DNA from: Anaerolineae bacterium
GTDB taxonomy: Bacteria > Chloroflexota > Anaerolineae > Aggregatilineales > Ch27
DNA: 64,000 nt
Direction of reading: 5' to 3'
NCBI GenBank assembly: GCA_013178165.1
Contig: JABLXG010000009.1
Coordinates: forward strand, 1-64,000
Part shown: in pieces, positions 1 to 64,000 of the stretch
Numbering within the stretch: position 1 is the first letter of the stretch
How the letters are laid out: each line of letters begins with the position of its first letter
Translations under genes and position numbers: made by a program
Notes under the pieces: generated by a model
What the model was told of the DNA's origin: nothing
Database searches by the model: none
Seen by the model: only the letters and a program-made list of their open reading frames with translations

Positions 1-162
1 GGTTTTCATGTTCCTGCAACAGAATGAAGTCGCGTGTCATTTTGAGAGAAAATACACATGCGATTTGGTGCGTAGATGGGCAACCTTCAACCGGCATCTG
101 AATTTCAACCGCGAAAGATACACTACCACACCTTGGTATGGGGTGCAGTCACAGCAGCGGTA
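1..162. other. Left-edge non-coding stretch
   Basis: This is the sequence downstream of the thrB stop. I see no convincing gene. An ATG on the minus strand at 38-40 opens a frame that runs off the left edge for about 13 codons, but it has no recognisable ribosome binding site, so I do not call it. No terminator hairpin is obvious. Confidence 0.4.
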
Positions 163-1104
163 CTAACGCACGTCGATCACGCGGGCGCCATCAGGAGCCA
201 CCGTGGTCGCCTGGCCCTGAGCCGCCAACCCCATCTGCTGATAGAACGTCACAAGAGCAGCAGCTGTCTTCTCGGCGCTGCGCTGGCTATCACATAATGC
301 ACACAGGGTAGGCCCGGCACCGCTGACGATCGTGTTGAGCGCGCCACTTTCAGCAGCAACCTGTTTGGCTGCAGTGAGGTAAGGCATCAGATGTGCACGG
401 GCAGGCTCGATCACCCGGTCACCGCCTGCTGCCCTGGCGAGCAGGCCGACATCGCCGGTGTACAGCGCATGCACCAGCAGAGCCACCTGTGCTGTCTGGT
501 GAACCATGGCTGTCAGCGGAACCGTTGCAGGAAGGACAGCGCGGGCCTGGGCCGTTGGTACAGCCACATCAGGCGTCACCACAGCCAGGTACAGGCCGGG
601 TGGGGCGGGTAGCCTGTGAACTGCATCAGCCGTTGTGCCGGTAACGAGCACAACGCCGCCAAGCAATGCCGGCGCCACATTATCTGCATGGCGGCCACTG
701 ACCACACTCTCCGCTTCTACACAGGCCGGCAAGAGTTCAAGCCGGTTCAAGGGAGAGCCAAACAACGCGTTTACGGCGACTGCGCCAGCGACGGCGCTGG
801 CCGCGCTGCTGCCAAGGCCACTCGCCAGCGGCAACCCTTTCTCCAGCGTCAGGGTAACGCCTGCTTCCGGCGCAATCTGGCGGAGCACATGGCTGGCGGC
901 GATGCAAGCTGTATTGCGGGCGGGATCAAGCGGCAGTGAATCGCTGTGGCCGGTGATCGCTTTCAGGGTTACACCGGGGGATGAATTGCGTTCGACAGTG
1001 ACGCGATCACCAGGGGAAGCCAGGGCTAACCCCAAGATATCAAAACCGGGGCCAAGATTGGCTACTGTAGCGGGGGCGTAGGCTGTCGCAGAGAACGGAG
1101 ACAT
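163..1104 (-). CDS. thrB: Homoserine kinase (GHMP kinase family)
   Basis: Phosphorylates homoserine to O-phosphohomoserine, the penultimate step of threonine synthesis, in the cytoplasm. The 313-residue protein has the family layout: an N-terminal 'TVANLGPGFDILGLAL' segment, the glycine/serine-rich ATP loop 'GLPLASGLGSSAASAVAG' near residues 90-107, and a C-terminal 'SGAGPTLCAL' glycine motif. Length is normal for bacterial ThrB. It is divergent from thrC with only 63 bp between start codons, so the two threonine genes probably share a control region. Family assignment is secure; homoserine as substrate follows from the neighbour and the motif set. Confidence 0.95.
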   Translation of the reverse strand: MSPFSATAYAPATVANLGPGFDILGLALASPGDRVTVERNSSPGVTLKAITGHSDSLPLDPARNTACIAASHVLRQIAPEAGVTLTLEKGLPLASGLGSSAASAVAGAVAVNALFGSPLNRLELLPACVEAESVVSGRHADNVAPALLGGVVLVTGTTADAVHRLPAPPGLYLAVVTPDVAVPTAQARAVLPATVPLTAMVHQTAQVALLVHALYTGDVGLLARAAGGDRVIEPARAHLMPYLTAAKQVAAESGALNTIVSGAGPTLCALCDSQRSAEKTAAALVTFYQQMGLAAQGQATTVAPDGARVIDVR

Positions 1105-1145
1105 CGTGTATCATCCTGGCAATGCGGAGCACAGACACCTGCCAA

Positions 1146-1151
1146 TATAAT
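1146..1151 (+). promoter_or_regulatory. Candidate -10 box for thrC
   Basis: A perfect TATAAT lies 16 bp before the thrC start codon, which would give a very short leader. No good -35 hexamer is seen at the expected distance, so this is tentative. Confidence 0.35.
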
Positions 1152-1167
1152 CCCGGATAGGGCCAAG

Positions 1168-2472
1168 ATGCAAAGTGTCCTCAAATGCATAGATTGCGGC
1201 GCAGAGTACCCGCTTGACCGGCTTGTGTATACCTGTGTCACCTGCGGCGGGCTGCTGGATGTGATCCATGACCTGGATGCCCTGCGCGGACGGGTTACCC
1301 GCGATCTCTTTGACGCGCGACTTGGCGCCCTGGAGAGTCCCTATCGTAGCGGTGTATGGCGGTTCAAGGAGCTGGTCTATCCGGACATCGCTGATGATCT
1401 AATTATCTCCAGGCCGGAAGGCAACACCAATCTCTACCATGTCCCCGACCTAGCAGAGTGGGCCGGCCTCAAACATCTATGGCTGAAACATGAAGGGGAG
1501 AATCCGACTGGCTCCTTCAAAGATCGCGGTATGACAGGAGGCGTTAGCCAGGCACGACGGCTGGGGATGAACCGCGTGGCCTGTGCATCAACCGGCAACA
1601 CATCGGCTTCCCTGGCCTCGTATGCGGCGCGGGGCGGCATGCAGGCAATTGTATTCTTCCAGGAGGGGCAGGTTGCCCTGGGCAAGCTGGCGCAGGCGGT
1701 CGCTTATGGCGCGACCTGCATCCAGATTCCGGGCGACTTTGACGTGGCGATGCGCCTGGTGCGGCAGGTTGCTGAGTCGCTGGGCATCTACCTGCTCAAC
1801 TCGGTTAACCCGTTTCGTCTGGAAGGCCAGAAAACCATTGTCTTCGAGATGCTGCAGCAATTGCGCTGGGAAGTGCCGGACTGGATTGTGGTGCCCGGTG
1901 GCAACCTCGGCAACAGCTCAGCCTTCGCCAAAGGGCTAATGGAGTTGCGTGAACTAGGCTTGATCGATCGATTGCCGCGGCTGGCCATCGTCCAGGCAGA
2001 AGGCGCCAATCCACTCTACCGGGGCTATCGTAGCGGCTTCTCTGTGCATGAGCGAGTCAAGGCAAAAACCCTGGCGACCGCGATCAAGATCGGCGACCCG
2101 GTCAGCTATGACAAGGCGGTGCGGGCGCTCCATTGGACTAACGGCGTGGTGGAGCAGGTCAGCGACCAGGAGATCCTTGATGCCAAGGCACGTATCGACG
2201 CCAGTGGGATAGGATGCGAGCCAGCGTCTGCCTGTGCGCTGGCGGGCGCGCGTAAACTGGCCGAAGCTGGCATCATCCGTCCTTTGGAGCGCGTGGTGGG
2301 TGTGTTGACCGGCCATGTGCTCAAGGACCCTGGCCTGATTGTGGATTACCACACCAACCGCATCGAAGGCATCCACGCAACCTACGCCAACCCGTTGCTG
2401 CGGGTTGAGCCAACATTGGAAGCAGTCCAGGCCATATTAGCTGAGGCAGAATCTGCCGGTCAACAGCACTAG
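1168..2472 (+). CDS. thrC: Threonine synthase
   Basis: PLP enzyme converting O-phosphohomoserine to threonine. The 434-residue protein begins with a zinc-ribbon-like segment, CxDC near residues 8-11 and CVTC near 23-26, as seen in one ThrC group. The PLP lysine lies in 'NPTGSFKDRGMT' (about residue 118), followed by the 'STGNTSASLASYAAR' phosphate-binding region. Its divergent partner is thrB. Its 3' end overlaps the convergent metB stop by 4 bp, so there is no space for a dedicated terminator. Related PLP fold-type II enzymes are less likely given thrB next door. Confidence 0.95.
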   Translation: MQSVLKCIDCGAEYPLDRLVYTCVTCGGLLDVIHDLDALRGRVTRDLFDARLGALESPYRSGVWRFKELVYPDIADDLIISRPEGNTNLYHVPDLAEWAGLKHLWLKHEGENPTGSFKDRGMTGGVSQARRLGMNRVACASTGNTSASLASYAARGGMQAIVFFQEGQVALGKLAQAVAYGATCIQIPGDFDVAMRLVRQVAESLGIYLLNSVNPFRLEGQKTIVFEMLQQLRWEVPDWIVVPGGNLGNSSAFAKGLMELRELGLIDRLPRLAIVQAEGANPLYRGYRSGFSVHERVKAKTLATAIKIGDPVSYDKAVRALHWTNGVVEQVSDQEILDAKARIDASGIGCEPASACALAGARKLAEAGIIRPLERVVGVLTGHVLKDPGLIVDYHTNRIEGIHATYANPLLRVEPTLEAVQAILAEAESAGQQH

Positions 2473-3716
2473 ACCACCCGCAGGGCCTGTTCCAGATCTT
2501 CCAGAATGTCCTCGGCATCCTCGATACCGATGGCCAACCGGACGAGGCTGTCCCCGATGCCCAGCGCAGCACGCTCTTCCGGCGATTGATCATAATACGA
2601 AATGATCGCAGGCTGTTCAATCAAGCTTTCGACTCCGCCAAGGCTCGGTGCAATGTAGGGGATGCGCATTGCGTCGATAAAACGGCTGGTGTCCTGCAAC
2701 GTACCGTCAACTTCAAAGGTGACCACACCGCCGAAGCCTGACATCTGCGCAGCTGCAGTCTCGTGATCGGGGTGGCTGGGCAGGCCGGGATACCAGACAC
2801 GACGAATCTTGGGGTGGCGCTCAAGGTACTGCGCCACAGCATGGGCGGTAGCATTCTGCTGGCGCACCCGCAAGGCAAGGGTCTTGAGACCCCGTTCCAG
2901 CAAGAAGGCATTCTGCGGGTCGACGACACTACCCAGGATGCCGCGCGCTTCCCGCAGGGCCTGCAGGATGCTTCCTCGACCAATCACAACACCCGCCAGC
3001 AGATCGTTATGGCCGGCCAGATATTTGGTGGCGCTGTGGATCACCAGATCGATGCCCCATTCCAGGGGGCGCAGGTTAACCGGCGTAGCAAACGTACTGT
3101 CGATAATGGTGCGCACGCCGTAGCGCCGCCCGATCTCGGCGATACGGCTCAGGTCAGCGACCCGTAGGAATGGGTTGGTTGGAGTCTCTGAGATGAGATA
3201 GCGTGTCCTGCCAGCCTGGATAGCCGCTTCCATGCCGGCGTAATCGCCCATCTGGACAACGGTCGTGGTGATACCCAGGCGCTGCAGGTAAGTCTGACAA
3301 AACTGGCGAGTGCGGCGGTAACAATCATCGGTCATGATGATATGCGCGCCGGTGGGCAGGCTGGCCAGCAACACAGACGTAATCGCGGCCATGCCTGAGG
3401 CATACAGCACGGCGTCGTCGCCGCTGTCCAGCGCAGCAAGCTTTCGCTCAACGGCAGCGATGGTCGGGTTGCCATAGCGACCGTATTCCTCGCGGCGTTC
3501 CTCTCCATCGTTATAGCGGCCTTCCACAAAGGCCAGCAGATCCGCCGTGTCGGCGAATGTAAAAGTCGCTGTTTGAAAGATCGGTGTAGTCAGGGCGTGG
3601 TGGGGTTTGCGGCGGCTGCTCCCGGCATGGACGGCGCGGGTAGATGCGCCTGGCAGCGCTGATGAGACAGGCGAAACAGCGCGAGATGAGCGGATACTCT
3701 GACGCGGAACAGTCAT
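2469..3716 (-). CDS. metB: Cystathionine gamma-synthase / trans-sulfuration PLP enzyme
   Basis: Cys/Met-metabolism PLP-dependent enzyme, about 415 residues from the ATG at 3716, which has AGGGAGG just upstream; longer in-frame starts lack this. The PLP lysine is in 'HSATKYLAGHND', and the tyrosine/arginine motif 'EEYGRYGNPT' is present. The family includes cystathionine gamma-synthase, O-acetylhomoserine sulfhydrylase, cystathionine gamma-lyase and methionine gamma-lyase, which sequence alone separates poorly. The SAM-I riboswitch in its leader argues for methionine synthesis rather than breakdown. The first 35 residues are poorly conserved-looking and Ser/Arg rich, so the true start could be slightly downstream. 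Confidence 0.85.
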   Translation of the reverse strand: MTVPRQSIRSSRAVSPVSSALPGASTRAVHAGSSRRKPHHALTTPIFQTATFTFADTADLLAFVEGRYNDGEERREEYGRYGNPTIAAVERKLAALDSGDDAVLYASGMAAITSVLLASLPTGAHIIMTDDCYRRTRQFCQTYLQRLGITTTVVQMGDYAGMEAAIQAGRTRYLISETPTNPFLRVADLSRIAEIGRRYGVRTIIDSTFATPVNLRPLEWGIDLVIHSATKYLAGHNDLLAGVVIGRGSILQALREARGILGSVVDPQNAFLLERGLKTLALRVRQQNATAHAVAQYLERHPKIRRVWYPGLPSHPDHETAAAQMSGFGGVVTFEVDGTLQDTSRFIDAMRIPYIAPSLGGVESLIEQPAIISYYDQSPEERAALGIGDSLVRLAIGIEDAEDILEDLEQALRVV

Positions 3717-3793
3717 GGCAGGCCTCCCTGGATGTACCGGTTGTGGGCTGCAAAGATACAACAGGCGGAACACTCCTAGAGGCTGCTCACCCC

Positions 3794-3827
3794 AAAAAAG
3801 AAGCTCCCTCTGATCCAGAGGGAGCTT
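3794..3827 (-). terminator. SAM-riboswitch-controlled intrinsic terminator
   Basis: On the minus strand a perfect 11-bp stem (AAGCTCCCTCT with AGAGGGAGCTT, 5-nt loop) is followed within 1 nt by six T. It lies between the riboswitch aptamer and the metB start, the expected place for an expression-platform terminator. Confidence 0.92.
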
Positions 3828-3856
3828 GCCTGCAGGCGGGATGATTCACAGACTTG

Positions 3857-3986
3857 CTCTCATCTCCCAGATTTCAAGATTGAAATCTGTCGGAATTGGC
3901 ACCTTCCCTGAGACTGGTTGCAACCAGCTCAACAGGGGTTGCCGCGGTTTCACAGGGCCGTTCCCTCCACCGCTCTGGATGAGTGT
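3857..3986 (-). ncRNA. SAM-I (S-box) riboswitch upstream of metB
   Basis: Read on the minus strand, this holds the S-box signature blocks in order: CTCATCCAGAG, GGTGGAGGGA, GGCCCTGTGAAACC, GCGGCAACC, a variable arm, AAGGTGCCAATTCC, and GATGAGAG, which closes the P1 helix with CTCATC. An intrinsic terminator follows about 30 nt later. Known members bind S-adenosylmethionine and lower transcription of methionine genes when SAM is plentiful. Here that would switch metB off by premature termination. Confidence 0.95.
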
Positions 3987-4021
3987 TCCGTTTCTGAATA
4001 TTCGATTGGTAACTGCCGCGC

Positions 4022-4051
4022 ATGGTAGCATAGAAGGTGGCACACTGTCAA
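4022..4051 (-). promoter_or_regulatory. Promoter for the SAM riboswitch / metB transcript
   Basis: On the minus strand TTGACA (4051-4046) and TACCAT (4027-4022) are 18 bp apart, and the predicted start lies about 30 nt before the riboswitch P1 helix. Confidence 0.65.
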
Positions 4052-4119
4052 GAAAAACGGGCGCTGAGTCATCAATGTGCTCCTTCGGAATGTTTTGCCC
4101 GATTTTGGCTCTTATTTGT

Positions 4120-4148
4120 TTGACAAAGGTCGCGTTTCAAATCATACT
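4120..4148 (+). promoter_or_regulatory. Promoter for the peptide-type ABC operon
   Basis: TTGACA (4120-4125), a 17-bp spacer and CATACT (4143-4148) form a good sigma-70-type promoter about 140 nt before the binding-protein start. Confidence 0.65.
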
Positions 4149-4295
4149 TGGGTGAACGTCTATCCCGGGCGTTTACGTATTCTCCGTGGCTCACCCAGAT
4201 CGTGACAGCATGAAAGGAGGTTTGACGGTAAAGACGATCTGTTCGCCTTTTCTAAAAGCGTTCACTTGTGAAAATTAGAAGGAGGAGGCAACTTC

Positions 4296-5945
4296 ATGGC
4301 CAAGAAACTGGGTGTCCTGCTGGCGGTCTTGTTGGTCTTGACGCTTGTTGGCCCGCTGCAGGCGCAGGAGCCGGTCACCTTTATCTGGGGCGCCTATACG
4401 AACCCGGTGCAGCTGTACTCTGCCGTAGTGACTGACGGGGTGTCCTTCTTTGTGCTTGAGCAGGGCTGCGAGTCACTACTGGCTTTTGATGGGGCGACCA
4501 CAAACGTGATTCCCAGCCTGGCTACCGAACTCACCGCCAATGAAGACCTGACGGTGTGGACGGCTAAGCTGCGCGAAGGCGTCACCTTCCATGATGGTAC
4601 ACCATTCAACGCCGAGGCGGTCGCTTTCAACTTCAACGTCTGGCGGCTTACCGATCATCCTCTGCACTTTGACTCGCAGGTGTACGAATACTATGAGTAC
4701 ATGTTCGATGGCTTCGATGATGCTTCGCTAATCCAGAGCATCGATATCGTTGACGAGTACACTGTGCGCTTCAACCTGTCCCGTCCGTACGTTCAGATGC
4801 CTAATACCCTGGCTATGCCCATGTTTGAAATTCATAGCCCGGCAGCACTGGAAAAATACGGCGAGGACTACGGTACGCCAACCGTGGGTTACGTCTGCAC
4901 CGGCCCGTATAAATTCGTGGAGTGGGTGACTGACGACCATGTGACCCAAGATCTGTGGGATGGTTACTGGGGTGAGATCGAGGGCAATGTTGAACGGATT
5001 ATCCAGCGCGTGATCCCTGACAATGCCGCCCGGTTTGCTGCGCTGCAGGCTGGTGCTATCCATGGCAAGGAGAACGCAACACCTGAAGAAATTGCCTTGA
5101 TCGAAGCCTCGGATGACCTGTACTACATACTCCGCCCATCACTGAACGTCTTCTACCTAGCCTTCAACTACCGGATCAAGGAGTTCCATGATCCACTCGT
5201 GCGCCAGGCGATCTCGCTGGCACTGAATCGTCAGGCCTATGTGGACGCTTTCTACGTGGCGGCCGAAGTCGCGAATACGTTCCTTCCACCGCTGATGTGG
5301 GGTTACAACCCGGATGTACCGATGCCGGAATACAATCCGGATAAGGCTGTCGAGTTGCTGGCCCAGGCGGGCTTCCCCAACGGATTCTCCGAAGTCACTG
5401 TGCTGCCGCTCGATGATGCGGGCAATGTGATGCTTGACGCCGAAGGTGAGAAAATCCCGCTGACGCTGTTCTGGATGCCGGTGACACGCCCCTACAATCC
5501 AGACGGTGAAGGCATTGGCCAGGCGATGGCCGCGGACCTGGCGGCAATTGGCATCAATGTCCAGCTAGAGAACGCGGGTGACTGGGCAACGTACCTGGCC
5601 CGCCGCCGAACCGGCGACCTGATCGGTCTGTATCAGCTTGGCTGGACGGGCGATAACGGCGATCCGGACAACTTCAGCGGCTACTTCTTCAAGAACTGCA
5701 ACCAGCCTCAGGAAGGCTACTTCAACTTCCCGGAGATCTGCGAAACGCTGCTGCAGGCCGGTAGCCTGGTGAATCAGGCCGATCGTGAGCCACTGTACCA
5801 ACAGGCGGATGCTATGCTGGCCGAGACAGTTGGACGGATCACCATCGCTCATAGCCAGGTACCGTTGGTTTTCCGTAGTAATGTCTCCGGCTACATCGCC
5901 AACCCGCTGGGTACCGAGCTGATCCGGTTTGTGACAGTCGAGTAA
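4296..5945 (+). CDS. ABC transporter substrate-binding protein, peptide/nickel family (SBP_bac_5)
   Basis: Exported solute-binding component of a peptide-type ABC importer, 549 residues. It begins with a classic signal peptide (KK, hydrophobic core, 'LQAQE' cleavage region). I see no lipobox cysteine, so it is either free or held another way. Typical family motifs include 'VTFHDGTPFNAEAVAFN' near residues 95-112 and the 'VRQAISLALNR' helix. A strong AAGGAGGAGG ribosome site sits 8 bp before the ATG. Two permease genes follow. The ligand could be oligopeptide, opine, glutathione or sugar-like; sequence alone does not decide. Confidence 0.92.
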   Translation: MAKKLGVLLAVLLVLTLVGPLQAQEPVTFIWGAYTNPVQLYSAVVTDGVSFFVLEQGCESLLAFDGATTNVIPSLATELTANEDLTVWTAKLREGVTFHDGTPFNAEAVAFNFNVWRLTDHPLHFDSQVYEYYEYMFDGFDDASLIQSIDIVDEYTVRFNLSRPYVQMPNTLAMPMFEIHSPAALEKYGEDYGTPTVGYVCTGPYKFVEWVTDDHVTQDLWDGYWGEIEGNVERIIQRVIPDNAARFAALQAGAIHGKENATPEEIALIEASDDLYYILRPSLNVFYLAFNYRIKEFHDPLVRQAISLALNRQAYVDAFYVAAEVANTFLPPLMWGYNPDVPMPEYNPDKAVELLAQAGFPNGFSEVTVLPLDDAGNVMLDAEGEKIPLTLFWMPVTRPYNPDGEGIGQAMAADLAAIGINVQLENAGDWATYLARRRTGDLIGLYQLGWTGDNGDPDNFSGYFFKNCNQPQEGYFNFPEICETLLQAGSLVNQADREPLYQQADAMLAETVGRITIAHSQVPLVFRSNVSGYIANPLGTELIRFVTVE

Positions 5946-5982
5946 TTCAGTCTGTGCCTGGCGTCAACAGGCGCCAGTCTGC

Positions 5983-6015
5983 GCCAGGCCCCGGATCGGC
6001 CGGGGCCTGGCTTTT
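5983..6015 (+). terminator. Intra-operon hairpin with T tract
   Basis: A 12-bp GC-rich stem (GCCAGGCCCCGG with CCGGGGCCTGGC) followed by TTTT lies between the binding protein and the first permease. It probably terminates only part of transcription, raising binding-protein mRNA over permease mRNA, a common arrangement in ABC importers. Confidence 0.75.
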
Positions 6016-6047
6016 GGTAAGGTCGCTGCGGCATAGAGGCTTGGCCC

Positions 6048-7052
6048 ATGACTCGATACATTATCCGGCGCATTTTCGAAACACTCCCTGTACTCATTGG
6101 CGCGTCCATTGTGGTCTTCTTGCTGGTGCACCTGATTCCTGGCGGCCCGGAAGTAGTGCTACTGGGAGAACGGGGCAGCGAGACCAACGTTGCTGAATTG
6201 CGCGCAAGGTTAGGGCTGGATCGGCCTCTCTACGAGCAGTACCTGATCTATGTTGGAAACATATTGCGGGGTGACCTGGGTCGATCCGTTGCCGGTAATA
6301 TTCCAATCGCGGATGAGTTGCGGCAGCGCTTCCCTGCGACAGTCGAGCTGTCACTGGTCGCCTTGACGATTGCGGTGGTTGTGGGTGTACCGCTGGGAAT
6401 CATCTCATCGGTGCAACGAGGATCCTGGATTGACACCGGGACGATGCTAGGGTCTCTTGTCGGGGTCTCCATGCCGATCTTCTGGCTGGGATTGTTATTA
6501 CTGTGGATCTTTGGCGTAGCTCTGGGGTGGTTGCCGTTCATTGGACGGTTGAGTCCGAATGTAGAAATCCAGACAGTCACCGGGCTGCACATGGTGGACG
6601 CCGTTTTTACCGGCAACTGGTCAGGCTTAGTCGATGCCTTCAAACACCTGATCTTGCCCTCGGTCACCCTGAGCACGATTCCGATCGCGATTATTGCCCG
6701 TATCACCCGCTCAGCCATGCTAGAAGTGCTGCATATGGATTATATCCGGACGGCACGCGCCAAGGGATTGCGGGAGCGAACTGTGATTCTGGGTCATGCC
6801 CTTCGTAACGCGATGTTACCGGTGGTCACGGTGATCGGCTTGCAGCTCGGTTCGCTGCTGGCTGGCGCGGTACTGACTGAGACGATCTTTTCCTGGCCGG
6901 GGATAGGCCGCTGGCTGTTCAACAGCATACAGGGGCGCGATTATGCCATCGTGCAATCGGTCACGCTGGTCATCACGTTCATCTTTGTTGTTGTCAATCT
7001 GATCGTTGACCTTTCGTACGCCTGGTTGAACCCGCGGATAAGGTACGAATAG
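6048..7052 (+). CDS. ABC transporter permease, DppB/OppB type
   Basis: Inner-membrane permease of the peptide/nickel ABC family, 334 residues. The N-terminus 'MTRYIIRRIFETLPVLIG' is typical of DppB. There are about six hydrophobic segments, and the EAA-type loop near residues 225-255 is followed by 'HALRNAMLPVVTVIGLQLG'. The 'TETIFSWPGIG' motif near residue 280 is family-specific. It starts 102 bp after the binding protein, behind the internal hairpin, and its stop is 1 bp before the next permease, indicating coupling. Confidence 0.93.
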   Translation: MTRYIIRRIFETLPVLIGASIVVFLLVHLIPGGPEVVLLGERGSETNVAELRARLGLDRPLYEQYLIYVGNILRGDLGRSVAGNIPIADELRQRFPATVELSLVALTIAVVVGVPLGIISSVQRGSWIDTGTMLGSLVGVSMPIFWLGLLLLWIFGVALGWLPFIGRLSPNVEIQTVTGLHMVDAVFTGNWSGLVDAFKHLILPSVTLSTIPIAIIARITRSAMLEVLHMDYIRTARAKGLRERTVILGHALRNAMLPVVTVIGLQLGSLLAGAVLTETIFSWPGIGRWLFNSIQGRDYAIVQSVTLVITFIFVVVNLIVDLSYAWLNPRIRYE

Positions 7053-7053
7053 T

Positions 7054-7968
7054 ATGGGACAGGTCAATTCCACACAGGCACCCCCCCTTGCGCTGGGCAT
7101 AGAGGAGGCACCGTACCTCTCAGAATGGCAATCGCTGTGGCTGCGCTTCAAGCGCAACAAAAGTGCGCGGATTGGCACCGTGATTGTGATCCTCTATGTA
7201 GCGGTGGCGCTGCTGGTACCGCTGCTGGATCACTATAACCCGTTGCGCGACCAGGATCTGTCAGCCCGTTTCAGTCCACCCAGTCTGGAGCATCCCTTTG
7301 GAGCAGACAACATTGGGCGTGATGTGATGCGCCGGGTAGGGCATGGCGCCAGTGTCTCACTAGTAGTGAGTCTTCTCTCGGTTTCGGTATCAGTGTTGAT
7401 CGGGGTAACCCTGGGCGAAATTGCTGGATTCATGAGCGGCTGGACCGACAGCGTGATCATGCGGTTTATGGACATCATCCTGGCCTTTCCATCTTTGCTG
7501 CTGGCCATCGCGCTGGTTGCCATCTTTGGACCCGGTCTGCGAAATGCAATGCTGGCGATTGCAGTCGTCAACATCCCGGTTTATGCCCGGTTGGCCCGTT
7601 CAATGTCAATCAGCATTCGCAATGAAGACTATGTGATGGCGGCGCATAGTGTTGGGGCCAAGCCAGGGCATATTCTCCTGCGGCATGTTCTGCCAAATAG
7701 CCTCGCGCCATTGATTGTCCAGGCGACGCTGGGGCTGGGAACGGCCGTCGTCGAAACAGCAGCGCTGGGCTTTCTGGGGCTAGGCCAGCAAGCGCCTTAT
7801 CCTGAACTGGGAAAGATGCTGGCGGAAAGCCAGCAGTATCTGGTCACCGGGGCATGGTGGGGAATGGTATTTCCGGGTATCAGCATCACGCTGGTAGTTC
7901 TGGGCTTCAACCTGCTGGGGGATGGTCTACGCGACACGCTGGACCCCAGACTGCGTGGTACCGATTAA
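7054..7968 (+). CDS. ABC transporter permease, DppC/OppC type
   Basis: Second inner-membrane permease of the importer, 304 residues. A soluble N-terminus is followed by one membrane helix near residues 45-62, then 'HPFGADNIGRDVMRRV', a family hallmark near residues 80-97, and the transport core. The EAA loop reads 'AAHSVGAKPGHILLRHVLPN', and 'AALGFLGLG' follows. It is coupled to the first permease and ends in front of a strong bidirectional terminator. No DppD/DppF-type ATPase genes follow, so the energising subunits must be encoded elsewhere. Confidence 0.93.
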   Translation: MGQVNSTQAPPLALGIEEAPYLSEWQSLWLRFKRNKSARIGTVIVILYVAVALLVPLLDHYNPLRDQDLSARFSPPSLEHPFGADNIGRDVMRRVGHGASVSLVVSLLSVSVSVLIGVTLGEIAGFMSGWTDSVIMRFMDIILAFPSLLLAIALVAIFGPGLRNAMLAIAVVNIPVYARLARSMSISIRNEDYVMAAHSVGAKPGHILLRHVLPNSLAPLIVQATLGLGTAVVETAALGFLGLGQQAPYPELGKMLAESQQYLVTGAWWGMVFPGISITLVVLGFNLLGDGLRDTLDPRLRGTD

Positions 7969-7993
7969 GTCCAGCATCTACCATCCAACAGGA

Positions 7994-8025
7994 AAGCCGC
8001 CCGGAGGTTGCTCCGGGCGGCTTTT
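7994..8025. terminator. Bidirectional terminator between the permease operon and ugpC
   Basis: A perfect 13-bp stem (AAGCCGCCCGGAG with CTCCGGGCGGCTT, 4-nt loop) is followed by T's on the plus strand and by A/T-rich sequence on the other side. It lies between two convergent genes and can serve both. Confidence 0.9.
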
Positions 8026-8053
8026 CTATTCGAGCGATACAGGTACTAACAGG

Positions 8054-9187
8054 CTACTTCTCCAGCGCCGCCTTGACCTCATCCGGCAGCCAGATGGCCT
8101 CGTCGGTCTCGGCATCGAAGAGGTGCATGTTAGCCATATCAAAGGCGACGCCCATGCGCATACCCACGCGGGCACTGGTGCGCGGATCGAGACGGCCCAG
8201 GAAGGTCTTGCCGTTGCTCTCGAAGTAAACGATCATCTCGTTACCCATCTGCTCGACCACGTCGACATTGGCTTCCACGATGGCCGTCTGAGTTTCGGGA
8301 GGCTGGTAGTTGGGATCGTGAATGTTCTCCGGGCGCATACCGAAGATCACCGGCTTGTTCTTGTAGGCGGTATAGCGGCTCTCGTACTCGGCAGGGACGG
8401 TAACCTTGAAGATATCCGATTCCACTACAAGCCTGCCATCTTCTTCCTTAAGAACGGCATCGAAGAAGTTCATCGATGGGCTGCCGATGAACCCGGCAAC
8501 AAACCGGTTGCGCGGATGACGGTAAAGATGCGACGGGGTGTCGAGCTGCTGGAGCACACCAGCATTGAGGACGGCGATGCGGGTACCCATCGTCATAGCC
8601 TCAACCTGGTCGTGCGTGACGTAGATGAAGGTGGTGCCCAGGTTCTGATGCAGCTTCTGGATGAAGGCACGGGCCTCAACACGCAGCTTGGCATCCAGGT
8701 TGGAAAGCGGCTCGTCCATAAGGAATACGGCAGGCTCACGGACGATAGCACGGCCGACGGCGACACGCTGACGCTGACCACCGGAGAGCTGGCGCGGACG
8801 ACGGTCGAGCAGTTGCTCGATGCCAAGCTCCTTGGCGGCACGACGCACGCGCTCGTCAATGAGCGCCTTGGGCGTCTTGCGCAGCCGGAGGCCGAACGCC
8901 ATGTTGTCATAGACCGTCATGTGCGGGTAAAGCGCATAGCTCTGGAACACCATGGCGATGTCGCGGTCCTTCGGCGCGACATTATTCACCACGCGGTCCC
9001 CGATGAGGATCTCACCTTCGGTGATTTCCTCTAGGCCGGCGAGCATCCGCAGACTGGTGGACTTACCGCAACCCGACGGGCCGACGAGCACCAGGAATTC
9101 CTGGTCGGCGATGTTCAGGTTGAGGTGAGAGACCGCCTCCGTGTCGCCAAAGCGCTTCGTCACGTTCCGAAACGTCACACTTGCCAC
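8054..9187 (-). CDS. ugpC: Sugar-type ABC transporter ATP-binding protein (MalK/UgpC/MsmK family)
   Basis: Cytoplasmic ATPase of CUT1-type carbohydrate importers, 377 residues. Walker A is 'GPSGCGKST' near residues 36-44, the signature is '[14 protein letters not shown]' and Walker B '[17 protein letters not shown]'. The C-terminal third is a regulatory/TOBE region with 'IFGMRPENI', as in MalK and UgpC. The start is GTG at 9185-9187, preceded by AAAGGAG at good spacing. No sugar permease or binding protein is adjacent, so it may be a shared multitask ATPase like MsmK. The neighbouring peptide permeases belong to a different ABC class and are unlikely partners. The symbol is a family label. 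Confidence 0.88.
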
Positions 9188-9236
9188 AGCTTCTCTCCTT
9201 TATGCACATTGGCTAAATAAAAGGTTTGCTGCATTT

Positions 9237-9265
9237 AGTATATGCAGATTTGTGCTACACGCCAA
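9237..9265 (-). promoter_or_regulatory. Promoter of the ugpC-type ATPase
   Basis: On the minus strand TTGGCG (9265-9260), a 17-bp spacer and TATACT (9242-9237) lie about 50 bp before the GTG start. Confidence 0.6.
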
Positions 9266-9332
9266 CATTTGATCGCCCCCAGGGGCCATCTGACGATGAT
9301 TTTAAGGAAATTGCTCCTGCGCGGTATGACAA

Positions 9333-10862
9333 TCAGTGCAGAAAATGCCGGATTCCGGTGAAGACCATAGCAATGCCAGCGGAATCAGCAGCCTCAATCA
9401 CGCTGGCGTCACGGATAGAGCCGCCGGGCTGAACGATCGCCGCAACGCCGGCCTGTGCCGCGAGTTCCACGACATCAGGGAAAGGGAAGAAAGCGTCCGA
9501 TGCCAGCACTGCTCCCACGCTTCTAGCGCCTGCTTTCTGTATAGCCAGCTGGGCCGCATCCACCCGGCTGGGCAGGCCGCCGCCTACGCCAACCGTAGCG
9601 CCAGGCTGAGCCAGAACAATCGCGTTAGATGGGACAAACTGCACACATTTCCAGGCAAAGTGCAGGGTTAGTGTCTCTTCAGGCGTGGGTTTGCGTTTGG
9701 TGACAATCTTCCAGGTAGCATCAGCCGGATCGCCGGGATCGATTGTCTGCGCCAGAAAGCCCCCCCGGATGCTGCGCAGGCTCAAGCGGTCTGGCCGCGA
9801 GAGGGGAAACATCCGAACCAGCCTGCAATTCTTGCGCGAACGTGCAAGCGCCTCAACAGCAGAGGGAGCGAAATCTGGAGCGGCTATGGCTTCGATAAAG
9901 AGATCATTTAGCGCCACGACCAAGGCGTCATCCACCATGCGGTTGACCGCGATGACTCCCCCGAACGCCGAGATGGGATCGGAAGCCAGGGCCTGTCCAA
10001 AGGCCAGGGCAATCGTGTCATTGGTGGCAATACCGGTGGGTGACTGATGCTTGACGATCACGGCAGTTGGATCACTGAAGGCTTCAGCTGCTCGCCAAGC
10101 TGCATCGAGATCAAGGAGATTGTTGTATGAAAGTTCCTTGCCGCTCAGTAGTTCCCCACCCAGTGGTTGGGCGTCTGGGTGCAAGCCATAGAAAGCAGCG
10201 TCCTGATGCGGGTTTTCGCCATAACGTAACTGGCTAACCCGGAAGAGGCTCAGCGATAGCGAGTCGGGCAGGTGTTCCAGCGCAGACGAGTCAGCCTGCA
10301 GGAAGGCGTGAATGGCGGTATCGTAGTTCCTGGTATAGGCAAAGGCCTTTACAGCCAGTTCACGGCGAACTTCAGATGGGATCTCACCAGCCGTGCGGAG
10401 AAAGGCGCTGATTTGCCCGTAGTCTTGCGGGCTGGTGACCACCGCCACACGCTGGAAGTTCTTGGCCGCGGCGCGAATGAGAGCGACACCACCGATATCG
10501 ATATTTTCGATGGCCTCTTCAAGCGTCACCCCGGCGCGCCTTATGGTGCTTTCAAAAGGATAGAGATTACAGACAACCATGCTGATGGGCGCGTAACCAT
10601 GACGTCGCAAGTCTTCCATATCCTCTTCGGTGTCCCGCGCGAGAATTCCAGCATGAATGGCTGGATGAAGGGTCTTGACCCGGCCACCGAGCATGGCCGG
10701 TAGACCGGTTACAACCTCCACCGGGACAACGGCCAGACCCTGGCTGCGCAAGACATCAGCAGTTCCGCCGCTGGCAATGAGGTCCCAGCCCAGTTCGGAC
10801 AGAGTTTGAGCAAAAGGGAGAAGATCAGTTTTATCGGAAACACTCAGGAGCGCGCGTGGCAT
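9333..10862 (-). CDS. purH: Bifunctional AICAR formyltransferase / IMP cyclohydrolase
   Basis: Catalyses the last two steps of de novo purine synthesis. The protein is 509 residues from the ATG at 10862; the upstream in-frame start lacks support. The N-terminal MGS-like cyclohydrolase domain opens with '[18 protein letters not shown]'. The C-terminal transformylase domain carries '[14 protein letters not shown]', where the usual KHxNPCG-type motif keeps the catalytic Lys-His but has Ser and Thr at the Asn and Cys positions. '[13 protein letters not shown]' and the C-terminal 'FTGIRHFLH' are standard. It stands alone and is divergent from a small unknown gene. Confidence 0.95.
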
Positions 10863-10903
10863 GGAAATTATTCCTTGTGGTCTATACAGGCGCAAAGCGG
10901 CTA

Positions 10904-10932
10904 TTGCTACCGGGGACGCAGTTCACTAGAAT
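10904..10932 (+). promoter_or_regulatory. Promoter for the small protein at 10977
   Basis: TTGCTA (10904-10909), a 17-bp spacer and TAGAAT (10927-10932) lie 45 bp before the start codon. Confidence 0.55.
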
Positions 10933-10976
10933 AAAGCTGTTTGCGGCTGCCACCTGTTTATGGCGAAGGAGCCAAA

Positions 10977-11282
10977 ATGACGGCGGAAACGATTCGCAGA
11001 AAGCGCGATGCCAAAGTAGTCCCGCACCTCCAGCAATATGCACCGGTATGGCTGGAAAGCGAGAGACTGACGGCTGACAAAGAAGAAATCCTGTTTAATG
11101 TGGTCTTTTTTCATCCCTCCTATGGCTGGGTAAGCAGGCGCTACCGCTACGACTCTTTCAACGATGTGCTGTATCACAAAGGACAGCGTAAGCTGAGCGA
11201 AGCGGAAGTGCTCACCCTGCTGGAAAAAGAACCCTATATTGACACGGTGCAGTCCAACATCCCGAATTCATACGGCGGTTAG
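10977..11282 (+). CDS. Small conserved-looking protein of unknown function
   Basis: Not recognised. A 101-residue soluble protein, basic at the N-terminus and rich in Tyr and charged residues ('FHPSYGWVSRRYRYDSFND'), with no signal peptide, membrane segment or cysteine motif. The chosen ATG has AAGGAG about 6 bp upstream; a longer in-frame start at 10941 has none. A promoter-like pair lies just upstream, so it is probably a real monocistronic gene. Its 3' end overlaps the convergent glycosyltransferase by 15 bp. Confidence 0.7.
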   Translation: MTAETIRRKRDAKVVPHLQQYAPVWLESERLTADKEEILFNVVFFHPSYGWVSRRYRYDSFNDVLYHKGQRKLSEAEVLTLLEKEPYIDTVQSNIPNSYGG

Positions 11283-12563
11283 CGGTCTGCGCGAGTCTGG
11301 CACAGGCGTCGGTAAACTGGCGAAAATCTCCAGCAGGCGCTCGGCTATCAGGGGCCAGGCATATTCCTGGGCGACTTGCCGCGCGTTCTGGCTCATACTG
11401 GCGCGCAGATCAGGATGCTTCAGGATGCTAAGGATACGCTGGGCAAGCGCCTCTGGCTCCCGCACAGGCACATGAAAGCCCGTATAACCGTCGCGAATCA
11501 GGTAGGCCAGACCGCCAACTTCTGAGGCAATCACCGGTGTCCCACAGGCCATAGCTTCCAGAGCGACCATTCCAAAAGACTCATAATCCGACGGCATAAT
11601 CAGGGCCTCAGCAGCGTTATAGTAGTAACGCAGCCGGTCCTGATCCCTGGCGCCAATAAAGCTAACCAGACCATGCAGCTGTAACTCCTGTTGCATGGCC
11701 TGTAGACGGCTCAACTCTGAATCAGGTTCTTCGGCTTCAGCGAGGTCACCGCCAATAATTGTTACATCAACATTCCTCAGGGCTTCTGGGTGATGGCTGC
11801 GGATCAGTTCAACCGACTGCAGCAGGGTCTCAATGCCTTTTAGCTTTTCAATCCGTCCAACAAAAAGCAGCATGCGATGTTGCGGCGGAATACCGATAGC
11901 AGTCTTGGCGACGGCCTGATCCATCGGCTGGAAGTGTGTCAGGTCTACCCCCGGGGGTACGATCCGGATCTTCTGACGAGGGGCCTGGTAAAGCCAGAGC
12001 ATCTGGGCACGTTCGGCAGGCGTTGCCGCGATGAGCACATCAGCCCAGGACATAATATCGGTTTCGGTAAAGACCCGGATATCCCGCAACTGGCGTGATG
12101 ACTCTGTTTGTTCGCCAGCAATACGATTCTTCATGTGGCCCAGAGTGTGAAACATCTGGGCCACTGGCACACCCCAGACGGCCCGCAGGGCATGAGCTAC
12201 CCAGCCGCTCAGCCAATAGTGACTGTAGATGATGTCGTAATGGAAGTGGTTATCTGCCACGTAGGTCAGTGTATTGTCCACAAACTGGGGCAGGTGCGGG
12301 TAGACGGCAGTAGTCTCCAGCGGCGTCTCAGGACCAGTAGGGACGTGGATCACCCTCACGCGATCAGCGAGCGTATCGTTAATATGCGGCTGGCAGGGGT
12401 CCTGGCTACGCGTGAAGATGTCCACGGCTATGCCCTGCCGGGCGAACTCGCGGCTGAGATCGCGGACGTAGACGTTCATGCCGCCAGTCTTCTTGCCGCC
12501 AAGTGTGGCCAGAGGGCAGGTATGCACACTGAGCATGGCGATACGCTGGATGGTTCTAGCCAT
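11268..12563 (-). CDS. Glycosyltransferase family 4
   Basis: Retaining GT-B glycosyltransferase, 431 residues. The N-terminal acceptor domain has the 'GGKKTGGMNVYVRDLSREF' loop, and the C-terminal donor domain has 'LLFVGRIEKLKGIETLL' and the EX7E motif 'ESFGMVALEAMACGTPVIA'. This set resembles MshA and sucrose-phosphate-synthase-like GT4 enzymes. Mycothiol is not expected in this lineage and no mshB/C/D is nearby, so a role in glycolipid or polysaccharide synthesis is more plausible. It lies 3 bp after the FemAB-like gene and is almost surely co-transcribed with it. Confidence 0.9.
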   Translation of the reverse strand: MARTIQRIAMLSVHTCPLATLGGKKTGGMNVYVRDLSREFARQGIAVDIFTRSQDPCQPHINDTLADRVRVIHVPTGPETPLETTAVYPHLPQFVDNTLTYVADNHFHYDIIYSHYWLSGWVAHALRAVWGVPVAQMFHTLGHMKNRIAGEQTESSRQLRDIRVFTETDIMSWADVLIAATPAERAQMLWLYQAPRQKIRIVPPGVDLTHFQPMDQAVAKTAIGIPPQHRMLLFVGRIEKLKGIETLLQSVELIRSHHPEALRNVDVTIIGGDLAEAEEPDSELSRLQAMQQELQLHGLVSFIGARDQDRLRYYYNAAEALIMPSDYESFGMVALEAMACGTPVIASEVGGLAYLIRDGYTGFHVPVREPEALAQRILSILKHPDLRASMSQNARQVAQEYAWPLIAERLLEIFASLPTPVPDSRRPLTAV

Positions 12564-12566
12564 GAC

Positions 12567-13571
12567 TTACGCCCGTTGTGCTCTGAGCAGGAAAACCTGC
12601 GTATCCTGACCGCCTAACTGATACTTGTACGTTTCATCTCCCCGGAGAAAATCGAAGACTTCACGCCCGCTTTCAATAGCATGGCGAATGCAGTAGGCCA
12701 GCAGCACAATCCCCGCGCTGTAGTTGCCATACTGCGCTACATCCTGGCCGGAGTTGTAAACCAGAATACGGTTGTTGTAGTCCAGGTTAAAATAAGCTGC
12801 TGCAGGCTCGCCATTGATGGTCAGGAAGCAAAGCTTCAGCCACCCTGCCACATAGAGGCGTGGAATGATCAAGCGGAAGAATGTCGCGTTCAGGGGATCG
12901 GCCAGAAACGCGCTCTTTTCCGGTGTGCTGGCGGCCATAAGCCGCAAAAATGTGTCCGTTTCAGCCTGAAGATCATGGCGGGAATCGACGATATACCAGT
13001 CAGCCTGCTCGCTCACACGACGCATTTTGCGCCTCAGTTCATGGCGCTGCTTCTTGTTGAGCAGGCTAAGGTAATCGTCCCACGTTTCCGGCAGGTGGAT
13101 AACCGGGCAGACTTCCTGCAGGGAAACCTGTGTGGCAAAGCCCCTGGCTTCCAGCAGCGGAGGCAACTGTTCAAGCAACAGCGATCTAGCCGGAATGTTA
13201 CACAGTTGGAGCGCGACATCGCGCATATGCGGACTGGAGACATGGTCAGCCAGAGCATTCAGAAAGCTCTCAGCATACTCTGGCTTCACGATGATGTCCA
13301 GGTAATCGGTAACATCCACGCAACCAATGGTGCGGATGACGCTCTGGTTGTCGCGGTGCTGAATGAACCAGGGGGCGATGGCAACCACGTCGCCATCATC
13401 GGTTTTCCCGACGACGACATGCAATTCCCCTGGATGGTAGGCTTCCCACCAGGTTCGTTGCCATTCCAGTGTCAAAAAAATCAGGTTGTTGTGGCTATGC
13501 TGGAGAAGCGTATTCCAACAACTGGCCAGTTCAGTGAAAACGCTGTCATTAGTCCGGATGTCGAGTTTCAA
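12567..13571 (-). CDS. FemAB/CelD-like GNAT-fold acyltransferase
   Basis: 334-residue cytoplasmic protein of the GNAT-type 'BioF2-like/CelD' acetyltransferase group. The C-terminal half has the family pattern: 'KQRHELRRKMRR' near residues 168-180, then 'GEPAAAYFNLDYNNRILVYNSGQD' (quoted in two parts: GEPAAAYFNLDY and NNRILVYNSGQD), and 'FDFLRGDETYKYQLG' near the end. Relatives are linked to exopolysaccharide synthesis or to aminoacyl transfer to cell-wall precursors. Being first in a two-gene operon with a GT4 enzyme supports a surface-glycan role. The acyl donor and acceptor cannot be told from sequence. Confidence 0.8.
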   Translation of the reverse strand: MKLDIRTNDSVFTELASCWNTLLQHSHNNLIFLTLEWQRTWWEAYHPGELHVVVGKTDDGDVVAIAPWFIQHRDNQSVIRTIGCVDVTDYLDIIVKPEYAESFLNALADHVSSPHMRDVALQLCNIPARSLLLEQLPPLLEARGFATQVSLQEVCPVIHLPETWDDYLSLLNKKQRHELRRKMRRVSEQADWYIVDSRHDLQAETDTFLRLMAASTPEKSAFLADPLNATFFRLIIPRLYVAGWLKLCFLTINGEPAAAYFNLDYNNRILVYNSGQDVAQYGNYSAGIVLLAYCIRHAIESGREVFDFLRGDETYKYQLGGQDTQVFLLRAQRA

Positions 13572-13821
13572 GGGTGCAAATCCTGAGCGAAACTTACGGT
13601 CACAAGAATCGCTTCTGACAAAAGATGATCAGGCGCAGAGGCAGATGCGGGGAGATGGTCGAAGTGATGCCCGCCGCGCCACACGTATTATAGTCGCCGT
13701 TCGCCCCTCGATCAAAATCGGCGCGATCCGGCAGGGAATCCTCATCTATGTCTCATGTTCAGGCGGTAGAACAGAAGTGCCAGCGTTTCGCCGTGATTTG
13801 CGGGTTCGAACGGTCAAGGGC

Positions 13822-14460
13822 ATGATCATAGCCAGTATGAGGATAGCACGCAGGTATTTGATGGTTTGGCCTGTCGCTGTAGCTGTTGTTTTAGCTCTGG
13901 CGCCGCTGTTGTTACGCAGCCTGGTGCTGGCACGGTATGCGCCGCGAATCGCCGAGGGACCGCCGCCCGGAGGTGGCTACCGGACCGCGATTGTGTTTGG
14001 CGCGGCGGTGCGCCAGGGACAGCCCACAGCAGTGCTGCGCGATCGCCTCGATACAGCCATTCAACTTTATCAGCTTGGCCAGGTCGATCGTCTGGTTATG
14101 TCCGGGGATGGCCGCACGGCTGATTATAACGAGCCTCAGACGATGGCCCGTTACGCTCAGGCGCATGGTGTGCCACCAGAAGCCATCATCGTTGATCATC
14201 AGGGATTGCGTACTTATGAAACCTGTTATCGGGCCAGATTCGTATTCGGGTTGGACAGGGTTGTCCTGATCACCCAGAACTTTCACCTGCCACGTGCCCT
14301 GTTCACATGCGATCTGCTGGGCATTGATGCAGTAGGTGTGTCGGCAGATCGGCGAGCGTATAGCAACGCTCGCTGGTACGATCTGCGCGAACTGCTGGCG
14401 TTGCCGGTCGCCGCCTGGGATGGCATTCTGCATCGAATCGCCGACAGAGTCAGTGGTTGA
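13822..14460 (+). CDS. SanA/YdcF-like DUF218 membrane protein
   Basis: 212-residue protein with one N-terminal membrane helix (about residues 12-35) and an extracytoplasmic DUF218 domain: 'TAIVFGAAVRQGQP', 'VMSGDGRTADYNEPQTMA', 'TYETCYRARFVFG' and 'VLITQNFHLPRALFTC'. SanA and YdcF relatives act in envelope integrity and are thought to handle peptidoglycan or lipid-linked precursors; the exact reaction is unsettled. The start is uncertain: ATG at 13822 has AAGGG too close, ATG at 13837 has it too far. It is divergent from the glycan genes. Nothing else is seen in the 250-bp gap upstream. Confidence 0.85.
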   Translation: MIIASMRIARRYLMVWPVAVAVVLALAPLLLRSLVLARYAPRIAEGPPPGGGYRTAIVFGAAVRQGQPTAVLRDRLDTAIQLYQLGQVDRLVMSGDGRTADYNEPQTMARYAQAHGVPPEAIIVDHQGLRTYETCYRARFVFGLDRVVLITQNFHLPRALFTCDLLGIDAVGVSADRRAYSNARWYDLRELLALPVAAWDGILHRIADRVSG

Positions 14461-14572
14461 AGATAGCGGGTTGAACAAGGCGAAGTGCGCGAAGAGCGGG
14501 GAAAGGGCGATGGCATTGTGGCAGGATTGGGCCAGCCAGTTATAATGACGCTGTTTGCCCGGAGTCTGGCGG

Positions 14573-15934
14573 ATGATGGCCGATAAGATCACATGTCCAA
14601 TCTGTGATACTGCTCTCCCGGCAGCGGCTAGAGAATGCCCGGTATGCGGGGCTTCCCTTGCCGGCAGGGCAAAACCTGGCAGCAAAGTAGCACGCTCCTT
14701 CGATGGCAGAAAGATACTGCCGGGTGGCGCCTATGACTCTGATCAGGGTGAAGATGACCTGTACGCCCCTGATATACTTGGATTCCCGTGGTGGAGTCTG
14801 GTCGGGTCAGGGATGTTTGTCATGCTTCTGGTTGTGGCGGTGATACTTCTGGCAGGCGCGTTAGGCCGAGGAACTGGTTCAGCATCTTCTGCGGCACCCG
14901 GAAGGCCAACGGCTATCCCAACACTGGCCGGGGGCGGGCAGCCAGGATCGGGAGTGACAGCGTTACCAACCCTGTTCCTGCCGACGCTGACACCTACCGA
15001 TACGCCCACACTGACGCCATCGCCGACTGAGACACCCGGCCCCTGCGAACAAACAGTAGGGCAGGGGGATACCCTGATCATGCTGGCGACTCGTTGCGGA
15101 CATCGTGACCTGGATGTCATCGACGAAATCCTGCGGATTAACGGCCTGCGATCCGCTGAGAGTCTGCAACTCGGTCAGGTTATTCTCATCCCCTGGCCGA
15201 CACCCACACCCGGTCCGACAGCTGAGGCTCCGTCTTCAGACTCCGGGAGTGAAAGCAGTCTTGATCTGACGGCATTCGGTGGCGCCAGGGATGCCGGAGC
15301 ATTTACTCCGATCAGCGAAGTCATCCCGACAGCAACACTTCAACCCGGGGTGATGTGGTACACCGTGCAGCCACGGGAGACGATCATTGAGATCGCCCTG
15401 AAATTCGATGCCAATGTGGAGATTCTCTCCCAGCTTAACCCCGAGGTGACGTTCTCGCAGTGCGACTTTGGCGAGGACTTTGGCGGGGCCAGTTGCATTG
15501 TGCAACTCTACGAGGGGCAACGGCTGCGTGTGCCTGCGCCAACGCCAACCCCAACACTATCCCCGACGCCTTCTGGCAGCGAGACCCCGACTCCAACGCC
15601 AACACCGACATTCAACGCACCGGCCCTGTACTCCCCCGGGGATCGCTATCTGTTTCGCGCCAACGAAATCGTGACCCTGCGCTGGACTGCATCCGGTATG
15701 CTTGGCCCGGGAGACCTGTATCTGGTCACAGTAACTGATGATACGCTAAAAACCACCTATACCCTGTCATCCCGTGAAACAATGGTTATCCTACCGGATG
15801 AATGGCGACCTGCGGATGGGCAGCGGCATCAGTTCACCTGGAAGGTCGCCGTGGGGCCTGCTGACAGCCGTGGCGGACTGGCTTCCGTTACTTTCAGTAC
15901 GCCAACCCGCCAGTTCTTCTGGGATAGCCCATAA
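14573..15934 (+). CDS. Membrane-anchored LysM protein with zinc ribbon
   Basis: 453 residues. The N-terminus is a short cytoplasmic zinc ribbon, CPIC near residues 8-11 and CPVC near 23-26. One membrane helix follows around residues 75-100, then Thr/Pro linkers and two LysM modules, 'QTVGQGDTLIMLATRCG' and 'YTVQPRETIIEIALKF'. After a second linker the C-terminal domain begins with 'LRWTASGMLGPGDLYLV'. LysM binds peptidoglycan or GlcNAc polymers. The same C-terminal domain recurs in the next gene. The start was chosen for GGAG 8 bp upstream. A zinc ribbon on a LysM protein suggests the cytoplasmic face has its own binding role. Confidence 0.85.
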   Translation: MMADKITCPICDTALPAAARECPVCGASLAGRAKPGSKVARSFDGRKILPGGAYDSDQGEDDLYAPDILGFPWWSLVGSGMFVMLLVVAVILLAGALGRGTGSASSAAPGRPTAIPTLAGGGQPGSGVTALPTLFLPTLTPTDTPTLTPSPTETPGPCEQTVGQGDTLIMLATRCGHRDLDVIDEILRINGLRSAESLQLGQVILIPWPTPTPGPTAEAPSSDSGSESSLDLTAFGGARDAGAFTPISEVIPTATLQPGVMWYTVQPRETIIEIALKFDANVEILSQLNPEVTFSQCDFGEDFGGASCIVQLYEGQRLRVPAPTPTPTLSPTPSGSETPTPTPTPTFNAPALYSPGDRYLFRANEIVTLRWTASGMLGPGDLYLVTVTDDTLKTTYTLSSRETMVILPDEWRPADGQRHQFTWKVAVGPADSRGGLASVTFSTPTRQFFWDSP

Positions 15935-15945
15935 GGAACGCCTTT

Positions 15946-17022
15946 ATGCGTACATCGCGTACATCATTGCTGGCTGTACTTGGTTGCGCGTTATTGTTGG
16001 CGGGCTGTAACTTTGCCCTGGCTGTGGAGACGCCGCCAGTACCAACCGTGTCTCCGACAGCTACTGAACAGGTGGTGCCCTTGGTGACTGCTACGGCGAC
16101 TGCCACGCCACCACCAATCGCTCAGATCACCCCCGCCAGCACACCAACACCGGTAACGCCTTCGGCTACCCCCACAATCACCGACACACCGGGGCCGTAT
16201 GAGCATGTGATCCAGCCGAATGATCAACTCATTGCGGTAGTGCAGCAATACGGGCACTTTTCCCTGGATGTGTTGAGCGTTGTGGTGACGATGAACCCGA
16301 ACGTGCCAAACCCGGACCGGCTGCCACCCCCTGGATCGGTGATCCTGATCCCACGTCCCACCGCTTCGCCTACACCTCCGGGCGGTGAACTCACAGCTAC
16401 GGTCATCGCTCGCAATCCTCCCAGCGCTACACCGCCGTTGCTGACAATGATTCACACGGTTCAGGAGGGTCAGACCATCATCGGGATTGCTCTGCAGTAC
16501 AACACCACGATGGCCATTCTGGCTGAACTGAATCCTCAGTTGTTCTGGTTTGGTTGCGATTTCACGATCGCCAGTGGCGGGGAGAACTGCAATCCGCAGT
16601 TGAGCATTGGCCAGGAGCTGGTAGTACCTATGCCAACCCCAACGCCTACGCTCTCACCCACACCGTCCGGTTTTGAGACACCTACGCCAACCCCCACGCC
16701 CGGCCCGGTCCGGCTGTTGTGGCCAGCAGCAGGCAGCATCATTGCTGGAGGCCCTTTGACCCTGCGCTGGGTATCGGTAGGCGTGCTGCAACCCGATGAG
16801 CTGTATCAGGTGACGGTGACGGATACGACGCGTGGTGTCGTGTACACGGAATTTACGCGGAACAACGCATTAACGCTGCCTGCTAACCTGCAGCCAACGG
16901 ACACGCTGGCACATCAGATGATGTGGGAAGTCGAAGTCGTACGGGTGGGTAATGACAACGTAGCCTTCCGGGTCGGCGCTGTTGGAGAACAACGGCCGTT
17001 CCAGTGGACTGCCGCACCCTGA
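15946..17022 (+). CDS. LysM lipoprotein, paralogue of the preceding gene
   Basis: 358 residues with a lipoprotein signal peptide (lipobox 'LLAGC', cysteine near residue 22). Thr/Pro linkers separate two LysM modules, 'HVIQPNDQLIAVVQQYG' and 'HTVQEGQTIIGIALQYN'. The C-terminal domain, 'LRWVSVGVLQPDELYQVTV', matches that of the upstream protein. It starts 11 bp after the upstream stop, so the pair forms an operon. The two proteins differ mainly in anchor (transmembrane versus lipid), suggesting duplication followed by different tethering on the cell surface. Confidence 0.87.
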   Translation: MRTSRTSLLAVLGCALLLAGCNFALAVETPPVPTVSPTATEQVVPLVTATATATPPPIAQITPASTPTPVTPSATPTITDTPGPYEHVIQPNDQLIAVVQQYGHFSLDVLSVVVTMNPNVPNPDRLPPPGSVILIPRPTASPTPPGGELTATVIARNPPSATPPLLTMIHTVQEGQTIIGIALQYNTTMAILAELNPQLFWFGCDFTIASGGENCNPQLSIGQELVVPMPTPTPTLSPTPSGFETPTPTPTPGPVRLLWPAAGSIIAGGPLTLRWVSVGVLQPDELYQVTVTDTTRGVVYTEFTRNNALTLPANLQPTDTLAHQMMWEVEVVRVGNDNVAFRVGAVGEQRPFQWTAAP

Positions 17023-17047
17023 GAGCAGGCCTATCTTCCGCCAGAGG

Positions 17048-17404
17048 CTATGGCGCAGCCGGGGTAGGGGTAGCCACAGTCAAGCTGAATCGCTGCGATG
17101 CACCAAGCGGCACGACGACCTGGCCGCGATATTCGCCTGAACACTGATTTCCTGCGCCGGGAGTGTTCCCGGCCGAGTAATCGATGTAGTAGGTATAGCT
17201 GACATTGGGCTGTACGTCGACGGTAAGAGTCTCGCCAGCTGTTACCGCATAGATTTCAGTGACGCCGGTCTGGTCGTTGGTCAGTTCGACACGAATGCTG
17301 CTGCAGACCGTCTGGTTGTCGAAGATAACCGCTGTGCGACCTGCACATGCCGACAATAATATCAGGCTGATCAACACTGCCACAGCGACTTTGATCTTCG
17401 GCAT
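17048..17404 (-). CDS. Small putative lipoprotein of unknown function
   Basis: 118 residues with a signal peptide ending in the lipobox 'LLSAC' (cysteine near residue 20). The mature part has two cysteines, 'QTVCSSIRVELTN' and 'NQCSGEYRG', possibly a disulfide, and a beta-rich pattern ending in a Thr/Pro tail. A good GGAGG lies before the ATG. It follows mutL on the same strand after a 71-bp gap, but no functional link is evident. Family not recognised. Confidence 0.75.
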   Translation of the reverse strand: MPKIKVAVAVLISLILLSACAGRTAVIFDNQTVCSSIRVELTNDQTGVTEIYAVTAGETLTVDVQPNVSYTYYIDYSAGNTPGAGNQCSGEYRGQVVVPLGASQRFSLTVATPTPAAP

Positions 17405-17475
17405 TTCTTGTGGCCTCCTCGCATCACCCGTACTACGTCCCGGATCATAGATGTGAAAGGACAGGCTGAGCAGGG

Positions 17476-19326
17476 TCAGGTACGCCCGAATTGCCGTGCC
17501 AGTTGCTCGGCACTGATATGGAGCAATGTGGGGCGTCCATGAGGGCAGGTGTGAGGGGATTGACTGCGCTCAAGCTGACGGATGATCGCCTGCATTTCGG
17601 TAAGGCTGAGAACCTGACCCGCTTTGACCGCTGCCGCTTTGCAGACACGCAGCGCAATGATCTCTTCAAGCTTACGCTGGCCAGGTGGAGCGCCGACTTC
17701 CAGATCGGCCAGAACCAGCCGTACCGCTTCAGTGGGGTCTGTTCTGGCGAGCATGGCGGGAATAGCCCGGACGCGCAGGGTGGTAGCACCAAACGGCTCC
17801 AGCTCAAACCCCAGACCGGCCAGTTGCTCCAGGTGCTCTTGAACAAGCGCCATATCGCGCAGTGGTAGTTCAACTGTGACGGAATCCAGCGTCTGCTGGG
17901 CGACCGATTGCCGGGCGACAGCTTCAGCTAAGAACTGTTCGTAAAGAATACGCTCATGGGCGGCATGCTGATCGATCAGATACAGCCCAGCCGGTCCTTC
18001 AGCCACAATATAGGCGGCGCCGACCTGTCCCAGCACGCGCAACATGGGCAAGGTTCGTGGCTGGCTGGGGCGCCCCATACCCTCGGGGATACCGGCCAGA
18101 AACGCCTCGTCATCGTCCGCAGCGCTTCCGGGCGCGCCAGGTTGTGCGGAGGCAACGTGCTGGCCGTGGTAGCCGGGCGAATCAATCTCTAAACCCAGGG
18201 ACGACTGACGACTAGATTCATTTGAATCGGCGCGAGCAGGAGCCATGTCACGGCGTGTTGACCAAGCCATGTTGCGCCATTGAACGTCCGGATGGGGTCT
18301 GACCTCCGGTGGTGGAGCCTGACTGATGACCGCGCTGCGCACCGCCCGCTGGACGGCAGCAAAAACAGCATCGGGGCTGCGAAAGCGTACCTCTGCCTTG
18401 GTAGGGTGGACGTTCACATCCACCTCTTCAGGAGGCAGCGTGATCATAAGCACAGCGATGGGATAACGGCCTTGTGGCAGGAGTGTATGATAGGCCTGTG
18501 TGACCGCATAGGCCAGGGCTGTATCCCGAATCAGGCGACCGTTCACAAACAGGGTGATCTGCGTACGGTTAGCGTGATGATAGTCGGGGGCAGACACAAA
18601 GCCAGAGACCCGTATCTCCGGAAGATCGGGACGGCTGGCTGGCAGCGGCATCACTTCCAGCATGTGGCGGAAGGCCTCTGCTCCCAGCACCACAGGCAAG
18701 ACATCCGCCAGCTTGCCCCCGCCGTAGGTGCGGAAAACTTCCCGGCTGTCGTGCGATAGGGAAAACCGAATGGCTGGATAGGCCAGCGCAAAATTGGTGA
18801 CCAGTGTCGTGATCTGGCGGCGCTCTGTGGTTGCACTCTTCAGAAATTTGAGGCGTGCGGGGGTGTTGAAGAACAGGTCTTCCACCGTCACTACCGTGCC
18901 TGCAGGCGCGCCGACAGGCCGCTGATCCTGGGTCTTGCCACCAGCGATGACTATCCGCGTGCCTGCCTGCTCATCGCGGTGCCGGGTGATCAGCGTCAGG
19001 CGGCTGACACTGGCGATGCTGTGCAGGGCTTCCCCCCGAAAGCCCAGGGTATTGAGATGATCCAGGTCAGAGAGAGTCTGGATTTTGCTGGTGGCATGGC
19101 GCAAGAAGGCAGTCGCCACATCGGCTGAGGGGATGCCATGGCCATTATCGCTGACCCGAATCAAACGCTGTCCGCCTTCCTCAACATCGATGTGGATGTG
19201 GTCGGCGCTGGCATCAATCGCGTTTTCCACCAGCTCTTTGACCACTGAGGCCGGGCGCTCAACAACTTCTCCGGCAGCGATCTGCGCTGCGACAATTTCA
19301 GGGAGAATGTGAATGGTCATCGTCAT
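17476..19326 (-). CDS. mutL: DNA mismatch repair protein MutL
   Basis: 616 residues. The N-terminal GHKL ATPase has 'ELVENAIDASADHIHID' and 'GFRGEALHSIASVS', and joins MutS-bound mismatches to downstream steps. The C-terminal part carries the endonuclease metal motif 'DQHAAHERILYE' (DxHAxxERxxxE) and the late 'CPHGRPT' motif, so this MutL should nick DNA itself, as in bacteria lacking MutH. A Pro/Ser-rich linker around residues 340-420 joins the halves. No mutS is in the window. Length is normal. Confidence 0.96.
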   Translation of the reverse strand: MTMTIHILPEIVAAQIAAGEVVERPASVVKELVENAIDASADHIHIDVEEGGQRLIRVSDNGHGIPSADVATAFLRHATSKIQTLSDLDHLNTLGFRGEALHSIASVSRLTLITRHRDEQAGTRIVIAGGKTQDQRPVGAPAGTVVTVEDLFFNTPARLKFLKSATTERRQITTLVTNFALAYPAIRFSLSHDSREVFRTYGGGKLADVLPVVLGAEAFRHMLEVMPLPASRPDLPEIRVSGFVSAPDYHHANRTQITLFVNGRLIRDTALAYAVTQAYHTLLPQGRYPIAVLMITLPPEEVDVNVHPTKAEVRFRSPDAVFAAVQRAVRSAVISQAPPPEVRPHPDVQWRNMAWSTRRDMAPARADSNESSRQSSLGLEIDSPGYHGQHVASAQPGAPGSAADDDEAFLAGIPEGMGRPSQPRTLPMLRVLGQVGAAYIVAEGPAGLYLIDQHAAHERILYEQFLAEAVARQSVAQQTLDSVTVELPLRDMALVQEHLEQLAGLGFELEPFGATTLRVRAIPAMLARTDPTEAVRLVLADLEVGAPPGQRKLEEIIALRVCKAAAVKAGQVLSLTEMQAIIRQLERSQSPHTCPHGRPTLLHISAEQLARQFGRT

Positions 19327-19399
19327 TTGCCTGAAAGCCGCACCCCGGCTTTCGCCGGGGCGTGTTTGTTGATCTTGCCGCTAGGCTTGCACATCGTGG

Positions 19400-20989
19400 T
19401 CATTGGCCAGCGAGAGCGCCTTCCTGTTTCAGCGGCAGGCTGAAGTAGAACTTGCTGCCTTTGCCCAGTTCACTTTCTACCCACACTCTGCCATTATGAT
19501 ACTTGGCAACACTGTGGACAATGAACAATCCCAGGCCGCTACCTTTGATCCGCTTTCTGGTGATCTCCGGGGTAATGATCCGGCTACCGCGTTTGAACAG
19601 CCGGTCCAGATTCTCTTTGGCGATGCCTAAGCCAGTGTCACTCACACAGACAGTTAGCGCGTTGTCAGTGACTGTGATGGTGACAGTGACATCACCACCA
19701 TCAGGGGTGTACTTGATCGCATTGCTGACCAGATTGGCCAGAGCGCGTTCAATCATCAGTTTGTCGCCGGAGATGATCGGAACCGCAGGGGGAAGGATCG
19801 TGCTGAGGCGAATATTCTGCTTGGCTGCAATATCCTGTTGGTCAGCTACAATACTGGATACGATGGCCGCAACATTGACCGGACCACGGATCATCTGGTA
19901 GCTTCCGGTCTGAGGGTCCCAGCGGCCAGCATCCTCGATGTTATTGGCCAGGGCCGTGATCTGGCGGACTCCGCTGAGCACCTTATCCAGCATTGCCGCC
20001 TGCCTGCTATTGAGATCGCCGGCCATGCCCAGCATATCAGTCGCGCTTTTGATTACGGTAAGGGGAGTATGGATGTCGTGCCCCATCAGGTCAACAATCT
20101 CGCGCTGGTTGCGATCAAGCAGTACATTGGCCGTGACATCGCGCAGGATTAGCAGCACGCTACCGACCGCGTTCTCACCATCTTCAACGACCCGCAAGTG
20201 CGGCGAGAACACTCGCTGTCCAGGCCCTTCCCAGTAATCCATAGCGTTCTCGCCGCTATTCAGAAAGTCCAATAATTCTGGATAAGCCCGCAGTGCTATG
20301 CTTGCCGGCTGGTTAACGACCTCGGATGGATTGATGTTCAGCAGGGTTTGCGCCGCCCGGTTGACTAACACCAGGTTTCCCTGGAGATCCATAATCAGGA
20401 CGGCATCGGCTACATCATCCAGCGCTATCTGCAAGCGCTGGTACTCTTTGTGCAACTGGTCAAAACGTGAAACGTTGATCAGAGCGGCTGAAACCTGCGC
20501 CACTAGTCTAGAGATCAGAGAGAGATGATCTGCGGATGGGGCAGCGGGGCTATCGGTGGCGATCCAGAGCACGCCGGGCCAGCGATCCACGGCGTGAAGC
20601 GGCCAGACAAGAATCCTGCCGGGAACCTCCCGTGAGGTTGTCTGCCAGACGGCATCCGGCAACTCTTGAGGATCAAGCGTCAACACGTCATGAGGAGCCG
20701 CCGAGAATTGCAGAATGTGCTCGTCCAGAACCATTGGGGAGTCAGCCAGACGTCCGGCAGCAAAGACAGTAATCTCGTGGCCAACGCCACCAAGAACCAG
20801 GCGAGCAGAATGCCCGACGCCAGTTAACAGAATCAGTTCAACTACAGGAGGGAGAGTGTGGGTGATGTCCAGGCTGGAAGTGAGATATTCGGAAGCGCGA
20901 AGTAAAAGCGCCTGTTCAGCGACCTGCCGTTCCAGTTTGTCATGGCTGACAGGGTCTTGTCGGGTAACACCTGGTTGCGCCACGCACAT
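19400..20989 (-). CDS. GAF-PAS sensor histidine kinase (orphan)
   Basis: 529 residues, no membrane segments, so probably a cytoplasmic sensor. Residues about 30-180 look like a GAF domain and about 185-290 a PAS domain ('ALDDVADAVLIMDLQGNLVLVN'; shorter core DDVADAVLIMDLQGNL). The HisKA phosphoacceptor is in 'MGHDIHTPLTVIKSAT', and the ATPase domain has 'NLVSNAIKYTPDGGDV', 'DTGLGIAKENL' and 'GSGLGLFIVHSV'. No response regulator is next to it. Signal unknown. Confidence 0.9.
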   Translation of the reverse strand: MCVAQPGVTRQDPVSHDKLERQVAEQALLLRASEYLTSSLDITHTLPPVVELILLTGVGHSARLVLGGVGHEITVFAAGRLADSPMVLDEHILQFSAAPHDVLTLDPQELPDAVWQTTSREVPGRILVWPLHAVDRWPGVLWIATDSPAAPSADHLSLISRLVAQVSAALINVSRFDQLHKEYQRLQIALDDVADAVLIMDLQGNLVLVNRAAQTLLNINPSEVVNQPASIALRAYPELLDFLNSGENAMDYWEGPGQRVFSPHLRVVEDGENAVGSVLLILRDVTANVLLDRNQREIVDLMGHDIHTPLTVIKSATDMLGMAGDLNSRQAAMLDKVLSGVRQITALANNIEDAGRWDPQTGSYQMIRGPVNVAAIVSSIVADQQDIAAKQNIRLSTILPPAVPIISGDKLMIERALANLVSNAIKYTPDGGDVTVTITVTDNALTVCVSDTGLGIAKENLDRLFKRGSRIITPEITRKRIKGSGLGLFIVHSVAKYHNGRVWVESELGKGSKFYFSLPLKQEGALAGQ

Positions 20990-21208
20990 TTCTCCGGATC
21001 AATTGCGACGAACAAAGAAGGAAATACGGTTGGGAGTGGCAAATCCCCGAAGAGCATTATAGCATTCTGCATAGCACAGGGCAACGCAGGTAGACTGACC
21101 TCTGACCGCGAATACAGGCCATCAATCTGCGACCGGGTCGGTAGACTCGCCTTAAATGGATCATATCCCTTGTGCAGCGTACAACGACATCGAAAGGGGA
21201 AGAAGTGT

Positions 21209-21490
21209 ATGCCTATCTCTGCTTTTGATCCTCAGGCGTTGCAGGAAGCGCTGGACAGGCATCTAGATCGAGAGGGGCGGCTGTGGCTGGCCGATCTGAT
21301 TCATGATCAACTCGGAGGGCGCATCACCAATGCCAGCATTCAGGCTGAGATCATCCTGCGAGCATGGTCAACGCGTCCTGAGATGGCGCTGAACGAGATG
21401 AAGGACCTGAAAGCCCGCTTGGATGAGACATCCGCATTCCTGGTGGCGCTGGTGCGGGCCGTTACGCCACCCGCTTCTGATCAGGAGTGA
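21209..21490 (+). CDS. Small helical protein of unknown function
   Basis: 93 residues, acidic, predicted mostly alpha-helical, no signal or membrane segment. The chosen ATG has AGGGGA 8 bp upstream; a longer frame start at 20942 is unsupported. It lies divergent from the sensor kinase and convergent with udk, 3 bp from the udk stop. Family not recognised. The C-terminal helix ('MKDLKARLDETSAFLVALV') could form a coiled coil. Confidence 0.65.
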   Translation: MPISAFDPQALQEALDRHLDREGRLWLADLIHDQLGGRITNASIQAEIILRAWSTRPEMALNEMKDLKARLDETSAFLVALVRAVTPPASDQE

Positions 21491-21493
21491 GGT

Positions 21494-22135
21494 TCACCGG
21501 CGCAGGTCAGCCAGCATCGATCTGATCCGGGCCGCCACTATGTCAATGGCCACCTGGTTAAACCCGCCTTCAGGGATGATCACGTCCGCGTAACGCTTGC
21601 TTGGCTCGACGAATTCCAGATGCATGGGACGGACAGTGGCCAGATACTGGTCAATGACCGACTCCACAGTGCGTCCTCGCTCTGCAATATCCCTTTTGAG
21701 GCGACGGATCAGGCGGATATCATCCGGCGTATCGACAAAGATTCGAATGTCAAACAGGTTGCGCAGCTCTGGCTCCACAAAGAGCAGGATACCCTCCACC
21801 AGGATCACGGGCTGGGGCAGAATAGTGCGCGTGCAGGCTGTGCGGCTGTATGTGGTGAAGTCATAAACCGGCTCTTCGACAGCTTCCCAGTTCTGCAAGC
21901 GGCGGATATTGGCGATCAGCAACGACGTTTCCAGGGAATCGGGGTGGTCAAAGTTGGGACGGCCATCCTGGGTGCGCGGGATGTCCGCCATATCCCGGTA
22001 GTAAGAGTCATGGGATAGATAGGCAATATTGTTGCTGCCGGCTTGCTCCAGCAACCTGGCGGATACCGTACTCTTACCGGAGGCAGTTCCACCGGCAACT
22101 CCAATCGTGACCGGACGCTGTATGGGTTGGCTCAT
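21494..22135 (-). CDS. udk: Uridine kinase
   Basis: Phosphorylates uridine and cytidine in pyrimidine salvage. 213 residues with Walker A 'GVAGGTASGKSTVSARLL' at the N-terminus, the substrate motif 'SHDSYYRDM', 'NFDHPDSLETSLL' and 'VILVEGILLFVEPELRNLFD'. The lid arginines sit in 'RLIRRLKRDIAERGR'. Length and order match bacterial Udk; phosphoribulokinase-like relatives are longer. It stands alone, with tRNA-Thr upstream on the same strand. Confidence 0.94.
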   Translation of the reverse strand: MSQPIQRPVTIGVAGGTASGKSTVSARLLEQAGSNNIAYLSHDSYYRDMADIPRTQDGRPNFDHPDSLETSLLIANIRRLQNWEAVEEPVYDFTTYSRTACTRTILPQPVILVEGILLFVEPELRNLFDIRIFVDTPDDIRLIRRLKRDIAERGRTVESVIDQYLATVRPMHLEFVEPSKRYADVIIPEGGFNQVAIDIVAARIRSMLADLRR

Positions 22136-22195
22136 GGATTGGACTCCAATTGCGGGCAGGGCAACATTGACTGGGGGAGGAGACCAGATTTGATA

Positions 22196-22230
22196 TGAAA
22201 AATGCCCGCATCAACTATGGTGACGGGCAT
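22196..22230 (-). terminator. Terminator after tRNA-Thr
   Basis: On the minus strand ATGCCCG and CGGGCAT pair across a 15-nt loop and are followed by TTTTT, directly downstream of the tRNA. Confidence 0.75.
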
Positions 22231-22236
22231 CCAGTG

Positions 22237-22309
22237 AGCCACCGATCGGAGTTGAACCGATAACCTGACGCTTACGAAGCGCCTGCTCTGCCGATTGAGC
22301 TACGGTGGC
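22237..22309 (-). tRNA. tRNA-Thr (anticodon CGU)
   Basis: A 73-nt cloverleaf on the minus strand: acceptor GCCACCG/CGGTGGC, D arm GCTC-GAGC, anticodon stem GGCGC/GCGTC with loop TTCGTAA, T stem ATCGG/CCGAT with loop TTCAACT. Positions 34-36 are CGT, reading the threonine codon ACG. The 3' CCA is not encoded. Confidence 0.95.
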
Positions 22310-22321
22310 ATAACAAAATTG

Positions 22322-22350
22322 ATTATAGCAGTTGGGTGTGGGGCGTTCAA
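22322..22350 (-). promoter_or_regulatory. Promoter of tRNA-Thr
   Basis: On the minus strand TTGAAC (22350-22345), 17 bp and a perfect TATAAT (22327-22322) lie 12 bp before the tRNA 5' end. Confidence 0.75.
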
Positions 22351-22529
22351 GGGCGAAGTAAGGCAAGAACCTGGCGCTACAACCATGGCTCGATCCCAAA
22401 ACAAGGCTATACTTGTACTGCGAATCCGTGCGTGTGCTGGCATGAATAAACTGGCAATCCATGGCACATCAGCGATAAGGCTGACGTACGGCCCGGTATG
22501 CCAGTCGTGTTGGATAAGGAGCAGGATCG

Positions 22530-22748
22530 ATGCCCGATCTGGTGCAATATCATATTGCACGGCTAAAGGATAAGAATCCCAGGGTTCGCGCTGCTGCCGC
22601 CCATGAGCTAGGGCTGCTAGGGGACGCCGCTGCATTGAGCGCCCTCGAGGAGCTTTTCCAGACTGATCGGGACCCAGAGGTCAAGCGAGCCGCTCAGGAA
22701 GCTGGCAGGGCGATCTTCAAACGGATACGTCTCCAGCAGGGTAAGTAG
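22530..22748 (+). CDS. HEAT-repeat-like mini-protein
   Basis: 72 residues, all-helical. Two helical hairpins, 'HIARLKDKNPRVRAAAAHEL' and 'LEELFQTDRDPEVKRAAQEA', match the HEAT/PBS-lyase repeat pattern (P-x-V-R/K-x-A-A). It starts with ATG behind AAGGAG. Such short HEAT proteins usually act as protein-binding adaptors, and no partner is obvious here. A strong convergent terminator follows. Confidence 0.75.
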   Translation: MPDLVQYHIARLKDKNPRVRAAAAHELGLLGDAAALSALEELFQTDRDPEVKRAAQEAGRAIFKRIRLQQGK

Positions 22749-22783
22749 AAAAGCATCGCCAGACCGCTCACGATAGTGGTGGA

Positions 22784-22820
22784 ACACCAGCGGGGTCTTG
22801 GGGAGACCCCGCTGGTGTTT
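22784..22820. terminator. Bidirectional terminator between the HEAT protein and valS
   Basis: A perfect 15-bp stem (ACACCAGCGGGGTCT with AGACCCCGCTGGTGT) with a 5-nt loop lies between convergent genes. The T tract is short (TTT). Confidence 0.8.
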
Positions 22821-22831
22821 CTGGCTGTGGA

Positions 22832-25468
22832 CTAGCCGAGTGTTTCCAGACGCTTGAGGATAGCGTCTTTACTCGTCTGCAGATCGGCCACTTTAGCCCT
22901 TTCACGCTCAACGACAGCCGGGTTGGCTTTGCTCACAAAGTCCGCATTACTGAGAAGTCGTGAGGCGCGCTCCAGTTGCTGTGAGATTGCCTCCAGCTCC
23001 TGTGCAAGGCGGGCGCGTTCAGCACTCAGGTCGATCATGTCAGCAAGGTGCAAGTAGATGGTTGCCTCGCCAACCACCACTGAGGCCGCCTTGTCCGGCG
23101 CAGGCTGACTCTGATCAAGGAAGGTGATGGTCTCAATCCGGGCCAGGCGATCGAAGAGATCCGCGTAGTCCGCCAGGAGTTGCTGGCGAGTGCCGGCGTG
23201 AGCCATCGCCTGCAGGCGCCGACCAGGGTCAACGTTGTACTCAGCGCGCAGATTCCGCAGGCCGCGGATGAGTTCAAGCAGTACCTGCATTTCCTCTTCG
23301 GCCTTCCGATTCTGGTAAGCCTGCTGTACGGTTGGCCATTCGGCTATGATCAGCGCCTGGCCCTCATGGGGCAGGTACTGCCACGCCGCCTCAGTCACAA
23401 AGGGCATGAACGGGTGCAGGAGGCGCAGGCAGGTTTCCAGCACATACACCAGAATGTGCCGCACACGGGACTTGGCTGCAGCTTCACCGCCGTAAAGCGT
23501 CTCTTTGCTGATCTCGATGTACCAGTCAGCATACTCTCCCCAGATGAATTCATAAATCTGGCGGCCAGCCTCACCATACTGGTAGGTGTCAAAGAGACGC
23601 TGCACATTGCCGATCAGGGTCTGAAGGCGACTGAGAATCCATCGATCGGGCAGGGTAAGGTCGGCGTTCAGAGGGGGAGGACCAAGCGGTTTTTCACCGT
23701 CCAGATTGGCAGTCACGAACCGGGTCATTTGCCACAACTTGTTAGCAAAGTTCCGATTGCCCCGGATGCGATCCTCCGAGAGGTTCATATCCTGGCCGGG
23801 GGTGCTACCGGTCAGCAGGGTGAAGCGCAGGGCATCTGTGCCGTACTCCTCGATGTTTTGCAGCGGATCAATCACATTGCCCTTGGTCTTGCTCATCTTC
23901 TGGCCGTTCTCATCGCGGACGAGGCCGTGCAGATAGACGGTGTGGAACGGCGCCTTGCCGGTGAACCAGAGACCCATCATGATCATCCGGGCCACCCAGA
24001 AGAACAGGATATCGTAACCTGTCTCCATGACACTGGTCGGGTAAAAGCGCCGGTAATCAGGTGTGTCTTCCGGCCAGCCAAGCGTGCTGAATGGCCAGAG
24101 GCCGCTACTAAACCACGTATCCAGCACGTCAGGGTCCTGAGTCCAGTGACGACCATCCTGTGGAGGCGTATCCTCGCGCCCGACCCATATCTCACCGTCG
24201 TCAGCATACCAGGCTGGGATGCGGTGCCCCCACCAGAGCTGTCGGCTGATGCACCAGTCACGGATGTTCTCCATCCAGTGGAAGTAGATCTTCTCAAAAC
24301 GCTCCGGCACAATCCTGATCTGGCCACTGCGCACTGCTGCGATAGCTTTCTCCGCCATAGGCTTGATTCGGACAAACCACTGCTCGCTCAGCAGAGGCTC
24401 GATCAGTTCACCACCGCGCTGGCTGATGGGCACGCTGTGGCGGTAAGGCTCTTCCTTGATGACCAGCCCTGCCGCCCGCATATCCGCCCATAGCTTTTCC
24501 CGGGCCACAAAGCGATCAAGACCGGCATATGGCCCCGCGTTTTCGTTCAGCGTACCGTCCTTGTTGAGGATATTGATCATCGGCAGGTTGAAGCGCAGGC
24601 CGATCTCATAGTCGTTCGGATCGTGGCCGGGGGTGATCTTCAACGCGCCGGTGCCGAAGGCGCGATCCACGTACTCGTCCCCGATAACGGGAATCGCGCG
24701 GTCCAGGATGGGAACCAGCACCTCCTGACCAATCAGGTGGCGATAGCGCTCATCGTCAGGATGAACAGCAACCGCAGTATCGCCCAGGATAGTCTCCGGG
24801 CGGGTGGTCGCCACGGGGATGTAGTGAGCTGGGTCTGACTTGAGGCGGTAGCGGAAGTAGTAGAGCGTACCATCACGCTCCTCGTATTCCACTTCCAGAT
24901 CGCTGACTGCAGTCTGCAGGTTAGGACTCCAGTTGACCAGTCTTGTCCCGCGGTAGAGCAGTCCATCTTCCCACAGGCGGACAAAAGCCTCCCGAACGGC
25001 CCGCGAGAGCTGGTCGTCCATGGTGAAACGCTCGCGGTCCCAGTCGCAACTGGCCCCCAGACGGCGGAGTTGCTGAACGATGCGCCCACCGTACTTAGCT
25101 TTCCACTCCCAGGTACGGCGCAGGAACTCCTCACGTCCGATTGCCTGACGGGTGGTGCCTTCCTCAGCCAGCATCCGCTCAACCATAAGCTGAGTGGCAA
25201 TACCAGCATGATCGGTGCCGGGAACCCACAGGGCCGCTTTGCCGCGCATGCGCTCGTACCGGATCATCATGTCTTCCAGGCTGACAAACATGGCGTGACC
25301 CTGGTGCAATTCACCGGTCACATTGGGTGGGGGGATGCTGATCACAAATGGCTCAGCGTCCGGATTGCGGGCAGCCTCCGGCTTGAACCAGCCATTTTGC
25401 TCCCACCATTGATAGAGGCGTGGTTCCTCATTCTGGAAGTCGAATATCCTGGGCATTTCGTTGGTCAT
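22832..25468 (-). CDS. valS: Valyl-tRNA synthetase
   Basis: Class I aminoacyl-tRNA synthetase charging tRNA-Val, 878 residues from the ATG at 25468, which has AAGGGA upstream. The HIGH-type motif is 'PPPNVTGELHQGHAM' near residue 40. The editing domain lies around 190-340 with 'ATTRPETILGDTAVAVHP', and KMSKS is 'KMSKTKGNVIDP' near residue 530. The C-terminal coiled-coil arm typical of ValRS begins near residue 800. A T-box leader precedes it, so it should be induced when uncharged tRNA-Val builds up. Confidence 0.97.
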   Translation of the reverse strand: MTNEMPRIFDFQNEEPRLYQWWEQNGWFKPEAARNPDAEPFVISIPPPNVTGELHQGHAMFVSLEDMMIRYERMRGKAALWVPGTDHAGIATQLMVERMLAEEGTTRQAIGREEFLRRTWEWKAKYGGRIVQQLRRLGASCDWDRERFTMDDQLSRAVREAFVRLWEDGLLYRGTRLVNWSPNLQTAVSDLEVEYEERDGTLYYFRYRLKSDPAHYIPVATTRPETILGDTAVAVHPDDERYRHLIGQEVLVPILDRAIPVIGDEYVDRAFGTGALKITPGHDPNDYEIGLRFNLPMINILNKDGTLNENAGPYAGLDRFVAREKLWADMRAAGLVIKEEPYRHSVPISQRGGELIEPLLSEQWFVRIKPMAEKAIAAVRSGQIRIVPERFEKIYFHWMENIRDWCISRQLWWGHRIPAWYADDGEIWVGREDTPPQDGRHWTQDPDVLDTWFSSGLWPFSTLGWPEDTPDYRRFYPTSVMETGYDILFFWVARMIMMGLWFTGKAPFHTVYLHGLVRDENGQKMSKTKGNVIDPLQNIEEYGTDALRFTLLTGSTPGQDMNLSEDRIRGNRNFANKLWQMTRFVTANLDGEKPLGPPPLNADLTLPDRWILSRLQTLIGNVQRLFDTYQYGEAGRQIYEFIWGEYADWYIEISKETLYGGEAAAKSRVRHILVYVLETCLRLLHPFMPFVTEAAWQYLPHEGQALIIAEWPTVQQAYQNRKAEEEMQVLLELIRGLRNLRAEYNVDPGRRLQAMAHAGTRQQLLADYADLFDRLARIETITFLDQSQPAPDKAASVVVGEATIYLHLADMIDLSAERARLAQELEAISQQLERASRLLSNADFVSKANPAVVERERAKVADLQTSKDAILKRLETLG

Positions 25469-25588
25469 AGCAGCGTCTTCCCTTGACAATTAAAACAGAC
25501 CACGTCTTCAGGGAATCCATGCGTCTGAAGCCCTGCAGGCGGTTGACGCCTGTAACTTCTCCGCACAGACGGTTTCCCTGCCGTGCCA

Positions 25589-25622
25589 GAAAAAAAGCCT
25601 TTCGCCCCCAAGGGCGAAAGGC
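25589..25622 (-). terminator. T-box regulated intrinsic terminator of valS
   Basis: On the minus strand GCCTTTCGCCC and GGGCGAAAGGC pair around a short loop and are followed by seven or eight T's. It directly follows the T-box sequence, as expected for the terminator/antiterminator switch. Confidence 0.92.
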
Positions 25623-25850
25623 CAGACCTTCCGTGGTACCACCTTGCTTCCGTGCAGATGACCTGACGGCGCTTTGAGCGATAACGGGCTGACCCGGAAA
25701 TGCCTACTGCCAAACAGAGTTCAGCATTTCAACTCCGGAGCGACGTTCAGCGGGACCATCCCGGTGGGCTTTCAGCCGGTGACCCACCTTTCTGCGGAGA
25801 CGTTGACCGCTTACTCCTCTCCATCTCGGTTGCTAACGGTATGCAATTTC
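25589..25850 (-). ncRNA. T-box leader (tRNA-Val sensing) upstream of valS
   Basis: On the minus strand the leader has a long Stem I and a specifier-like 'GAAC-GTC-G' whose GTC (25744-25742) is a valine codon. Next come a Stem III region with AGTAGGC and CCGTTAT, then the T-box core AAGGTGGTACCACGG at about 25630-25645, and the terminator. Established T-box RNAs bind uncharged tRNA through the specifier and the UGGN of the T-box, and then antiterminate. The match of a Val specifier with valS is strong internal support. Confidence 0.93.
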
Positions 25851-25855
25851 TGTTC

Positions 25856-25885
25856 AGTATAGCATGGCGATTCAAGCAGCGTCAA
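25856..25885 (-). promoter_or_regulatory. Promoter of the T-box/valS transcript
   Basis: On the minus strand TTGACG (25885-25880), an 18-bp spacer and TATACT (25861-25856) lie just before the T-box leader. Confidence 0.7.
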
Positions 25886-25957
25886 TGGCTTTTCGCCTCC
25901 CGATCTGGTGCTCGCCTGATCCGCCACAGGTGATTATGGGCACAGCCGGCGGCGAGA

Positions 25958-26770
25958 CTACCAGGTAGCGTCAGGAAACGTATTGATGCCGGCATGAACG
26001 CCGATACGCTTGTACATGTGAAAACCGGTGAAGGGACGCCCCAGAACGCCATCATGAATGGCCCAGGAGCGCCCACGTACCGTTCGCCAGGCATCAGGGT
26101 GCCGAAACGGGGTCGAACCATCCAGCCGGCGATACAATTCACCGCCGGGCTGGAACTCCCTGTGGATCCGTTCCATTTCCTGCCTGCCAGAGAGGTAATT
26201 GAATCCGTATCGTTCGAAGTTGATAGCATTATGGTACGCCAGCGGCTCGACCAGGAATAGTTCGTGCCCCATATTGTGCACGAACTGCTCAAAGAGCGGG
26301 ACAACGGAACGACCACTGCGCAGGCCGGCACGCACCTGTCCCGGAGCGAGTCCGGCCTGCAACGCGGCGACTTCCGCCGAAATATTGCGTCCACGTGTTC
26401 CTAGGAAAGTGGGCATACCATCAGCATCCCGGTCAATTGGAAAGCGCGGTGAATCGGGGTTGTTGATCACAACCAGCAGGACCAGCAACTGGTTGTTGAA
26501 CGTATCGACCATGTTGATGTACATGACCGGATCTTCCGCGCCGGGTCTGTGCCAGACACTCATCTCCATAGCGCGGCTGCCAGCAGGGCAGTTCATGCTC
26601 ACCACTGGCTGACCGTCCTGGGTCAGGGTTTGCGGATCAATACGGAAGCGGGAATATAGCCACGGCGCCAGCAATGTCCGGTAGATGGCATGTTTTTGCG
26701 CTTCCGGCAAATCATTGATCCCCCGGATGGAACGGGGCCACACCAGTGGCGGATACGGGGCGATCTCCAT
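25958..26770 (-). CDS. Protein of unknown function, last gene of the ctp-ctp-smpB operon
   Basis: Not recognised. 270 residues, soluble, no signal peptide or membrane helix. Conserved-looking stretches include 'CPAGSRAMEMSVWHRPGAED', 'DTFNNQLLVLLVVINNP', 'DRDADGMPTFLGT' and 'YHNAINFERYGFNYL'. The latter two have acidic and aromatic residues that could bind a metal or ligand, but I cannot assign a fold. It starts 18 bp after the smpB stop on the same strand, so co-transcription with smpB and two Ctp proteases is likely. Confidence 0.75.
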   Translation of the reverse strand: MEIAPYPPLVWPRSIRGINDLPEAQKHAIYRTLLAPWLYSRFRIDPQTLTQDGQPVVSMNCPAGSRAMEMSVWHRPGAEDPVMYINMVDTFNNQLLVLLVVINNPDSPRFPIDRDADGMPTFLGTRGRNISAEVAALQAGLAPGQVRAGLRSGRSVVPLFEQFVHNMGHELFLVEPLAYHNAINFERYGFNYLSGRQEMERIHREFQPGGELYRRLDGSTPFRHPDAWRTVRGRSWAIHDGVLGRPFTGFHMYKRIGVHAGINTFPDATW

Positions 26771-26788
26771 AGGACGGGCTGAGCGTGG

Positions 26789-27268
26789 TTACCGGCCTCG
26801 TTCTCGCAGCACACGGTCGATCTGGCGCTGGCTATCCCGCCGGGCGATAGCCTCACGCTTGTCATATTGCTTCTTGCCGCGCGCCAGGGCGATTTCCACC
26901 TTGGCTCTGCCACGCTTGAGATAAAGCGTTACCGGAATCAGGGTATAACCTTTCTCCTGGATCTTTGTCGCCAGCCGGTTAATCTCCTTGCGATGCATCA
27001 GTAGCTTGCGAGGACGCAGGGGGTCGTGGCCGTGGTAAGGCCCGGCCTGTTTGTAATCGGCAATATGGGTATTGAGCAGCCACAACTCGCCGCCCTTGAT
27101 CTGCACATAGCCATCCCGCAAGTTGACATGCCGGGCGCGGATAGATTTGATCTCTGAGCCAACCAGCACCAGACCCGCCTCGAATGTATCTTCTAGGAAG
27201 TAGTCATGACGGGCCTTGCGGTTAGTGGCAATAATTAGCCGGCCATCATCTACCTTTTTAGGAGTCAT
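26789..27268 (-). CDS. smpB: SsrA-binding protein SmpB
   Basis: tmRNA cofactor that brings SsrA to stalled ribosomes for trans-translation. 159 residues with 'NRKARHDYFLEDTFEAGLVL' at the N-terminus, the 'GSEIKSIRARHVNLRDGYV' core and the basic C-terminal tail that mimics an mRNA/tRNA element. Length is typical. The start overlaps the end of the upstream protease gene by 11 bp, indicating translational coupling. No tmRNA gene is recognisable in the window. Confidence 0.96.
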   Translation of the reverse strand: MTPKKVDDGRLIIATNRKARHDYFLEDTFEAGLVLVGSEIKSIRARHVNLRDGYVQIKGGELWLLNTHIADYKQAGPYHGHDPLRPRKLLMHRKEINRLATKIQEKGYTLIPVTLYLKRGRAKVEIALARGKKQYDKREAIARRDSQRQIDRVLRERGR

Positions 27269-28529
27269 TGCTTTCTGTCACCACTGGATACGTTGCATCG
27301 ATATACTCAATAGCCGCTGCCAGCCAGGGATCATCGGCAGGGCCGAAGCCATCGGCAGGCAACTCAACCGGAATATCCGGCGAAATGCCCGTGCTGTTCA
27401 AGGCGATCTCGTCAGGGGTGTACCAAGCGCCATAGGTGATACGAAGCTGCGAGCCGTCGGAAAGATCATGCACGAGTTGCACCGAGCCTTTGCCAAACGT
27501 AGGCAGGCCGACAAGCACCCCGCGCTCACGGTCACGGATCGCACCAGCTACGATCTCAGAGGCGCTGGCGCTACCGCGGTCAATTAACACCACCAGCGGG
27601 ATATCTTCAGCCACATCACCAGTGTCCGAGTAGAACACACGTGGTTCCTTGAGGAGAGTGGTGCGCTGGATCGCTACAATACCCTGCGGTAAAAACAGAT
27701 CGCTGACACTGATTGCTTCATCCAGCAACCCGCCCGGATTGCCGCGTAAGTCCAGAATCAGCGCGCGCGGATTCTGAGCAAGCAAACGGGTTAGCTCGGC
27801 TTCCAGTTGCCGGGTTGCGACACCATTGAAGCGGAACAGCGCCGCATAGGCGATCTTGCCCTCAAGCATCTCAGCGCGAACCGTTGGAATCTGGATTTCG
27901 GCCCGCTCAACATCAACCTCAAAGATCTCGCCAGTTTGCGGTCGGAAGATTCGCAGCCGCACCGTTGTCCCCAGAGGTCCACGAATCAGAGCAGTGCCCT
28001 CGGCCAGAGTCAGATTCTCCAGCGATTGGCCATCAGCGCTCAGGACAATGTCGCCTACCTGCAATCCTGCCCGGCTTGCCGGTTGATCAGGGAAGGGATA
28101 GGCGATGTAAAGCTGGCCGTACTCGTTCAGGTTGACATAGGCGCCAATACCGCCGAAGACACCTTCAATATTTTCACGCTCAACTTCGGCAATGCTGGGC
28201 TGAACAAACGCTGTGTGAACATCACCCAGCGTTTCCAGCATTCCCCTGATGGCGCCGTAGGTCCGTTCGACAGTATCCGGGACATCATAGTAGAATTCGC
28301 TTTCCACATAGTCCCAGACTTCCCAGAAGACATCGAATCCCTCCGGGCCGCGCTGAACAGCGACATCCGCCGAAACACTGCCGGTCCCAGCCACAAAGCC
28401 GGCGAAAAACCCACCCGTCGCCACAACGACCAGTGCCAGCACAATGGCAATAATCTCCCGGCGGCTGCCCAGACGTGGTAGCTCCAGAACCTCGGTGTCG
28501 GATGGCTTGGATGATCTGGCGTTATTCAT
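27258..28529 (-). CDS. S41 C-terminal processing protease (Ctp/Tsp family)
   Basis: 423 residues. One N-terminal membrane helix (about residues 24-45) is followed by an exported PDZ domain ('GIGAYVNLNEYGQLYIAYPF', 'AGLQVGDIVLSADGQSL') and the S41 protease core. The catalytic serine is in 'RGSASASEIVAG' and the lysine in 'TFGKGSVQL', forming the Ser-Lys dyad. The family cuts proteins from their C-terminal tails outside the cytoplasm. It is the second of two adjacent paralogues, 12 bp after the first, and is coupled to smpB. Confidence 0.93.
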   Translation of the reverse strand: MNNARSSKPSDTEVLELPRLGSRREIIAIVLALVVVATGGFFAGFVAGTGSVSADVAVQRGPEGFDVFWEVWDYVESEFYYDVPDTVERTYGAIRGMLETLGDVHTAFVQPSIAEVERENIEGVFGGIGAYVNLNEYGQLYIAYPFPDQPASRAGLQVGDIVLSADGQSLENLTLAEGTALIRGPLGTTVRLRIFRPQTGEIFEVDVERAEIQIPTVRAEMLEGKIAYAALFRFNGVATRQLEAELTRLLAQNPRALILDLRGNPGGLLDEAISVSDLFLPQGIVAIQRTTLLKEPRVFYSDTGDVAEDIPLVVLIDRGSASASEIVAGAIRDRERGVLVGLPTFGKGSVQLVHDLSDGSQLRITYGAWYTPDEIALNSTGISPDIPVELPADGFGPADDPWLAAAIEYIDATYPVVTESNDS

Positions 28530-28541
28530 ACCGCTAAACCT

Positions 28542-29762
28542 TTATTCTGCAATCCGGGACTGAAGCTGCCGGATAGCTTCGTCCAGCTCAACGTCGCGCC
28601 CGTCTTCGGCGGGGATCATGCTGATATCGGGTTCCAGCCCCTGTCGATTCAATGGGGTACGGTCCGGTGTCAGCCATTCGGCGGAGGTGATGTGGACAGA
28701 GGAACCATCGGATAGCGGGAAGATCAGCTGTACCGATCCTTTGCCAAACGTGCGTTGGCCAATAACAGTTGCACGGTCATTATCCTGCAACGCCCCGGCG
28801 ACCAGTTCAGCGGCGCTGGCCGTACCCTGATTGACCAGAACTATCATCGGCAAAGCAACATCCAACCCGCCATCGCCGGCTGTATACGTGCGTTCGGCCT
28901 CCCGTGTCTTTTCGATGACAATGACACCGTCATTCAGGATTTCGTCAGCGGTGTCAATAGCCTCCTTAAGCAGGCCGCCAGCGTTATTGCGCAGATCAAG
29001 AACCAGTGCCTTCACCCGCAGCGCCAAGAGTTCATCGAACGCCTGGCGCAACTCCTCAGGAGTACGACTGGTGAAGCTCTTGATCTGGACGTACCCGATC
29101 CGGGGGTCTTCGATCAGGGTGCGCCAGATAACGGAGGGTACCGTGATGATCGCAAATAGGACGGTGTAAGTGACTTCCACGTTGTTTTCGCGTTTGCGAA
29201 CACGGATGTCAACACCATTGCCTTCTTTGACCTCACCGCGCAGAGCACGGACTATTTCGTCAAGACGTGTGCCCGGCGTAACCGCCTGGCCGTTGATAGC
29301 CAGCAGAATATCGCCTTCCTCCACCCCGGCAGCCAGGGCAGGGCTGTCGGGATAGGGATACAACACGTAGCTCCCCTCAGCCGCATATTGCACGTCAACG
29401 CCGATTCCGCCGTATTGTCCGGCTAACGCATCAGACTCGTTGCGGGTCACAGGGGGATCATTGAACAACGTGTAAGGGTCATTAAGGGCGTTCAGTGCGC
29501 CTCGAATTGCTGCATACTCAAGCGTCCGCTGCTCCGGAAGTTCTCGCAGGTAATAGCGTTCAAGCAACCCCTGCACTTCCTGCAGAAGCGCGTATTGCTC
29601 AGGGGGATCGGCGAGCGCCAGACCTCCGGACGTAGCAGGCAACAGGCTACCGCGCAAGAAGAAACCTGCTACGAAAGCGGCCAACAGCGTAATGCCAATT
29701 ACAACTCCCTTCAGGATCGGCAGTACCCATAACGCAACCCAACCTGAGCCACGAGAACCCAT
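28542..29762 (-). CDS. S41 C-terminal processing protease, paralogue
   Basis: 406 residues from the ATG at 29762, chosen because the next residues (GSRGSGW) directly precede the membrane helix near residues 15-38; an earlier in-frame start would add an untypical 37-residue head. A PDZ domain ('GIGVDVQYAAEGSYVLYPY', 'AGVEEGDILLAINGQAV') is followed by the S41 core with Ser in 'QGTASAAELVAG' and Lys in 'TFGKGSVQL'. First gene of the operon ctp-ctp-smpB-unknown. Confidence 0.92.
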   Translation of the reverse strand: MGSRGSGWVALWVLPILKGVVIGITLLAAFVAGFFLRGSLLPATSGGLALADPPEQYALLQEVQGLLERYYLRELPEQRTLEYAAIRGALNALNDPYTLFNDPPVTRNESDALAGQYGGIGVDVQYAAEGSYVLYPYPDSPALAAGVEEGDILLAINGQAVTPGTRLDEIVRALRGEVKEGNGVDIRVRKRENNVEVTYTVLFAIITVPSVIWRTLIEDPRIGYVQIKSFTSRTPEELRQAFDELLALRVKALVLDLRNNAGGLLKEAIDTADEILNDGVIVIEKTREAERTYTAGDGGLDVALPMIVLVNQGTASAAELVAGALQDNDRATVIGQRTFGKGSVQLIFPLSDGSSVHITSAEWLTPDRTPLNRQGLEPDISMIPAEDGRDVELDEAIRQLQSRIAE

Positions 29763-29949
29763 AAGCCCATACCCGACTATCTCGAAAGCACCCCGCGCAG
29801 TTTCGAATTCTAGCACAGAGTATCGGGATAAACGACCCTGTGTGCAGGACAATGCTTCAGCGGAGAAGAACACTTGCCTGGCCGAGATTTTTTGGGTAGC
29901 GTCATAGGTGGATTTATCGGAGCATTAATGCACTGGCGAGGCGCCATCT

Positions 29950-31587
29950 ATGGATGCTACAAAGGGCCTGATCCTGATCGCTGATGACGAGGAGAACATG
30001 GTGCAGTTGCTCAAACGTCTGTTTGAGCACGATGGATTTCAGGTAGAGGCAGTATCAGATGGCATGTCCGCGCTGCAAAGAGCGGTGGACCTGCAGCCCG
30101 AACTTATTCTAATGGATGTGATGATGCCCGGCTTAAACGGCTTCGAGGTCATCAAACAGCTGCGCCAGAGCAAGCCAACAGCGCGTATCCCCACAATCTT
30201 CATCAGCGCCGCAGCTAAAGAACCCACCGACATTGTCCGGGGGCTTGGGCTGGGAGCGGATGATTACGTTCTGAAGCCGTTTAATCCCCAGGAACTACTG
30301 GCACGGGCGAGAAGCAAGATTCGCGCCCGCCAGCTGGAAGAAGACCTGGAACGCCGGAACAAAGAGCTTGAAGCGCTGGTACGGGTAGGCCACGAATTCA
30401 ACCAGCGTCTCAAGCTGGACGATCTCCTGGATTTGATCGTTTCCGTGTGTGCGGCTGAATTGCCGGCGTGTCAGGTTGCCTTCTGTCTGCTTGATCAGCA
30501 ATTGCAGGTGACCGATTGGCGAGCGTTACACCACAACAGCGCCTACAAGAAAGCTGATATCCAGGCGCTAGTCGATCACACTGAATCCATTCTGGGCTGG
30601 CTGCTGCAGGCCGAATCCTCAGTGCATATCGCCGACATGCTGCAGAGAGATCCTTTATTTGAAGGTTGCCGCTCGCTGATCGGCACCCGCATTGTCCACC
30701 ATGGCGAACTCCTGGGACTCATTGCGCTTGGGTATGAGACACCGGGCTGTTATGATGAGGGGCACCTTCGCCTGCTGGAGTCTATTACCGGTCAGGCGGC
30801 ACTGGCCATCCGAAATGCCGAACTCTATGCCGAACTGCGTTACTATGCCCTTAACCTGGAAAACATGGTTGCGGAGCGAACGGCGGAATTGCGGGCCGCA
30901 CAGTCCCAGCTAATCCGTTCGGAGAAACTGGCTTCTCTTGGCCGCCTTGCAGCAGGCATTGCGCACGAAGTCAACAATCCGCTACAGGCGATCCGCAACT
31001 GTCTCGAACTGGCTATCGAGGATATTGACGCGCACAGACCGGTGGACAGAGAGTTGTTGACTGTGGCTGAACAAGACGTCGAACGAATCCGGCGGATCGT
31101 CAGCCAGTTACTGGATTTCTCCCGGCGGGGTTCGAGTGACCTCAGGCCGCTTGAGGTTGGCGAGGCTGTCCGTTCAGTGTTGCGCCTGGTTGACCGCCAG
31201 CTTGAGCGTTCCAACATCAAACTAGTCACCGAGATCAACAGCACAGCACCCGTGCAGATCAATGAAGACCAGTTCAAACAGGTGGTTTTGAACCTGCTCC
31301 TTAATGCTCAGGAGGCGATGCCCGCTGGAGGAACCCTGTGGGTCAGGGTCGAACAGCTCGAAAGCGAAGTCCTCATTTCAGTAACTGACACAGGTATTGG
31401 CATCCCAGAGCATGATATGCCCAAGATTTTTGACCCGTTCTTTTCAACCAAAGTGGATGGCACCGGCCTGGGTCTGGCGGTCAGCTACGGCATCGTTGAA
31501 GGGCACGGTGGACGGATCGAAGTCAGGAGCCGGGAGAATCACGGCTCCACATTCACAGTCAGGTTGCCCGCCTATCGACAACCATAG
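29950..31587 (+). CDS. Hybrid REC-GAF sensor histidine kinase
   Basis: 545 residues, cytoplasmic. The N-terminal receiver domain (about 7-120) has the phospho-Asp in 'LILMDVMMPGLNGFEV' and the lysine in 'DYVLKPFNPQELL'. A GAF domain covers about 150-290, then a coiled coil. The HisKA motif is 'SLGRLAAGIAHEVNNPLQAI' and the ATPase domain has 'NLLLNAQEAMPAGG', 'DTGIGIPEHDMPKIFDPF' and 'GTGLGLAVSYGIVEGHGG', resembling NtrB-type kinases. A receiver ahead of the kinase suggests it takes a phosphate or signal from another kinase. No partner regulator is adjacent. Confidence 0.92.
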   Translation: MDATKGLILIADDEENMVQLLKRLFEHDGFQVEAVSDGMSALQRAVDLQPELILMDVMMPGLNGFEVIKQLRQSKPTARIPTIFISAAAKEPTDIVRGLGLGADDYVLKPFNPQELLARARSKIRARQLEEDLERRNKELEALVRVGHEFNQRLKLDDLLDLIVSVCAAELPACQVAFCLLDQQLQVTDWRALHHNSAYKKADIQALVDHTESILGWLLQAESSVHIADMLQRDPLFEGCRSLIGTRIVHHGELLGLIALGYETPGCYDEGHLRLLESITGQAALAIRNAELYAELRYYALNLENMVAERTAELRAAQSQLIRSEKLASLGRLAAGIAHEVNNPLQAIRNCLELAIEDIDAHRPVDRELLTVAEQDVERIRRIVSQLLDFSRRGSSDLRPLEVGEAVRSVLRLVDRQLERSNIKLVTEINSTAPVQINEDQFKQVVLNLLLNAQEAMPAGGTLWVRVEQLESEVLISVTDTGIGIPEHDMPKIFDPFFSTKVDGTGLGLAVSYGIVEGHGGRIEVRSRENHGSTFTVRLPAYRQP

Positions 31588-31599
31588 CCACAACCGGCA

Positions 31600-32661
31600 T
31601 CAATTGAGCAACAACCAGGTCGCACGGAAAGCGGTCTGCTCCAGTGTTTGCCCAGCGTAGGCGGCGGCGTGATCAATCGAGGTCATAGCGCCGAGCAGGG
31701 TATCATCCCGTTCACAATCGATCAGTATGGCGCCAACCGCGGCAATTTCCTCCTGGGCTGAGACACCATACCGGGCAGCAAGCCCCATCGCGGCATCCAG
31801 CGCGGCAGGGATATCGCGTCCTACCGGCCGGCAGACGCGAAGCAACAAAGTTGGCACATTGTCCCACGCCTCAAAACTGACAGCAGCTGGCCCACCCAGT
31901 TGAGCAGTCGCGGCATTGGCTGCCGCCTGAGCTGCGTCCAGTACCGCTTGTACCGCACTGGAAGGCTCCAGAGCCAGCTGGGCAACCATCGGAACCTCAG
32001 TCGCCGGCATCTGTCCTTGCTGGCGAGTGTTCTGCACCAGAAGCACCCCACCCACAGCCACGACAACCACCAGAAGAGTCAACAACACACGCCGGAGTAT
32101 GAGCGTGCGTCGGGGTGCCTTTTCCGCGGTCACCTTGGGCGCGACAGCGGCAGCCTCTTCTACACCGCGCGTGGCCGACCATTCGGTGGTTTCAAGCGCA
32201 GCCAGTTCCTGGCTCCCGGCTTCTGTGTCTCGCTCAAAGCTGTGAATGAGCACATCCGCACGGGTATCATCAAAGAGCATATCCGCGGGCTGCTCAGCCA
32301 CTGATTCAGTGAGGAAGTCCGGCTCTGTAACCGGGGCAGGAGCAACGCTCTCAAACTCAGCGGTAGCAGCAGCGCCGTATCCAATGGCACCGGCCTCTAC
32401 CTCCGGCAAGGGAGGATAAAGCTGGTTAAGCTTCTCAAGTTGCTGAAGGGCAGGCTGGTAACCAGGGTCAAGATCAAGCACCTTCGATAGCGCATGGCGA
32501 GCATCTTCTGGATTGGTCACGGCATTAGCCCACAACCACCAGGCATCAGCACTCGGCTGGCTCATCAGGATCGGCTGGAGGATCGCCCGCGCTTCTTCAA
32601 GCTGATTTTGCCGGATCAGTTCATAAGCTTGCTGTAATTTGTCCTGGAAGGCGTCTGTCAT
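31600..32661 (-). CDS. Membrane protein with N-terminal TPR-like segment
   Basis: 353 residues from an ATG with GGAG 9 bp upstream. The first 90 residues are TPR-like ('QAYELIRQNQLEEARAILQP', 'NAVTNPEDARHALSKVLDLD'). An acidic linker and one membrane helix near residues 210-228 ('LLTLLVVVVAVGGVLLVQN') follow. The C-terminal outer domain has two cysteines ('LLLRVCRPVG', 'LIDCERDD') and 'MTSIDHAAAYAGQTLE'. Family not recognised; the layout suggests a protein-protein scaffold at the membrane. Confidence 0.75.
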   Translation of the reverse strand: MTDAFQDKLQQAYELIRQNQLEEARAILQPILMSQPSADAWWLWANAVTNPEDARHALSKVLDLDPGYQPALQQLEKLNQLYPPLPEVEAGAIGYGAAATAEFESVAPAPVTEPDFLTESVAEQPADMLFDDTRADVLIHSFERDTEAGSQELAALETTEWSATRGVEEAAAVAPKVTAEKAPRRTLILRRVLLTLLVVVVAVGGVLLVQNTRQQGQMPATEVPMVAQLALEPSSAVQAVLDAAQAAANAATAQLGGPAAVSFEAWDNVPTLLLRVCRPVGRDIPAALDAAMGLAARYGVSAQEEIAAVGAILIDCERDDTLLGAMTSIDHAAAYAGQTLEQTAFRATWLLLN

Positions 32662-32763
32662 TTGCATCTGCTCCCCCACCGCGGATAGAGCCATCAACCA
32701 GGATTATACTCCTGCTGCAAAAATGCACGCCATCGAGATGCACCCGGCAGGAGCCAGTGGTGA

Positions 32764-33468
32764 TCAGGGTTTTTGCCCCCAGTGTACAGCCATTGTACCA
32801 AACATGAATGTTTTGTACCGGACATTCAGGAGGCCGGCACCTGTCATCAGGTCGGCCAGTTCCTGCGGTTCCTTGAACGACCTTGTACTATCTGGCAGGT
32901 ATGTGTAGGCATCTGATGCACCAGCTATGAGGCGCCCCAGTAGTGGAATCACATGGCGCAGGTAAAACAGCAGCAGAGGGCGCAGGGCATTGCGTGGCGG
33001 CGGCGTAGTATCCAGCGCCACCACCATTCCGCCTGGCCGGGTCACCCGGACTTGCTCGGCCAGACATGCCGGGAGATCTATCACATTCCGCAACAGGTAA
33101 CCGGATACCACAGCATCGAAGGTGTCAGCGGGGTAGGGTAGGGCGAGAGCATCTGTCTGACACCAGTGGATCCGATGACCCTGGGCACGCCGTTGGCCCA
33201 CCCGCATCATAGGCAAAGAGAAATCGGCGCCAACGACAGTCAACGTGGGAGCCAGCGCCAGCGCTGCGAAGGCAATGTCGCCGGTACCTGTCGCCAGGTC
33301 GAGCAGGCGGCCATCAGGCGGGAGCGCTGCTTTCTCGATAACGAATCGCCGCCAGCGCATATCCTGTCCAAAAGTCATCAGGCGGTTCATCCGGTCATAG
33401 CGGGCTGCAATTCGCCCGAACATCGCCTGAACGTATCGTGCGCGTGCCTCCCCCTGTAGATTTGCCAT
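32764..33468 (-). CDS. menG: Menaquinone/ubiquinone methyltransferase (MenG/UbiE family)
   Basis: SAM-dependent C-methyltransferase of quinone synthesis, 234 residues from an ATG with GGAG upstream. 'MFGRIAARYDRMNRLMTFGQD' is the UbiE family opening (used in part: FGRIAARYDRMNRLM). The SAM site is 'LLDLATGTGDIAFAAL', and 'DAVVSGYLLRNVIDLPACLA' and 'PGGMVVALDTTPP' follow. It lies 7 bp behind the permease gene of an ABC importer, so it is probably co-transcribed with it. No other menaquinone gene is in the window, so the substrate (demethylmenaquinone) is inferred from family. Confidence 0.88.
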   Translation of the reverse strand: MANLQGEARARYVQAMFGRIAARYDRMNRLMTFGQDMRWRRFVIEKAALPPDGRLLDLATGTGDIAFAALALAPTLTVVGADFSLPMMRVGQRRAQGHRIHWCQTDALALPYPADTFDAVVSGYLLRNVIDLPACLAEQVRVTRPGGMVVALDTTPPPRNALRPLLLFYLRHVIPLLGRLIAGASDAYTYLPDSTRSFKEPQELADLMTGAGLLNVRYKTFMFGTMAVHWGQKP

Positions 33469-33475
33469 AGCGCTT

Positions 33476-34279
33476 TTACTCCACACCACGCCAGCGATTG
33501 AAGTGGCGTTCCAGGGCATCAATCACAAAATACAATACCAGTCCCAGTAGCGCCATGGCCATGATCCCGGCATACATTTCCGGATAGCGTAACGCCTGCC
33601 AAGTCCGTACGACGATGTAATAGCCGAGTCCGCTGCGCGTGGCGTACGTCTCGGCAATAAACAACACGGCAATAGCAGTACCAACTGATATGCGGAGTGC
33701 CGTCAAAATGGCAGGGATTGAGGCAGGAATATACACAAAACGGAACAAAGCACGTCGGCCAGCTCCCAGACTGCGCACTGAGTAGATCAACTCCGGTCGC
33801 AAACCGGCGGCTTCGTCGCGCACAACGATCAGGATCTGGAAGAACAAGACCAGCGCAATCAGCAGTATTTTGGCTCCATCGCCTGAGCCAAACAGCACCA
33901 GAATAACGGGCAGAAACACAATCTTTGGGATAGGGTGCAGCAGGCCAATCAACGGCGAGAACAACTGATTAAGCGACTGGATTTGCCCCAGCTCCAGCCC
34001 AATCGGTGCTGCGAAGAACACTGCCACGACAATCGCGGTCAAGACCCGTACGGCGCTTACCAGGAAGTGCTGCCCGAGTTCGCCCAGCGGTATGGGCAGG
34101 TAAAAATCCGGGACCACGGGGCTGCCAGCGCTCGCAGGCACAAAGAACTTCTCCACAAACACTGGAAGCACCTGCCATGGATACGGCAAAATCGGCCGGT
34201 TCACCACAGCAGCCAGCAGAACCCAGCCGATCAGGAAAATCCCCACACCCCATAGTGTGCTACGCCAAGTCCAACGCAT
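33476..34279 (-). CDS. ABC transporter permease, NitT/TauT (SsuC) family
   Basis: Inner-membrane permease, 267 residues with about six hydrophobic segments. The EAA-type loop is 'SVRSLGAGRRALFRFVYIP' followed by 'ASIPAILTALRISVGTA' and 'FIAETYATRSGLGYYI', diagnostic of the nitrate/taurine/sulfonate/pyrimidine-precursor permeases. The start ATG overlaps the ATPase stop by 1 bp, so the genes are coupled. Confidence 0.92.
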   Translation of the reverse strand: MRWTWRSTLWGVGIFLIGWVLLAAVVNRPILPYPWQVLPVFVEKFFVPASAGSPVVPDFYLPIPLGELGQHFLVSAVRVLTAIVVAVFFAAPIGLELGQIQSLNQLFSPLIGLLHPIPKIVFLPVILVLFGSGDGAKILLIALVLFFQILIVVRDEAAGLRPELIYSVRSLGAGRRALFRFVYIPASIPAILTALRISVGTAIAVLFIAETYATRSGLGYYIVVRTWQALRYPEMYAGIMAMALLGLVLYFVIDALERHFNRWRGVE

Positions 34280-35052
34280 CAGGCAAGCCCCAGCATGCGA
34301 CGAATCTGATTTGTCCGGCTCAGGAAAAGGGCGGAATTGCGGTAGTGCAACGTCCCGGCCTCCGGATTAGCTACCACGGTGGTGGGCGCACCGTTAGGCG
34401 GCATCGTCAGCACCAGAATGTTGCGCCCCATGAATACGGCTTCCTCGATGTTATGGGTCACGATGACAGTAGCGATCCCAGTCTCCTGCTGGAGCCGCAT
34501 GACCAGGTTCTGCAGATCCTCACGAGTAAGCGCATCCAGCGACGAAAACGGTTCATCCATCAGGAGTAAATCCGGTTCCAGGACAAGCGTGCGGGCAATG
34601 GCTGCACGCTGGCGTTGACCACCAGAAACCTGGCCGGGATATTTGTCAGCCTGATCGGCAATGTTCAAGCGCTCCAGCCAGTGTTGCGTTCGCGCCTCTG
34701 CGTTACGCGGGTCATAGTCGCGCGGGGCATGCTTGCCATCCGGGCCGTAAAACCGCCGGATGCGCAGCCCCAGTTCAACATTATGCCGGATTGTTGCCCA
34801 GGGCAGCAGACCATAGTCTTGCAGGATCAGCCCTGTTTCCGGGCGTGGCCTGGTGATGATCTGGCCGCCAACTCGCACGGTGCCGGAGATAGGAAAGCGC
34901 AGCCCCGCGATAAGGTAGAGCAGCGTGCTCTTGCCACATCCCGAAGGCCCAATAATCGCCCAGGATTCGCCGTGCCCGACGTGCCAGGTGAAACTGTCGA
35001 ATATCGTGACACCAGTTGGATAGCGGAAGACTAGATCGGTAACCTGGATCAT
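34279..35052 (-). CDS. ABC transporter ATP-binding protein, NitT/TauT (SsuB) family
   Basis: 257 residues. Walker A is '[17 protein letters not shown]', the Q loop 'TGLILQDYGLLPWATI', the signature 'VSGGQRQRAAIARTL' and Walker B 'DLLLMDEPFSSLDALTRED'. The Q-loop wording (QDYGLLPW) is typical of SsuB/TauB/ThiZ-type ATPases. It is the middle gene of a binding protein-ATPase-permease operon. Confidence 0.93.
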   Translation of the reverse strand: MIQVTDLVFRYPTGVTIFDSFTWHVGHGESWAIIGPSGCGKSTLLYLIAGLRFPISGTVRVGGQIITRPRPETGLILQDYGLLPWATIRHNVELGLRIRRFYGPDGKHAPRDYDPRNAEARTQHWLERLNIADQADKYPGQVSGGQRQRAAIARTLVLEPDLLLMDEPFSSLDALTREDLQNLVMRLQQETGIATVIVTHNIEEAVFMGRNILVLTMPPNGAPTTVVANPEAGTLHYRNSALFLSRTNQIRRMLGLA

Positions 35053-35129
35053 GGGCAGCAGCGTCAGATGGGTTACCCCGCCGGGAAAGCGAGAGGTGTC
35101 CGGCGGGGCAACGCCATAGTGTTTGGGGC

Positions 35130-36197
35130 CTATTCAGGCAGGAAACTGGGGTCAACGCTGGTCGCGTAGGGCGCTGGCTGCGCAATAATCCCGCGCTCAA
35201 GGAGCCAGTCATTGACGTCGTCCCAGACGCTCTCGCTGGTGATTTCACCAAGCGGAAAGGGCGGGATTTCGTACGTGTTCTGCACGCTTTCCGGAACGCT
35301 AATGTTATCCAGCCAGAGCTGACGATAGCTATCCGGATCAGCATTGAGCGCCTCAACCGCCCGGTTCCAGGCCCTCAGGAAGGCACGGATAGCCTCCGGC
35401 TTTTGCTCGAGTACGATGTTGCTGAAGCTAAGCACACTCTGGCTGAGCTGCTGACCGGCTAGAGCGGTGTCATCCAGCACGTTGATGGCGCCCGCCTGCA
35501 TTGCCGCAGTAGCCAGAGGATCGGGCAGAACCGCCGCTCCAAGCTGGCCTTCCATCATGAGATTGAAGCGGGTCGGGATGGCAGGTACTGATTCATAGAC
35601 AATATCGCCCGTAGAAAGACCGGCGCCGCGCAGCAGGCGATCTGCCAGATACTGAATCACCGTGTTCTCGCTGATGCCAATGGCGACGCCAGCCAGGTCA
35701 GCAGGGGTCTTGATGTTGCTTCCTGGCGCAGCCAGGATACGGAACAGGGGGGCATTCTCGCTGGCACGGCGGGCTGTCGCCACGATGCGAACCGACAGTT
35801 CGGCTGCCGCGTTTGTGATAGCCGGGCCAATAACATCGGTCAGCATGCCGTCCACATCACCGGAGACCAGCAGTTGCTCGCGTTCCAGCGCGCTACTGGC
35901 GGGGACAAACTCCACCGTGACGCCTTCCTCAGCAAAGTAACCATTCTGCTGAGCGATAAAGAAGGGCAGAACATCCAGAACCGGGATGTAGGCAACGCGA
36001 AGATCGGCTGCTCCGCCAGCGGCTGCCACAGTATCCGCGCCACCTTCCACCGCCGCTTCAGTAGGAACCGACTCTTCCGCCGTTGGGGTAAGAGCAGGAG
36101 AGGTCTCAGTCACTGCTGTCTGGGGGGCGCCACAGCCAGCTAGTGCAATGAGGAGCAGAAACAGGCCCAGGAACAACAGGATGAATAGCTTCCGCAT
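35130..36197 (-). CDS. ABC transporter substrate-binding lipoprotein, NMT1/SsuA-like
   Basis: 355 residues from the ATG at 36197, with AAGGAG upstream and a clean lipoprotein signal (lipobox 'LIALAGC', cysteine near residue 22). The body is a type II binding protein with 'VAYIPVLDVLPFFIAQQNGY' and 'GVTVEFVPASSALEREQLL', as in sulfonate, nitrate and thiamine-precursor (HMP) receptors. The ligand cannot be fixed from sequence. I see no known riboswitch in its 5' region, which argues weakly against an HMP transporter. Confidence 0.9.
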   Translation of the reverse strand: MRKLFILLFLGLFLLLIALAGCGAPQTAVTETSPALTPTAEESVPTEAAVEGGADTVAAAGGAADLRVAYIPVLDVLPFFIAQQNGYFAEEGVTVEFVPASSALEREQLLVSGDVDGMLTDVIGPAITNAAAELSVRIVATARRASENAPLFRILAAPGSNIKTPADLAGVAIGISENTVIQYLADRLLRGAGLSTGDIVYESVPAIPTRFNLMMEGQLGAAVLPDPLATAAMQAGAINVLDDTALAGQQLSQSVLSFSNIVLEQKPEAIRAFLRAWNRAVEALNADPDSYRQLWLDNISVPESVQNTYEIPPFPLGEITSESVWDDVNDWLLERGIIAQPAPYATSVDPSFLPE

Positions 36198-36321
36198 AAG
36201 GTTCTCCTTACGACGTTGCAAGCACTGGAATGTTCGTAGCCAGAAGTGTGTGCGAGCACTCCGACCATGCTGGTGAGTATTCAATGCTTTCGAATTGTTC
36301 TAAATGATACAATCGAAGTCC

Positions 36322-36350
36322 ATTCTAGCGCGGCGCAGAACTGTCCGCAA
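36322..36350 (-). promoter_or_regulatory. Promoter of the NitT/TauT-type ABC operon
   Basis: On the minus strand TTGCGG (36350-36345), a 17-bp spacer and TAGAAT (36327-36322) lie about 125 bp before the binding-protein start. Confidence 0.5.
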
Positions 36351-36364
36351 TTTCGGCAGATAAG

Positions 36365-36401
36365 AACACGGTGAGCAAACCGTCCTGTTGCTCACCGTGT
36401 T
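36365..36401 (-). terminator. Terminator after fabF
   Basis: A perfect 14-bp stem (AACACGGTGAGCAA with TTGCTCACCGTGTT) lies just after the fabF stop. The following T tract is weak, so efficiency is uncertain. Confidence 0.7.
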
Positions 36402-36429
36402 GTGTCAGCAAAGAGGCGTGCCGACGCGA

Positions 36430-37689
36430 TCAGAACGCCCCCAGCACCAGCGCCGCATTCTGACCACCCAAGCCAAAGCTGTTGGACAGGACAGCGCGCA
36501 GACGGGCGCTCCGCGCCTCATTGGGCACGTAGTCCAAGTCACAGGCTGGGTCAGGCGTCTCGTAGTTGATCGTCGGATGGATGACCTGATCCACCAGCGA
36601 CATTACACAGGCAACGGCCTCAACAGCCCCGGCGCCACCGAGGCAGTGGCCGATCATGCTCTTGGTTGAACTGACGGCCAGGTTATAGGCCTGTTCGCCA
36701 AATACACGCTTGATAGCATGGGTCTCGATGGCATCATTGGCCTGGGTGCCGGTGCCATGCGCATTAATGTAATCGATCATATCCAAAGGGATATGGGCGT
36801 CTTCAATGGCCCAGCGCATCACTCGCTGGGCGCCCATGCCTTCTGGATCGATAGCCGCCACATGATAGGCGTCCGAGGACGAGGCGTGTCCCAGTACCTC
36901 AGCCAGGATGCGCGCTCCCCGTTTGAGGGCATGCTCCAGAGACTCCAGAACGAGGACAGCGGCCCCTTCGCTAAAGACAAAGCCACAACGGTTGGCGTCA
37001 AATGGGCGGCTGGCCTTCTCCGGCATGTCGTTGTAGCCAGTCGCCAGCACTGTCATGGCCTCGAAACCGGCGATCGCGTAGTCGACAACCAGCGCTTCAA
37101 CACCGCCCGCGAAAACCACATCAGCACGGTTAGTCCGGATTAGCTCCGCACCATCGCCAATACTCTGCGTCCCCGCAGCACAGGCGGTAGTCTGGCAGGA
37201 CAGGGGACCGGTCGCATTCAATTCGCGGCTGACATAGTGGGCTGGCATGTTGGGCAGGCCATTGATCAGGCTGAACGGACTTGGCTTGAAGCGATACTCG
37301 CTGGATTTGTAGCGGTACGTACTCTGCTCAATCACCTCATGGCCGCCTAACCCCGTTCCGATAACAACACCGGTGCGTTCACTGATAGCGGCGATATCTT
37401 CGTGAGTCAGTCCAGCGTCTTCCAGCGCCATCCGCGCCGCAACCTGAGCCATCTGGGATGATCTTGCCATCCGCCGGGCTTCTTTGAAGTTGATGTATTC
37501 CGTAGGGTCAAAGTCAACCTCACCGGCAATCTGGACGTTGAGATGGGAAGGGTCAAAACTACGGATCCGCCGGATGCCGGAGCGACCCGCCTTGAGGTTC
37601 TCCCAGAAGCTTTTGACAGTCCCAAGCGGGGTTAACGCCCCTAACCCTGTGATAACCACACGCCTGCGGCCATTACGCAAGAGTTCCAT
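36430..37689 (-). CDS. fabF: 3-oxoacyl-ACP synthase II
   Basis: Condensing enzyme of fatty-acid elongation, 419 residues. The active-site cysteine is in 'TACAAGTQSIGDGAELI' near residue 173. The two histidines lie in 'NAHGTGTQANDAIE' and 'MIGHCLGGAGAVEAV', giving the Cys-His-His triad of elongating KAS enzymes. 'RRVVITGLGALTPLG' opens the protein. It follows plsX by 26 bp on the same strand and has GGGAG before its ATG. The order plsX-fabF without fabH/fabD/fabG/acpP in between is a reduced form of the usual fab cluster. Confidence 0.95.
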   Translation of the reverse strand: MELLRNGRRRVVITGLGALTPLGTVKSFWENLKAGRSGIRRIRSFDPSHLNVQIAGEVDFDPTEYINFKEARRMARSSQMAQVAARMALEDAGLTHEDIAAISERTGVVIGTGLGGHEVIEQSTYRYKSSEYRFKPSPFSLINGLPNMPAHYVSRELNATGPLSCQTTACAAGTQSIGDGAELIRTNRADVVFAGGVEALVVDYAIAGFEAMTVLATGYNDMPEKASRPFDANRCGFVFSEGAAVLVLESLEHALKRGARILAEVLGHASSSDAYHVAAIDPEGMGAQRVMRWAIEDAHIPLDMIDYINAHGTGTQANDAIETHAIKRVFGEQAYNLAVSSTKSMIGHCLGGAGAVEAVACVMSLVDQVIHPTINYETPDPACDLDYVPNEARSARLRAVLSNSFGLGGQNAALVLGAF

Positions 37690-37715
37690 ATCGTTCTCCC
37701 GATTTCGTGCCGGAG

Positions 37716-38750
37716 TTACCCCTCTTCTGCTGAGAAGTGCTCGGCCTGACTGCTCACCTGATAGGCAGCCACTCCCTCGCGGATGGCGTCAATGATCTGG
37801 CCGGCAACTGCCTGTCTGGCCTGCCGAACAGCATTCTTGACGGCAACTGCTGTGGAGCGCCCGTGACCAATAATAACAACACCATTCACCCCCAAAAGAG
37901 GTGCGCCACCAACTTCAAACGGGTCAACCTGACGATAGACTCGTCGAAACGCTGGCCGGCCCAGCAGGCCGCTCAGCTTTGAGCGCAGGTCGCCGGCCAA
38001 TTCCGCCTTGATCAGTTTGAAGAGGAGATCGCCCATAGCCTCCAGCGACTTGATAGTGATATTGCCCACGAAGCCATCCATGACGACCACTTCAGCTGCG
38101 CCGGCCAGCATCTCTTTGGGTTCCACATTGCCAACATAGTTGAGACTGCTCGCTTCGAGAAGCTTGGCGGCATCCTTGATCAAGAGGTTGCCTTTGCCTT
38201 CTTCTTCGCCGTTCGAGAGTAACGCCACGCGGGGAGCACGAAGCCCCATAGCGCGTTCCGCATAGATACTCCCCATCACAGCAAATTGCAGAAGCCATTC
38301 CGGCTTGCAGTCGGCATTGGCGCCGATATCCACCAGAATCCAGCGCCGTCCGCCAATCGTCAACAGTGTTGTCAACGCCGGGCGTAACACACCAGGAATG
38401 CGATGTAACGTGCGTAGGGTGGCGATCGCCAGGGCGGCGCCGGTATTACCACAGGTCACAAACGCATCAGCCTGGCCAGCTTTGACCAGATTCATCCCTA
38501 AATGCATGGAAGACCGGGGTTTGCTGCGGGCCACCACGCTCGGTGTGTCCGTCATTACAACTTCCTGCTCAGCTGGGACAACCTCGATGGAAAGGCCACG
38601 GGTGTCATGTTGACGAAGTTGCTCCTCAATTCGCGCCTGATCTCCGACCAGAATGATTGTATCGGAGAACTCGCGAGCAGCGGCTACTGCCCCCGCGACA
38701 TCGGGAACAGGACGGTTATCGCTGCCCATGGCATCGACAACTATACGCAT
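37716..38750 (-). CDS. plsX: Phosphate acyltransferase PlsX
   Basis: Makes acyl-phosphate from acyl-ACP at the start of phospholipid synthesis; peripheral to the membrane. 344 residues from the ATG at 38750 (ribosome site GTGAGGT). The opening 'MRIVVDAMGSDNRP' and the motifs 'RSKPRSSMHLGMNLVKAG', 'ALTTLLTIGGRRWILVDIGA' and 'GVVIIGHGRS' are typical. The common upstream neighbour rpmF is absent. The C-terminal tail of about 15 residues is slightly longer than usual. Confidence 0.94.
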   Translation of the reverse strand: MRIVVDAMGSDNRPVPDVAGAVAAAREFSDTIILVGDQARIEEQLRQHDTRGLSIEVVPAEQEVVMTDTPSVVARSKPRSSMHLGMNLVKAGQADAFVTCGNTGAALAIATLRTLHRIPGVLRPALTTLLTIGGRRWILVDIGANADCKPEWLLQFAVMGSIYAERAMGLRAPRVALLSNGEEEGKGNLLIKDAAKLLEASSLNYVGNVEPKEMLAGAAEVVVMDGFVGNITIKSLEAMGDLLFKLIKAELAGDLRSKLSGLLGRPAFRRVYRQVDPFEVGGAPLLGVNGVVIIGHGRSTAVAVKNAVRQARQAVAGQIIDAIREGVAAYQVSSQAEHFSAEEG

Positions 38751-39057
38751 CGCTACCTCACTTTTCTGTGGGTCAAACGTGCTGCCTGCATCGGCGAACA
38801 AACCGCATATCTGCTCGCATTGTACCATGCTGCCGTAGTGAACCAGTAAGCGAAACCGCTAGGTATCTGTTTCGGTTGAGACTGGACGCAGGGTTGTCCG
38901 GACGTCCGCCAGCCATTCAAATGGAGAAGGGGGAATCTGCACAGAGTGCAGCTGAGGGATGAGGCACAGCGCATAGCCAATTCGCATTTCAACTGCATTC
39001 GATACATTGCGAAACCATTGACTCCGACAATTCCACAGGTATAATCCAAAGTGGTTT
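38751..39057. other. Intergenic region between plsX and tRNA-Leu
   Basis: About 307 bp without a gene. It contains the divergent upstream regions of plsX (a TACAAT on the minus strand near 38815-38825, without a clear -35) and the tRNA-Leu promoter at the right end. I see no other feature. Confidence 0.5.
39018..39045 (+). promoter_or_regulatory. Promoter of tRNA-Leu
   Basis: TTGACT (39018-39023), a 16-bp spacer and a perfect TATAAT (39040-39045) lie 12 bp before the tRNA 5' end. Confidence 0.8.
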
Positions 39058-39139
39058 GCCCTGGTGGCGGAATTGGCATACGCGGCAGGTTGAGGGCCTG
39101 TGCCCTTTGGGCGTGGAGGTTCGAGTCCTCTCCAGGGCA
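39058..39139 (+). tRNA. tRNA-Leu (anticodon GAG)
   Basis: An 82-nt class II tRNA: acceptor GCCCTGG/CCAGGGC, anticodon stem GCAGG/CCTGT with loop TTGAGGG, a long variable arm (GCCC-TTT-GGGC) and T arm GGAGG-TTCGAGT-CCTCT. Anticodon GAG reads CUC/CUU leucine codons. CCA is not encoded. Confidence 0.95.
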
Positions 39140-39268
39140 TTAGCGCAAACAGCTCAGGCGGTCGACGCCGGGCTGTTTTTTGTTGCTTGCGTTGTCAGGT
39201 AACACCCTGCAAAATCAGCAGCAGGGTGCATTGCTGCCGGGAATGCCATCAGTGGGGTGCAAACGACA

Positions 39269-40525
39269 ATGAGCAACAGTCTGCTCAAACAGATCGACGA
39301 TCTGCTGGCTGCCCGCGAGATTAAGAAGGCCGAGGTAGCTATTGCCAAGCAACTGCGGGCGGAACCACCGTCGGATGTGCGGGCCGAGCTATTGCTCCGG
39401 CGTGCCCGCGCCCGGCTGATCGGGCAGTACCCTGATGACGCCCTTGAGGATATCCAGACTGCCCGCGCCCTGGTTCCCGAATATGCCGATTCACCTGAGG
39501 TGCTAGAGTTGCTCGGGGATGCCTACTTCGCCCGGTTTGAGCTTTCGCCGGTCGGATTCGCAGACCGGGCAGACGCTGAGCAGGCGCTCACCCTGTATGA
39601 GCAGGTATTGACCAAATATCCGGACTACCCCAACAGCGGCTGGGTACTGTACCAGAAAGCTCGTGTCCTGCTGTCCGCCGGTGACACAGAGGCTGGCAGT
39701 CGCTGCCTGCAGGAGGCGCTCCTCAAACCCAGCCGAGTGAATGCCCTGACCGCGCTATGCTACGAACGCCTGGGCTTCATCCACCTCTTCGATCGCCGCG
39801 ACCCAGCGGCTGCGCTGTCCTTCCTGGATAGGGCTGCTGTTACCTATCCGCCCGGCGAACCGGAAAGCTGGCTGGGGCAACTGCATCTCTTGCGCAGCAG
39901 GGCGCTAAAGGAGCAGGGAAAGCTGGACGAGGCTCTGGCGGCTGCAGAACAGGCACTGCAGATTATGGCAGGGCTGGGTGCAGAAATGCGTGGAGGGCAA
40001 CAGGACGCCCACCTTACCCTAGGAGAGATTCTAGCTAATATGCCCGGCCAGGAAGCTGAGGCGGTCTATCACATCCAGCAATTCCTCCAACTGGGGAAGA
40101 AGCCGCTTGGCGTAGACGTAACCTGGTCACGGGCCAACGAATTGCTGGGGGATATGCTGTTCCGGTTGGAACGGTATGATTCAGCTATTGAAGCCTACAC
40201 CAGCGCCCTGAACTTCAATCCGTATCATCCCTGGCAGGCATCCGTGTATTATCAGATTGCCCGCTGTCACTATCGGCTCCGTGCTTACGAAAAGACTATC
40301 GCCACCATCGAGCGCATGATCCAGGCGCTGGCGGAGGAAAACCAGGAGATCACGGATTACCGCGTATTCCATCTACTGGGAAACGCATACTTTGCCCTGG
40401 AGCAATTCGCTGCAGCGGTTAATGCCTACAAGAAGGCGGTCAGCCTCGCTCCTGCCCATGCTGAAGACCGAGACCGCATTGAAACGTACTTGCGCTTTGC
40501 CGAGGAACTAAGCGCCAATATCTGA
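39269..40525 (+). CDS. TPR-repeat protein of unknown function
   Basis: 418 residues, soluble. Several TPR-like helix pairs run through it, clearest near the end: 'ANELLGDMLFRLERYDSAIE', 'ASVYYQIARCHYRLRAYEKT' and 'LGNAYFALEQFAAAVNAYKK'. TPRs are protein-binding scaffolds. The start is ATG 39269; an in-frame GTG 12 bp earlier is possible. It is probably monocistronic and converges with the LCP gene 10 bp away, across a palindrome (GCCGGAATcATTCCGGC, 40529-40545) that might act as a weak terminator. Confidence 0.82.
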   Translation: MSNSLLKQIDDLLAAREIKKAEVAIAKQLRAEPPSDVRAELLLRRARARLIGQYPDDALEDIQTARALVPEYADSPEVLELLGDAYFARFELSPVGFADRADAEQALTLYEQVLTKYPDYPNSGWVLYQKARVLLSAGDTEAGSRCLQEALLKPSRVNALTALCYERLGFIHLFDRRDPAAALSFLDRAAVTYPPGEPESWLGQLHLLRSRALKEQGKLDEALAAAEQALQIMAGLGAEMRGGQQDAHLTLGEILANMPGQEAEAVYHIQQFLQLGKKPLGVDVTWSRANELLGDMLFRLERYDSAIEAYTSALNFNPYHPWQASVYYQIARCHYRLRAYEKTIATIERMIQALAEENQEITDYRVFHLLGNAYFALEQFAAAVNAYKKAVSLAPAHAEDRDRIETYLRFAEELSANI

Positions 40526-40535
40526 TGCGCCGGAA

Positions 40536-42023
40536 TCATTCCGGCTGAGAGAAGGGTTTCCAGGGCGAAGTCTGACAGGACTGATAATCGGCCCCAACTA
40601 CTACAGTGAAATCGGTAGTTACAGCGCTATCGGTCGCCAGCAGGATGTCAGCGGCTGATAACCCCAGCGCCGCCTGGATAGCCCCCCGACTGCTTTCCTT
40701 GACCTGTCCAGTGTGATCGTAGACCACCGTTTGCGCAAAAGGCGCGCTGCTCGGTCCCTGTGGGAAAGCCAGCAAACCAGCCCACTCAAGCTGCGCGGCG
40801 GCGAGCAGGTCGGCACCGTTCAAGCCGGATGCGTTCAGCACGCTCACCGTTGCCCGTTCACCGTTGAGGTGGTTTTCGACAGGTGGAGTCAGAAAGCGGT
40901 TCAGTGTCCGGGCAAATGGCTCCGGATCAATGACCAGGACACTGGCACCGTTCGGCGTCCGCCAGAGGTTGACTTCGTCCAGGCCTAAAAAGTGGCTCTC
41001 AACCCGGCCTGCATCCAGCCCCAATACCAGCGGGACAAACGCCAGCGCCTGGTCCAACGTCACATCTGTTTCCAGCGATTGCCTGAGGGTATCCCAGATC
41101 ACTGGCAGGTTGCGCGGCAGATCGCTGCTCACAGCCTGACGCCAGAGCGCACGCAGAACAATCTGCTGCCGCCTGTTGCGCTCAAAATCACTGCTGTCCA
41201 TGCGCTGGCGGACGTACCACAGAGCCAGCGAACCATCCATGTGATGAATGCCTGGTTCAAGATGGAAGGGAACCCAGTCAACGCCATTGGAAGCCAATCG
41301 ATACCCCGATACCAGACAGTCAACTGGCACGGTGATGCCGCCCAGCAAATCGACCAGTGCCTTGAATCCCGTGAAATCGACACGGGCAAAGTGATCGATG
41401 CGGATGCCCAAGTTGTATTCGATTGTTTCCGCCAGCAAGCCCAGCCGGTGGCTGGAGTATTTCGTCTGTAGCTGGTGCAACTCCGCGGTGTTGATACGAT
41501 CCATACCCCAGCCGGGAATATACACATACAGATCGCGGGGGATAGACAACAGGTTCACCGTCTGTGTCGTGCGGTTAACCGATACAATAACCATGACGTC
41601 TGTCCGGTATGAGCCGGTCGTCTCAAGGCGATCGCTCCCCAGAACAAGAAAGTTCACCAGATCGTAATGATAGTGCTGCGGGAGCAGGCTCATTGGCGGT
41701 GGCGCATCTGGCGGGAGAGTGATCTGCGGCACAGGCGTGGCAAGGATATGAAGGTCTTCGACAGTCGGGATAACAGCAGTTGCTGGCAAGACCAACGTCG
41801 GTGCGATCGTCTGGGGTGGAGTAGGGGGGAATGATGCTGTCGGAAGCGCTAGCGAGGTGGCCGTTGCTGCAAAAGCGACCCGGCGCGCTTCACCCGCCCT
41901 AGCGCTTACAACACTCTGCGCTACCAGCCAGCTGCCGCCGAGCAGCGCCAGCAGAAACACGATCGGCGCTATGTAGATCAGGGGGTGATAGCGCCGCTGC
42001 GAAACAGAAGGATCATTTGCCAT
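40536..42023 (-). CDS. LytR-CpsA-Psr (LCP) family protein
   Basis: 495 residues. One N-terminal membrane helix (about 15-38), a Pro-rich stalk, then the outer LCP domain: 'NFLVLGSDRLETTGSYRTDV', 'VNLLSIPRDLYVYIPGWG', 'RINTAELHQ' and 'FARVDFTGFKALVDLLGGI'. The arginines of 'SIPRD' and 'YVRQRMDSSDFERNRRQQ' are those that hold the polyprenyl-phosphate ligand in known LCP enzymes. A C-terminal LytR_C-like domain ('ATVSVLNASGLNGADLLAAA') follows. LCP proteins attach glycans to peptidoglycan. It diverges from trmFO. Confidence 0.92.
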   Translation of the reverse strand: MANDPSVSQRRYHPLIYIAPIVFLLALLGGSWLVAQSVVSARAGEARRVAFAATATSLALPTASFPPTPPQTIAPTLVLPATAVIPTVEDLHILATPVPQITLPPDAPPPMSLLPQHYHYDLVNFLVLGSDRLETTGSYRTDVMVIVSVNRTTQTVNLLSIPRDLYVYIPGWGMDRINTAELHQLQTKYSSHRLGLLAETIEYNLGIRIDHFARVDFTGFKALVDLLGGITVPVDCLVSGYRLASNGVDWVPFHLEPGIHHMDGSLALWYVRQRMDSSDFERNRRQQIVLRALWRQAVSSDLPRNLPVIWDTLRQSLETDVTLDQALAFVPLVLGLDAGRVESHFLGLDEVNLWRTPNGASVLVIDPEPFARTLNRFLTPPVENHLNGERATVSVLNASGLNGADLLAAAQLEWAGLLAFPQGPSSAPFAQTVVYDHTGQVKESSRGAIQAALGLSAADILLATDSAVTTDFTVVVGADYQSCQTSPWKPFSQPE

Positions 42024-42042
42024 ATTGTGCGTGTGCCGGTAT

Positions 42043-42072
42043 TTGGCGCAGGCATCAGGCCCGCGATAGAAT
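42043..42072 (+). promoter_or_regulatory. Candidate promoter of trmFO
   Basis: TTGGCG (42043-42048), an 18-bp spacer and TAGAAT (42067-42072) lie 45 bp before the trmFO start. Confidence 0.5.
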
Positions 42073-42116
42073 GAACTCCCTAACCGGCGATCATTGTAGC
42101 AGCGGTCGGGTCAAAG

Positions 42117-43454
42117 ATGAAAGAAGAGCTGGTTGTCATTGGTGGTGGTTTGGCTGGCACAGAAGCGGCCTGGCAGGCAGCTGAGGCGGGTATCACAGTA
42201 CGCCTGTACGAGATGCGACCGCACAGAACCACCCCCGCCCATACCACCGATATGCTGGCAGAGCTGGTCTGCAGTAACTCTCTGGGGTCGGATTTGCCGG
42301 ATCGTGCTTCGGGACTCCTCAAGGCTGAACTAAGAAAGTTGGGGTCGCTGTTGCTCCGTTGCGCGGATCAGACTGCTGTGCCTGCTGGTGGAGCGCTGGC
42401 GGTCGATCGAACCGCTTTCGCCAGTCTGGTGACCAGGACGGTTACAGAACATCCCCAGATCACGGTCATCAGGGAAGAGATCACGCACATTCCTGACCAA
42501 CCATGTATTATCGCCACTGGTCCACTGACCGCACCTGCGCTAGCCGCGGAAATTGCTCAGCTGGTCGGCGATGAATATCTCTATTTCTATGATGCCATTG
42601 CGCCGCTGATCTATGCCAGCAGCATCGATATGAACATTGCCTTTCGCGCCAGTCGCTATAACCGTGGCGTTCAGGAGGAAGGCGACTACATCAACTGTCC
42701 CCTCACTGAGGAGGAATACCGCCGCTTTGTTAACGAGCTGAAAACGGCGGAAACCATCGCCCTGCACGATTTTGAGCGTGAAGATCCGCACTTCTTTGAA
42801 GGCTGTCTCCCGGTGGAACAACTGGCCAGTCGCGGGGATGACGCACTGGCTTTTGGCCCGATGCGCCCCATCGGAGTGATCGATCCGCGCACTGGCAAGC
42901 GACCTTATGCCGTCCTGCAGTTGCGCCAGGATAACCTGGCCGGTTCCCTCTACAATATGGTGGGATTCCAGACCAACCTGCTATGGGGGGAACAGAAGCG
43001 CATCTTCCGCATGATCCCTGGTCTGGGTAGCGCTGAATTTGCCCGCTATGGGCAAATGCACCGCAACACGTATCTGAACGCTCCTCGTGTGCTGTTGCCA
43101 ACCATGCAGTCTCGCGACCGGCAGGACCTGTTCTTCGCCGGCCAGATCACCGGTGTAGAAGGTTACGTAGGCAACATTGGTACCGGCCTGCTGGCAGGAA
43201 TCAATGCCGCCCGCCTTCTCAAAGGTGAGCCAGTACTGACGTTGCCGGAGGAGACGATGCTTGGTGCGCTGTGCCACTACGTCGCGCATGCCAGTCCCCG
43301 GGACTTTCAACCGATGAAGGCCAATTTTGGCCTCTTGCCCGCCCTTGAAGCGCCGATCAAGCACAAACGCGCCCGGTACGAAGCTTATGCAGTACGTGCC
43401 CGCGCCGCACTTGAGCGTAGCCTGAATGCACTGAACAGCGACCTGACGCCCTGA
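42117..43454 (+). CDS. trmFO: Folate/FAD-dependent tRNA m5U54 methyltransferase
   Basis: Methylates U54 of tRNA using methylenetetrahydrofolate and FAD. 445 residues with the dinucleotide motif '[16 protein letters not shown]' at the N-terminus. The two cysteines implicated in catalysis are in '[11 protein letters not shown]' (about residue 53) and '[15 protein letters not shown]' (about 226). '[20 protein letters not shown]' near residue 350 is a second FAD contact. Length matches the family. It separates clearly from GidA/MnmG, which is about 620 residues. Confidence 0.95.
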
Positions 43455-43532
43455 ACACCTGAAGTAAGCCGGCGCAGCCTGGTCTATAATAGTTGTGGAC
43501 TACGCCGCAGTTCACACGGGAAAGTGCGGGCC

Positions 43533-44756
43533 ATGACTGAACTGGTTGACTGGCTGCAAGATAACCTCGCCACACTGGTTGAGACGGCCTCAAGAAGGCT
43601 TGCTCAGAGCGAGAGCCTGCGCGCCACTGTCATTGAAGCCACTGAAGCATTTTACGATGGCTTGTTGCGCACCATGCGTCAGGACAGTCCTCTGCCGCTG
43701 AACCTGATTCTGCTAGATTGGGTTGAAGCACGCAGTGCGCCTACTGATGATGACGATCTGACAGGCTTGCTACCTGTACTGGAAACACTGAAACAGGTGA
43801 CCTGGGAAACCCTGTGTGCTGCTGCACCACCGGATCGTCTTGTCCAATGGCTGACTGACCTTGAGCATGTTTTCACAGGGGCGGCTGCCTACCTCGTGAA
43901 GCTGGAAACTGAAGCCTTGCTGCAGGATACGCGGGCGGAGCTAAACCGCGCCCTGCTAAACGTAGAGCGCCTGAACAAGAGCAAGTCGGACTTCATCGCA
44001 GTAGCAGCTCATGAGTTAAAGACGCCGCTCACCCTGATCGAAGGATATACCGATATACTCCGTGCTGAAGTCCCAGGAGAGAATGCCCAGCGCCTGGCGC
44101 TGTTGCTGGAGGGTATTTCCGCTGGGACCACGCGGCTGCGCGAGATCATTCAGGATATGATTGACGTGTCGATGATTGAGATGCGCCTGCTCAACCTTCA
44201 CTACCAGCCTGTGTGGCTAAGTCATTTACTGGAAATTCTGGAATTCGAGCTGGCAAAACTGCTCAAGAATCGGACGCTGTCCCTTCACATTGACCGCGAC
44301 TCGGTTCCCCGGGAACCAACATATGCCGACCCGGAAAGGCTACTACAGGTCCTTTACAAGGTTGGGTCAAACGCTATCAAGTACACGCCGGATGGGGGGC
44401 ACGTCCGGATTCATGGCCGCAGCCTGCCGGGGTTCACCGAGATCATCATTCAGGATACAGGCATCGGAATTGATCCGGAGGATCTACAGCGTATCTTTGA
44501 GAAGTTCAGTTCGATTGGCGATGTCGCGCTGCACTCCAGCGGCAAGTACAAGTTCAGGGGCGGGGGACCAGGCCTGGGCCTGGCGATCGCAAGGGGTATC
44601 ATCGAGGCACATGGCGGAACGATCTGGGCGGAAAGTCCGGGCTATGACGAGCAAAAACTGCCGGGCAGCACATTTCACATCATGGTCCCCATGCGCGATT
44701 CCCCGCCGGAGGCGATCCGAGTTCCCGGCGAAGAAAACGCCGCGGCAGACTGGTAG
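43533..44756 (+). CDS. Cytoplasmic sensor histidine kinase (orphan)
   Basis: 407 residues without membrane helices. The first 150 residues are helical and resemble an RsbR-like or globin-like sensor fold, but I cannot assign them. The HisKA motif is 'FIAVAAHELKTPLTLIEG'. The ATPase domain has 'VGSNAIKYTPDGGHV', 'DTGIGIDPEDLQRIFEKF' and 'GPGLGLAIARGIIEAHGG'. The start ATG follows an in-frame GTG 9 bp earlier. A TATAAT lies at 43485-43490 but lacks a clear -35. hflX follows after 75 bp. No response regulator is adjacent. Confidence 0.9.
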   Translation: MTELVDWLQDNLATLVETASRRLAQSESLRATVIEATEAFYDGLLRTMRQDSPLPLNLILLDWVEARSAPTDDDDLTGLLPVLETLKQVTWETLCAAAPPDRLVQWLTDLEHVFTGAAAYLVKLETEALLQDTRAELNRALLNVERLNKSKSDFIAVAAHELKTPLTLIEGYTDILRAEVPGENAQRLALLLEGISAGTTRLREIIQDMIDVSMIEMRLLNLHYQPVWLSHLLEILEFELAKLLKNRTLSLHIDRDSVPREPTYADPERLLQVLYKVGSNAIKYTPDGGHVRIHGRSLPGFTEIIIQDTGIGIDPEDLQRIFEKFSSIGDVALHSSGKYKFRGGGPGLGLAIARGIIEAHGGTIWAESPGYDEQKLPGSTFHIMVPMRDSPPEAIRVPGEENAAADW

Positions 44757-44831
44757 ACGCCGCGGTGCAAAGCCCTCCGGTGAGGCCAGTGGCATGGCGC
44801 AGCGCCCAATAGAAAAGGTACTGAGAACTGC

Positions 44832-46193
44832 ATGACTGATTTGCACGATGGGCATGACACTGATGGCAAACAGCAGGAAGAAAAGGGCTTTCTTGTAGGT
44901 GTGCATATCAAGGGCAGCCGGCCACTCCTTGATGTGGAAGACTCCCTGGATGAGTTAAGCCTTCTGGCAGCTACCGCCAATATTAAAGTGGTTGGGCGCA
45001 CATACCAGCAACTGGACAGGCCCCATCCGGCTACCCTGATCGGCTCTGGCAAACTGGAGGAAATTCGGGAAGCGGTGGCAGCCTCAGGAGCAACAGTAAT
45101 CATCTTCGATGATGAACTGAACCCGCGCCACCTGCGAGAGCTGGAAAAGGTATTTGGCGAGCAGATCAAGGTGATCGATCGCTCCGCGCTGATCCTGGAC
45201 ATCTTCGCCCAGCATGCCCAGACTCGGGAGGGGGCGCTGCAGGTGGAACTGGCCCAGCACGAATATCGCTTACCGCGGCTGACGCGCCAGTGGACCCATC
45301 TAGCCCGGCAGACTGGCGGCGGTGCGGCAAGGGCCGGAGGTGGTGGTGTCGGTCTGCGCGGCCCGGGTGAGACGCAACTGGAAGTTGACCGCCGCGAAAT
45401 CAGTCGCCGGATTACCCAGCTGAAGAAAGAGCTGGAAGCAGTGCGCGCCCATCGCAGCCGGCATCGCCAGCAACGACAGGAGGCTGGCATCCCCGTTGTT
45501 GCACTGGTAGGGTACACCAATGCCGGCAAATCCACACTCCTGAACGCGCTGACAGCAGCTGATACTTACACAGCGGATAAGCTATTTGCCACGCTGGACC
45601 CCATCATGCGCCGTATCACGCTACCAGGTGGCAAAGAAATTCTCTGCTCAGATACTGTGGGATTCATCCAAAAGTTACCTACCACGCTTGTAGCGGCGTT
45701 TCGGGCTACGCTGGAAGAGATCGCGGAGGCGAGCTTGATCCTACATGTTGCCGATGCCAGTCACCCCAATGTGGCACAACAGATTGAAGCAGTCGAGGAT
45801 ACACTGGCTGAACTGGACCTACCTCCTGTTCCTCGAATTCTGGTTCTGAACAAAATCGATCTGCTGGGCAAAGGCGCTCCTCCTCCTGAAATCGATACCT
45901 ACACCACCGCCGAATACGAAGCCGTGGTACCGCTGTCAGCCATCACCGGCACGGGACTTGATGTGTTAATCAAGGAAATTGAACGTGTTCTCACACTCAG
46001 CATGAAAACCATCCGTGTGCTCATTCCCTATGCACGCGGCGATCTGGTTTCCTATGTGCACAAACATGGCGTTGTGCTGCGTGAAGAACACACGGAAGAT
46101 GGTGTGATACTCACTGCTCAGGTAACTCTGGAAACGCTCGCCCGCCTTAGCGCTGTTGATGTTGTACAGGAAATATCGCATCGTAGTCCGTAA
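44832..46193 (+). CDS. hflX: Ribosome-associated GTPase HflX
   Basis: GTPase that binds the 50S subunit and can split stalled or hibernating ribosomes. 453 residues. The HflX domain has 'TLIGSGKLEEIREAVAAS', 'FDDELNPRHLRELEKVFG' and 'LAQHEYRLPRLTRQWTHL', and the glycine-rich 'GGGGVGLRGPGETQLEVDRR' linker. The G domain has 'VALVGYTNAGKSTLLNAL', 'DTVGFIQKLP' and 'LNKIDLL'. Length is standard. It begins a possible plus-strand run with the small membrane protein and the eIF2B-like gene. Confidence 0.95.
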   Translation: MTDLHDGHDTDGKQQEEKGFLVGVHIKGSRPLLDVEDSLDELSLLAATANIKVVGRTYQQLDRPHPATLIGSGKLEEIREAVAASGATVIIFDDELNPRHLRELEKVFGEQIKVIDRSALILDIFAQHAQTREGALQVELAQHEYRLPRLTRQWTHLARQTGGGAARAGGGGVGLRGPGETQLEVDRREISRRITQLKKELEAVRAHRSRHRQQRQEAGIPVVALVGYTNAGKSTLLNALTAADTYTADKLFATLDPIMRRITLPGGKEILCSDTVGFIQKLPTTLVAAFRATLEEIAEASLILHVADASHPNVAQQIEAVEDTLAELDLPPVPRILVLNKIDLLGKGAPPPEIDTYTTAEYEAVVPLSAITGTGLDVLIKEIERVLTLSMKTIRVLIPYARGDLVSYVHKHGVVLREEHTEDGVILTAQVTLETLARLSAVDVVQEISHRSP

Positions 46194-46214
46194 CCCCTGA
46201 AAAAGACAACCAAG

Positions 46215-46475
46215 ATGCAAAAGCTTGCTGAACGACTCAACCGATCCCAACGTCTGGGACGCCTGATCAGCTTCTTCGCCGGGCGGCTGGCAAACTATCG
46301 CGGTGCGCCGATTGTGCTGGGCATCCTACTGGTTCTTGTCAGCCTCGGCATCCAGATAGTAGCTGTGCTTACTGCGCTCAAGGGGTTGCTGCTGGCCGGG
46401 ATAATCGTCCTGCATCTTGCCATCATCATTGCGTTGCTCGGTGTATTGCTGGCAGAACCATTAGGCAAGGGGTAG
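46215..46475 (+). CDS. Small two-helix membrane protein
   Basis: 86 residues. A basic N-terminus is followed by two membrane helices (about 34-56 and 60-80), and the C-terminal end is short. No family recognised. It starts 21 bp after hflX and ends 14 bp before the eIF2B-like gene, so it is probably in one transcript with both. Confidence 0.7.
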   Translation: MQKLAERLNRSQRLGRLISFFAGRLANYRGAPIVLGILLVLVSLGIQIVAVLTALKGLLLAGIIVLHLAIIIALLGVLLAEPLGKG

Positions 46476-46489
46476 ATCGCAGAATCCCC

Positions 46490-47422
46490 ATGACCTGGCA
46501 GGAACAACTGGCAGCCATCATGCTCGATCACACAACTGGCGCCACAGGCCTTGCTTTGGCCACAGCAGAGGCGCTGTCAGCGTTTCTTGATGAGGATACA
46601 TCCACCTCTCTCCAGGCGCTGACAGGGTTGTTGCAGACCATTGCCCAGCAAATCCTGACAGCGCAGAGTGGCATGGCGTCGCTGGTGACGCTGTTCAATC
46701 AGACCTTTTTCGCGTTAGATTCAGCCAGTACCCTTGAGGAAACCAGACAGCAACTCCGCGCTCAATTAAAGCTCTTCCGGGAAAACCTGGCCAAGAGCCA
46801 ACAGAGTTGTTCCCGTCTAGCAGCGGCGTTGATCGCGCCTGATACAGCAGTCATGACGCATTCGGCTAGTTCGACTGTAACTGAAGCTCTGCTACGAGCC
46901 ACAAAGCAGGGATGTGCCCTCCGCGCTATTGTCACGGAATCACGGCCTCTGTATGAAGGCCGCCAACTATCTGAGCGCTTGAATGCAGCAGGAATTGAGG
47001 TAACAGTAACTATCGATGCAGCAGCGTACGCCAACCTGATCACTGCTGGCATCGTCCTGTTGGGTGCTGATAGTCTGACCCTGACCGGCGTGGTCTCGAA
47101 AATCGGCAGCGCGGGGATCGCAGTTTGCGCTCGAACACTGGGCGTCCCATGCTACTTCCTGGCGGATCTTGCCAGAGTCTGGCCGGCTGCGTTGGGGGAG
47201 CAGCCCATTCACGAACGTGCAGCCAGTGAGGTCTGGCCGGAAGTGCCTGGCGGTGTCCGCGTGCAAAATCGGTATTTTGATCTAACCCCCTGGTCAGCAG
47301 TGTGCGGTGTAGTGACAGAAGAGGGTGTGCTAACCCCTGAGCAGGTACAGCATCTGTGCCTCGAGCGCGAAGTTCACCCACTGCTTCAATCGGCTATGGC
47401 TGTTGTGCGAAGCTCGCTTTAG
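46490..47422 (+). CDS. eIF2B alpha/delta-like protein
   Basis: 310 residues. The C-terminal two thirds match the eIF2B alpha-beta-delta / MtnA / ribose-1,5-bisphosphate isomerase superfamily: 'VMTHSASSTVTEALLRA', 'IVTESRPLYEGRQLSERL', 'IVLLGADSLTLTGVVSKIGS' and 'CARTLGVPCYFLADLARVWP'. The MtnA catalytic cysteine region is occupied by 'HSASS' as in eIF2B regulatory subunits, while the acidic 'GAD' motif remains. An isomerase acting on phosphorylated sugars or a nucleotide-binding regulator are both possible. The N-terminal 100 residues are helical, as in the family. Confidence 0.82.
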   Translation: MTWQEQLAAIMLDHTTGATGLALATAEALSAFLDEDTSTSLQALTGLLQTIAQQILTAQSGMASLVTLFNQTFFALDSASTLEETRQQLRAQLKLFRENLAKSQQSCSRLAAALIAPDTAVMTHSASSTVTEALLRATKQGCALRAIVTESRPLYEGRQLSERLNAAGIEVTVTIDAAAYANLITAGIVLLGADSLTLTGVVSKIGSAGIAVCARTLGVPCYFLADLARVWPAALGEQPIHERAASEVWPEVPGGVRVQNRYFDLTPWSAVCGVVTEEGVLTPEQVQHLCLEREVHPLLQSAMAVVRSSL

Positions 47423-47472
47423 TGCAATACCGATAAGGCTTCAGGCTGACTCTTTGCACGGAATCGCCATAT

Positions 47473-48282
47473 ATGCAGATAGACTATCGACCTATAATTA
47501 CTTCAAGTGAAATCGAGCAAACGGTGGATCTGCATGGGCAAGTCTGGGGAGCAAGTGATCGCGACGCGATCCCTGCTCATGTTCTCCATGCCATCAATCA
47601 TGCCGGCGGATTGCTGCTTGGCGCCTTTGACGGCTCACAGCTTGTGGGATTCGCCCTGGCTTTTCCCGCCGTACTTGAGGGCGAACTGCTACTGTGGTCT
47701 CATGCAACTGGCGTGTTGCCAGCCTATCAGGGCAGGGGGATTGGGCGACAATTGAAGTGGTTACAGCGGGACTGGGCGCTGGAGCAAGGGTATAATTGCA
47801 TTGGCTGGACTTATGATCCGCTTCAGGCGAAGAATGCCAACTTCAACATCGCAGTCCTTGGTTGCATCTGCAACCGCTATCTTGATGATTTCTATGGCGA
47901 AGTTGACGATGACCTGAATCGAGGGCTGCCTACCGATCGGTTTGAGGTGCGCTGGTGGCTCAGCACTGAACGAGTTTGGCGCTGTGCAGCAGGTGCAGCG
48001 CTGGCGCTAGACATGGATGGCGTGACACCAGTGCTGGTGCAGACTGCCAGCGGTGAGCCTGGTCAGATAACGTGGCCTGCTGGTGAGACAACGGTGGCAG
48101 TTGAGATACCTGAGCGGATTAGTCAGGCGCATGGGCAGAGTCTGTCACATGCACTTGCCTGGCGGATGGCCACGCGCCAGGTATTTCACAGGCTCTTCGC
48201 TATGGGTTATGTCGTGGAAGGCTTTGTCAGAAGCCAGAGCTGCCCTGTGCACTGCTACTATATCCTCCGCATGGCAACATAA
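47473..48282 (+). CDS. GNAT-family N-acetyltransferase (COG3375-like)
   Basis: 269 residues. The acetyl-CoA loop is in 'GVLPAYQGRGIGRQLKWLQ' and the second motif in 'CIGWTYDPLQAKNANFNIAV'. The 'YLDDFYGEVDDDLNRGLPTD' stretch (used in part) and 'RFEVRWWLSTERVW' mark the long GNAT subgroup often annotated as predicted acetyltransferase. The substrate is unknown. It stands 50 bp after the eIF2B-like gene and ahead of the amino-acid importer. Confidence 0.85.
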   Translation: MQIDYRPIITSSEIEQTVDLHGQVWGASDRDAIPAHVLHAINHAGGLLLGAFDGSQLVGFALAFPAVLEGELLLWSHATGVLPAYQGRGIGRQLKWLQRDWALEQGYNCIGWTYDPLQAKNANFNIAVLGCICNRYLDDFYGEVDDDLNRGLPTDRFEVRWWLSTERVWRCAAGAALALDMDGVTPVLVQTASGEPGQITWPAGETTVAVEIPERISQAHGQSLSHALAWRMATRQVFHRLFAMGYVVEGFVRSQSCPVHCYYILRMAT

Positions 48283-48470
48283 GGCTGCATCTGGGCTTTG
48301 CACATCGGAAGCTTACCCGCAAGAATAGTGTTGTTGTCTGGTGAAATCGGATGGCAGAGACTGCATCAAACATCCGGGAAAGGAGGCTGCATTAAATTGG
48401 GTGAGCACTCAAGCGTCCAAGCGTCATAGCTGCGCGACTATAGTTTTCTTGGTCCAAAAGGAGGAATTCC

Positions 48471-49964
48471 ATGTTCGTAGACCGTAAAGCCTGGCTAACC
48501 GGATTGTTGGTAGTCGCTCTGCTCCTTGCATCGCTATCGGCGGCGGTAGCCCAGGGGCCAGAACTCCCTGACCTAGAAGGGCGGGAAGTGGTTGTCGCTG
48601 TCGAAAACGCCTACCCACCGTTCAATTTCATCGGTCAAGATGGGCAACCGGCCGGCTGGGATTATGACGTCTGGCAGGAAATCTGCCTGCGGCTGAACTG
48701 TGTGTCAGTCATGGAGGAATGGGCCTGGGACGGCCTGTTTGAAGCAGCCGGCGCAGGCGAATTCGATGTTGCCGCCGATGGCATCACCATCACGGAAGAG
48801 CGAGCGAAGATTGTCGCTTTCTCTGATCCCTATATGGAGTACGGCCAGACGTTGCTGGCGCGCGCTGATGAGGATCGTTTTGCTAACGCAGATGAGTTTG
48901 CCGCCGATCCCTCGCTGCGAGCTGCTGTACAGCAGGGCACAACGAATGAACTCGCGGCCATTGATCTGGTTGGGCCAGAGCGCGTGGATAGCTACGAGGA
49001 CTTTGGCGTGGCTGTGCAGGCGCTGCTCAGCGAAGATGCCGATGCGGTCGTCATCGACACGGTAGCCGGTATCGGCTTCATCACCCAGAATCCCGACCAG
49101 CTCAAGTTCGTCGGCGAGCCGTTCACCAGCGAATTACTGGGCTTTATCTTCCAACCCGGATCAGACCTGGTGGAGCCGGTCAACGCCGCCCTGTGGTCGA
49201 TGCGTCGCGATGGGACACTGTGGGCGCTGTATCAAAAGTGGTTCGAACCGGGTAAGGAACCAGAAGTGCTGCCCGACCTGGGTGGGCGCGAAGTTGTTGT
49301 CGCAGTAGAGAACGCCTATCCACCGTTCAACTACATCGGCGAAAACGGAGAACCCGAAGGCTGGGACTACGACGCCTGGCAGGAGATTTGTATCCGCATC
49401 AACTGCGTGCCGGTCATGGAAGAGTGGGCCTGGGACGGCCTCTTTGAGGCTGCCAGCGCAGGAGAATTCGACGTTGCGGCGGATGGCATCACCATCACGG
49501 AAGAGCGAGCGAAGATTGTCGCCTTCTCTGAACCCTACATGTACTACGGGCAGGCCTTGCTGGCCGTAGCTGATGAAGATCGCTTTGCCGATGCCGAGGA
49601 GTTCGCCGCTAATCCCGAACTCCGTGCCGCTGTCCAGCAGGGCACCACGAACGAACTCGCCGCTATTGAGCTGCTGGGGCCAGAGCGTGTAGATAGCTAT
49701 GAAGATTTCGGCGTGGCTGTCCAGGCATTGCTCAGCGGCGATGCTGACGCAGTTGTCATCGATACCGTTGCCGGCATCGGGTTCATCAACAACAACCCCG
49801 GGCGGCTCAAGTTCGTCGGCGAGCCTTTCACTTCTGAGGCGCTGGGCTTCATCTTCCAGCCAGGCTCGGCGTTGATTGAGCCGGTGAACGCGGCGCTGCG
49901 CTCAATGCGCGTGGATGGTACCTTCGCCATCCTGTATGCGCGGTGGTTCGAGCCTGCAGAGTAG
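48471..49964 (+). CDS. Tandem amino-acid ABC substrate-binding protein (two SBP_bac_3 domains)
   Basis: 497 residues: a signal peptide (cleavage near 'AAVAQG'), then two full family-3 binding domains. Domain 1 is about residues 32-262 and domain 2 about 267-495. Both hold '[11 protein letters not shown]', '[13 protein letters not shown]', '[16 protein letters not shown]' with the ligand-carboxylate arginine, and '[13 protein letters not shown]'. By eye the domains are about 80-85% identical, so duplication is recent or maintained. AAAGGAGG sits before the ATG. A hairpin (49987-50021) separates it from the permease. The ligand is probably an amino acid, not specified. Confidence 0.92.
48564..49961 (+). 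repeat. Internal tandem duplication of about 705 bp in the binding-protein gene
   Basis: Two copies (48564-49268 and 49269-49961) encode near-identical binding domains in frame. Long blocks of identical DNA occur, including one beginning GATGGCATCACCATCACG in both copies. Confidence 0.9.
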
Positions 49965-49986
49965 AGTCATCGAACTTTCGAGGACA

Positions 49987-50021
49987 GGGAAGGGCAGGGG
50001 GGTAACCTCATTGCCCTTCCC
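49987..50021 (+). promoter_or_regulatory. Intra-operon hairpin, possible mRNA stabiliser
   Basis: GGGAAGGGCA and TGCCCTTCCC form a perfect 10-bp stem between the binding protein and the permease, with no T tract. It probably protects upstream mRNA or lowers downstream expression. Confidence 0.6.
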
Positions 50022-50066
50022 GCCCGCTGGCGAACCCTGATGCAGTACGCGAAACAGGAGGCGATT

Positions 50067-50879
50067 GTGGCACAGAGTAAGGTACAACAACATGCCAGAG
50101 TTCCTGATCGTTGGCGCCGCATGGTCAATCCCAAGGTCCTCTGGGCTTATGTGGTGGTTATCCTCGGCATTTTGATAGTCCTGGCGATCTATTTTGATCC
50201 CTCTTATCGTGACGCCTTCGACTACATCTGGCCGGGTGTGCAAATGACATTGTTCCTGACCGTGACGTCGTTTGCCCTTTCGCTGGTCATCGGCCTGCTG
50301 GCAGGGCTGGCCAGAGTCTCAACCAACCCGATTCTATACAATATCGCCACGTTCTATGTGGAAACCATCCGTGGCGTACCGATTCTGGTGCAGCTTCTGT
50401 ACGTAACTTTTGTGATTTTCCCTCTGTTTGTTGATGGCCTGACAGCAGCGGGGTTTGGCTTCTCGATCCGTGACGTTGAGATGCATACCCGCGTCATCTT
50501 CGGGCTGGCGCTGGCGTACGGCGCATTTGAGGCCGAGGTCTTCCGGGCCGGAATCGAGTCTATCGATAAGGGGCAGATGGAAGCAGCACGCTCGCTCGGT
50601 ATGTCTTACCGCCAGGCGATGCGTTACGTGATCCTACCGCAGGCGATTCGGACCGTGCTGCCCCCGCTCGGCAACGACTTTATTGCCATGCTCAAGGACA
50701 CGTCTCTGGCGTCGGCGCTGGCGGTAGGTGAAATCACGCATCTCAGCCGTCAGCACCGTAACCGTACATTCACCACCTTCCAGCCGTTGAATGTTGCGGC
50801 CTTCCTGTATCTTGCGATGACTCTCCTACTGACCCGCAGTGTCCGATATCTGGAACGAAGGATGTCTCCCAATGAGTGA
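50067..50879 (+). CDS. Amino-acid ABC transporter permease (HisM/GlnP family)
   Basis: 270 residues. I chose GTG 50067, which has AGGAGG 5 bp upstream; ATG 50040 is in frame but lacks a site. The His/Glu/Gln/Arg permease motifs are '[19 protein letters not shown]', '[15 protein letters not shown]', '[19 protein letters not shown]' and the EAA loop '[17 protein letters not shown]'. It is the only permease, so it probably forms a homodimer. It overlaps the ATPase start by 8 bp. Confidence 0.92.
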
Positions 50880-51630
50880 CAAACCTGCGCCGAGCGATGA
50901 CATTATCATCCTGGAGAACATCTATAAGGCGTTTGGCCCGGTTCAGGCTGTGCGGGGTGTCAGCCTGCGGGTAAAGCGCGGTGAGGTAGTTGTCATCATT
51001 GGCCCCAGTGGCTCCGGTAAGAGCACTTTGCTGCGCTGCATCAACCACCTGGAAGCCATAGACAGCGGCGACATCTGGATCGATGGCATTCACCTGACAC
51101 ATCGCCAGACCGACATCAACAAGGTGCGTGAAGAGATCGGCATGGTGTTTCAGCTCTTCAACCTATTTCCCAATTACACCGTGCTGGAAAACATCATGTT
51201 GGCGCAGCGGGTGGTGCGTAAACGCAGTAAGGAGGAAGCGCGCCGGATTGCCATGGAAAACCTGCAGAAGGTCGGCATTCCGGAAAAAGCCGAAAGTTAC
51301 CCGGCGCAACTCTCAGGCGGGCAGCAACAGCGCGTAGCGATCGCGCGTGCGCTGGCCATGAACCCGAAGATCATGTTGTTCGACGAGCCAACATCGGCCC
51401 TGGACCCGGAGATGATCAAAGAGGTTCTGGATGTCATGCTGCAACTGGCCAAGGAAGGCATGACTATGGTGGTCGTAACCCACGAGATGGGTTTCGCCAG
51501 AGCCGCTGCCGATCGGATTGTGTTCATGGATAACGGTGAAAAGATTGAGGAAACCACACCAGAGAAGCTCTTCAGCGCGCCAGAGCACGACCGCACCCGG
51601 CAATTCCTGAGCCGCATCCTGGCCCACTGA
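50872..51630 (+). CDS. Amino-acid ABC transporter ATP-binding protein (GlnQ family)
   Basis: 252 residues starting at the ATG inside the end of the permease gene. Walker A is '[18 protein letters not shown]', the signature '[17 protein letters not shown]' and Walker B '[19 protein letters not shown]'. '[19 protein letters not shown]' (used in part: [12 protein letters not shown]) and '[16 protein letters not shown]' are typical of polar amino-acid ATPases. Last gene of the binding protein-permease-ATPase operon. Confidence 0.94.
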
Positions 51631-51654
51631 GCCATACAACAAGCCACCTACAGA

Positions 51655-51778
51655 GAAAGTAGAAAGTAGGAAGAACATGAATCTACTATTATCACAATAG
51701 ATAATATATATTTTATAAGTTTTACATATTATTTTGAGCTTTATTTGTTGGGGCAGGGGGGGTATTAATTTACCCGGA
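51655..51778. other. AT-rich intergenic patch
   Basis: About 120 bp, strongly AT-rich between 51675 and 51755 (TAATATATATTTTATAAG-type sequence), in a GC-rich genome. It lies between the convergent 3' ends of the amino-acid ATPase and the tyrosine recombinase. No hairpin terminator or gene is seen. Confidence 0.7.
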
Positions 51779-52768
51779 TTACGGCTGGAAAACCCTCGGA
51801 GGCAACCGATCCGTCACATCGGGACGTCCGATATAGCCAAAAGTCATCTCAATCGTCTCATGACCCATATTCTGCCGGATAGCATCTACCTTGACGCCAG
51901 CATCATATAGTCGCCGGGCGTAGGTCCGGCGGCAGTCATGCGGTTGTACCACGCGCATTCTCCCCTGAATCTCAATCGGATAGCGGGCCAGAATCTTCTG
52001 GATGGTACGTTCATTGAGCGGTGTTTCCCGCACATGATCACCTTTGCGCAGACCGCGAAATACATAGCCACTATCAATATTGGCTTTGCGCAACCAGGCG
52101 TCAACATAAGACAGGCACCAGTCAAGTTCGCCGTATGGGATCAGCCGTTCCTTTTGTCCTTTCCCGGCGCGGACGTGCAGAGCAAGCGCACCTTCAAGAT
52201 GCTGGCGCAGATCTTGCGTCTGCAGAGCACATAGTTCCGCCTCGCGGATGCCGGTGCAGAGTAGCAGGGCGATGATCGCCCGATCGCGTGTACCAGCAAG
52301 GGTACTGCTGTCCGGTGCAGCCAGCAGTGCGCGCACTTCCGCCTGGCTAAGGCGGAGCCGCTCGGAGTCAGCCCGATCCTGGCGCGAACGCGTTCGGACG
52401 CTGGCTGCGCGCGGGTCAATAGCGGCCTGAATTCGCGCAATGAGTTCATCGACAAGCGCCTTATGTTCAGCAAAGCTTGCCTGTGGAGGAACCAGTGAGA
52501 AAAACAGGCGCCGGTTCAATAGCAGCTCTCTATATCGCGTGCGGACGGTAGATAGATGCACCGCCACGCTCTCCGGGGACAATCCTTCCTCATGAAGCAG
52601 GTAATCCCGATAACGACGCAAATCCGGCGCGGCCCAGCCGCCGCCCGTGGCGTTGAGCCAGCTGGCAAACTTGTTGAGCCGATGGCGGCCATCTTTGCTG
52701 GAGTCAGCAGGCACAAGAACCTGAAAGTTATCGTTGACCGTTGCCAAAGTGCGCGATCTTGCTTTCAT
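51779..52768 (-). CDS. Tyrosine recombinase (XerC/XerD-like integrase)
   Basis: 329 residues. The N-terminal SAM-like core-binding domain covers about 20-110. The catalytic domain contains the full set of residues: Arg in 'CTGIREAELCALQ', Lys in 'AGKGQKERLIP', His-Xaa-Xaa-Arg in 'VQPHDCRRTYARRLYD', His in 'QNMGHETIEM' and the nucleophile Tyr in 'TFGYIGRPD'. The start is uncertain: ATG 52768 or in-frame GTG 52780, neither with a good ribosome site. No phage or transposon genes lie beside it. It may be a chromosomal Xer protein or a relic of an integrated element. Confidence 0.88.
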   Translation of the reverse strand: MKARSRTLATVNDNFQVLVPADSSKDGRHRLNKFASWLNATGGGWAAPDLRRYRDYLLHEEGLSPESVAVHLSTVRTRYRELLLNRRLFFSLVPPQASFAEHKALVDELIARIQAAIDPRAASVRTRSRQDRADSERLRLSQAEVRALLAAPDSSTLAGTRDRAIIALLLCTGIREAELCALQTQDLRQHLEGALALHVRAGKGQKERLIPYGELDWCLSYVDAWLRKANIDSGYVFRGLRKGDHVRETPLNERTIQKILARYPIEIQGRMRVVQPHDCRRTYARRLYDAGVKVDAIRQNMGHETIEMTFGYIGRPDVTDRLPPRVFQP

Positions 52769-52793
52769 GAGGGCGCTCACATTCTGACAGATA

Positions 52794-52835
52794 ATAAGGG
52801 CGCATTAGGGACTTTATACGCCCTTATAAAGTAGC
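52794..52835. promoter_or_regulatory. Nested inverted repeats upstream of the recombinase, dif-like
   Basis: Two overlapping palindromes: ATAAGGGCG (52794-52802) with CGCCCTTAT (52819-52827), and ACTTTATA (52811-52818) with TATAAAGT (52825-52832), 6 nt apart. Extended to 11-bp arms (52808-52818 and 52825-52835) the second matches at 9 of 11 positions, an 11-6-11 layout like Xer core sites. It may be a recombination site or an operator. Confidence 0.5.
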
Positions 52836-52847
52836 ACTGATTTGCCC

Positions 52848-52876
52848 TCTTGGCAAGCTCTTGACAGGTGTATAAT
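52848..52876 (+). promoter_or_regulatory. Promoter region of the TPP riboswitch / thi operon
   Basis: A perfect TATAAT lies near 52871-52876 with TTGGCA about 15 bp upstream. A perfect TTGACA at about 52861-52866 could instead serve a -10 near 52884. One of these probably starts the riboswitch transcript. Confidence 0.5.
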
Positions 52877-52909
52877 ATATATTGATATCCGTTTAACAAC
52901 TGATACTGT

Positions 52910-53001
52910 ATGGCCAGGGGAGTTCGCAACGCGAACTGAGAGGACGTAGTAGCGTCGACCCTGTGACCTGATCCGGGTAATACCGGCGTAGGGAGAGCCA
53001 G
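52910..53001 (+). ncRNA. TPP (thi-box) riboswitch upstream of thiBPQ
   Basis: The conserved blocks occur in order: CCAGGGGAG, AACTGAGAGG, a variable arm, GACCCTGTGACCTGATC, and CGGGTAATACCGGCGTAGGGA. These form the pyrimidine- and pyrophosphate-binding arms of TPP riboswitches. A terminator follows at 53015. Known TPP riboswitches shut off thiamine synthesis or uptake genes when TPP is bound, fitting the three transporter genes downstream. Confidence 0.95.
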
Positions 53002-53014
53002 TTTTCAAGAACGC

Positions 53015-53044
53015 AATTGCCACCCTACGCGGTGGCAATTTTCA
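53015..53044 (+). terminator. TPP-riboswitch-controlled terminator
   Basis: A perfect 10-bp stem (AATTGCCACC with GGTGGCAATT, 6-nt loop) merges into TTTT. It sits between the aptamer and thiB. Confidence 0.85.
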
Positions 53045-53096
53045 TCTCTCCCTCCCTCTATCGAAGGTTTTTGCCAGTTCCGGGAGGTGTGCTGTG

Positions 53097-54173
53097 ATGA
53101 GAAGAAAGTATGTCTGGTGGGTTTGCATATTGCTTGTGGCGTTCGCTGCTACAGGACCGCTTAACGCGCTCCAGCAACCGGTTGAGTTGACCCTGATCAC
53201 TCATGACAGCTTTAGCGTCAGTGAGGAAGTGCTGAGCAGCTTTGAACAGGAAGCGGGAATCCGGGTACGCATCCTGCGCGCTGGCGACACCGGCACCATG
53301 ATCAACCAGGCGATCCTGAGCCGCAACAATCCGCTGGCGGATGTCCTGTATGGGCTTGATAACACTTTCTTGACGCGAGCTTTGGATGCTGATCTGTTTG
53401 TGCCCTACGAATCGCCGTTGCTGAAGGATGTTGCGGAAGAGTTCATCCTCGACAGCCAGCATCGCGTCACGCCAATCGACTATGGCGATGTCTGCCTTAA
53501 CTACGACAAAGCATACTTTGCGGAACATGATCTGTTGCTGCCTGCCAGTTTCGAAGATTTGACCAAGCCAGAATACCGTGGCCTGCTGGTAGTTGAAAAC
53601 CCCGCCACCTCCTCACCTGGTCTGGCTTTCCTGCTGGCAACAATCGGTTATTTTGGCACGGGGAATGAAGAGGAGGAGATACAGCCTTACACTTACCTCG
53701 ACTTCTGGGCGGACCTTGTCGCTAACGATGTACTGGTGGTCGATAGCTGGAGCGATGCTTACTACGGAGAATTCAGCGCGACCGGGGATGGTACGAGGCC
53801 ACTGGTGGTGAGTTATGCCAGCAGCCCGCCCGCCGAGGTCTACTTCGCTGAAGAAGAGCTTGAGGACGCTCCAACCGGCAGCATCACAGCGAGCGGAATG
53901 TGCTTCCGCCAGATCGAGTTCGCTGGAATTCTGGCTGGAACACAGCGCATTGAAGCAGCACAGCGCTTCATCGACTTCCTGCTAAGCCGGCCATTCCAGG
54001 AAGATATGCCGCTGCAGATGTTTGTCTTCCCGGTCAACAGAGAGGCCGAACTACCTGAAGTTTTCGCCAGGTATGCCGCCATTCCGGAAGAGCCGGCCTA
54101 TCTGGACAGCGAGACCATCGCAGCGTACCGGGAGGAATGGATCGAGGCATGGACCAGCGTCGTCCTCCGCTAA
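53097..54173 (+). CDS. thiB: Thiamine ABC transporter substrate-binding protein
   Basis: 358 residues from the ATG at 53097 (GGGAGG upstream; GTG 53094 is also in frame). The signal peptide ends near 'PLNALQQ'. The ThiB family hallmark 'LTLITHDSFSVSEEVLSSFE' is at the start of the mature protein, followed by 'ILRAGDTGTMINQAILS', 'NNPLADVLYGLDNTFLTRAL' and 'PIDYGDVCLNYDK', all typical of periplasmic thiamine/TPP binders. The TPP riboswitch supports the ligand assignment. Confidence 0.95.
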   Translation: MRRKYVWWVCILLVAFAATGPLNALQQPVELTLITHDSFSVSEEVLSSFEQEAGIRVRILRAGDTGTMINQAILSRNNPLADVLYGLDNTFLTRALDADLFVPYESPLLKDVAEEFILDSQHRVTPIDYGDVCLNYDKAYFAEHDLLLPASFEDLTKPEYRGLLVVENPATSSPGLAFLLATIGYFGTGNEEEEIQPYTYLDFWADLVANDVLVVDSWSDAYYGEFSATGDGTRPLVVSYASSPPAEVYFAEEELEDAPTGSITASGMCFRQIEFAGILAGTQRIEAAQRFIDFLLSRPFQEDMPLQMFVFPVNREAELPEVFARYAAIPEEPAYLDSETIAAYREEWIEAWTSVVLR

Positions 54174-55837
54174 GCGAGATACTCTTAGGCGTGCGGCACG
54201 GGCTGTTGCTCGTGCCGCTACTCTTCCTGGCGGTCTTTTTCTTCTACCCGCTCACTGCCATTCTGGCCATTGGTCTGGCACCTGAAGGCACTATCGACCT
54301 TAGCAGCTTTCTGGAGCTTCTCTCATCAGATTACTACCGGCGAATCATCGGCTTTACAGCAGGACAGGCTACGCTCTCCACCATGTTGACGCTGGTGTTG
54401 GCCCTGCCCGGCGCTTACGTCTTTGCCCGTTACGAATTTCCCTTGAAACGCACGCTGCTTTCTCTGTCCGTCTTGCCATTTATATTACCAACACTAGTTG
54501 TTTCAGCGGCATTTACCGCCTTGCTAGGTAGGACGGGTGTTATCAATACACTCGCGGCGTCAATGCTGGGCTTGACAGAGCCGCCCATTGCACTTGAGCG
54601 AACGTTCGCTATCATCCTCATCGCCCACGTTTTCTACAACTATCCGCTGGCACTACGGATGATCAGCAGCTTCTGGGTTAACCAAAGCCCTCAGATTGAA
54701 GAAGCGGCCCGTTTACTGGGCTGTCACGGATGGCGTCTCTGGTGGTTTGTACGCATCCCTCTGCTCCGCCCTATCATCCTTGCCTCCGGGCTACTGATCT
54801 TTGTGTTTACCTTTACCAGTTTCGGGGTCATCCTGATCCTGGGCGGGCCACGCTTTGCCACCCTTGAGGTTGAGATATTCCGCCAGACCACCAGCTACCT
54901 CAACCTCCCGATGGCGGCTGCGCTCTCGCTGATCCAGATGGGGATACTCTTCGCGCTGATGGCGGTCTATGCACGGCTGCAAAACCAGATAGCCAGCGAA
55001 TTGCGGTCATCCAGATCGGTAAGCCGTAAGCCCAATAGGTTCTCCCAAAAGTTGATGGTTGCCGCCAATCTAGGATTCATGGGCCTACTGTTATTTGTCC
55101 CTCTGGCCGCCCTGGTGATCCGATCGTTGACACTTGGCGAAAACAGGTTTACGTTGCGCTACTACACGGCACTGGCGCACAACCCGCGTGGCTCAATTCT
55201 GTTTGTGCCCCCGATCGAGGCGGTAGGCAACTCCCTGTTCTTCGCCACAGGAACTATGTTAGTGGCTGTCCTGCTGGGACTGCTGACGGCGCAACTGCTC
55301 ACACAACAGTGGCGGATTGCACGCTGGCTGGACCCACTGTTCATGCTTCCCCTGGCTGCCAGTGCAGCGACGCTAGGTTTCGGGTACATCGTCGCCCTAG
55401 ATGAACCACCTCTCAACCTGCGCACTTCCCCTGTCTTGCTGCTCATCGCTCATACGCTGGTAGCCCTGCCCTTTGTGGTGCGCAGTGTACTCCCCGCGAT
55501 GCGCAGCATTCCGGCACATATCCATGAGGCAGCAAAGACACTCGGCGCATCACCCTGGCAAGTCTGGCGCCTCGTCGATCTGCCTCTGATCGGGCGTGGT
55601 CTCGCCGTTGGTGCAACGTTCGCCTTCACAGTCAGCATGGGCGAGTTTGGAGCTTCAGTCTTTGTTGCCAGACCCGAAATTCCGACTATTCCGATCGCCA
55701 TCTACCGCTTGCTGGGCCAACCGGGAGTAGTTAATTACGGGCAGGCGCTAGCGCTGAGTGTCCTTCTGATGATCGTGTGTGGCCTCAGTTTGAGTATCAT
55801 CGAGCAACTGCGCCTGACAGGTGTGGGGGAATTCTGA
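54149..55837 (+). CDS. thiP: Thiamine ABC transporter permease
   Basis: 562 residues, a fused two-domain permease with about 12 membrane helices, as in ThiP and FbpB. Each half has its own EAA loop: 'EEAARLLGCHGWRLWWFVRIP' (used in part: LLGCHGWRLWWFVRIP) and 'HEAAKTLGASPWQVWRLVDLP' (used in part: TLGASPWQVWRLVDLP). It overlaps thiB by 25 bp if ATG 54149 is used; the alternative ATG 54137 has GGAGG directly against it. It overlaps thiQ by 1 bp. Confidence 0.93.
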   Translation: MDQRRPPLSEILLGVRHGLLLVPLLFLAVFFFYPLTAILAIGLAPEGTIDLSSFLELLSSDYYRRIIGFTAGQATLSTMLTLVLALPGAYVFARYEFPLKRTLLSLSVLPFILPTLVVSAAFTALLGRTGVINTLAASMLGLTEPPIALERTFAIILIAHVFYNYPLALRMISSFWVNQSPQIEEAARLLGCHGWRLWWFVRIPLLRPIILASGLLIFVFTFTSFGVILILGGPRFATLEVEIFRQTTSYLNLPMAAALSLIQMGILFALMAVYARLQNQIASELRSSRSVSRKPNRFSQKLMVAANLGFMGLLLFVPLAALVIRSLTLGENRFTLRYYTALAHNPRGSILFVPPIEAVGNSLFFATGTMLVAVLLGLLTAQLLTQQWRIARWLDPLFMLPLAASAATLGFGYIVALDEPPLNLRTSPVLLLIAHTLVALPFVVRSVLPAMRSIPAHIHEAAKTLGASPWQVWRLVDLPLIGRGLAVGATFAFTVSMGEFGASVFVARPEIPTIPIAIYRLLGQPGVVNYGQALALSVLLMIVCGLSLSIIEQLRLTGVGEF

Positions 55838-56916
55838 TGCTGAGCGTTCACCAGGTAAGTTTTGGATACAACGGCGAACAGACCCTTCACAACATCAATC
55901 TGGATGTTCAGCCGGGTGAAATCATGTGTCTGCTAGGCCCCAGCGGCTGTGGCAAAACCACGCTACTCCGGACCATCGCCGGCCTGGAAACACCGCAGCG
56001 TGGAGAGATTCTGTTTGATGGTATGCCGGTGACCCGGACTCCTGTTCATGAGCGCGACTTCGGGCTGATGTTTCAGGACTATGCCCTGTTCCCACATTTG
56101 AACGTCGCGGAGAATATCCGGTTCGGATTGCGTATGCACCGGTTGCGGCACGACGAAAGCGCCCAGCGCTTGAAGGAAGTGCTTGAGCTTGTTGATCTGC
56201 AGGGATACGAAAACCGCAGTGTTCATGAGATTTCAGGCGGAGAACGCCAGCGTGTAGCCCTGGCCAGAAGCCTGGCTCCAAAACCACGACTCTTGATGCT
56301 TGACGAACCACTCGGTTCGCTTGATGCAGCCTTACGGGAGCAGCTGGTGGTGCAACTGCGGACGATTATCAAGCGCGCTGGCCTGACCAGCATTTACGTT
56401 ACACATGATCAGCAAGAAGCTTTTGCCATTGCTGACCGAATTGCAGTGATGCGCGACGGCTGCATCGAGCAGATCGACACTCCACAACAGCTCTACCTGT
56501 ATCCCCGAACAGTGTTTGTCGCCCGGTTTTTGGGCTTGCAGAACCTTGTCCCCGTCACGGCAATTGATGGCGACTCAGCAGAGACCAGCATCGGGCGCTT
56601 TCCCCTTAACTGGAAACAGCAAGACCCTCGGATACCGGAGGCGCTCTTGATCCATCCAGGGGGAATCCAGCTTGTCACCGGAAAGCCTGGAGCGTCGCAC
56701 CCTGTCCTGACAGGAACGATAAACCGTTGCGTCTTCGCCGGCGACTCGTACCGTCTGACAGTGACCCTCCACCAGGCGACAGGGATTGTGTTCTCTTTCC
56801 GCCTGCCGACAACAGAAACTATGAATGGCGCACGCTGCCCACAATATGGTGAGCAGATCGCGATCACCTATGACCCTAATCTGGTCGTCCCCCTGTGGGG
56901 ATCATCACCCTGTTAG
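55837..56916 (+). CDS. thiQ: Thiamine ABC transporter ATP-binding protein
   Basis: 359 residues. Walker A is 'GPSGCGKTTLLRTIAGLE', the Q loop 'GLMFQDYALFPHLNVAEN', the signature 'ISGGERQRVALARSL' and Walker B 'LLMLDEPLGSLDAALREQ'. It has a C-terminal TOBE domain ('ALLIHPGGIQLV'), longer than E. coli ThiQ and like PotA/FbpC-type ATPases. The ATG overlaps the thiP stop (TGATG) with GGGGG just upstream, so coupling is tight. Confidence 0.9.
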   Translation: MLSVHQVSFGYNGEQTLHNINLDVQPGEIMCLLGPSGCGKTTLLRTIAGLETPQRGEILFDGMPVTRTPVHERDFGLMFQDYALFPHLNVAENIRFGLRMHRLRHDESAQRLKEVLELVDLQGYENRSVHEISGGERQRVALARSLAPKPRLLMLDEPLGSLDAALREQLVVQLRTIIKRAGLTSIYVTHDQQEAFAIADRIAVMRDGCIEQIDTPQQLYLYPRTVFVARFLGLQNLVPVTAIDGDSAETSIGRFPLNWKQQDPRIPEALLIHPGGIQLVTGKPGASHPVLTGTINRCVFAGDSYRLTVTLHQATGIVFSFRLPTTETMNGARCPQYGEQIAITYDPNLVVPLWGSSPC

Positions 56917-56990
56917 GCGGAATAACAACGTCAGGAAAGCATCAGGTGTCAGTAGGTTGATGGTCGGATAGCCTGGACCCTGGCATGACG

Positions 56991-56996
56991 TATAAT
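56991..56996 (+). promoter_or_regulatory. Candidate -10 box before the large lipoprotein gene
   Basis: A perfect TATAAT lies 55 bp upstream of the chosen start, without a clear -35. Confidence 0.35.
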
Positions 56997-57051
56997 GGGG
57001 GAAGAAAGATCTACGTGGATACCGGTGGTATTCAGACTGGAGCAGCGGTAC

Positions 57052-60048
57052 ATGGATAAGCGAAGTGCTGTTAAGCCCCCTGCCCTACCCTGGCCGGTTG
57101 TCGTTGGCTTGCTGCTGCTGGTCATGAGCAGCCTTGCCTGTAACCTTATCAACCAGCCGGCTGCGGTGACTACACCGACTCTGGCGGTAATCAACACCGT
57201 TCCACCTACCCGCACGTTGCCGCCAACCGGTCAGATTCCCACACCCCTACCGGGCATCACATTACCGCCAACCCTAGTATTCCTGAATACACCGATCGCC
57301 ATCCAGCCAACCACAGTGATCCTGCCAACGGCGATTCCGTTCTATACTGCAACGCCCTTCCCAACGCGTATTCCAACCAGCACGCCACTCCCGGCAGCCA
57401 ACATTGCTATTTACTCGCCGGTCAACAACAACGTACTGGCGGGTATTGTGCAAATTCTCGGTAGCGCAACACACCCGTTCTTTGTCCAATCGCAGCTGGA
57501 GTTTAGCCCTGATCCTGGCAACCTGTGGGCGCTGATTCCGGGTTCGATTTCGACAGTTCCAGTTCAGAACGCCATGCTGGGCCTCTGGGATACACGTCAG
57601 ACCCCGGATGGCATCTACCAGTTACGGCTGCGCGTCTTCACTCGCGATGGCGGCAGCACAGTCGCCGTTGTCCGCAACCTGCGTGTTTCCAACCAGGTCG
57701 CCACACCACCGCCAACGGCTACAACCATCCCGTCGCCAACATCGACCTTTACCCCTATGCCGGTCACGCTTCCTCCGACCAGCACACCCACACCGACGCC
57801 CACGCTCACCAGTACTGTGCCACAGCCGGCTACAAGCACACCTACACTGACCGCGACTCCAACGGAGATACCAACCCAGACTCCCACGGAGACAACGATC
57901 GCTACCCTGTTGCCATCGGCCACCCCGCCGGAGATCCCAACTGCCACGCCAGTGGCGCCTCCTACCTCGGGCCCGCCGCTGGTTGATCTCAACGCTATAC
58001 CGATTGTTCCTAGCCTGTCCCCTGCCGTTGTAGCCAACCTGCGTGCTGTCTTCGAGTACGGAGTCAACACGCTGGGTAATAGCCCGTACCGGTTCATCAA
58101 GGTTGGCGATGAGAACACTGCCTCTCCTGCCTTCCTGTCCGGTTTTGGCAACGGTACTTACGTGTTGGACATCTACGCCGGGCTACAGCCAGAGATTGAC
58201 TTCTTTGGGGTGCCATTCCGGGAAGAAGGTGACGTCCTCAAGAATAGCTTCAACGTTACGAGTCGCGCGGCCTACCCTGGCTGGACTACGCTTGACGTCG
58301 TTTCAACCGGACTGGCCGATCCCGGTTTCTGCCTGGCCGGCGAAACACCTCTGGCCTGCGAAATCAGGCTAACCCGACCCAGCATTGCCCTGATCATGCT
58401 GGGCACACATGACGTGCTGATGTATGCAGCGACACCGGAGAGTTTCCGCGCCAATCTGCAGTATATCGTGAATCTGGCGCTGCAGAACGGTGTCATCCCC
58501 GTGCTGAGTACCATACCGGCGCGTCTTGACGGTATGGTGACAGCTGAGCAGGTACTGCGGTTCAACACCGAGATCGTGAATGTGGCCAACGGCGCCGGAG
58601 TGCCACTCTGGAACTTCTGGTCAGCGGTGCGCGACCTGCCTGGCAGTGGTATCAGTGGCGATGGTATCACGCTCAGCATGCCGCCGGCGGGCATCCTGCC
58701 CACTGACCTATCGGCGACAGGTCTGGCGTATGGGTTTAACCAGCGGAACCTGACCGCTTTGCAGGTATTGAACGCCATCCGCCAAGCGGTCTTCCCCGAT
58801 GTTGGTATGCCGGTGCCACCAACACCGACAGTAGCCCCAACGGCAATCGCTGTCATCCCGACGGCAACCGATACGCCGATCCCGACGGAAGTGATCTGGC
58901 CAACTGCAACGCCGATCCCCACCGAGACTCCAACGGAGTTGCCATTACCGACGTTGACGGAAACGCCGACCGAAGTACCTTCTGCCATACCAACGGAGAC
59001 ACCGACCGAGACGCCCACTGAGATACCAACAGAGGTGCCTACAGTTACACCGACCGAGACGCCTACTGAGACACCAACAGAGGTGCCTACAGCTACACCG
59101 ACCGAGACGCCTACTGAGACACCGACAGAGGCGCCTACAGCCACACCTACCGAGACGCCTACTGAGACACCGACAGAGGCGCCTACAGCCACACCTACCG
59201 AGACTCCAACGGAGACGCCTACTGAGACACCGACAGAGACCCCAACCGAAGTCCCGACAGAAATCCCTGCGCCGGGCCTGATCGATGTCAGCCAGATTCC
59301 CGTCCTGCCGGATTTCGCCGCCAGGCAAGAAATCGCTGAGATGGTGAAGGCCATCTTCAACAACGGCCAGATGATGGGACGCAACCCGAACATCTTCTCA
59401 GTTGCTGGTGATCAGCTTGCCGTCGATCCGGCCTTCCTGGATGATCTGGTGGTGCAACCGGTAGTGTGGGATATCTATCAGGCTGAACTTGAGCCAGTGC
59501 TGCAACAATTCCTGACGCCTGTCGGGGATCAAAACAGCTTCACCCACACCTCACTGGCGGGCAACAGCACCTGGCAGGCAAGCGATCTGTTGACGCCGGG
59601 CCGCGGCGATCCGGCGATCTGCCTGCCAGACGAAAGCCCGATTGCCTGTGAAGTTCGTGTCGCCCAGCCTGCTTATATGCTGATCAGCATCGGGCGCAAT
59701 GAGAGCGATCCGGTTAGCTTCCGCCAGGCGCTGGATGGCATCCTCCAGTCGGTGATGGATCTTGGTGTGGTGCCGGTCCCGGTTACACTGCCCGGCGATG
59801 ATCAGTATGTGGGACAGCAGAATGCTGCAATTGTCGAAGCTGCGCAGGCGCGAAACTTACCGGTATGGAACCTGTGGCTACTGCTGCGCGACCTGCCTGA
59901 GTATGGCGTCAATCTGGACGGCTCACTGCGCGTCAGCGCCCCTGGGCAGAGCGCCGTGTTTACCGCCGACCAGCTGCAGTATGGTGCTAACCAGGCTAAT
60001 CTATCCGTCCTGCAACTGCTGAAAGCACTGGGAGATCTTGTACGGTAG
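57052..60048 (+). CDS. Large Thr/Pro-rich lipoprotein with two degenerate SGNH-like domains
   Basis: 998 residues with a lipoprotein signal (lipobox 'SSLAC', cysteine near residue 30). Pro/Thr linkers, an Ig-like region around 115-215, and two related globular domains follow: about 310-585 and about 740-998. Each resembles an SGNH/GDSL hydrolase, but the nucleophile motif GDS reads GDE (residues 352-354) and GDQ (786-788), and the DGxH histidine motif reads DGIT (537-540) and DGSL (956-959). A 48-bp minisatellite encodes the linker between them. It is probably a surface-binding protein, not an esterase. Confidence 0.85.
59035..59238 (+). repeat. 48-bp minisatellite in the Thr/Pro linker
   Basis: Three near-identical 48-bp units (59035, 59083, 59131) and a fourth with a 12-bp insertion (59179-59238). 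The unit encodes 16 residues of the type [16 protein letters not shown]. Less regular copies flank it on both sides. Confidence 0.9.
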
Positions 60049-60077
60049 GCAGCAAATCAGGCTTAGCTCTTGAGATT

Positions 60078-60117
60078 CAGGCCCCCTTGTGTGATATTGC
60101 CCTCATAAGGGGGCCTG
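60078..60117. terminator. Hairpin after the large lipoprotein gene
   Basis: CAGGCCCCCTT and AAGGGGGCCTG form a perfect 11-bp stem 30 bp after the stop codon. There is no T tract on either side, so intrinsic termination may be weak. Confidence 0.5.
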
Positions 60118-60204
60118 ATGATCTACATCAGGGTAGAGGCCGCGTGAGGCGCGACTGCGCGCGAAACTTGCCGCCCAAGATCGCTCATGTTAGCATTGTC
60201 AACC

Positions 60205-61830
60205 ATGCACAGAAAACCATCCCGAAAGCCTCCAGTACCTCTCCTCCTGAGACTGAGTCTCCTGATCCTCGCTTTTCTGGCCGCCTGTGTGCCTGCTACT
60301 GAGCGGAATGAGATGCGCATCCTGCTTGTAGCCGACGGACGCCAGCGCGCTTATATCTACGATCAACAGATTTCAGTGGGGGCCTTCCTGGAACAGGCAG
60401 GAATCACACTGGGAGAACTGGACCGGATCGTCCCTCCCAGCAACACGCAGCTGCGTGATGGTATGACAGTGACGGTAGTTCGCGTGTCAGAGCAGACGGT
60501 ATGCCAGCAAACGCCGATACCATACCAGAAGCGAACCATCCCCAACGAGGGACTGGCACCAGGAGAAGAGCGACTGGCCCAGCCGGGCGTTAACGGAATC
60601 GAAGAAGTCTGTCACCGGATCACCTATGAGGATGGCCAGGAAACGCAGCGCGTGGAAATCCAGCGCGTCGTCGTGGAAGTCCCACAGGATGAAATCGTCT
60701 TCGTCGGCCTGGATACCAGCCAGCTTGAGACAGTGCCGGTTGAAGGCACGCTGATGTATGTCTCCAACGGCAATGTCTGGATGATCCGGGGCAGTAGCGC
60801 CACTAAGCGCCCGGTGACCAGCAGCGGACAGGTCGATGGACGAGTCTTTTCTCTGTCATCGGACGGCAGCCAGTTGCTATTTACTCAGCGGTATGATGGC
60901 GCTACAGACGCCGACCTCTACTTCAACACCCTCTGGGTGATTCTTGATACCAGGGCCTCTGAGCCGCAGCCTCAGGAGATCAGCCTGCTACGCAACATCC
61001 TTTACGCGGAATGGATTCCGGGACAGCCTTACACCTTCAGCTATTCGACGGCTGAAGCGCGCAGCGCTGCACCGGGCTGGCAGGCCTTCAATGATCTCTG
61101 GTCAATGCGCCTAGATGACGAGGGGGCAGTACCCATCAAGGTTGACAACCTGGTGGAAAGCTCTGCTGGCGGCGTATACGGGTGGTGGGGCACCACCTAT
61201 CGCTGGGCGCCAGATGGGTCGGCCCTGGCCTGGACCCGTGCGGACGGAGTGGGGCTGGTTGATCTGGAGACAGGCACTTTCACAACACTGCTGGACTTTC
61301 CCGTATATACAACCTTCCAGGACTGGGTCTGGCAGCCAGCGGTTTCCTGGTCACCTGATAGCCTGATGCTGGCAACTACCGTTCATGGCCCGCCTTTTGG
61401 CGCGGAACAACCGGAGAACAGTCCGATCTTCAACGTTGCAGTAACTACCGTTAGTTCAACTGGCAGCTTTCGCGCGGATATCGTCGAGCGAGCAGGCATC
61501 TGGGCTTCACCGAAATTCTCTCCATTTCTGGAGAGTCAGGGGGAGTTTCCCCAGGCTTACCTGGCTTACCTGCGGGCGCGTAATCCACTCAACAGCGTGA
61601 ATGATCAGTACGACCTAGTTGTGGCCGATCGTGACGGCAGCAACGCTCGCGTTATCTTCCCTGCCTCTGGCCAGCCAGGTCTGACAGCGCAGGATGTTGT
61701 CTGGAGTCCGTCAGGCCGTCAGATCGCCCTGATTTATCAGGGCAACCTCTGGATCGTGGATGTCAAGAGTGGACGTGCCCAGCAGATCACGATTGACGGC
61801 GGCGCCTCCTCGCCGCAGTGGGCCTCATGA
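60205..61830 (+). CDS. DUF348-G5 lipoprotein with C-terminal beta-propeller
   Basis: 541 residues from ATG 60205 (ATG 60187 is also possible). The lipoprotein signal has lipobox 'FLAAC'. A DUF348 (YabE/RpfB-type) module around 30-95 ('QQISVGAFLEQAGITLGELD') leads into a G5 domain with 'RITYEDGQETQRVEIQRVVV'. The rest looks like a TolB/WD-type propeller: 'YVSNGNVWMIRG', 'SLSSDGSQLLFTQRYDG', 'AVSWSPDSLMLATTVHG', 'VVWSPSGRQIALIYQGNLW'. G5 binds zinc and GlcNAc-type glycans. No lytic domain is present. It overlaps the next gene (ATGA). Confidence 0.85.
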   Translation: MHRKPSRKPPVPLLLRLSLLILAFLAACVPATERNEMRILLVADGRQRAYIYDQQISVGAFLEQAGITLGELDRIVPPSNTQLRDGMTVTVVRVSEQTVCQQTPIPYQKRTIPNEGLAPGEERLAQPGVNGIEEVCHRITYEDGQETQRVEIQRVVVEVPQDEIVFVGLDTSQLETVPVEGTLMYVSNGNVWMIRGSSATKRPVTSSGQVDGRVFSLSSDGSQLLFTQRYDGATDADLYFNTLWVILDTRASEPQPQEISLLRNILYAEWIPGQPYTFSYSTAEARSAAPGWQAFNDLWSMRLDDEGAVPIKVDNLVESSAGGVYGWWGTTYRWAPDGSALAWTRADGVGLVDLETGTFTTLLDFPVYTTFQDWVWQPAVSWSPDSLMLATTVHGPPFGAEQPENSPIFNVAVTTVSSTGSFRADIVERAGIWASPKFSPFLESQGEFPQAYLAYLRARNPLNSVNDQYDLVVADRDGSNARVIFPASGQPGLTAQDVVWSPSGRQIALIYQGNLWIVDVKSGRAQQITIDGGASSPQWAS

Positions 61831-64000
61831 ACCGTTCGTCCGTTGCATCGATAGTACTGATAGTTGTGCTTCTTGGTAGCGCAGCAGGTCTTGTTGCGCT
61901 GCAATACCAGCAAACGACATTCATCCGGGGGTGGGAAGTCGCCACCACTTCAGAAGCTACCGCCCTGCCCTACCGCCTGCCGCTGGTCGGAGTCAATGTC
62001 GACCTGACTCAGTACAACACCGATGAGCTTGCTGCCCATCTGGAGGCCATGCAGCGTCTCGGCGTGGTCTGGGTTCGCCAGCCTTTTCGCTGGGCAGACA
62101 TTGAGTCAGCCCGGGGAGAGTACGAGTGGGCCGACTGGGATCGGGTCGTCGACGTAGTATCCGAACATCCCCCTCTTCGCCTCGTGGCCGTACTCCTACA
62201 TACACCCTCCTGGGCACGTCATGACCAGGCGCCGGCCAGTTCCACTGCGCCGCCTGCCCGCAACAGTGATTTTGCTGCTTTTGCCGCTGCATTCGCGGCG
62301 CGCTACGGAGACCGTATCGATTACTACCAGATCTGGGACGAGCCTAACCTGGCGATTGGCTGGGGTGGACTCAATCCCAATCCTGCGGATTACGTGGCGC
62401 TGCTCCAGGCTGCCTATTCCGCTATTCATGCCCAGGATTCCACGGCCACTGTTATTGCTGCTGGCCTGGCTCCTACCACAGAGCGCGGCCCGCAAAACTA
62501 CAGCGATGTGCTATTCCTGCGTGCAATGTATTCCAATGGCGTAGCGGACTACTTTGATGCGCTGGCCGGCAAGCCGTACGGATTTGACACCGGCCCGCAC
62601 GATCGCCGGGTCGACGAGGACATCCTCAACTTCTCGCGGCTCATCTTGCTCCGGGAGGAAATGGTCAGCCATGGCGATGCCGATAAGGCGCTATGGGCAA
62701 GCCATTTTGGCTGGAATGCGCTTCCGGAGGACTGGGAAGGAAGACCCTCTATCTGGGGGCGACAGAGTCGGGCCGATCAACTGGCGTTTATCCGGGAGGC
62801 GTACGCGCGTGCAACGCGCGAATGGCCCTGGACAGGTGGGCTAATCCTGGAAAGCTGGCAGCCGCGCGCACCCACTGATGATCCGGTATGGGGATTTGCC
62901 CTGCTGCGGCCAGGAGACAGCCTGGCAGATTTGCCTTCCGATCTGTTCACTGTGTCTGATGAAGGAAACGCCGCCATAGCAGGCCGCTATCCAGCCCTGA
63001 ACCCATACGCAGCCTACAGCGGAGACTGGGAATTTGGCGACCTGGGCGCCGATGTGGGATATGCCAATGACGGGCAGTTCACCTTTGAGTTCGTCGGAAC
63101 AGAGGTTGCGCTTGAATTGCGCCGTGGCAACTATCGGGCGTATCTCTATGTGACTGTTGACGATGCGCCCGCCAATGCGCTGCCCATCGCCGATGATGGA
63201 CGTAGTTATACTGTGCTAACCTCCGCTGATGCGTTACCTCATGTGGACATTATCACTGTCGCCCGCGATTTGCCGCCCGGTCGCCATCAGCTGACAGCCA
63301 GAGCCGAATTTGGGTGGGACCAGTGGCCAGTCGCCGGATTTCGGGTAGCAGATCCGCCGGACTTTCAGGCGTTCCGCCAGCAGACAACTGCTCTCGGTGT
63401 ACTCGGTGTCAGCGCCCTTGTGATGCTGGTTGTATTCGATCGAGGCCGCCGTCTGGGGCTGCCCGTCCGGCTTCGTATGGCATGGTTACGCCTGCGTTCA
63501 ACCGGCCAGATTCTGGTTAGCGTGGCAGTGTCATTGTTGCTGGCGCTTGGCATGACACTGACCTGGAACGATCACCTGCCGGCTATCTTTCGCCGTGACC
63601 TTCCTGCTCTGCTACTGGGGGTCATTACTTCGGGGGCGCTCTACTTCAGCGAGTCTTTCATCCTGGTACTCGTGACGGGTGCGCTGCTGTGGTACCAGAT
63701 CTTCTTGAGGCTTGAGCTTGGGTTGTTGCTGACTCTCCTGTGGTCGCCGTTCTTTCTCTACCCCCTCACGCTTTATGCGTATGCTTTTCCTATGGCCGAG
63801 GTATGCATTCTGCTGACAGCGACGGCGTGGATTACACGTCTGGGAATCAACTGGGCCAGACAGCGTCACACTCAGCAGACAACTCGCCTGCGGCTGCGTG
63901 ACCTGCATCTGCTTGACTGGGGAATGCTGTTTCTGGTGGTTCTGGCTACGCTGTCCCTGTTCTGGTCGGACTATCAGCGGGTAGCCGTTCGAGAATGGCG
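61827..64000 (+). CDS. Glycoside-hydrolase-like / O-antigen-ligase-like fusion protein (truncated by window end)
   Basis: At least 724 residues, open at the right edge. It starts with ATG inside the previous stop (ATGA). After one N-terminal helix, a TIM-barrel glycoside-hydrolase-like domain spans about 45-390 with the acid/base glutamate in 'QIWDEPNLAIGW' (E172). The strand where GH39/GH5 enzymes keep the nucleophile reads 'LWASHFGW', histidine 293 in place of Glu. A beta-sandwich domain follows (about 390-510), then several membrane helices and 'LSLFWSDYQRVAVREW', resembling the start of O-antigen ligase proteins. It probably handles surface polysaccharide. Confidence 0.8.
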   Translation, partial: MNRSSVASIVLIVVLLGSAAGLVALQYQQTTFIRGWEVATTSEATALPYRLPLVGVNVDLTQYNTDELAAHLEAMQRLGVVWVRQPFRWADIESARGEYEWADWDRVVDVVSEHPPLRLVAVLLHTPSWARHDQAPASSTAPPARNSDFAAFAAAFAARYGDRIDYYQIWDEPNLAIGWGGLNPNPADYVALLQAAYSAIHAQDSTATVIAAGLAPTTERGPQNYSDVLFLRAMYSNGVADYFDALAGKPYGFDTGPHDRRVDEDILNFSRLILLREEMVSHGDADKALWASHFGWNALPEDWEGRPSIWGRQSRADQLAFIREAYARATREWPWTGGLILESWQPRAPTDDPVWGFALLRPGDSLADLPSDLFTVSDEGNAAIAGRYPALNPYAAYSGDWEFGDLGADVGYANDGQFTFEFVGTEVALELRRGNYRAYLYVTVDDAPANALPIADDGRSYTVLTSADALPHVDIITVARDLPPGRHQLTARAEFGWDQWPVAGFRVADPPDFQAFRQQTTALGVLGVSALVMLVVFDRGRRLGLPVRLRMAWLRLRSTGQILVSVAVSLLLALGMTLTWNDHLPAIFRRDLPALLLGVITSGALYFSESFILVLVTGALLWYQIFLRLELGLLLTLLWSPFFLYPLTLYAYAFPMAEVCILLTATAWITRLGINWARQRHTQQTTRLRLRDLHLLDWGMLFLVVLATLSLFWSDYQRVAVREW

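Follow-up and report, generated by a model that had tools for sequence, protein, structure and literature searches.

The window, a 64,000-nucleotide stretch of an Anaerolineae contig, contains four real open reading frames in a tight array on the minus strand: two genes for S41 C-terminal processing proteases, smpB, and a gene for a 270-residue protein, hereafter the fourth gene. The product of ctp1 (28542..29762, minus strand) has a PDZ and an S41 domain; its ATG is at 29762, and the open frame extends to a GTG at 29873. A second S41 C-terminal processing protease is encoded by ctp2 (27258..28529, minus strand). Both Ctp proteins scored above the Pfam S41 cut-off; the Ser and Lys motifs are present alongside PDZ domains, and each protein begins with a hydrophobic stretch, judged by eye, as is expected in extracytoplasmic proteases. 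The product of smpB (26789..27268, minus strand) exceeded the cut-offs of the Pfam model and of both NCBIfam SmpB models and carries a basic C-terminal tail. The fourth gene occupies 25958..26770 on the minus strand, and its product shows no hydrophobic stretch at the N-terminus. The spacing is 12 nt between ctp1 and ctp2, an 11-nt overlap between ctp2 and smpB, and 18 nt between smpB and the fourth gene. As such, the array described in the sequence-only reading was confirmed in its frames, strand, spacing and S41 and SmpB profiles. The valS T-box leader (25607..25836, minus strand) bounds the unit downstream and lies outside it; a promoter-like site at 25885-25856 and a terminator-like stem at 25623-25596 were also seen, with counts not above those of shuffled sequences.

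The 270-residue protein, which had been called unrecognised, indeed gave no match in Pfam, NCBIfam, PHROGs or PADLOC and none of significance against PDB sequences. When 34 family members were compared with Pfam, no GNAT model was among the six weak families found at E ≤ 1. Since 33 related sequences align to the protein with 42-93% identity, the frame is coding. The family, which has no Pfam or NCBIfam model, is apparently undescribed. A mobile origin was rejected, as searches of 72,556 plasmids and 50,697 phages gave no match to the gene.

The AlphaFold (AF2) model of the protein had a pLDDT of 94.4 and a pTM of 0.88. In VIA-align, the best Z was 7.2, which is below 8, with an rmsd of 4.1 over 143 residues, and all of the best 50 rows listed were proteins that we take, partly from their titles, to have the GNAT fold. 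Foldseek gave a best E of 0.021 and nothing at E ≤ 0.001, and nothing reached that threshold in a viral structure library either. While a first HHalign run in global mode produced no alignment to a GNAT profile, a second attempt in local mode with a larger alignment matched the family to 28 own-genome GNATs with a score of 23.8 and E 0.006, at a probability of only 6%. This score was reached by none of 150 column shuffles (maximum 16.1), and the reversed profile scored 10.0. The remote-homology search suggested earlier therefore yielded a GNAT-like signal above shuffles, though with that low probability and no Pfam match.

The conserved loop QAGLAPGQVRAGLRS (codons 138-152, 26315..26359, minus strand) lines up with the GNAT loop that binds CoA, and EPLAYHNAINFERYGF (codons 175-190, 26201..26248, minus strand) is in register with GNAT motif B. 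The canonical CoA-loop motif, [QR]xxGx[GA], is absent from the window's protein and was present in just one of the 126 rows with a recognised loop, out of 132 rows in total. The model places long insertions in two spots, one separating strand 95-102 from the loop and the other separating strand 191-194 from strand 251-255. Considering the model together with the shuffle-controlled profile comparison, the data suggest a divergent fold resembling that of GNATs (acetyltransferases) and lacking the canonical CoA-loop motif, and we infer from the same two sources that the donor-binding loop is modified. Invariant charged residues are numerous, and with the predicted fold they would suit an enzyme better than an adaptor.

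The named Chloroflexota loci considered here are the best 80 of 496 relatives in a contig scan. The fourth gene is tied to smpB beyond chance: 78 of these 80 have smpB on its strand and upstream of it, 75 of them within 216 nt. Computed from longest-ORF starts, the gap is exactly -4 nt in 21 of the 78 and between -28 and +32 nt in 66. Among 24 genomes that carry the fourth gene, smpB was upstream on the same strand in 20 and absent from that place in 3, and 1 was untestable. A comparison of gene coordinates and loci across 249 genomes of the class found the gene in 76: smpB was within 400 nt in 38, on the same strand 0.8-3.7 kb away in 13, and not near in 23, while 2 were untestable. The possibility that the gene occurs mostly away from smpB does not hold for the window's own clade of the family, in which 109 of 112 members are linked, whereas class-wide the 23 of 76 just given stand apart. 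Conserved genetic linkage to smpB, a mark of trans-translation accessory factors, is thus present.

The proteases behave differently. S41 genes lie upstream in 68 of the named loci (best 80 of 496), but in four genomes of another family (L272-L275) the pair of smpB and the fourth gene is kept with no S41 match around it, so that the gene order proposed for the whole array is only partly conserved. In turn, of 9 testable relatives without the fourth gene, 6 keep the protease next to smpB. These two results do not support the earlier picture in which proteases, tagging factor and adaptor form one unit; in part of the clade smpB has the S41 genes as distinct neighbours of likewise old standing, and smpB with the fourth gene is the most lasting part of the array. 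Following smpB across a deep branch, with a recurrent 4-nt overlap and with or without S41 genes, the fourth gene shows a strong association.

Our best reading, which we hold tentatively and at less than an even chance, is that a cytosolic GNAT-like transferase was recruited to the smpB operon and modifies one of the components of trans-translation or one of its products. The lasting unit would be two genes, smpB and that for the cytosolic GNAT-like protein. The latter, produced in concert with SmpB, would be an acyl- or aminoacyl-transferase whose cofactor loop is predicted to be altered, and its target might be SmpB itself, a partner bound to tmRNA or to the ribosome, or the tagged chain. 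Although this mechanism is inferred, the association of the genes suggests a hitherto unrecognised, lineage-specific partner of ribosome rescue in Chloroflexota. We regard as doubtful the narrower proposal that Anaerolineae-type Chloroflexota, most of whose sampled relatives are without RNase R, have an enzyme devoted to this step, a GNAT-like transferase whose donor loop is new and which chemically alters either the rescue complex or the tagged chain after its release; we know of no other bacteria in which such an enzyme modifies either.

The closest rival, which we consider almost as likely and rank second, is a metabolic or signalling transferase that acts on a small molecule or lipid, like the FeeM or OlsB N-acyltransferases, and merely shares the smpB promoter through an old link at the level of expression. 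A tree of 132 rows resolved three clades, A, B and C. Clade A, the window's own clade and the smpB setting, is one lineage, whereas clade B genes are flanked by inositol-monophosphatase-family and phosphorylase-superfamily enzymes, the latter of which we liken to MTA phosphorylase, often after an SDR gene, and clade C genes stand between a STAS gene and an RsbW-like kinase (HATPase) gene followed by one for a patatin-like phospholipase. Because clades B and C occur in these other settings, the chemistry of the family is not specific to smpB, and it is probably older than the tight link. The 28 invariant positions common to all three clades favour the metabolic alternative, as do the genomes of the class with the gene away from smpB and FeeM, an N-acyl amino acid synthase, at Foldseek rank 2 (E 0.022); the PDB sequence searches gave no match to FeeM, and its absence from the best 50 VIA-align rows excludes nothing. 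Against it, the clade A pair is kept where the S41 genes and the other neighbours that it has in the window are absent, the 4-nt overlap in 21 of 78 loci exceeds what promoter sharing needs, and a label scan saw no inositol-monophosphatase or MTA-phosphorylase genes beside clade A members.

A non-catalytic scaffold of GNAT fold, whose donor site is dead and whose role as a subunit bound to SmpB or tmRNA is structural or regulatory, would account for the missing motif and the long insertions. However, in each of the three clades the loop at 138-152 ranks with the best-conserved stretches of the protein, unlike a decayed site, and the charged invariants suggest a working pocket, so that we consider a scaffold unlikely.

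Synteny inertia, in which the order is kept through descent with little functional meaning, is very unlikely. The family was found in 28 of 400 genomes of a phylum sample, all in the window's class, with single-protein and profile searches in agreement; within Chloroflexota it is seen only in that class among the genomes and matches listed, as inertia would have it. Likewise, in the 33 named loci with a 6 kb flank on both sides, S41 genes are present in 31, a divergent kinase like that of the window in 27 and a TPR gene in 20, so that gene order alone says little in near relatives, where these genes are widely kept. L272-L274 also have some other neighbours in common with one another. Nevertheless, when 30 kb of the window was searched against L272-L275, smpB and the fourth gene were the sole evident shared orthologues, the kinase matches of L275 (29-36%) looking paralogous, and the start-stop overlaps recur.

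Least probable, and scarcely credible to us, is the earlier model of an adaptor or substrate handler that connects the pair of Ctp proteases with SsrA tagging: the tight array, the upstream S41 genes of the named loci and the place of Tsp among proteases that degrade tagged products, according to one report (PMC3985003), speak for it, but pair and proteases part in both directions, the protein and the proteases are expected on opposite sides of the membrane, and the predicted fold is enzyme-like.

SmpB is a core factor of ribosome rescue with few known partners. Its RNA partner, tmRNA, scored above the cut-off in 40 of the 41 genomes searched; with ARAGORN, 23 of 30 loci gave a tmRNA, one of which (L244) has an implausible tag, and 7 gave none. 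The remaining 22 tags all have AA as their last residues, in most cases as MAA or LAA, alike in genomes with and without the fourth gene, and a special tag tied to the gene was rejected; the tag of the window genome finishes with AMAMAA. Complementation of RqcH gave no information, NFACT_N being detected in 41 of 41 genomes, 40 of them above the cut-off, whether or not they carry the gene.

A search at title and abstract level, mostly outside subscription journals, found no description of the smpB pair among the papers listed. Among known systems, the nearest in predicted structure is the GNAT superfamily, with NatD/NAA40, Elp3, TacT/AtaT, SpeG and RimI in the top rows: the predicted order of strands and helices is the same and the loop and motif B are in register, whereas the 270-residue protein differs in its two large insertions, its Z below 8 and the lack of a Pfam match and of the canonical CoA-loop motif. 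The proteases share domains and catalytic motifs with the S41 peptidases Tsp/Prc and CtpB and are neighbours only, not tied to the fourth gene. In E. coli, according to one report, a circuit of PatZ (Pka), RNase R and tmRNA-SmpB lets lysine acetylation steer a partner of tmRNA-SmpB (PMC12320835). The same substrate is excluded in this lineage, and RNase R acetylation was rejected as the mechanism, since searches for the RNB domain came up empty in 40 of 41 genomes, against hits in 11 of 14 control genomes. Known neighbours of smpB, in a survey of 2012 neighbourhoods, include ssrA, ratA/rnfH, RNase R, SecG and RF-2; besides the tmRNA gene, that survey lists Pfam families which occur in over 200 of the neighbourhoods (PMC4131195). 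The present family differs from those surveyed in having no Pfam entry, and ssrA of the window genome lies on a different contig from smpB. Defined by its three clades and their shared invariant positions, the family is open to test, and if its protein does modify a rescue component, trans-translation would gain a further chemical step. The fourth gene resembles the neighbours described in that survey (PMC4131195), which are likewise co-inherited with smpB and several of which act on the ribosome.

On the minus strand of the window, genes for two S41 proteases (ctp1 and ctp2) are followed by smpB and then by a 270-aa ORF (25958-26770), with a 12-nt gap between the proteases, an 11-nt overlap between protease and smpB and an 18-nt gap between smpB and the ORF. 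The identities of both proteases and SmpB were confirmed by Pfam and NCBIfam, and both proteases retain their Ser and Lys motifs. Their N-termini are hydrophobic when judged by eye, and on sequence the proteases look membrane-anchored and outward-facing. Downstream of the ORF and before valS lies a T-box leader (25836-25607). Consistent with this leader are a promoter-like site at 25885-25856 and, at 25623-25596, a terminator-like stem; a further minus-strand promoter-like site lies within the ORF and two terminator-like stems within the protease genes, the scan counts for all of these not being above shuffles. A divergent response regulator-GAF-histidine kinase protein (29950-31587) adjoins ctp1. 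The window also holds a SAM and a TPP riboswitch, at 3857-3985 and 52906-53012, and the tmRNA gene is on a different contig. The 270-aa protein had no matches in Pfam, NCBIfam, PHROGs or PADLOC and no match of weight among PDB sequences; when 34 family members were compared with Pfam, no model was better than E 0.18.

To describe the linkage of the family to smpB, we compared related genomes. The gene is carried by 24 genomes out of 41, counting that of the window itself, with smpB directly upstream in 20 and one more copy at a contig end; the link is missing in three (G010, G015 and G031). A copy in G015 (L031) has an in-frame TGA and lies on a contig other than that of smpB, and it is perhaps a decaying gene. 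Scanning named genomes with a profile turned up at least 496 relatives among 595 candidate stretches. In the best 80 of the 496, every title was of Chloroflexota type and smpB was upstream on the same strand in 78, at up to 216 nt in 75 and at 825-1621 nt in three; of the two exceptions, one locus has just 143 nt of upstream sequence and the other (L102) is a real miss. Counted from the longest ORF start, the gap is exactly -4 nt in 21 of the 78 and between -28 and +32 in 66. In the window's class, 76 of 249 genomes carry the family and 229 carry smpB. Comparison of coordinates and fetched loci placed smpB within 400 nt of the gene in 38 of the 76, on the same strand at 0.8-3.7 kb in 13, and on another contig, beyond the fetched stretch or absent in 23, while contig ends left two unreadable. 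In a phylum sample, 28 of 400 genomes carry the family, all in the window's class.

A midpoint-rooted tree of 132 rows, leaving out the L031 copy with its internal stop, separated smpB-linked clade A (112 rows) with an SH-aLRT of 91. In 109 of these rows smpB lies within 4.5 kb (absent in two, untestable in one). The smpB link noted in the sequence-only reading is real, and for this clade the outcome which that reading named as refuting, a gene lying mostly away from smpB, did not occur. The remaining rows are 15 in clade B, 4 in clade C and one long branch. Clade B adjoins an inositol-monophosphatase-family gene and/or a phosphorylase-superfamily gene, presumably MTA phosphorylase-like, often after an SDR gene (e.g. 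L194, L196, L202, L291); in seven of its genomes, all from group f121, smpB is additionally retained at 1.6-3.7 kb upstream. Clade C neighbours STAS, RsbW-like HATPase (kinase) and patatin-like phospholipase genes (L208, L211, L292, L293), possibly a partner-switching system. The three clades have 28 positions in common, so the core chemistry is probably shared rather than smpB-specific. In 36 of 100 loci (L063-L127, e.g. L065:6770-9112), a STAND-type ATPase gene starts near the stop of the family gene, often overlapping it; its product is mostly 750-840 aa, with some copies broken by contig ends, and the single member scanned has AAA_16/NB-ARC and TPR domains.

The pairing could reflect broad synteny, and conservation near the window is indeed wide: of the 33 named loci for which 6 kb of sequence was available to either side, all contain smpB, 31 contain S41 genes, 27 the divergent kinase, 21 the STAND-type gene and 20 a TPR gene. 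More telling is f9, a family at greater distance (L272-L275; three single-contig genomes and one of about 20 contigs). No S41 gene was found near the pair in these four loci, and when they were compared with 30 kb of the window, smpB and the family gene alone were evident orthologues; L275 kinases match the window region at 29-36%, and some other neighbours are common to pairs among the four, above all L272-L274.

The sequence-only reading had further proposed a quality-control unit in which the 270-aa protein may be an adaptor or substrate handler. A passage of PMC3985003 lists Tsp among the proteases acting on tagged products, and S41 genes lie upstream in 68 of the 80 named loci, five of the 12 misses having less than 750 nt of upstream sequence; the divergent kinase match is upstream in 42. 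Of 14 relatives having smpB without the family gene, we fetched nine smpB loci, and six keep S41 upstream. The gene order is smpB–trpS in one relative (G007) and smpB–270-aa gene–trpS in two others (G020 and G035). As each link occurs without the other, here and in L272-L275, the two are separable. Because of this, and because the proteases look outward-facing while the 270-aa protein looks like a cytosolic enzyme, the adaptor model is not favoured. A smpB-coupled, apparently undescribed family is well supported.

An AlphaFold2 model from 71 sequences had a pLDDT of 94.4 and a pTM of 0.88. Foldseek gave nothing at E <= 0.001; its best rows (E 0.021) were mainly GNATs, though some were unrelated. 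VIA-align gave GNAT-type proteins, by title or recall, in all 50 rows displayed, the best being SpNatD (Z 7.2, rmsd 4.1, 143 residues), where a Z below 8 alone could reflect a common arrangement. While an earlier global-mode HHalign run gave no match, 101 family sequences against 28 same-genome GNAT domains scored 23.8 (E 0.006, probability 6%), and the alignment placed the loop LAPGQVRxGL on the CoA loop of GNATs and PLxYHNAIxFERYGF on motif B. None of 150 column-shuffled alignments reached this score (maximum 16.1), and the reversed alignment scored 10.0. The canonical motif [QR]xxGx[GA] was in just one of 126 recognised loops. We therefore call the protein GNAT-like, such a fold being likely, and do not class it as a GNAT.

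The smpB link hints at when the protein may be made, and the GNAT-like fold at the kind of work it may do. No visible difference was seen among tmRNA tags and NFACT_N is present throughout the genomes examined, so neither informs the mechanism. The nearest precedent is in E. coli, where, as a passage of PMC12320835 describes, acetylated RNase R binds tmRNA-SmpB and is degraded. RNase R is ruled out as the substrate in the window's lineage because an RNB domain (RNase R/II ribonucleases) was found in just one of 41 genomes (the window's own and 40 relatives), with tmRNA and mostly smpB kept. The modification that we infer would then fall on SmpB, a ribosomal or tmRNA-bound partner, or the tagged chain.
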